A stretch of 20,363 nt of DNA from a virus. Every line of letters starts with the position of its first letter. Position 1 is the first letter of the stretch. Below the pieces are notes generated by a model, which saw nothing but the letters and a program-made list of their open reading frames with translations, was not told the origin of the DNA and ran no database searches. A program made the translations under genes and the position numbers. Shown in pieces: positions 1 to 20,363 of this stretch. The stretch lies in IMG/VR virus record IMGVR_UViG_3300019360_000045, positions 1 to 20,363 of that record; one strand, 5' to 3'.

Positions 1-937
1 TGTCGTAAACCAAGATTGCGTTATTAATAGTTCGCTCAGTAAAGTCATCAGTTATTGTTCCAGCAGACAAAATATATTCATATCGATGAATTTCCGCAGG
101 TGCAGTCTCAAAGTTTTCACCAGGAATTCCATTGAGTTTGTTGTTATATATCATGCGTTGTACTGGATTTGAAATAACCTGCGGTTTAACACCGTCAAAA
201 ACGGTAACTCCATCTTCTGTAAGGGAGAAACGTAAATCTTCTTTTGCTGCTATTGAATAAGGAGAAGATGGCCCTAGATTTGTAGATAAGTCGAAAAGAT
301 TTACACCGTCGTACTTAAACATTGTACGTGCGTTTTTACAGGCAATCAGCCTGTTGTTTTGTTTATAAATTGCGGATAACTTTCCTGCACCTGGGATTAA
401 AACCGAAGAACTGTCAGTTGTCCAGTCTGTTGGTGTTCCTGTGGTACTCCAAAAAACATTACTTGCAGTACCTGTGGCAAATATGCGTTGATTAAACTCC
501 GCAAAACTTGCGGCAATTGGCGCATTGGTAGTACTACCAAAACTTGTTCCGTTAGTTGTGTGTCTTGTAAAATCAACGCCATTTCCTACTATCAACGTGT
601 TTTCCAAAACTGCATATCCAATGTGCGATGGATTAGTAAAAGTTCCCCCACCTGAAATTACCCAGTTTCCAGTTCCTTGAATCCTGTGGTACAAAATACT
701 TCCAGACATGCGATACAGAAAAAAGGTAGTTCCGTCGTTTTTCTTCCATGAAAAAAGAGTATTTACTTGAGCATTATCTGGATTGTTACCATCTACTATA
801 TAACCAGGCCGTTTTGCTTTACCACCAAAAAAGTCATTAGTAACATTTATGGCACGTGTAAGCTCTCCTTGTCTGTGTGAAAAAGGGTTTAACTTCAGGT
901 TAAGGCCTGAAATATTAAAGACATCAAGTTGCGCCAT
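1..937 (-). CDS. Podovirus-type tail/stopper protein, probably beta-propeller (3' end cut by window edge)
   Basis: Reading the minus strand from the ATG at 937-935 gives 312 codons with no stop up to base 1, so the C-terminus lies outside the window. The protein begins MAQLDVFNISGLN and soon has an AINVTNDFFGGKAKRPGY segment. This N-terminal pattern (a glycine-asparagine start, then 'ar-a-NV-nd--g-k-KRPGY') is known to me from beta-propeller-type tail or stopper proteins of short-tailed phages. Later parts are rich in short beta strands and repeated W/G/T motifs (for example NVFWSTTGTPTDW and ARTMFKYDGVNLF), which fits propeller blades. It starts three bases after the adaptor stop, with no clear Shine-Dalgarno, so it is probably translationally coupled. 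The family assignment is by remembered similarity; the reading frame itself is clear because all alternative frames are broken by stops. Confidence 0.72.
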   Translation of the reverse strand, partial: MAQLDVFNISGLNLKLNPFSHRQGELTRAINVTNDFFGGKAKRPGYIVDGNNPDNAQVNTLFSWKKNDGTTFFLYRMSGSILYHRIQGTGNWVISGGGTFTNPSHIGYAVLENTLIVGNGVDFTRHTTNGTSFGSTTNAPIAASFAEFNQRIFATGTASNVFWSTTGTPTDWTTDSSSVLIPGAGKLSAIYKQNNRLIACKNARTMFKYDGVNLFDLSTNLGPSSPYSIAAKEDLRFSLTEDGVTVFDGVKPQVISNPVQRMIYNNKLNGIPGENFETAPAEIHRYEYILSAGTITDDFTERTINNAILVYD

Positions 938-940
938 AGT

Positions 941-2104
941 TTAGAAAAATACGTCCCAATCATCAGGGGTAAGTGGTGAACTAAATTCGATATAAGTAGG
1001 ACCAGTTTTATTACGTGGTGTGATTTGTTGAATAAAACGAGAAAGGTCTGCTTCTGCCAGTGACATTTCCTGCTCATATTCTGCTGGTTTACCATCTTTT
1101 CTGTATGCTTGAGCTAAAACGTAATGTTCAAAAGATTTTGTATATCCTCGCATTGAGTAGGGAAGTTCGTCTGAGTCATTAGTTAAAATGGTTCCAATAC
1201 TATAAAAAGCAATTCTAGCTGTACCACTTGCATCAGACGGTTTTCTTCCTAAGATGTTATCTCCTTGCATATAGAAAAAAGGCATTTCGGCTACAAAGCT
1301 TTGGTTAGGAAAATACTCCGTTTGCTCCATTTTTGTAGCTTGGTAAAAGTCGATTCCGTTTGACGTGAACCAAACCCGTCTTACCTGTTTAAAGTCACTT
1401 CTGGTAATGGTTCCTAATTCTGCAGTTCCACTAAATGCAAGATCAAACGTTCCAATACAATAATCCTCGTTTACTTCTATTGCAGCATTAGTCATGTGTT
1501 CCCGCCACTCATTAATCCAGTCATTTATTGTTTCATCACTTCTAATATAACTAGAACTAAAAAGTTTCTCTTTTACCCGATCACGCATTCTCCCTCGTGT
1601 ATAAAATGGTAATCCATTAGGGAGTATCCAATCGCTCCAAGAAGATAAATCTCCTGTTGCTGAGTTTCTAAATCTCGTTTTATACGCATCAGTTGAAGTT
1701 CCAGAACTGTAATCAAAAATAGTACTTGGAGAATCCACCTGTAGCGTTACCGTTCCATCAGTAATAACACCAACAGTTCCTGCAACGTTTGTGCCTCCTG
1801 TTGCTACACCAAAAACAACTTGATTGTATTTAACACCATACAGCGGCGTATCAATCGGGTGTTCAAATGAAGTATTAGCAGTAAAAGTACCTAAAGTGCC
1901 ACTTGGATTAGAAGAAGAAAGTAGCCGAATTTCCGCCAATTCTTGACCTGTGTTACCAATCTGTACTGCCCAGTTGGCAGAGAATCCTGAAAGGTTATAC
2001 ACCGTGAGTGTACCAACGTTTGCTGCATGATCTTTGGCAAGTGCTGTTACTGGAACCCAATCTTCATTTGCAAGAGAATTACGAACAGAAATAATTTGGC
2101 TCAT
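941..2104 (-). CDS. Head-tail adaptor (connector) protein with N-terminal beta-domain extension
   Basis: 387 residues. Residues about 165-375 look like a head-tail adaptor: a helical start (GRMRDRVKEKLFSSS, then DETINDWINEWREHM), a beta-rich middle with the FKQVRRVWF segment, and a helical end (SFEHYVLAQAYRKDGK, then AEADLSRFIQQ). The 'I-dWINe' helix followed by a beta insertion and a final 'yvla-ay-k-g' helix is typical of the gp6/gp4-like adaptors that dock under the portal. Residues about 1-160 are a separate beta-rich region (VGTLTVYNLSGFSANW and TRFRNSATGDLSSWSDW) that recalls fibronectin-like or Ig-like virion add-ons and is not needed in plain adaptors. The downstream neighbour is a propeller-type tail protein, which supports a place at the head-tail junction. 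The exact adaptor class cannot be fixed by eye. Confidence 0.68.
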   Translation of the reverse strand: MSQIISVRNSLANEDWVPVTALAKDHAANVGTLTVYNLSGFSANWAVQIGNTGQELAEIRLLSSSNPSGTLGTFTANTSFEHPIDTPLYGVKYNQVVFGVATGGTNVAGTVGVITDGTVTLQVDSPSTIFDYSSGTSTDAYKTRFRNSATGDLSSWSDWILPNGLPFYTRGRMRDRVKEKLFSSSYIRSDETINDWINEWREHMTNAAIEVNEDYCIGTFDLAFSGTAELGTITRSDFKQVRRVWFTSNGIDFYQATKMEQTEYFPNQSFVAEMPFFYMQGDNILGRKPSDASGTARIAFYSIGTILTNDSDELPYSMRGYTKSFEHYVLAQAYRKDGKPAEYEQEMSLAEADLSRFIQQITPRNKTGPTYIEFSSPLTPDDWDVFF

Positions 2105-2108
2105 TGAT

Positions 2109-3521
2109 TTAAATTACTACATCTAAAAATGGTTGTCTATTAGCTGCTCCTTCGGAGGTAAAAATAGTCATTCCATTCACGTTATCTCCTGCTGAAGGAT
2201 TGTTGTCAATGTCCCGCTCCATGCGAAGTCCTAAGAAGGTATGTCCTCCTGGGTTAATTGGACTAACTGAATTCATTTCAAAATAGCCATACACAGTTCC
2301 TGTAAAGTCATTCGCCGCTCCTGCTCCTTTTCTGGTTGCTAGATCAGTTGCAGCAAATTTACTGTAGTCAGCAGTCCCAAGAGCCGTTGCACTTGCTGGT
2401 GTTCCTGCAACCAGACCCACATTACCATCATTTGTTGCTGATGGTTTCAAAAAGACATGTGCGCCACGAATCAGAGTAGGAGTTAAAGTACTTGTATTAA
2501 AAGGGAGAGAAATTCTATTAATGGTAATAACATCAGTTGGCGGGAAGCGTTGAATGTCAGTTAATACTTGTGCGGTTCCATGAGTTCCTGAAACCCCAGA
2601 ACTATTAGCAGCATTACGAACGTTAGCAAAACTAGAAGTTATTGAACCATTAGTGCAGTGACCATCACCTGCAGAGCAATAGAAACGTTGCGTTTGGCCA
2701 TAGTCACTAAATGGAACTACTGTACCAAAACTTGCAGTTCCTACCGTTAAATGATTTCCATTTCCTGAATAGTCTTGTGTATCTGTTCCCAATGGCCAAT
2801 AGCCAACCAAGCCTCCTCCTGATGGACTATCATTTCGCATATCAAGTAACACTTCAGCTGCAGTTTTTGCTCTATTCCAGATCTTCACTTCTGAAAAGAT
2901 ACCTGGCAGTCTAGTAGTTCCACTAGTGTTTCTCCCTATGAAAAACGCACTAGCACTGTCACCAATAGTACTGGGCATAGTAGTACTAGTTCCTACTGCC
3001 ACTGCATTAAGATAAGTTATTGCAGTACCTTGGTTATACGTCATTACATAGTGGTGAAATACACGACTATTGTATTCAGCTCCGCCAAAAGTAACTGCAG
3101 CCGAACCGACAGTTGATGAGTCTTTACGAAAAATAGTTTCTATCTGTGAAACACCTATTATGTTTCTGACATTTATTTCATAGCCTCCATTAGCATCAAG
3201 TTTAGAAAGAACACAAAATTGCTTGGTTGAAGTAGCGTCTAGAGTTCCTCTTAACCACAACTCCGCAGTAAAACCATTTCCAGTATCGAGTCCAGTTTGG
3301 GCAGCATCGGTAATTGATAGTCCATTGTTTGAACCATCAAAAGAACTAGCTCCTCCTGTTGTTGGAAGTGTTCCAGGAACAGAGTTAACAACACTTACAC
3401 GAGATCTACCACCAGTCGTTGAAGAAAAGATACCAACCTGATAGCCTTCTTTTCGTTCGGAAAGCCTAGGACTTTGGTGAAAACCTTGCTGTGGAGATGG
3501 TTTTGGTGAAAAGACAGACAT
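2109..3521 (-). CDS. LamG/concanavalin A-like lectin-fold virion protein
   Basis: 470 residues. Residues about 57-262 show the LamG (ConA-like jelly-roll) pattern: SSFDGSNNGLSI near 59-70, then FTAELWLRG at 84-92, FHHYVMTYN at 155-163, then IFSEVKIWNRAKTAAEV around 208-224, ending in GYWPLGTDTQDYSGNGNHL at 240-258. This order is characteristic of LamG_3 domains, which often bind glycans. Residues about 270-470 form another beta-rich domain of unknown type. There is no signal peptide, as expected for a protein assembled into a virion in the cytoplasm. Its ATG follows directly on the TGA of the upstream gene, so the two are likely co-translated. Position among head-tail genes suggests a decoration, fibre or spike subunit that touches host surface sugars; ligand and exact place are unknown. 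Confidence 0.72.
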   Translation of the reverse strand: MSVFSPKPSPQQGFHQSPRLSERKEGYQVGIFSSTTGGRSRVSVVNSVPGTLPTTGGASSFDGSNNGLSITDAAQTGLDTGNGFTAELWLRGTLDATSTKQFCVLSKLDANGGYEINVRNIIGVSQIETIFRKDSSTVGSAAVTFGGAEYNSRVFHHYVMTYNQGTAITYLNAVAVGTSTTMPSTIGDSASAFFIGRNTSGTTRLPGIFSEVKIWNRAKTAAEVLLDMRNDSPSGGGLVGYWPLGTDTQDYSGNGNHLTVGTASFGTVVPFSDYGQTQRFYCSAGDGHCTNGSITSSFANVRNAANSSGVSGTHGTAQVLTDIQRFPPTDVITINRISLPFNTSTLTPTLIRGAHVFLKPSATNDGNVGLVAGTPASATALGTADYSKFAATDLATRKGAGAANDFTGTVYGYFEMNSVSPINPGGHTFLGLRMERDIDNNPSAGDNVNGMTIFTSEGAANRQPFLDVVI

Positions 3522-3851
3522 TCATCGGGTATACCAAATGTCAAATATAACATTCACTGTTGCACTTTGGGTTCCGTCTGCGTTAAAAACTACACTTTGA
3601 GAACCAGTAAAAGAAACTTCGCTGCCAACAACATATGTTCCAGCTTCAGTTTGACTTCCGCTATTGAATTGAGTGTAACCATCTTGTTTAATACTAAGTG
3701 TGCCAAAACCTGTAGCAGTTAAGTCAGGAATCTTAACTCCTATTTGTTTTGTCATTCCTTCTAAGAACATGGGGACTGTACCTGCGGCAGCTGGAGTAGT
3801 AACAGCAATTGTGCCTGTAAAGCGTTCTATGTTAAAGGTATTTTCAGCCAT
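3522..3851 (-). CDS. Small beta-rich virion protein, unknown
   Basis: 109 residues, beginning MAENTFNIERFTGTIAVTTP and ending FDIWYTR. The composition (many T, V, S, G; alternating hydrophobic residues; no cysteine) predicts an almost all-beta fold, such as an Ig-like or jelly-roll domain. It sits between the glycosyltransferase gene and the LamG protein, and its stop codon abuts the LamG start, so it is probably made together with LamG as part of the same virion structure. I do not recognise the family. Decoration protein or fibre-base subunit are reasonable guesses and nothing more. Confidence 0.6.
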   Translation of the reverse strand: MAENTFNIERFTGTIAVTTPAAAGTVPMFLEGMTKQIGVKIPDLTATGFGTLSIKQDGYTQFNSGSQTEAGTYVVGSEVSFTGSQSVVFNADGTQSATVNVIFDIWYTR

Positions 3852-3866
3852 TAACTAATAATGGCG

Positions 3867-5111
3867 TTATTCTTTTTTGTTGTCAATGGGAAGCAAGTCA
3901 TTTTGGAGAGCTTCGAGCATTGGCCGCCAATATTTGATATATATTTTGTCTAAATCAAAGTTATCTAAGATATGTTGCCTACAATCTTTGGCGATAGTTC
4001 CATCGTCTTTTGTAAGCATCTCAAATATTTTTTCCATTTGAGTGTAAAGTGACTGCATGTCAGGCACAGCCCAATAACCAAACTGCGCGGAATACTCATA
4101 TTTTTGCACGTCTACTAACAAACCAGTCTTGCCGTCGACAATAAGTTCAGGCATAGCGGAGAAGTTAGTAACAATTACAGGTATTCCACATGCTTGGGCT
4201 TCAATACTTGATAGTCCAAACCCTTCTGTACGTGAAGGTTGTAACAAACAATCAAATACATTCATTACCTGGTTAATAACTGAATGATCAGAATGGATAG
4301 CAACGTTGTAGTTATCAGGTAAAAATACTTTGTCACCTATTCCAATCTCGTTTGCATAACGCTTAATAGGAAATGCGCCAATTGGGTTCTCAAAAGTGTG
4401 AATATATAATCCTGCATTTGGGTGTTTATCAGCAAACAGTTTAAATGCATCTAATGCTTCTTGGAAACCTTTTCTTGTTGGAATTTCTTTATTTGCACCA
4501 ACCATACCAAACAAAAACATGTCTTGTGGTATTTTCATCTTTTCGCGTATCTCCTTTTTGTTCATCGGATAAAAAATATCAGTTTTAACGCCCTCTGGAA
4601 TCATAGTTGAGCTATATCCTTTATCAGCTAGCCCCTTTCTGCCAAATTCAGCAAAGGTGAGAATTTTATAAGCGTAGTTAAGTTGCTGCGTTACAAATGG
4701 TTCAGCAGGAGAGTAGTGAACTGGAGTGTAGGGAATCCATACAGGAATTTGTGCAAGGTATGAAGAGTTTAACGTTGGTGTATCTTGCATAGTAAAATGA
4801 ACGTGTGCTCCCCAATCTTTCCCGTGAAGATAGAGTGCATCACCTCCGTATGCTTCACTCATTTTTGGATAACAGCGGATTCCTTCCCAATCTAAAAGAC
4901 CGCTCTCTAGTCCTGCAAAAGCAACACAGGCAAGTGGCCAACCGTCGTTACGCATTAAACGCAGAATCTCACGGGTAAATACACCATAGCCACTATTTAC
5001 CCATGGCGCATTGCTGCACCATAAAATACGCATATCCCTTCTTGCCTTAGCAAGTTTTTCTCTCCTGCGTGCTACTTTCTGTTTATGTTCTTTTTTCTTC
5101 TTTTTTGTCAT
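3867..5111 (-). CDS. Glycosyltransferase, GT4-like (GT-B fold)
   Basis: 414 residues from the ATG at 5111. The C-terminal donor-binding half carries the retaining GT-B signature: RTEGFGLSSIEAQACGIPVI at 294-313, with the EX7E pair E296 and E304, followed by PELIVDGKTGLLV at 321-333. The N-terminal half has ILWCSNAPWVNSGYG (29-43), the usual glycine-containing loop, and EGVKTDIFYP (173-182) at the domain linker. It should transfer a sugar from a nucleotide-sugar donor to an unknown acceptor. The first 26 residues are almost all K, R, E and A and are not part of the fold; they lie in an A-rich stretch that overlaps the upstream glycosyltransferase by 29 bases. A second possible start is the ATG at 5033 (Met27), just before the first beta strand and with AAGG close upstream. 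No membrane segment, so probably cytosolic. Confidence 0.85.
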   Translation of the reverse strand: MTKKKKKEHKQKVARRREKLAKARRDMRILWCSNAPWVNSGYGVFTREILRLMRNDGWPLACVAFAGLESGLLDWEGIRCYPKMSEAYGGDALYLHGKDWGAHVHFTMQDTPTLNSSYLAQIPVWIPYTPVHYSPAEPFVTQQLNYAYKILTFAEFGRKGLADKGYSSTMIPEGVKTDIFYPMNKKEIREKMKIPQDMFLFGMVGANKEIPTRKGFQEALDAFKLFADKHPNAGLYIHTFENPIGAFPIKRYANEIGIGDKVFLPDNYNVAIHSDHSVINQVMNVFDCLLQPSRTEGFGLSSIEAQACGIPVIVTNFSAMPELIVDGKTGLLVDVQKYEYSAQFGYWAVPDMQSLYTQMEKIFEMLTKDDGTIAKDCRQHILDNFDLDKIYIKYWRPMLEALQNDLLPIDNKKE

Positions 5112-5865
5112 CTGATATAAGCCAATCTATGTATTTTGCTACCTTTTCGTTAAACATGATGCGATATTTACCTTTCATTGGGTTATTTCCCCCTGCGAAA
5201 TGAACAATAACTATCTCTTTGTCTTCTTGATCAGGCCAAACACCATTTTTAGGTAAAATCAGTTTGTGTGTCGTAGAATCAACTCTGGGCTCTAGCTTCA
5301 TTTCAGGCTCCCATTTCTTTGATATAAGGCCGTGCCATTTAGGACCATCATCTAAAAATCTAACGTTATAATCACCAAAAAAAACAATGATGTTTAGTAA
5401 GTCTTGTTCACGCATTTGGTAATGGGGAAACATTGGCCCATGGCACAATCTGTTCCAGTGATCAACCAACTTTTTATTCTTCATTACTACAAAGCCACAA
5501 TTAACGTAACTAAGAGGATCTATATCCCAGACCTGAACTACATAATCTTTCATGTCTTTCGAGTTACTGTTTTGTACGACGGCTACGTCAAAGTCTCCTT
5601 CCCAGGTATGGCTTAATGGTCCAAAGATGATTTGATCAGCATCAAGTTTGATTACCGTTTCATATTCTTTCAAAAGCTGTGCTGCTATTTTTGGCGTTGC
5701 ACGATAATAGAAGTCAGGATCATTTTGAGCCTGCACTTGCTCTTCGTTGATAACCATGAGTGGCAGTTCTTCTTCTGTGTGAAATTTACGCAAAGAGTTT
5801 ATAAGTCTTCTTGCAAATTCGATATTCTTATTGTCTGCGATTGTAAATGCTACTACTTTCTTCAT
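5083..5865 (-). CDS. Glycosyltransferase, GT8-like (GT-A fold)
   Basis: 260 residues. It begins KKVVAFTIADNKNIEFARRLINSLRKF, a GT-A type first strand and helix. VIKLDADQIIFG (71-82) supplies the DXD metal and nucleotide-sugar site (D75-A-D77). YVNCGFVVMKN (120-130) matches the 'fNsGvllin' motif of GT8-like enzymes, EQDLLN (153-158) the 'DQd-lN' motif, and VHFAGG (221-226) the 'HF-G' motif near the end. These together support a retaining, metal-dependent sugar transferase of the GT8/glycogenin-like type. The length is normal for a single catalytic domain. Its ATG overlaps the acetyltransferase stop by four bases (ATGA), and its own end overlaps the next glycosyltransferase, so it belongs to a tightly coupled gene set. 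Donor sugar and acceptor are not predictable. Confidence 0.82.
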   Translation of the reverse strand: MKKVVAFTIADNKNIEFARRLINSLRKFHTEEELPLMVINEEQVQAQNDPDFYYRATPKIAAQLLKEYETVIKLDADQIIFGPLSHTWEGDFDVAVVQNSNSKDMKDYVVQVWDIDPLSYVNCGFVVMKNKKLVDHWNRLCHGPMFPHYQMREQDLLNIIVFFGDYNVRFLDDGPKWHGLISKKWEPEMKLEPRVDSTTHKLILPKNGVWPDQEDKEIVIVHFAGGNNPMKGKYRIMFNEKVAKYIDWLISDDKKEEKRT

Positions 5866-6362
5866 ATATATTTTTCTACAAATTTATTAATATCTAAAAA
5901 ATCATCTTTTCTTTCTTGAATTTCTATCGAATGCCAATTCCACCATTTTATTTTTAGTAGTTTTTCAACAGTTTCAGCATCAAATCTAATCCTTATTACT
6001 TTTGCTGGATTACCAACTACCACCGCATAAGGTGGGATATTGCCTTTTACTACTGCGTGCGCGCCGATAATTGCGCCATCTCCTATTTCAGTTCCAGACA
6101 TAATAACAGCATTTTGACCAATCCAAACATCATTACCTATTTGATAGTCTCCCATTCTCTCTGATTTCTCGCCATCAAAGAGCATATTTGTAGGATAGTT
6201 AGCTACATAATTTGGAAACCGTATACAAGGGTGGTTTCTAATATCTAGAAATTTAACGCCTTCTGCAATTTGGCAATACTTGCCAATTTTAATATATGGC
6301 TTTTCTCCTAGTCTTTCGTCAGAACCATCCATAAAGTAAGTATTTTTACCAATCTCGGCCAT
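5862..6362 (-). CDS. XAT-type hexapeptide acyltransferase (left-handed beta-helix)
   Basis: 166 residues. Hexapeptide repeats ([LIV]-G-x4) form a left-handed parallel beta-helix from about 23 to 38 and again from 73 to 125: YIKIGKYCQIAEGV, then YQIGNDVWIGQNAVIMSG, then EIGDGAIIGAHAVV. A loop between them contains RNHPCIRFP, in which His44 corresponds to the catalytic histidine of the XAT (xenobiotic/Vat-type) acetyltransferases, followed by NYPTNM as in the usual 'YP' trimer loop. The end VVGNPAKVIRIRF (115-127) is a family hallmark. It should be a homotrimer that moves an acetyl or other acyl group from CoA to a hydroxyl or amine, here most likely a sugar, given the glycosyltransferase neighbours. 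Its ATG shares one base with the TAA of the upstream gene. Confidence 0.88.
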   Translation of the reverse strand: MAEIGKNTYFMDGSDERLGEKPYIKIGKYCQIAEGVKFLDIRNHPCIRFPNYVANYPTNMLFDGEKSERMGDYQIGNDVWIGQNAVIMSGTEIGDGAIIGAHAVVKGNIPPYAVVVGNPAKVIRIRFDAETVEKLLKIKWWNWHSIEIQERKDDFLDINKFVEKYI

Positions 6363-6619
6363 TAGTCTGTCTTTTTACCTTTAGTTAATTTTTTAAGTTT
6401 CGACTCAGCTAACTTCAAAAACTTTCTAGTATCTGATAGTTGATTTTGGGCTTTAGCAATCTCAGAATAAGCCGCCATTTTCTTATCTTCTGGAACTTTC
6501 CTAAGCAATTCCTCGTTAATCTCAACAAACATCTCATTATGAGCTAATTCAGTTTTCCATCTATTAATAATTTCAATTAATACTTCTTCGTCGGTTAGTA
6601 TTTTGCCGTAAATACTCAC
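6362..6619 (-). CDS. Small helical protein in the glycan module, unknown
   Basis: 85 residues, strongly charged and predicted helical throughout (for example DEEVLIEIINRWKTELAHNE, then KAQNQLSDTRKFLKLAESKL), with a lysine-rich tail. I see no known motif. Heptad-like spacing in the second half suggests a short coiled coil. The GTG start at 6619-6617 is set by a good AGGAGG five bases upstream and overlaps the FkbM stop codon by four bases (GTGA); its own stop overlaps the acetyltransferase start. This tight coupling suggests it acts with the modification enzymes, perhaps as a partner or scaffold, but no function can be assigned. Confidence 0.6.
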   Translation of the reverse strand: MSIYGKILTDEEVLIEIINRWKTELAHNEMFVEINEELLRKVPEDKKMAAYSEIAKAQNQLSDTRKFLKLAESKLKKLTKGKKTD

Positions 6620-7296
6620 TGCTTCCTCCTTGCAACAAGCAGTGTCGCATCGTTTTTAACAGGTTTTACTTCAAAGCCGTTGTTTTTAAAGCCTTCCACT
6701 ATTTGATTTGGCTTTCTGCCTGCCCAAGAATGTACTTCAGTTAGGACCATATCTATTTTGTGCGCCACTCGTTCAAAGCCAGTACCACAAATTACTTCAA
6801 ATTCTGAGCCTTCGACATCAAGCTTCATAAAGTCAACGTGCTCGATTTTGTTTTCCTCAAATAGTTTATCAAGGGTAATCATAGAAACTTGTTCTTTACC
6901 CCAACCCTCCTGCCAACCAGCTGGTTTAGCTGAGTTCATGGTTTTGTTTGTAGGATTACTAAAAAAATCTACCGTTTTATTTTCATTTCCTACAGCTACT
7001 TGGACTGCTTCTACGTTAACAAGCTCATTTGCAACAATATTTTGTTGAAGTGACAAGAAATGTTCGGTTGAAGGCTCAATTGCATAGATCTTTTTTGCGT
7101 ATGGGTGTGCATAAATACTAAAGATTCCTACATGCGCACCAATATCTAAAATAGTTAAATCACGCCTACCTTCAAGGAAAGGGGAATAAACACGGTCTTT
7201 GTAGATTTCAGCCATGATGTGTCCCAAGAAGTTTTGTTCTATGGAACCTGAAAAGAAGATAGCTCGTTGTTTAATCTGCTGTACACTTGGTTGCAT
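6616..7296 (-). CDS. FkbM-family SAM-dependent methyltransferase
   Basis: 226 residues, a class I Rossmann methyltransferase. Motif I is TILDIGAHVGIFSIYA (48-63) with D51, G53, G57; motif II is AIEPS (72-76) with the ribose-binding E74. The FkbM hallmark VDFMKLDVEGSEFEVI follows at about 154-169, with D160, E162 and E165, and VLTEVHSW comes at 184-191. FkbM proteins mostly O-methylate sugars or other small molecules. The length fits a free-standing single-domain enzyme. It heads the coupled gene run that continues with a helical protein, an acyltransferase and two glycosyltransferases, so a glycan substrate is the natural inference. The start has no strong Shine-Dalgarno; a weak promoter-like sequence lies just upstream. 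Confidence 0.85.
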   Translation of the reverse strand: MQPSVQQIKQRAIFFSGSIEQNFLGHIMAEIYKDRVYSPFLEGRRDLTILDIGAHVGIFSIYAHPYAKKIYAIEPSTEHFLSLQQNIVANELVNVEAVQVAVGNENKTVDFFSNPTNKTMNSAKPAGWQEGWGKEQVSMITLDKLFEENKIEHVDFMKLDVEGSEFEVICGTGFERVAHKIDMVLTEVHSWAGRKPNQIVEGFKNNGFEVKPVKNDATLLVARRKQ

Positions 7297-7307
7297 CTGT
7301 ACTGCTA

Positions 7308-7336
7308 AGAGTAGATACTGGGAAAAAAGAAGTCAA
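7308..7336 (-). promoter_or_regulatory. Weak sigma70-like promoter candidate before the FkbM gene
   Basis: The minus strand has TTGACT (7336-7331), a 17-base spacer with a T-rich run, and TACTCT (7313-7308). The -35 is 5/6 but the -10 is poor (3/6). Just upstream, overlapping the stop codon of the previous gene, is a 7-bp inverted repeat TTGAATA/TATTCAA (7341-7347 and 7354-7360). The gap between the two genes is one of the few not shorter than 20 bases in this module, which is why I list it. Low confidence. Confidence 0.22.
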
Positions 7337-7352
7337 TATATTGAATATTTAG

Positions 7353-7634
7353 CTATTCAAATGTATACTCATCGGCTTTATCTTTTAGCCAGGGGAAAAA
7401 CACTAATGCTTCTTCTTTTGAGAGTTTAGCTCCCCAGCTTCTAATATACTGAGCATCTCTTTTTTCATCTCCAGCTAGAGGCTCACGAGTAACAATTATG
7501 TCGCTACCGATATTTATTTGATTCGCTTTAGCGACTCCAATATAAGCACACCAACCATAATCATGTTCTACTGCTACGATACCCACACTGTCACGTCCTG
7601 ACCTCCATTCAACACCAAGTATTTTGTTTTTCAT
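7353..7634 (-). CDS. Small phage protein, unknown (VGIV...AYIGVA type)
   Basis: 93 residues from the ATG at 7634, chosen because GGAG lies five bases upstream; the reading frame could be opened ten codons earlier but without a ribosome site. It reads as a compact alpha/beta domain: EWRSGRDSVGIVAVEHD, then WCAYIGVAKANQ, then AQYIRSWGAKLSKEEALVFFPWL. Proteins with a 'sVGIV--e---g---AYIGva' strand pair followed by a 'hI--wGakl' helix recur in environmental phages, as I remember it, without an assigned function. Its start lies two bases after the TAA of the upstream gene, so the pair is co-translated. It belongs to the transcript that begins at the promoter near 8100. Confidence 0.6.
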   Translation of the reverse strand: MKNKILGVEWRSGRDSVGIVAVEHDYGWCAYIGVAKANQINIGSDIIVTREPLAGDEKRDAQYIRSWGAKLSKEEALVFFPWLKDKADEYTFE

Positions 7635-7635
7635 A

Positions 7636-8034
7636 TTAACTCCACATAGCTTTAACTGGATCAAGGCCTAATTCTTTGTCTATTAACATTGCTAGTTTTT
7701 CTAGTTTCTCGAATGTTTCTACAAAATCCTTTTCAGTTGCATGTATTATTGGAAAATGATGTCCCAGATGTAAAGAATTAGACTGAAGTTCTGCTGCTAG
7801 TTTACCAATCTCTTTCCTTTTCCATTGTTCTGGTATTTCTAATTCATAGAAGTGATCAGAAGCACCGTTAAACCAAATATCGTATCCCCAGTCTTTTCTT
7901 AACTTTGGCACATTTTCTTTAACGCGCTCTATCTCATCACGCATATGCGCCCAGTGTTTTGCAAACAAAATAAGATTATAAATAAAACCTTTGCCAAACT
8001 CTGAGTCTGTTTCTTTAGCTGTTCTTTTCTTCAT
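7636..8034 (-). CDS. Conserved-looking phage protein, unknown
   Basis: 132 residues from the ATG at 8034. The frame is open further upstream to a TTG at 8121, but that stretch contains a promoter and a perfect inverted repeat and gives an odd cysteine-rich peptide, so I take 8034 as the start. The protein is mostly helical with a patterned core: ETDSEFGKGFIYNLILFAKHW near the start, then YDIWFNGASDHFYELEIP, then HHFPIIHATEKDF. Several H, D and W residues (FAKHW, GASDHFYEL, HLGHHFP) could line a metal or substrate site, but I recognise no enzyme family. There is no clear Shine-Dalgarno. It is the first gene after the second promoter and leads into the glycan-modifying genes. Confidence 0.55.
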   Translation of the reverse strand: MKKRTAKETDSEFGKGFIYNLILFAKHWAHMRDEIERVKENVPKLRKDWGYDIWFNGASDHFYELEIPEQWKRKEIGKLAAELQSNSLHLGHHFPIIHATEKDFVETFEKLEKLAMLIDKELGLDPVKAMWS

Positions 8035-8062
8035 AAAAATTGGAGGGCAAGAATAAACAAGA

Positions 8063-8091
8063 GGGCAGATCGTATTTCTACAAATCTGCCC
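8063..8091 (-). repeat. Perfect 8-bp inverted repeat at the predicted transcription start
   Basis: GGGCAGAT (8063-8070) and ATCTGCCC (8084-8091) are perfect complements separated by 13 bases. The right arm begins one base after the -10 box of the promoter at 8093-8121, so the expected start of transcription falls inside it. It could be an operator for a repressor, or the hairpin of a weak terminator for the beta-helix transcript, since the minus strand continues with the moderately T-rich TCTTGTTTATTC. Confidence 0.6.
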
Positions 8092-8092
8092 A

Positions 8093-8121
8093 ATTGTACC
8101 ACCTTTCTCGTGGATTTTCAA
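8093..8121 (-). promoter_or_regulatory. Sigma70-type promoter for the accessory/glycan module
   Basis: The minus strand reads TTGAAA (8121-8116), a spacer of exactly 17 bases, then TACAAT (8098-8093). Each box matches the consensus at five of six positions. It starts eight bases after the stop codon of the beta-helix gene and points at the gene starting at 8034, giving a leader of about 50 bases. This suggests that the module from 8034 to 3867 can be transcribed apart from the head genes. A 10-base palindrome, TTAAGCTTAA (8123-8132), lies just upstream of the -35 box. Confidence 0.6.
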
Positions 8122-8128
8122 CTTAAGC

Positions 8129-9118
8129 TTAAACTGGTGTCAAAGCTGCAGTACCAACTGCAATTCCATAGTCACGAACTGCTGCAGAAGTACCAGATGC
8201 TACAGGGGATTTAAACACTGTAGGATCAGTACCAGCTTGAGTTACATTGACATAGGTGTTGCTTCTCAACAGCCAAGGATTCAAGGTAGTAACTGAACCA
8301 GTAACCGCAGATGCTACTAATGTACCACTGTTGCGATTAATAAACTTGCTGTTTTCTACTAATACATATTCAACCGCTCCAGTTCCTGCAATGAAGAATT
8401 GATTACCAACTGCTTCTGCATTAACTATAAAGGTACAGTCGTTAAATCGTGGACGAGTGACACTGTTAGCAACTTTAGTTGCACCAATACCAACTGAATT
8501 TCCAAACCAAACATTGTCTGCTCGGAAACCGTTACCACCAACAATAGCAACTGTTCCAGTGGAAGCAGCAGCTGCAACGTTAGTTTCGATTACAGAATCG
8601 TGTATATAAACGTTTGGTGCTGCAAAGTTTGCAATAGCTTGGATAGTTCCATCAGCACTTGTTCCATGAGTTCCTAAAAATCTAAAACCTGCAATCTCGG
8701 TTGCTGAACCAGTAACGTTTAATACGTTATTAGTGCTTGCGGCAACACCAAGACCAGTGGTTCCAAATCCACGAATAGTATTTTCATATCCGTGAAGACC
8801 TTGAACATAACCCAAAGAAACAAAGTGAAGTCTATTTTTGTTCAGTAAAAGTTGAGTACCAATCTCCCATGCTGCACCACTGTCTTTTGGACAAACAACA
8901 ACCCAATCATTTTTGTCATTTCGGGCTGCTGCAACTGCCGCAGGGATTGTATCAAAAAGATTGTTTCTACCGATTTGGTCTTTAACTGTTGTGTAGTCTG
9001 AATCAGAAGGATCTTTAACAAACAAGACAGAACCAGTAGTTAATGGTCCGCCAGCGTTTTGAATATCGCTTAAAGGGTTAATTTTTTCTCCAACTAAACT
9101 AAAATAATTATCTTTCAT
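8129..9118 (-). CDS. Right-handed beta-helix virion protein (spike, or capsid decoration)
   Basis: 329 residues from the ATG at 9118, which has AGGTGAG five bases upstream; a GTG three codons earlier lies inside that ribosome site and is unlikely to be used. After a short leader there is an LFDTIPAAVAAA segment (an 'i--Ai-aA' helix seen before pectate-lyase-type helices), then VVVCPKDSGAAWEIG, and many short strands with N, V, I and G spacing (GFRFLGTHGTSADG; NVYIHDSVIETNV; GFRADNVWFGNS; RPRFNDCTFIVNA; VLVENSKFINRNSG). This ladder of 'v-I-ns-f--n' turns is typical of a single-stranded right-handed beta-helix, as in tail spikes and pectate-lyase-like proteins. No catalytic acid pair can be picked out by eye, so depolymerase activity is uncertain. 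It lies two genes after the capsid gene, so a surface decoration role is also possible. Confidence 0.68.
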   Translation of the reverse strand: MKDNYFSLVGEKINPLSDIQNAGGPLTTGSVLFVKDPSDSDYTTVKDQIGRNNLFDTIPAAVAAARNDKNDWVVVCPKDSGAAWEIGTQLLLNKNRLHFVSLGYVQGLHGYENTIRGFGTTGLGVAASTNNVLNVTGSATEIAGFRFLGTHGTSADGTIQAIANFAAPNVYIHDSVIETNVAAAASTGTVAIVGGNGFRADNVWFGNSVGIGATKVANSVTRPRFNDCTFIVNAEAVGNQFFIAGTGAVEYVLVENSKFINRNSGTLVASAVTGSVTTLNPWLLRSNTYVNVTQAGTDPTVFKSPVASGTSAAVRDYGIAVGTAALTPV

Positions 9119-9127
9119 ATATCTCAC

Positions 9128-9221
9128 CTACTTTCTCATTTCTTAAACCGAGCTTAAAAGCTCAAAGGGAGCATCAACCTCCGATTGCGGCCAGTTGATA
9201 CTAGGACAGTCCTTTTCCCTC
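9128..9221 (-). repeat. 94-nt intergenic leader with three short inverted repeats
   Basis: No gene is seen here. Three inverted repeats follow each other: AGGACAGTCCT (9203-9213), ATCAAC paired with GTTGAT (9173-9178 and 9194-9199, with an inner CCG/CGG), and GAGCTTAAAAGCTC (9150-9163). None is followed by a T-run on the minus strand, so they do not look like intrinsic terminators. They would fold into consecutive small hairpins in the RNA just before the AGGTGAG ribosome site of the beta-helix gene, and could protect or time that message. Confidence 0.4.
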
Positions 9222-9359
9222 TCAACTTTTAAACTTCTTTTGTAAATATTTAATCATTACTGCGCGTTGCCTTGGTGTTATTCCTGCAACTGCACACAAT
9301 TCACGCAAATCAAGCTTTCTATATTTTCTTCTTCTTGCGTTCGCCTGTTTTCGTCCCAT
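9222..9359 (-). CDS. 45-residue basic protein, possible helix-turn-helix
   Basis: An ATG at 9359-9357 opens a 45-codon frame ending in TGA at 9224-9222. It reads MGRKQANARRRKYRKLDLRE, then LCAVAGITPRQRAVMIKYLQ, then KKFKS. The second part has the spacing of a helix-turn-helix (LRELCAVAGITPRQRAVMIKYL: helix, glycine turn, helix), and the N-terminus is strongly basic, so nucleic-acid binding is plausible. It overlaps the end of the upstream gene by 41 bases in another frame, which suggests translational coupling. No good Shine-Dalgarno is seen. The protein-like composition and the absence of another gene in 9222-9318 support it. A +1 frameshift in the upstream gene's AAG/AAA-rich end would instead fuse the two; nothing proves that. 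Confidence 0.5.
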   Translation of the reverse strand: MGRKQANARRRKYRKLDLRELCAVAGITPRQRAVMIKYLQKKFKS

Positions 9360-9738
9360 CGAAATTTTGATCTCTCACAATATAACCATTTTTATCTAGC
9401 ACTACCAACGGGTCTTCATGCTTACTTGCTTGATCTGTTAGTTGATCTAAATAGTGTTTACCGAAGTAACCCTTTAATTCTCCATCTATATGCGCACGAG
9501 GGGAGAGATTTCTAAACTTCTCGCTGGTAATAAAATAGGATACCGCATCAGCACGCTCTCCCATTTTATCTTCCCACTCACGTAACTTTTTCTTCCTGTT
9601 CTCAATGTTGTTTTTCATCACAGATTGAATAATTCGCTTATTTCTTTCAGGATTAAAGTCTGGATTTCCATCAGGAATAACGGGTAGAAAAGACCCGTCA
9701 TCTAATCGTTGATTTGCATTTGTCAGATCATCATTCAT
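9319..9738 (-). CDS. Head-region protein after the capsid gene, unknown
   Basis: 139 residues, rich in N, D, K and R, mostly helical in the middle (NKRIIQSVMKNNIENRKKKL, then REWEDKMGERADAVSYFITS) and ending in a lysine run (GERKKKKI). No cysteine, signal peptide or membrane segment. I recognise no family. The position directly after the major capsid gene is where head completion, minor head or internal virion proteins are often found. The ATG at 9738-9736 has no Shine-Dalgarno: it comes one base after the 3' strand of the tRNA-like hairpin at 9740-9783. Initiation may therefore depend on that structure, on processing next to it, or on coupling with capsid translation. The next ATGs, a few codons on, are possible alternatives. 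Confidence 0.62.
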   Translation of the reverse strand: MNDDLTNANQRLDDGSFLPVIPDGNPDFNPERNKRIIQSVMKNNIENRKKKLREWEDKMGERADAVSYFITSEKFRNLSPRAHIDGELKGYFGKHYLDQLTDQASKHEDPLVVLDKNGYIVRDQNFDGTKTGERKKKKI

Positions 9739-9739
9739 G

Positions 9740-9783
9740 CGAGTGGGGCGGGAATCGAACCCGCCCTATTACACCATCACTCG
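9740..9783 (-). ncRNA. tRNA-like minihelix (T-arm plus acceptor-type stem, no D or anticodon arm)
   Basis: Six bases after the capsid stop codon the minus strand has CGAGTG (9783-9778), an 11-base single strand ATGGTGTAATA, GGGCGGG (9766-9760), the seven-base loop TTCGATT, CCCGCCC (9752-9746), and CACTCG (9745-9740). The two stems are perfect (6 bp and 7 bp) and directly stacked on the 3' side. The loop and its flanks (GGGTTCGATTCCC) are the canonical T-arm of a tRNA, including the invariant TTCGA. The single strand TGGTGTAAT recalls a tRNA D-arm 5' part, but the rest of the D arm, the anticodon arm and the variable loop are missing, as if deleted. There is no CCA. This is not a functional tRNA; a tRNA remnant, a processing signal or a captured T-arm are the options. 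Confidence 0.7.
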
Positions 9784-9789
9784 TTTCGA

Positions 9790-11049
9790 TTAACCTTTCT
9801 TCTGGGTTAATCTAAAGTTCGCAGCTGGCTTGTTGCAGAACAAATTAATAAACCAGTACATAGTTGCCTGATAACTAATTTTGTTTGCAATAGGAAGCAT
9901 TGAAGTAGAACTTGCTCCTTGGATCCAACCCATGTCAGAAACCTGACAGATTGTCCAAGTGTTCATGTTCATACCAACTACTTCACCATCTGGGACATCA
10001 AAGTCCAAAACAATTGCCACTGGTCCACGACCTGCATGGAAAGAAAGTCCTTCCCAACCTCCGCCAAGATCTAGGGTGTTTACCTCTCTTCGCATTGCTT
10101 GGAGAAGATCACCATATTTTTGGTAAAGAGTTGTGTTCATGAAGATCAAGAACAAGTCACTTCGGCTAGAGTATTCCTGTGCAGCAGTGTACTTTTCAGT
10201 AATGTGCTTCAAGGTTAATACTGCGCTTTCAGTTCCTATCTGAGGTATCCAGCTTGGAGTGCTTCGAGCCAAACCCGCATACAAATTAGTCCCTGTTCGG
10301 GAATCAAGTGCACGACGAGCACCTTGAATTTCAGCAGTTCCTGCTCCTTCACCATCAGCATCAACAATATAAAGCGCGTCATTAGCAGCAATTGCTGCAG
10401 CACCAGTAAGTTGAATACTTGTTCCTGTAACAGCAGAAATAGTGCCATGAACCGCACCGCCAGTGCCAATTCCTACGTGTTGTCCTGCTACAAAGTACTT
10501 AACAGGAGAAATGTCGTTATTGACAGTTCCGTAGTAATCGACTGGACGACCATCATCTAAGCTTGAGTTTGGATAAATCACTGAAGCTTCAGTTCCAGAA
10601 ACAGAACCTAATACTTGAGCTACAACTCCAAAACCGTCTGAGAATGCTTGACGATTGACTGCACGCGCAAAATCAGTTGATAAATCTTTTGCCTGACCAA
10701 TAAGTTCGTTTCTGACTGCTCCACGTCTGTTTTTGGTAGCATCAATAGCCATTTGAGTGATGTTAAACACACCAGTCATTATTTTGGCATCAACGCTTGC
10801 CTGTGCAGTTGTGGATTTACCAGTTACGGTTGTATTGTCGTCATTAGCAAGATTAGTAACACCTGAGTGTCTGCCTGTACGCATCGTTTGATAGAAAGTT
10901 TTGTTGAAAAACTCCATACCAGCATTTTTCTTCAATTTGTCGAAGAAGATGGTTTCTTGTGGAAGATTATCTTGAACAAATGGAGCAATAACCTTTTGCA
11001 AGGTATTGTTAATATTCAAGCCATCGGTATCTAAAACATTTACGCTCAT
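9790..11049 (-). CDS. Major capsid protein, HK97 fold
   Basis: 419 residues from the ATG at 11049. GGGGGTGA lies five bases upstream, which argues against the GTG three codons earlier that overlaps it. The N-terminal arm (VLDTDGLNINNTLQKVIAPF, then VQDNLPQETIFFDKLKK) and the following elongated segment, a helix-rich middle (RRGAVRNELIGQAKDLSTDF, then ARAVNRQAFSDGFG) and the C-terminal part with MGWIQGASSTSMLPIANK and YQATMYWFINLFCNKPAANF fit an HK97-type coat protein. Residues around 190-245 (YFVAGQHVGIG, then HGTISAVTGTSIQLTGAAAI) look like the small beta-barrel insertion found in several phage capsid proteins. No protease gene is seen nearby, so the N-terminus may not be cleaved, or the protease lies elsewhere. 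The upstream scaffold gene and the strong ribosome site fit a highly expressed structural protein. Confidence 0.88.
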   Translation of the reverse strand: MSVNVLDTDGLNINNTLQKVIAPFVQDNLPQETIFFDKLKKNAGMEFFNKTFYQTMRTGRHSGVTNLANDDNTTVTGKSTTAQASVDAKIMTGVFNITQMAIDATKNRRGAVRNELIGQAKDLSTDFARAVNRQAFSDGFGVVAQVLGSVSGTEASVIYPNSSLDDGRPVDYYGTVNNDISPVKYFVAGQHVGIGTGGAVHGTISAVTGTSIQLTGAAAIAANDALYIVDADGEGAGTAEIQGARRALDSRTGTNLYAGLARSTPSWIPQIGTESAVLTLKHITEKYTAAQEYSSRSDLFLIFMNTTLYQKYGDLLQAMRREVNTLDLGGGWEGLSFHAGRGPVAIVLDFDVPDGEVVGMNMNTWTICQVSDMGWIQGASSTSMLPIANKISYQATMYWFINLFCNKPAANFRLTQKKG

Positions 11050-11076
11050 TTTATTCACCCCCTAACTTATTAAAAA

Positions 11077-11793
11077 TTAGAGCTCACCTGCCAATGCTTT
11101 GTCTGCCAACTCCTCTATATTATCGGCAGTCACTTTCGTGGGCTGTGGCATTCTGGCACTTTGGCCACCACTAGTTTGGGTATACATACCCATTCTTCCT
11201 TCGTTTACTTTACTTTTCTCCCACTCAGCAAGTCTGGTTGGAAACATATCGCGGTATGCTTGGTCCATGCTTTTGCCACTGCGTTGCATCTCCATTACTA
11301 ACTCTTGTGGTGTGACTTCGGGTTTCCCTTCATCTCGCACTCGTTGAACGTATTGTTGAGCATCGCGGGCAATCATATATCCTTCGATTTGTTCTTCCAT
11401 CAATTCTGGAATCGAATCTTTTGATACATAACCCCAGTCGTTCAAGATTTGTTGTCCTAAACGTCGTTGTTCATCAGGAGAGAGTTGTCCTCCCTGACCA
11501 ACACGATTTTGCATCGATTGAGCTTCTTGCTCTTGCATTCTCTTTTCATAATCAGAAAGCTTTTGAGTAGCTTGGGTATAAGCTGGCATCAGATTATCAA
11601 GCTTCGTGTTGTAACGAGACTCAAAATCTTCAACATTCTTTCCCATTCCAACGTAGCGTTCTAATTCTTCTTGAGAATAGTCGTTGCTTCCAATTGTGAC
11701 TTTTGCAGGTGCTTCATTTTGCGGTTCAACTGGCTCCTGTGGAGTTTCAGTCGTAGTCGCAAAAAAATCGTTCTTTGGTTTTAGATTATTGAT
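11077..11793 (-). CDS. Capsid scaffold protein, likely non-AUG (ATC or ATT) start
   Basis: The C-terminal 189 residues after the ATG at 11646 are a typical scaffold: charged, glutamine-rich and helical, with YTQATQKLSDYEKRMQEQEA and a short amphipathic end, NIEELADKALAGEL, of the kind that binds coat protein. The frame is clearly open and protein-like for a further 49 codons upstream, including VTIGSNDYSQEELERYVGMG, which runs straight into MGKNVEDFESRYNTKL as in other scaffold N-termini. That extension has no ATG, GTG, TTG or CTG suited as a start. It opens right after a TGA at 11802-11800, beside a perfect GGGAGGTGA. The ATC at 11793-11791 is placed as a start should be; the ATT at 11799 is closer. 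I therefore give 238 residues with an ATC start. The gene sits before the capsid gene. Confidence 0.75.
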   Translation of the reverse strand: MNNLKPKNDFFATTTETPQEPVEPQNEAPAKVTIGSNDYSQEELERYVGMGKNVEDFESRYNTKLDNLMPAYTQATQKLSDYEKRMQEQEAQSMQNRVGQGGQLSPDEQRRLGQQILNDWGYVSKDSIPELMEEQIEGYMIARDAQQYVQRVRDEGKPEVTPQELVMEMQRSGKSMDQAYRDMFPTRLAEWEKSKVNEGRMGMYTQTSGGQSARMPQPTKVTADNIEELADKALAGEL

Positions 11794-11840
11794 AGTAATT
11801 CACCTCCCTTCGTTGTCTGAATAATTCTTTTAGATCAGTT

Positions 11841-11866
11841 TCGAAAGTTTTGCAAATTACTTTCGA
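11841..11866 (-). repeat. Perfect 8-bp inverted repeat in the capsid leader
   Basis: TCGAAAGT (11841-11848) and ACTTTCGA (11859-11866) are perfect complements around a ten-base AT-rich loop that itself contains TTTGCAAA. It lies 35 bases upstream of the scaffold ribosome site and would form a hairpin in the leader RNA. It could also be an operator. A poor promoter-like pair, TTGCAA-17-TAAAAG, overlaps it on the minus strand. Confidence 0.5.
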
Positions 11867-11915
11867 CCTGCATCGTTAAAAGGATCAGGTACGCAAGGTT
11901 CGGAACATTGCCATC

Positions 11916-11938
11916 AAAAAAACCGCAGTTACGCGGCT
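11916..11938 (-). terminator. Intrinsic terminator nested in a longer stem, between promoter and scaffold
   Basis: On the minus strand AGCCGC, loop GTAACT and GCGGTT form a 6-bp hairpin that runs into seven Ts (11922-11916). This is an intrinsic terminator by form. It lies within the loop of an outer stem: GTTCGGACATT (11953-11943) pairs with AATGTTCCGAAC (11909-11898), with one unpaired base. It could end the transcript coming from portal and fibre genes, attenuate the capsid transcript, or close a short RNA of about 50 nt starting at the promoter just upstream. Confidence 0.6.
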
Positions 11939-11954
11939 TCTAAATGTCCGAACT

Positions 11955-11970
11955 GTTAACTTTTGTTAAC
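11955..11970 (-). repeat. GTTAAC-N4-GTTAAC palindrome at the predicted transcription start
   Basis: Two copies of the self-complementary hexamer GTTAAC are separated by four T (A on the minus strand). The block begins about five bases after the -10 box of the promoter at 11976-12007, so it covers the expected start of transcription. It is suited to bind a dimeric repressor, or to form a 5'-terminal hairpin on the RNA. Confidence 0.6.
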
Positions 11971-11975
11971 TAGAT

Positions 11976-12007
11976 ATAATACTAGTCAAACCTGTGAGTC
12001 TTGTCAA
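11976..12007 (-). promoter_or_regulatory. Sigma70-type promoter for scaffold and capsid genes
   Basis: The minus strand has a perfect -35 box, TTGACA (12007-12002), seven bases past the stop codon of the upstream gene. The -10 is either TAGTAT after exactly 17 bases (11984-11979; 4/6 match) or TATTAT three bases further on (11981-11976; 5/6 match, longer spacer). Expected start of transcription is near 11969-11972. This would give the scaffold and capsid genes their own strong promoter, with a leader of about 175 nt. Confidence 0.6.
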
Positions 12008-12013
12008 TGGAAG

Positions 12014-12244
12014 TTATCCCAACGCTTCAATATCCTTTTCAACCTCCTGTAATTCCTTTAGTGTAGACTTCAACTCTGCAATTCGTTTTGCTACTTCCAC
12101 AGGATTAAGCGGAATCAACTGTTGTGGCTGTTGTTCTCCCGTATCAGGATCAAAACTCGTTGATTCAACAAAATATTTGTCTGAAACTTTGACAATCTTG
12201 ATAAGCCCTTTTGATTTTTTGCTTCTATATACTTTGTCTAACAT
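12014..12244 (-). CDS. Small coiled-coil protein, unknown
   Basis: 76 residues with an excellent ribosome site (AGGAGGTGA five bases before the ATG at 12244). The N-terminal half is a small beta domain (DKVYRSKKSKGLIKIVKVSD, then KYFVESTSFDPDTGEQ), and the C-terminal third is a likely coiled coil (VAKRIAELKSTLKELQEVEK). I do not recognise the family. It is the last gene before the capsid promoter, and the strong ribosome site suggests it is made in quantity, so a structural or assembly role is plausible. Confidence 0.62.
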   Translation of the reverse strand: MLDKVYRSKKSKGLIKIVKVSDKYFVESTSFDPDTGEQQPQQLIPLNPVEVAKRIAELKSTLKELQEVEKDIEALG

Positions 12245-12255
12245 AAATTCACCTC

Positions 12256-13209
12256 CTAAGCTAAAATGTAAAACGGTACAAAATAAGCCTGATCTGTAAT
12301 TGGATCACTTGCATCATCATCTTGTACAAAGATCTTAAAAAAACCTTGGCGTGTAGCAGTTACCACATCATTTTCCTTAACTAATGACTGAGTAAGTGTA
12401 GCATCTTCAGAAGAGCCAATAAAACGAATGAACTCTTCACTGACATCTGCCTGATCAAGTGTTAATACTGGAACAGCAGCTGTGGTACTTGATTGATCAA
12501 CATGAAATTTAGCTAAGGGTGCAGCTATGCCAACACCAGCTCTGTCGGTTGATCCGTCTGTTCTAAAAAGACTAGTATCATTATCTCCTTCAACTCGAAA
12601 ATCAACGTCAATACCGGCATCATTAACTACTACTTCGTCAGGAGTAGAGGTAGGGAGAATAGAAAACAAGTTGTTCCCAAATATGACATCTTGGAATCGC
12701 CAGTTGCCATACGCATCAGCATTGTGTCCTGTAGAATCAAATTTTAAATAAAAACGCTGCGTACCGCCAAAATCAGCTGATGAGAAAATAGAAACAAATA
12801 GTGGTTTACCTGCACCGTCAAGGTCAAGATCAGAACCACTTGTTTTGAAACGATAGCCTTTTGTCGTTGCACTGGCCGAATCGTCAACTCGAAAATTGCC
12901 AATAACTTCAAACGTTTCGCGTGGTGTAGCTGTAGCTATACCAACTCTATTTGCTCCTGCATCAGTAAATAAAAGATTAACTGAACTTGTGCCCTCAAAG
13001 CGAAAATCTACATCAGCTGCAGACTCGTTAAATACTGTAGGACCAATAACAGTATCTACATAGAGATTACGCCAAAAAAGCGGTCCTGTTGCTCCTAAAT
13101 CAATTACGGAATCTGTACTGGGAATAAGGGAAGCATTAATAGAAGTAGTAAAGAGATTAGATAAACTTCTATTCGCTCCTGATGCTGGGAATTTGGTAAT
13201 TTTAGGCAT
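12256..13209 (-). CDS. Fibre-like virion protein with two DVDFR/EG repeats
   Basis: 317 residues. Residues 37-52 (DLGATGPLFWRNLYVD) are the 'lG----rWrnlyvd' motif common before fibre repeats. Two copies of a repeat follow: 60-96, with FNESAADVDFRFEG and ANRVGIATATP, and 195-231, with VNDAGIDVDFRVEG and DRAGVGIAAP; each ends in a strand such as ETFEVIG or AKFHVD. The 'VN--g-DvDFrvEGd-----l--dag-drvGIgt-tP' repeat is widespread in fibre or surface proteins of environmental phages, as I remember it. The end (FFKIFVQDDDA, then AYFVPFYILA) is a small beta segment. There is no enzymatic motif. It probably forms a trimeric fibre or capsid fibre. Its place among head genes rather than tail genes favours a head-attached fibre, but that is inference. 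Confidence 0.68.
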   Translation of the reverse strand: MPKITKFPASGANRSLSNLFTTSINASLIPSTDSVIDLGATGPLFWRNLYVDTVIGPTVFNESAADVDFRFEGTSSVNLLFTDAGANRVGIATATPRETFEVIGNFRVDDSASATTKGYRFKTSGSDLDLDGAGKPLFVSIFSSADFGGTQRFYLKFDSTGHNADAYGNWRFQDVIFGNNLFSILPTSTPDEVVVNDAGIDVDFRVEGDNDTSLFRTDGSTDRAGVGIAAPLAKFHVDQSSTTAAVPVLTLDQADVSEEFIRFIGSSEDATLTQSLVKENDVVTATRQGFFKIFVQDDDASDPITDQAYFVPFYILA

Positions 13210-13211
13210 TA

Positions 13212-13670
13212 TTAGGTAAGTGCAACTTTGTAAACCTTTTGTCCTGTAGTTCCAGCAACAGCAAAGAGTGCATTAGTTGTATCATCATAATCCATTGCCA
13301 GTGCTTCACCTGGATCAAGCCTTGTTATTGCATTTGCTCCCGCTTGAGTAATACTTACAGGCCCTACATAAACCATCGTTCCATTATTGTGATCTGCAGT
13401 TACCATTACTGCCTTAGGAGTACCAGTGAATGTAAGTTCAACTGGTGCTGTGCCAACCGCTACTGTTCCACCGTTAAATCCATTAGGAACATATGGAAAA
13501 TTAGTTACACTTCCTGCATTTCCTCCTAAGCTATAAACATGGACTGCGTTGCTTCCTGCAACTGATTCACTTGTAATAACTCGTGATTCGTTGGTTAAGT
13601 TATTTGTTCCTGAAGCACCCAGTAGAGATGGATTTTGATTGTGATCAACTACAGCAGGTTGTGAAGCCAT
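13212..13670 (-). CDS. Beta-rich head protein, unknown (possible decoration protein)
   Basis: 152 residues with low charge, many G, A, T, V and N, and no cysteine. Strands such as PVELTFTGTPKAVMVTADHN, then GTMVYVGPVSITQAGANAIT and LDPGEALAMDYDD, predict an all-beta domain; the segment TMVYVG...LDPGEAL resembles the 'vyvG-----g--l-pG' pattern found in many small phage virion proteins. The N-terminal 60 residues are likely extended. It begins one base after the upstream stop and is followed two bases later by the fibre-like gene. Function is inferred from place and composition only. Confidence 0.58.
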   Translation of the reverse strand: MASQPAVVDHNQNPSLLGASGTNNLTNESRVITSESVAGSNAVHVYSLGGNAGSVTNFPYVPNGFNGGTVAVGTAPVELTFTGTPKAVMVTADHNNGTMVYVGPVSITQAGANAITRLDPGEALAMDYDDTTNALFAVAGTTGQKVYKVALT

Positions 13671-13671
13671 A

Positions 13672-13956
13672 TTACACCTTCACTTTCTCGTTAGTTACTT
13701 TGATGTTTTTAGCCATTTCCTTTAATTGTTGTTTTGGCTGCTTGGGACTTTCTTTCGGAGGTGCTATTGGCTCTTCTGGTTTTTTGGAAATAAGTATCAT
13801 GCGTCGTGAGTTACCACCTTCAACGTTTTTAACTATCTGCATATCCATGCCTTCTTCATTCAAAAAGCGTTTCATGGAGATTTCAAACTCTGGCAACGAA
13901 GCCCAAGTGTCACGAGGATCAAATACGAAGATATACTCTATTAATGCGTATTCCAT
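13672..13956 (-). CDS. Small unknown protein with proline/lysine-rich tail
   Basis: 94 residues. The first part is a compact alpha/beta domain (EYALIEYIFVFDPRDTWASL, then FEISMKRFLNEEGMDMQIVK, then RRMILISKKP), like a small ferredoxin-like fold. It is followed by a flexible linker rich in P, K and E (PEEPIAPPKESPKQPKQQLK) and a short basic end. Its ATG directly follows the TGA of the upstream gene. No family is recognised and no function can be assigned beyond belonging to the head gene run. Confidence 0.58.
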   Translation of the reverse strand: MEYALIEYIFVFDPRDTWASLPEFEISMKRFLNEEGMDMQIVKNVEGGNSRRMILISKKPEEPIAPPKESPKQPKQQLKEMAKNIKVTNEKVKV

Positions 13957-14187
13957 TCATTTAAATTTCTTTTTGGCTACTTCAAACTTCTCATTAAGAT
14001 TCTTCATGAATTCATCAGGGCGTGACAAGATTCTCAACGCGTTTTTAACTACCCCGTCTTTTCGCACACTAGTTGAGAGATCACCAAAAACATGATTAAA
14101 CATCTTGGCTCGTTTTTGATCAGCCTTGTAGTATTGTTCTACTTCTTTTTGATTTGCGTGTGAATCAAATCTAGTATTAGTTGCCAT
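13957..14187 (-). CDS. Small basic helical protein, unknown
   Basis: 76 residues, strongly basic and mostly helical (QKEVEQYYKADQKRAKMFNH, then KNALRILSRPDEFMKNLNEK and FEVAKKKFK). It has no membrane segment or known motif. The start is one base after the stop of the 71-residue gene, and its stop abuts the next start, so it is co-translated with its neighbours. Between portal and fibre genes, it might bind DNA or scaffold inside the head; this is a guess. Confidence 0.55.
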   Translation of the reverse strand: MATNTRFDSHANQKEVEQYYKADQKRAKMFNHVFGDLSTSVRKDGVVKNALRILSRPDEFMKNLNEKFEVAKKKFK

Positions 14188-14188
14188 A

Positions 14189-14404
14189 TTATCTACCTAA
14201 TTCTTTTTGTGCTGCAGCAAAAGCTTTGTTTCGTGCGTTAATACCTGTTCCAATAGTTCTTCCGTGTGAAGTCACACCGCGATTAAGACGATTTAGAGCA
14301 AGTAACGCTTGTTGAAACGCATTTGGAGAATGCTTCCTTCTGGCTTCTTCAAGCCCCATTCTCTGACCGTTAATTGTGACATATGGTTGTCCTCCTGTTG
14401 GCAT
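14189..14404 (-). CDS. Small basic protein after the portal, unknown
   Basis: 71 residues, basic, beginning PTGGQPYVTINGQRMGLEEA and continuing with HSPNAFQQALLALNRLNRGV. The first 20 residues look like a beta hairpin, the rest helical with many R, N and A. Not recognised. It starts one base after the portal stop, which points to coupling with portal translation. Confidence 0.52.
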   Translation of the reverse strand: MPTGGQPYVTINGQRMGLEEARRKHSPNAFQQALLALNRLNRGVTSHGRTIGTGINARNKAFAAAQKELGR

Positions 14405-14405
14405 A

Positions 14406-16412
14406 TTATTTGGTTACTTTATTGGATCTTTCACCGTCTAAGTTTTGCATATCTTGCGTCACTTCTGCAACACCTAATTTAGTAGTATCAACTGCTTCTT
14501 TCTGTCTAATATCTTGTGTTTCCTGAGTGAATTCAGCCATAGCAAGCTTGACTAATGCTTTAAGCTTTTCTTCATCGGCTGGCTGTTGTTGTTGTGCCTG
14601 TGCTGCTTTTACCGAATCCATAATGTCACTAATTGATCCAAACTGGAAGATTTCAAGTAACTCATGCAAAAAGAGCTGTATGGTCTGTGGTGCAATCATA
14701 CCTACTTCCGCTAGTTGCAGCATGTAGTTCGCCATCTGAATGGCTCTATCAATCTGGCCTTGTCTGGTAAAGCCAAGACCACTTTCAACTTCAATCTCCA
14801 CCTTGAGATCCTTTTTGATTATTGCAACATCTTTAGAGTCCACAGGGGTAAGTTCGAGCTCTTTTCTTCTATCCACTCCAGCTTGGCCAATAACACTAAA
14901 GTAATTAGGTTCGCCTTTATCCAAAAAGAACACTGTTTGTGGATTGTAGAAGTGATCAGATGCAATATTGATAAACTTTTCAGTTATGCGTTTTACGGTA
15001 GATTTAAGTTGTCTTTGCACAATTACAAGATTTGCAAATTCACTTTCTTTAAGTGATTCAATGGCACTACCGCTTCGTACTCCTGCTGGCAATTTGTTGA
15101 GCGCAGTAGTCGTTACGCCTCCTTCTTCAATATTTGAGCCTAACCATTCCATAAAAGCAAAGACATGTTGCGGAATGGCAGTAAGGTTTGCTTGAACGGG
15201 TGGCGTACCTTTGTATTCCAATTGCTGCCCACCAGGAATATTAGTTACTTTTAAGTTATTACCCATTCCTTGTTGTTTAAGCCACACACCAACCGTCATT
15301 GCATTGGTAAATTTCTCTACTCGTGAACTAATTAAGTCAAGTGACTTGTTGGCAGGAATAAGCCTATTCATATAAGGAGTTTGATACAGTGGCCCTGGTT
15401 CAAACCTAAAATCAACAAATGGGTATGAATCAGTTACTAGATATTCATCTCGAAGAGGTGTCACCGCGTTGTCACTCGTAAACACATGTCTAATAACAAT
15501 GTCGCCCTCTTTTCTGTCTTGCATCACCCTGTCGCTATTTCCCTGTCTTGCAATACGTGCAACATTATCAGCATTCAAATACTCTTTAATAAACGCTTCA
15601 TGAATCATTACAGTAGCTGCATTTTGATTATTTTGTTCTTTGCCATAGCGACGCAAGTTATATGCTTCCTTAAGCATTGACGAAGCTACTTTGTTGTCTG
15701 GTAGCAAACGCATTCTAGATTCTAAATCAAAATGTTCATTCGCTTTAATCGCGGGAAGAAGTTGTGGAGTAGACTTAACAATAAATGGCAGATCTTCTGT
15801 TTCTGAATACATACCCAAAACCTTAATATCAAATGCGTCAAACACCTGAGTTCTAATCCTTTCTTGTACATGATCAGGCCATACTTGAACCCATGAAATC
15901 CCTTCACGAAGCGTTAAGATCACCATATTGGTTAGCTTCATGAGTAGTTCCTGATCAGTCCATTCTTCCCTAATCCAATGATCAATACGCTTTGCAGTGA
16001 GCTTGGCTTGTTCTTTGGCTTGCATAAATTGCTGCACATCACCTTGGTTTTCCATCAATATCTTCTCTGGATAGACAACTGGTGTTGGATCATTGCTCAT
16101 TAACAGATTTGCTACTCCTCTTACTTGTCTAGTTGCTTTTGGAATGGCTCTCACTGCACCGTCTAAACCTAAGGCACGAGGAGAAAGATTAACAATCTTA
16201 TTTACCGTTCTATCTACATATCTGAAGTGAAAACCATCATCAAAGAAACGGTTGTCGTACCAATTACGTTCAAAACCAGCACGCATGTCATCAACTGCAC
16301 GAATCATGCCATCAACTCTTGACGTGATTTCTGTCTGTGGGACCGCTGAAGTATCAAAGTCTTGGTTATTCTTTGGAGGAATGCTGAATGGTATTTTAGG
16401 CAGTATGGCCAT
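14406..16412 (-). CDS. Portal protein
   Basis: 668 residues. It has the layout of a large portal: an N-terminal helical region (RVDGMIRAVDDMRAGFERNW, then VDRTVNKIVNLSPRALG), a segment with a TLREGISWVQVWPDH strand pair, and the central YLVTDSYPFVDFRFEPGPLY followed by TPYMNRLIPANKSLDLISSR, typical of the wing-to-stem passage before the pore helix. Then come HVFAFMEWLGSNIEEGGVTT with TALNKLPAGVRSGSAIESLK, as in other portals ('g-lP-g-rSg-AI--L'), and a helical crown. The end is glutamine- and charge-rich (QAQQQQ near 605-610). The dodecameric ring forms the DNA entry vertex and binds the terminase and, on the outer side, the adaptor at 941-2104. It lies three genes after the large terminase, the usual order. 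The stretch from 14406 to 16412 has no frame breaks. Confidence 0.86.
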   Translation of the reverse strand: MAILPKIPFSIPPKNNQDFDTSAVPQTEITSRVDGMIRAVDDMRAGFERNWYDNRFFDDGFHFRYVDRTVNKIVNLSPRALGLDGAVRAIPKATRQVRGVANLLMSNDPTPVVYPEKILMENQGDVQQFMQAKEQAKLTAKRIDHWIREEWTDQELLMKLTNMVILTLREGISWVQVWPDHVQERIRTQVFDAFDIKVLGMYSETEDLPFIVKSTPQLLPAIKANEHFDLESRMRLLPDNKVASSMLKEAYNLRRYGKEQNNQNAATVMIHEAFIKEYLNADNVARIARQGNSDRVMQDRKEGDIVIRHVFTSDNAVTPLRDEYLVTDSYPFVDFRFEPGPLYQTPYMNRLIPANKSLDLISSRVEKFTNAMTVGVWLKQQGMGNNLKVTNIPGGQQLEYKGTPPVQANLTAIPQHVFAFMEWLGSNIEEGGVTTTALNKLPAGVRSGSAIESLKESEFANLVIVQRQLKSTVKRITEKFINIASDHFYNPQTVFFLDKGEPNYFSVIGQAGVDRRKELELTPVDSKDVAIIKKDLKVEIEVESGLGFTRQGQIDRAIQMANYMLQLAEVGMIAPQTIQLFLHELLEIFQFGSISDIMDSVKAAQAQQQQPADEEKLKALVKLAMAEFTQETQDIRQKEAVDTTKLGVAEVTQDMQNLDGERSNKVTK

Positions 16413-16413
16413 A

Positions 16414-16689
16414 TTACGCGTTTTCGTTTACATCATTTGTTTCCATTTCAATATATTCTTTGTCAGTTAAGTTATCAGGATCCTCATAGTTATCACCCAA
16501 TGTTGGTGTAGGCTCTTCCTGTTTAGCCTTATCAATCCACTCAAGGTTAGCCATTTCTTGATGATCTTTAGCAAGTATTGCATTAAGCATTTTTGATCTC
16601 TCTTTCCTGTCTTCTCGATCGCGAAAATAGAGATAGCCTAAAAAGGATCCAATAACTACAGCTAGTATGATTAGTAAAACAACTTCCAT
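16414..16689 (-). CDS. Single-pass membrane protein, unknown
   Basis: 91 residues. Residues 2-22 (EVVLLIILAVVIGSFLGYLYF) form one membrane helix with a short outside N-terminus, followed by a charged, acidic cytosolic part (REDRKERSKMLNAILAKDHQ, then PTLGDNYEDPDNLTDKEY). The shape would fit an i-spanin-like or other lysis accessory protein, or a membrane anchor for an assembly factor, but there is no partner gene next to it and no clear coiled coil. It lies between a terminase neighbour and the portal, one base from each. Confidence 0.58.
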   Translation of the reverse strand: MEVVLLIILAVVIGSFLGYLYFRDREDRKERSKMLNAILAKDHQEMANLEWIDKAKQEEPTPTLGDNYEDPDNLTDKEYIEMETNDVNENA

Positions 16690-16690
16690 G

Positions 16691-17104
16691 TTAATTAACT
16701 AAGTGTCTCATCTTCCAGTATTTATCAAAGTTGTTGGGTATTCGCCATGTACCATACTCAACATTTACCTGATCTGGATACTGCAAGAATCCATAATCGT
16801 TTTTGTATAGCTTAATGATAATAGGTACGCCTTCAAATTCAAATGATATTTTGTCATTCTCCTCTACTACATTGCGTGACAACATTTGCTTAAACGTATC
16901 TTTCCTGTCTTCCATGAACTCTAGCTTTTTAACTCCAACTACAACCTTTTTAGCATTGAGCTGAACACCATTTCTTAAACAGTACGCCACGTCTCCTAAA
17001 ACTATAAATGGTGTTGACACCCGCTCTAATGCATTCTCTACATAAAATAGTGCCAAGCGGAGCTGATCAGGATTAAAGTCAACCGTTTTCTGGGTAGTCT
17101 TCAT
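16691..17104 (-). CDS. Small alpha/beta protein, possible degenerate nucleotidyltransferase fold
   Basis: 137 residues from the ATG at 17104, which overlaps the large terminase end by 26 bases. The frame is open 42 codons further upstream, but that part lies inside the terminase gene and is not protein-like. The core is helix (PDQLRLALFYVENALERVST), then PFIVLGDVAYCLRNGVQLNA, KKVVVGVKKL and FEFEGVPIIIKLYKND. The helix followed by 'pFivlGd-Ay-lr-g' resembles the opening of minimal nucleotidyltransferases, in which 'FvlvGG-Al-l-g' precedes a D-x-D site; here that second position reads KKVVVGV and has no aspartate pair. If related, it is probably not active as a transferase. No other family comes to mind. 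Confidence 0.55.
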   Translation of the reverse strand: MKTTQKTVDFNPDQLRLALFYVENALERVSTPFIVLGDVAYCLRNGVQLNAKKVVVGVKKLEFMEDRKDTFKQMLSRNVVEENDKISFEFEGVPIIIKLYKNDYGFLQYPDQVNVEYGTWRIPNNFDKYWKMRHLVN

Positions 17105-18392
17105 AGTCGTATTGATCCCATGTTTCTTCAAGGTGTTTTGCTTGTGCCTGGAAGATTTGACTGAGCTCACTCCGTTGCCTTGGCTCTCCAACCTTGGTGG
17201 TGTCATACATAGAGTGTATAGCAAGTGCATGAGCCATTACAATATCATCATTAAGCCCTGTTGGTGCTTCATAAAGCATTCTGCCACTGCGAGATACTTC
17301 ATAGGTAAAAGAAGAAAATTCGTTTATAGATTCTGTAATGGGTAAGATCTTGAATCGTTTTAAGTCGTTCCACAATACGAGTTTTTCTATTAACTGCTTT
17401 TTAATTTCATTAGTAAACTTAATAGGCACAACTGGTACACCGTCTGCTGCTAATTCATCATTTACTGGGTCTCCTACTCCTGTTGCATCAAGATAAACTA
17501 GTGCACTATTGAAATGTTTACTAATTTCTCTAATCTTTTTTCTTTGAAACACCCAGTCGTAGTTTTTAAATCTGTCTTGATATACCTGCTCGTGAGTTGC
17601 AACGTCATATACAACGATAACCGTGAAATCCTGGTACTTGGCTAAATCCACTCCCATAACATAGTCATGCCCTGACTTAGGCCGTTGGAAATGCGCTGTT
17701 GCAATATATTGAATATTTCTAAAGACCACTCCTGCGTCGTCAACAAACTCTGCGTAAATCTCCTGTTTGATTACCGCTTCAGGCATCTTTTTCATATCTT
17801 CTTGGACTATTTCTTTAGGTAAATATGGATTATCAAATGACGAAAAGTGAAAGCTTTTGTAGTCTGGTTCGTCTTCACTTAAACCATACTGGTATAGTTG
17901 GTAAAATACACCTCTCCCTTTTGGAGTACCACCAATAACAACACTGGGTTTGAAGTCCCAAAGCATTGGCCGCACCGCGTTATTCCACAAATATTCGTCT
18001 CGTAAAATAATACCTGCTTCGTTTAGAAACACTTTGTCATAGCCAAAGCCTTCAATATTCTCTGGTTTATCAACAGACCGAAAGTCAATAAATCTACCGT
18101 TTATTTCTAAAATTTTTTGTTGTTTGCGCCATTTATACATCGAAGAAGGGAGTTTAGTAAGGGCAGGCATGAAGTAGCGTTCAACATATCGTTCAATATT
18201 GGAGTTAATCGTATCTACCCATAATCCCTGTTTAAACTTCTTTTGGAGCGCACTTAGTATAAAGTCGTGTGCTGCACCTCTGGTTAAACCAAAACGTCTA
18301 CCCTTAGCAATGATTTTATAGCGCGTGGGATCATCAAAGATAGCTTGTTGGGCTGCGAAGTTAAGAATGGGTAGTTCAATCGTCTGTGACAT
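17079..18392 (-). CDS. terL: Terminase large subunit (packaging ATPase and nuclease)
   Basis: 437 residues, both terminase domains complete. ATPase: AKGRRFGLTRGAA (29-41) is the arginine-rich Walker A variant of phage terminases; YDKVFLNEAG (118-127) is Walker B, with Asn124 before the catalytic Glu125 where Asp is usual; GGTPKGRG (154-161) is the coupling motif. RNase H-like nuclease: VMGVDLAKYQDFTVI (245-259) with D249, VYLDATGVGD (299-308) with D302, and GLNDDIVMAHALA (379-391) with D382 and D383, the three acidic positions expected. It cuts concatemeric DNA and drives it through the portal. The start overlaps the small subunit end by 17 bases. Length is normal to slightly short. Confidence 0.93.
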   Translation of the reverse strand: MSQTIELPILNFAAQQAIFDDPTRYKIIAKGRRFGLTRGAAHDFILSALQKKFKQGLWVDTINSNIERYVERYFMPALTKLPSSMYKWRKQQKILEINGRFIDFRSVDKPENIEGFGYDKVFLNEAGIILRDEYLWNNAVRPMLWDFKPSVVIGGTPKGRGVFYQLYQYGLSEDEPDYKSFHFSSFDNPYLPKEIVQEDMKKMPEAVIKQEIYAEFVDDAGVVFRNIQYIATAHFQRPKSGHDYVMGVDLAKYQDFTVIVVYDVATHEQVYQDRFKNYDWVFQRKKIREISKHFNSALVYLDATGVGDPVNDELAADGVPVVPIKFTNEIKKQLIEKLVLWNDLKRFKILPITESINEFSSFTYEVSRSGRMLYEAPTGLNDDIVMAHALAIHSMYDTTKVGEPRQRSELSQIFQAQAKHLEETWDQYDYEDYPENG

Positions 18393-18756
18393 TGCGAGGT
18401 GATACTAGTTTAACTTCTAGTGTATCACCGTCTTTGCCTGTTAATTCCTGTCTAATCGTTTCTCGCATTCCGTGGTTGTGTTCTAACATTAATTTGATAA
18501 TAGTTGCATTTACTTCTTTACCACCGTAAATACCATCATCTATCAATCTTTCAGCCTGTTTTACGAGTATTTTTTTCAAAGAGTCGGAAAATTCAGGATA
18601 TTTCTTTGCCCATTCGTAGAGTGTGTCTTTGTGAACGTCCAAAAAAATAGCAAAGCTTTCAATCTTAGGAAGATGCATATTTTCGCGTGTAGCATTCGCT
18701 AAGTATTGATCTACTTTTTCAACAAAAGAAGGATCATATTTAGTAGGTCTAGCCAT
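18376..18756 (-). CDS. terS: Terminase small subunit
   Basis: 126 residues beginning ARPTKYDPSFVEKVDQYLAN, the usual opening of this phage terminase small subunit type. Residues about 30-55 (LPKIESFAIFLDVHKDTLYE, then WAKKYPEF) form the DNA-binding helix-turn-helix, and FSDSLKKILVKQAERLIDDG (56-75) the oligomerisation helix. It ends in a helix (IIKLMLEHNHGMRETIRQEL) and a beta tail (DTLEVKLVSP). It recognises the packaging site and hands DNA to the large subunit, whose gene overlaps its 3' end. No strong Shine-Dalgarno precedes the ATG. Confidence 0.85.
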   Translation of the reverse strand: MARPTKYDPSFVEKVDQYLANATRENMHLPKIESFAIFLDVHKDTLYEWAKKYPEFSDSLKKILVKQAERLIDDGIYGGKEVNATIIKLMLEHNHGMRETIRQELTGKDGDTLEVKLVSPRNVTDD

Positions 18757-18781
18757 ACTTTAAATATAACACAGTAAGCAA

Positions 18782-18976
18782 CTATAAATTAAGTCTCGTT
18801 CCAAACAATCCTAAACTACTTACTAACCAGAGAATTGCAATGATTGCAACAATAACCAAGATTATTTGTCTAATAGGTTCAGGCAGTGTTAGAAGACCGA
18901 TAAACCAATGTACTGCCCAAACAACAAGACCTGCAACGAGTAGGTAGAGTAAAAAACTAACAATTCCTTCTAACAT
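18782..18976 (-). CDS. Two-helix small membrane protein, holin candidate
   Basis: 64 residues with two membrane helices, about 4-29 (IVSFLLYLLVAGLVVWAVHW and on) and 35-59 (IRQIILVIVAIIAILWLVSS), joined by a short LTLPEP turn. GGAGGTGAG seven bases before the ATG at 18976 is one of the best ribosome sites in the window. The size and hairpin topology fit a class II holin, but small phage membrane proteins of this pattern also exist without a proven lysis role, and no endolysin gene is next to it. A holin here, upstream of the terminase, is plausible but unproven. Confidence 0.65.
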   Translation of the reverse strand: MLEGIVSFLLYLLVAGLVVWAVHWFIGLLTLPEPIRQIILVIVAIIAILWLVSSLGLFGTRLNL

Positions 18977-19033
18977 ATTCTCACCTCCATTTAGTTAATA
19001 ATATTCTAACAATTGTAAATATTTGGTACGAAT

Positions 19034-19285
19034 TTATGCTTTAACTTGGCCTGGCTTCTTGTTTAGTGGCATTAGTGAGCCTTCAGGAATAATTACAGGA
19101 GTCATTAAGCCATGCATTAAATAGGGACTTGATTTGAGAAGTTTTGCCGCTACTTCATACCATTTGGTCTTAAGTGCTATCTTTTCTGCAATAGGAGCTT
19201 TATCACCGAGAAGTTTTAATGCAGTATTAATGTTTTTTAAATCAAGCAGAGTAGATGGATTTAATGATGGCGGTACTGGATTCAT
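19034..19285 (-). CDS. Small helical protein, unknown
   Basis: 83 residues, mostly helical with a proline-rich start (NPVPPSLNPSTLLDLKNINT) and a central helix ALKLLGDKAPIAEKIALKTK, ending in PVIIPEGSLMPLNKKPGQVK. No motif is recognised. It has no obvious Shine-Dalgarno and begins 19 bases after the stop of the zinc-finger gene. Its coding quality (even composition, no rare-codon clusters, correct strand and spacing) supports a real gene. Confidence 0.52.
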   Translation of the reverse strand: MNPVPPSLNPSTLLDLKNINTALKLLGDKAPIAEKIALKTKWYEVAAKLLKSSPYLMHGLMTPVIIPEGSLMPLNKKPGQVKA

Positions 19286-19304
19286 TGATTAATGATATAC
19301 ATAA

Positions 19305-19481
19305 CTATTCTCTCAAGTCTATAACTACTTTTCCTTGCCCTTTACAATAAGTACACTTTCTCGTTTCGTTAGGAAAAACTCTACGGTATCCTGTACCTAA
19401 ACAGCGAGCACATAACTGAGTCGTTCCGTTTAAATAAGATAGATCAATAATATCTCCATAGCGATCTTTTATTTTTTTCAC
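19305..19481 (-). CDS. 58-residue DnaJ-type zinc-finger protein
   Basis: A GTG at 19481-19479 opens a 58-codon frame ending in TAG at 19307-19305: MKKIKDRYGDIIDLSYLNGT, then TQLCARCLGTGYRRVFPNET, then RKCTYCKGQGKVVIDLRE. It has two CxxCxGxG half-sites (C24/C27 and C43/C46), exactly the repeat of the DnaJ central zinc-binding domain, and should bind one zinc ion. There is no J-domain. Stand-alone proteins like this occur in phages and may help fold or bind other proteins. It starts six bases after the transketolase stop codon and fills the gap before the next gene. The start could be argued over, but the cysteine pattern makes the frame certain. Confidence 0.75.
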   Translation of the reverse strand: MKKIKDRYGDIIDLSYLNGTTQLCARCLGTGYRRVFPNETRKCTYCKGQGKVVIDLRE

Positions 19482-19487
19482 AGGCAG

Positions 19488-20000
19488 TTAGCGTTTCAAA
19501 TTAATATATTTAGGCACTGGTGTAGTAACGCACCAATTAACTATATATTTCATGTCAGATTTAGTCATTGGCCAATACGGTTGAATATTAGGAAATACCT
19601 CCATTAACTTTTTGTCATCGCCTGCAAAATGAGAAAAGCCGTCGTGTTCATAATCTTGATCTCTGCCTGAAGCAATCAAATTTACTGGTACTTGTTCGTG
19701 GTTTATATAATTTCTAATACCTTCGGCTCCGCGAAAAAGTAAAAATGGCGTAATTGAATATACAAAAGGAACTTTACCTTCTTCTGCCATACCAACTGCG
19801 GTTGTTACTGCTAGTAGTTCACTCGCTCCCACATTAAAGTATTGATCTGGAATATTGTCACGGATTTTATCGAACATACCATAGCCTAAGTCCGCAGTTA
19901 TCAACACCACATCTGGATTATCTACCATTGCATTATGAAGTTCATATGCAAAATAACCTCTGATGCTTTCGTGTCGTTCTTCAGGTTGTAATCTTTCCAT
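19488..20000 (-). CDS. Transketolase pyrimidine-binding (C-terminal) subunit, lacking the third domain
   Basis: 170 residues matching the thiamine diphosphate pyrimidine-binding domain of transketolases and DXS: SIRGYFAYELHNAM at the start, VVLITADLGYGMF (about 36-48), FNVGASELLAVTTAVGMAEE (about 74-93) with the conserved Glu that activates the cofactor, then PFVYSITPFLLFRGAEGIRN (98-117) and VNLIASGRD. The order and spacing are those of the family. It ends right after this domain, so the usual third (C-terminal) domain, some 120 residues, is absent. It overlaps the preceding N-terminal subunit gene by 20 bases. Together they should form one active site at the interface. No strong ribosome site, so coupling is likely. 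Confidence 0.85.
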   Translation of the reverse strand: MERLQPEERHESIRGYFAYELHNAMVDNPDVVLITADLGYGMFDKIRDNIPDQYFNVGASELLAVTTAVGMAEEGKVPFVYSITPFLLFRGAEGIRNYINHEQVPVNLIASGRDQDYEHDGFSHFAGDDKKLMEVFPNIQPYWPMTKSDMKYIVNWCVTTPVPKYINLKR

Positions 20001-20363
20001 AGTGTGCTTTTAAGCCTTCATTACCATTAAAGTTAGTTTGCGTTCGTATTATTCTCACATCAAGACAAAAGGCATGGAGTCTTTGCTCTAGTGTATCAGT
20101 ATTAATTTCTCCATATGCACCATAACCATTTGCCGATACTACTACCTTGAGATTATCCAACTTTAAATCTGCTTTGTTTCTTAATATCTCCCACCAAATA
20201 CCTTCTGCTAATGCACCGTCACTAGTAACACACCAGACATTTCTATCTCTATTGGCTAGTGCTCTACCAAAAGCTACTCCTGCTGCCAATCCCAAACTTC
20301 CCCCTGATACTTCAATATCATGTTCCCTGTCTTTGTGTTGATGCGTACCATGTTCTTTATGAA
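19981..20363 (-). CDS. Transketolase N-terminal (diphosphate-binding) subunit, 5' end outside the window
   Basis: The frame is open to the window edge; the apparent TTG start at 20295 is not the real one, since the reading continues upstream as HDIEVSGGSLGLAAGVAFGR, the 'ie-stGsLG-gl--a-G-A' motif of transketolases. WCVTSDGALAEGIWWEILRN is the thiamine diphosphate/metal motif (G-D-G in most members, here S-D-G), ending about 30 residues on in NLKVVVSANGYGAYGEIN with the metal-binding Asn. The protein ends 65 or so residues later, so it is an N-terminal subunit, not a full enzyme. It would transfer two-carbon units between sugars, or act on a related ketose. Presence beside sugar-modifying genes suggests a role in making an unusual sugar; this is inference. 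Confidence 0.85.
   Translation of the reverse strand, partial: HKEHGTHQHKDREHDIEVSGGSLGLAAGVAFGRALANRDRNVWCVTSDGALAEGIWWEILRNKADLKLDNLKVVVSANGYGAYGEINTDTLEQRLHAFCLDVRIIRTQTNFNGNEGLKAHYGKITT

Follow-up and report, generated by a model that had tools for sequence, protein, structure and literature searches.

Plant viral 3' UTRs such as those of TMV and TYMV carry pseudoknots upstream of a tRNA-like structure, and in mitochondria tRNAs punctuate polycistronic RNA. RNase P, which prefers U-1 and G+1, accepts minimal substrates that include pre-4.5S RNA and AT1-type hairpins built from an acceptor stem, a T stem and a T loop. The tRNA-like domain of tmRNA (RF00023) likewise dispenses with the anticodon arm. 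In MALAT1 and NEAT1, cuts by RNase P and RNase Z together with a 3' triple helix are established (PMC12941219).

Here we describe a tRNA-like minihelix, the T-element, that separates the capsid gene from the next gene in an uncultured phage and many of its relatives. Its layout is reminiscent of MALAT1 and NEAT1 with mascRNA and menRNA, in that the tRNA-like element immediately follows a U-rich element that may be triple-helical; an RNase P cut would leave the U-rich element as a protected 3' end, with RNase Z acting on the other side. However, MALAT1 is a vertebrate lncRNA, and there is no sequence relation: the phage element sits in a protein-coding mRNA, is ~44 nt long, lacks an anticodon arm and has a coding start right after it, its processing is one that we infer, and the U-rich pseudoknot is missing in the phage DNA with which we began. 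It shares with minimal RNase P substrates a helix of 12-13 bp, the T-loop, G+1 and R73-C74, but is a natural and conserved element of late phage mRNA, possesses an elbow-like GG linker and retains only C74 of the CC. As in mitochondrial RNA, a tRNA structure between two coding sequences is the proposed cutting signal; unlike there, no functional tRNA is released and the phage element cannot decode. The tmRNA domain similarly combines a consensus T arm with a stemless D-region, but our locus has no P2 helix, and neither a tag reading frame nor the tmRNA pseudoknot series is present. The plant viral structures differ further, since the element described here belongs to a dsDNA phage, occupies an internal junction, has no aminoacylation features and contains a canonical T arm that is not itself a pseudoknot.

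The capsid junction of the window

The window, by which we mean the whole 20,363-nt stretch analysed (positions 1 to 20,363 of IMGVR_UViG_3300019360_000045), encodes on its minus strand a major capsid protein of 422 aa (9790-11058, stop codon 9790-9792; PHROG 14242 and 9953, 'major head protein') and, next to it, a conserved charged protein of 139 aa (9319-9738). The latter matches no Pfam or PHROG family and has homologues in the same place in relatives. Reading along the minus strand, the capsid stop TAA is followed by 6 nt (TCGAAA), the minihelix (9740-9783), one C and the ATG of the downstream gene. The minihelix reads CGAGTG-ATGGTGTAATA-GGGCGGG-(TTCGATT)-CCCGCCC-CACTCG and consists of a 6-bp acceptor-like outer stem (5' strand 9778-9783, 3' strand 9740-9745), an 11-nt linker on the 5' side (9767-9777) and a T arm (9746-9766) with a 7-bp inner stem and a 7-nt T-loop. 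In tRNA numbering, the residues at the flanks are C-1 (C9783), G+1 (G9782), G73 (G9740) and C74 (C9739), and the stem pairing and the U-1/G+1 statistics of the relatives predict an RNase P cut next to 9783/9782. Folding of the plus strand recovered all 13 stacked pairs (-20.3 kcal/mol, z -3.95), and a fold of the minus strand within 71 nt returned the identical helix.

The initial annotation had described, from this DNA alone, a fully paired 44-nt element six bases past the capsid stop, made of a canonical T arm on a 6-bp acceptor-like stem, with the next gene starting one base later and without a Shine-Dalgarno. All of this holds, on the minus strand: the T arm is borne out by the fold and by a 17/17 match to the Rfam tmRNA T-arm consensus (E 0.0026), and the 15 nt before the AUG contain no Shine-Dalgarno. 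The annotation had noted the adjoining AUG without explaining it, and this proximity brings RNase Z or translation into the question of function.

Several familiar identities were considered and rejected. The element is not a tRNA, as a cloverleaf with an anticodon arm is absent, the linker has just 11 nt and ARAGORN reports no tRNA in the window. Nor is it a tmRNA, for which the match to RF00023 ends with the 17 nt of the T arm and scores 17 bits against a threshold of 47. It is also not terminator-like, which speaks against an intrinsic terminator.

The remainder of the window offers some context. The contig is a fragment, and no integrase was found among the window proteins scanned. At 3867-7296 and 19488-20295, beside structural genes, are glycosyltransferases, a hexapeptide transferase, an FkbM methyltransferase and split transketolase-like genes, and a distant relative, L012, contains ORFs of similar look. 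Gene content in these two genomes suggests that this phage group makes surface sugars.

Conservation of the minihelix among relatives

The capsid protein alone retrieved no relatives as a query, and bacterial genomes searched for the capsid gave no match. A terminase search found two distant phages. One of these, L012, has the gene order of the window and carries TGAAGGT-CACGGACTTTAG-GGCTAG-(ATCGTTA)-CTAGCC-ACCTTCA-C-ATG in the same place, an element alike in shape and different in its letters. Alignment-based capsid searches of IMG/VR brought in 51 further distinct junctions, or 52 with the window, whose own capsid relatives are 44-71% identical. At ~30 of the 52 junctions, the window included, a T-loop minihelix separates the capsid gene from one conserved downstream gene; the other ~20 have a plain hairpin or nothing in its place.

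A strict T-loop minihelix detector matched 19 of 42 capsid-to-next-gene junctions from the window and relatives and just 3 weak places elsewhere in 609 kb of the same contigs, an enrichment of ~350-fold (P ~1e-30). Because MAFFT gapped the acceptor strand when aligning the minihelices, a covariance model was built from equal-length members instead. Trained on six elements and run over 386 kb at a cut-off of E<=0.5, it yielded 20 matches, all at the capsid junction and 14 of them outside the training set. Standard pairs occupy 96.3% of cells, compared with 64% after shuffling and 42-57% after sliding of the partner strand, and double compensatory changes occur in 10 of 11 pairs (80 double-change cells observed, 23 expected). 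Where records with a match were scanned whole (18-49 kb), no strong site other than the junction appeared. The pairing, the double changes and the confinement of model matches to the junction identify the minihelix as a conserved RNA structure. It is kept by selection, its shape staying while its letters change. The earlier view that the element is kept rather than decaying is thus upheld by compensatory changes in both stems and by its presence at ~30 junctions, and the comparison of relatives that the annotation had proposed as a check found both the element after the capsid gene and covariation of its stems.

For L037, L043 and L060, minimum free energy folds of the single sequences favour other structures, and support for these minihelices is therefore comparative. 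One record, that of L027, contains a weak extra match to the model off the capsid junction (G006 contig C1, 31518-31558; 18.9 bits, E 0.02). Reconstructing presence of the T-element on the capsid tree requires 12 changes, which together with the ~20 junctions that lack it indicates an exchangeable module. Relatives without a T-loop include L034, L040, L044, L053, L054, L057, L059, L061 and L103, usually with a plain hairpin of 9-16 bp that, as read by eye, leaves 0-5 nt to the same start codon. Two distant, actinophage-like relatives, Microbacterium phage Shocker (L243, 2660-2790) and an uncultured podovirus (L244, 2760-2880), show, past the capsid gene, a plain GC-rich hairpin and then an ordinary Shine-Dalgarno.

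Letter conservation was examined in 30 elements comprising the detector matches, later contigs and a few relaxed cases; because this set was assembled partly by eye, its counts are less strict than the covariance-model search. The 12 nt counted from the T-loop were numbered as tRNA positions 61-72. Within the T arm, G53-C61 and C56 are invariant (30/30), U54 and A58 are each present in 29/30 and position 60 is U in 28/30, giving a T-loop consensus of UUCRANU. The stacked acceptor/T helix measures 12-13 bp across the family, and in the short-linker elements 9-12 nt stand where a tRNA would have its D arm, anticodon arm and variable loop. At the helix base, G+1 is found in 25 of the 30 elements and U-1 in 18 (background 26%), while R73 is found in 25, C74 in 26 and C75 in only 7. 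Since C74 is kept whether the AUG lies 1 or 2 nt after N73, it belongs to the minihelix and not to the start codon; as C75 is not conserved, only half of the RCC contact is retained. Positions 75-76 are mostly not CA, and a CCA end is present in only 4/30. Of 20 short linkers, 19 contain GG (mean 11.2, maximum 18 in composition shuffles). This conserved dinucleotide, at 9774-9775 in the window, could correspond to G18G19 of the tRNA D-loop and close an elbow. The initial annotation had taken TGGTGTAAT in the linker for the remnant of a decayed D arm, an interpretation that gives way to a functional linker, which fits the GG count better.

The tRNA outline varies within the family. L049 (4824-4901) has a near-complete one without a usable anticodon loop, and L091 (3840-3990) seemingly contains two tRNA-like folds in a row, of which the latter ends in CCA ahead of the AUG. 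ARAGORN called none of the family elements among the loci scanned. Rfam searches at relaxed thresholds of the window and eight relatives returned nothing beyond the T arm, bar a plastid 5'UTR match below threshold on the other strand of L031. When other viruses were scanned for the pattern from T arm to AUG, at least 82 places were found, at least 66 of which are ordinary tRNA genes upstream of an ATG; among the matches listed there was one weak short-linker case, and on that basis the minihelix looks family-specific. A lone mini-tRNA shape was seen in a different phage, L009 (IMGVR_UViG_2706795666_000001, 10360-10420, minus strand): GATATGT-TAC TGGTGTAAT TTAT-AAAGG-(TTCGATT)-CCTTT-ACATATC-A-CA, with 12 bp, A73 and C74. 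It stands about 40 nt before an ATG and, as far as seen, is not at a capsid gene.

The upstream pseudoknot

In most relatives, a U-rich H-type pseudoknot starts directly after the capsid stop and ends 2-5 nt from the minihelix. It is laid out as S1, a U-rich L1 (UUUUGG), S2, S1', an A-rich or structured L3, and S2'. The pseudoknots score 25.5 on average, against 7.7 in shuffles. For the S2 strand that ends 1-6 nt before the minihelix, pairing to the stop-proximal strand in the same locus scored 16.6, against 4.5 for the stop-proximal strands of other phages, and this search, started at the minihelix, recovered a pairing in 27 of 28 loci. Uridine makes up 68% of L1, and among S2 pairs 2-4, counted from the junction, 64 are U-A and 3 A-U. 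A U-rich L1 and U-A pairs of one orientation are what U.A-U triples would call for, and the pseudoknot may form a triple helix. The window and its closest relative, L025, have no such pseudoknot; with only the minihelix half there, pseudoknot protection cannot apply to them. Stop-codon readthrough promoted by the pseudoknot is unlikely, because the stop varies (TAA, TAG, TGA) and the distance to the next start codon is not fixed. Long-pseudoknot loci, among them L030 (4737-4826), L059, L056 and L096, share an L3 core, GAGAGG-AA ... GAA-A-ATAAR ... ACCT. Some of its positions are invariant, which pairing alone does not explain, and the core may act as a second module, for binding or catalysis.

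Possible roles of the minihelix

On balance, we lean towards a model in which host tRNA enzymes cut at the minihelix and so separate the capsid mRNA from the downstream mRNA, with the pseudoknot protecting the 3' end. The minihelix would be a punctuation mark in late phage mRNA that mimics tRNA, retaining only the part gripped by processing enzymes: the acceptor/T helix, the T-loop, the linker GG and R73-C74. The family has the stacked helix of ~12 bp with a T-loop that RNase P uses in its substrates, and it has the cut-site letters G+1, R73-C74 and the preferred U-1 as a statistic of the family. The elbow of tRNA, which is the part gripped and which we count towards the RNase P reading, relies on G18/G19 contacts (PMC4810234). 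We envision that host RNase P would cut at the 5' base of the helix and, in most relatives, create a capsid mRNA whose new 3' end lies 2-5 nt past the pseudoknot, where it would block 3' exonucleases. RNase P alone leaves the 1-2 nt spacing to the AUG unexplained. The family also possesses the features of an RNase Z substrate, namely an elbow and acceptor helix without a 3' CCA, and a cut after N73 may release an mRNA for the next gene that starts 1-2 nt before its AUG, nearly leaderless; of the two cuts, this is the less certain. The initial annotation had already suggested that the end of the capsid mRNA may be cut or protected by tRNA enzymes of the host. This idea gains comparative support from the conservation, the compensation in both stems, the RNase P-type determinants at both flanks and the pseudoknot of the relatives, while the cutting itself is a prediction from these sequences.

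The tight AUG spacing makes a ribosome-facing start element the main rival. Here the minihelix and its linker GG would present a tRNA elbow to the ribosome, for example to the L1 stalk or E site, and set the adjacent AUG in the P site for initiation free of a Shine-Dalgarno, with no cutting at all. In 21 of 30 elements the AUG follows N73 at 1-2 nt, a strong Shine-Dalgarno precedes 3 of 51 next genes compared with 19 of 48 capsid genes, and the ribosomal E site does recognise the tRNA elbow. Yet this account leaves unexplained the conservation of G+1, U-1 and R73-C74 and the fixed spacing of 2-5 nt to the pseudoknot, and a stable helix 1 nt before an AUG would normally block the 30S subunit; we consider it unlikely. 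A simpler proposal is that any stable stem at the start codon would dampen or couple the next gene's translation and protect the mRNA from RNases, the T-loop form being one among several interchangeable stems. The ordinary hairpins of several T-loop-less relatives, close to the same AUG, fit this idea, as do the GC-rich hairpins ahead of a normal Shine-Dalgarno in the actinophage-like relatives. Such an insulator, however, needs no invariant T-loop, linker GG, 12-nt ruler or R73-C74, all of which are kept in ~30 diverged elements, and we judge it quite improbable.

The initial annotation had also raised the options of a decaying tRNA-gene remnant and of a captured tRNA 3' end that was once an attachment site. 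L049, a nearly complete tRNA altered in its D and anticodon arms, and other elements that keep a different hairpin where the anticodon arm would be, are what a remnant might look like. However, stem pairing is held by compensatory change while sequences diverge, the same junction is occupied in some 30 genomes, and the window holds neither a full tRNA nor a second copy of the minihelix. For an attachment site one would expect sequence identity with the 3' end of a host tRNA, beside an integrase, whereas the stems here diverge with compensation. As a present role, either option sits badly with a structure kept during sequence turnover, and we regard both as very improbable. Descent from a tRNA of which all but the top half has been lost is nevertheless the likely history, given the extra arms of several elements and the near-full outline of L049.

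The T-elements constitute a new family of RNA elements in an uncultured phage clade, outside tRNA, tmRNA and any Rfam family tested. In the open-licence papers searched, no phage element of this kind had been described before, and we know of no smaller natural tRNA mimic. Taking the model of tRNA-enzyme cutting to its full extent, these phages could possess a MALAT1-like mRNA 3'-end module, in which a triple-helix pseudoknot caps the message, RNase P and RNase Z excise the minihelix and a leaderless AUG follows; we advance this complete version only tentatively. Dozens of diverged natural variants within the family make the recognition rules of RNase P and RNase Z directly testable. Armless tRNA mimics are also worth searching for in viral genomes, as tRNA finders miss such elements, judging by ARAGORN on the loci scanned. 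If true, the model would reveal tRNA-enzyme processing of a phage structural mRNA and a convergent bacterial counterpart of MALAT1 3'-end formation, and would show how a phage sets the level of its capsid mRNA apart from that of its neighbour within one transcript.
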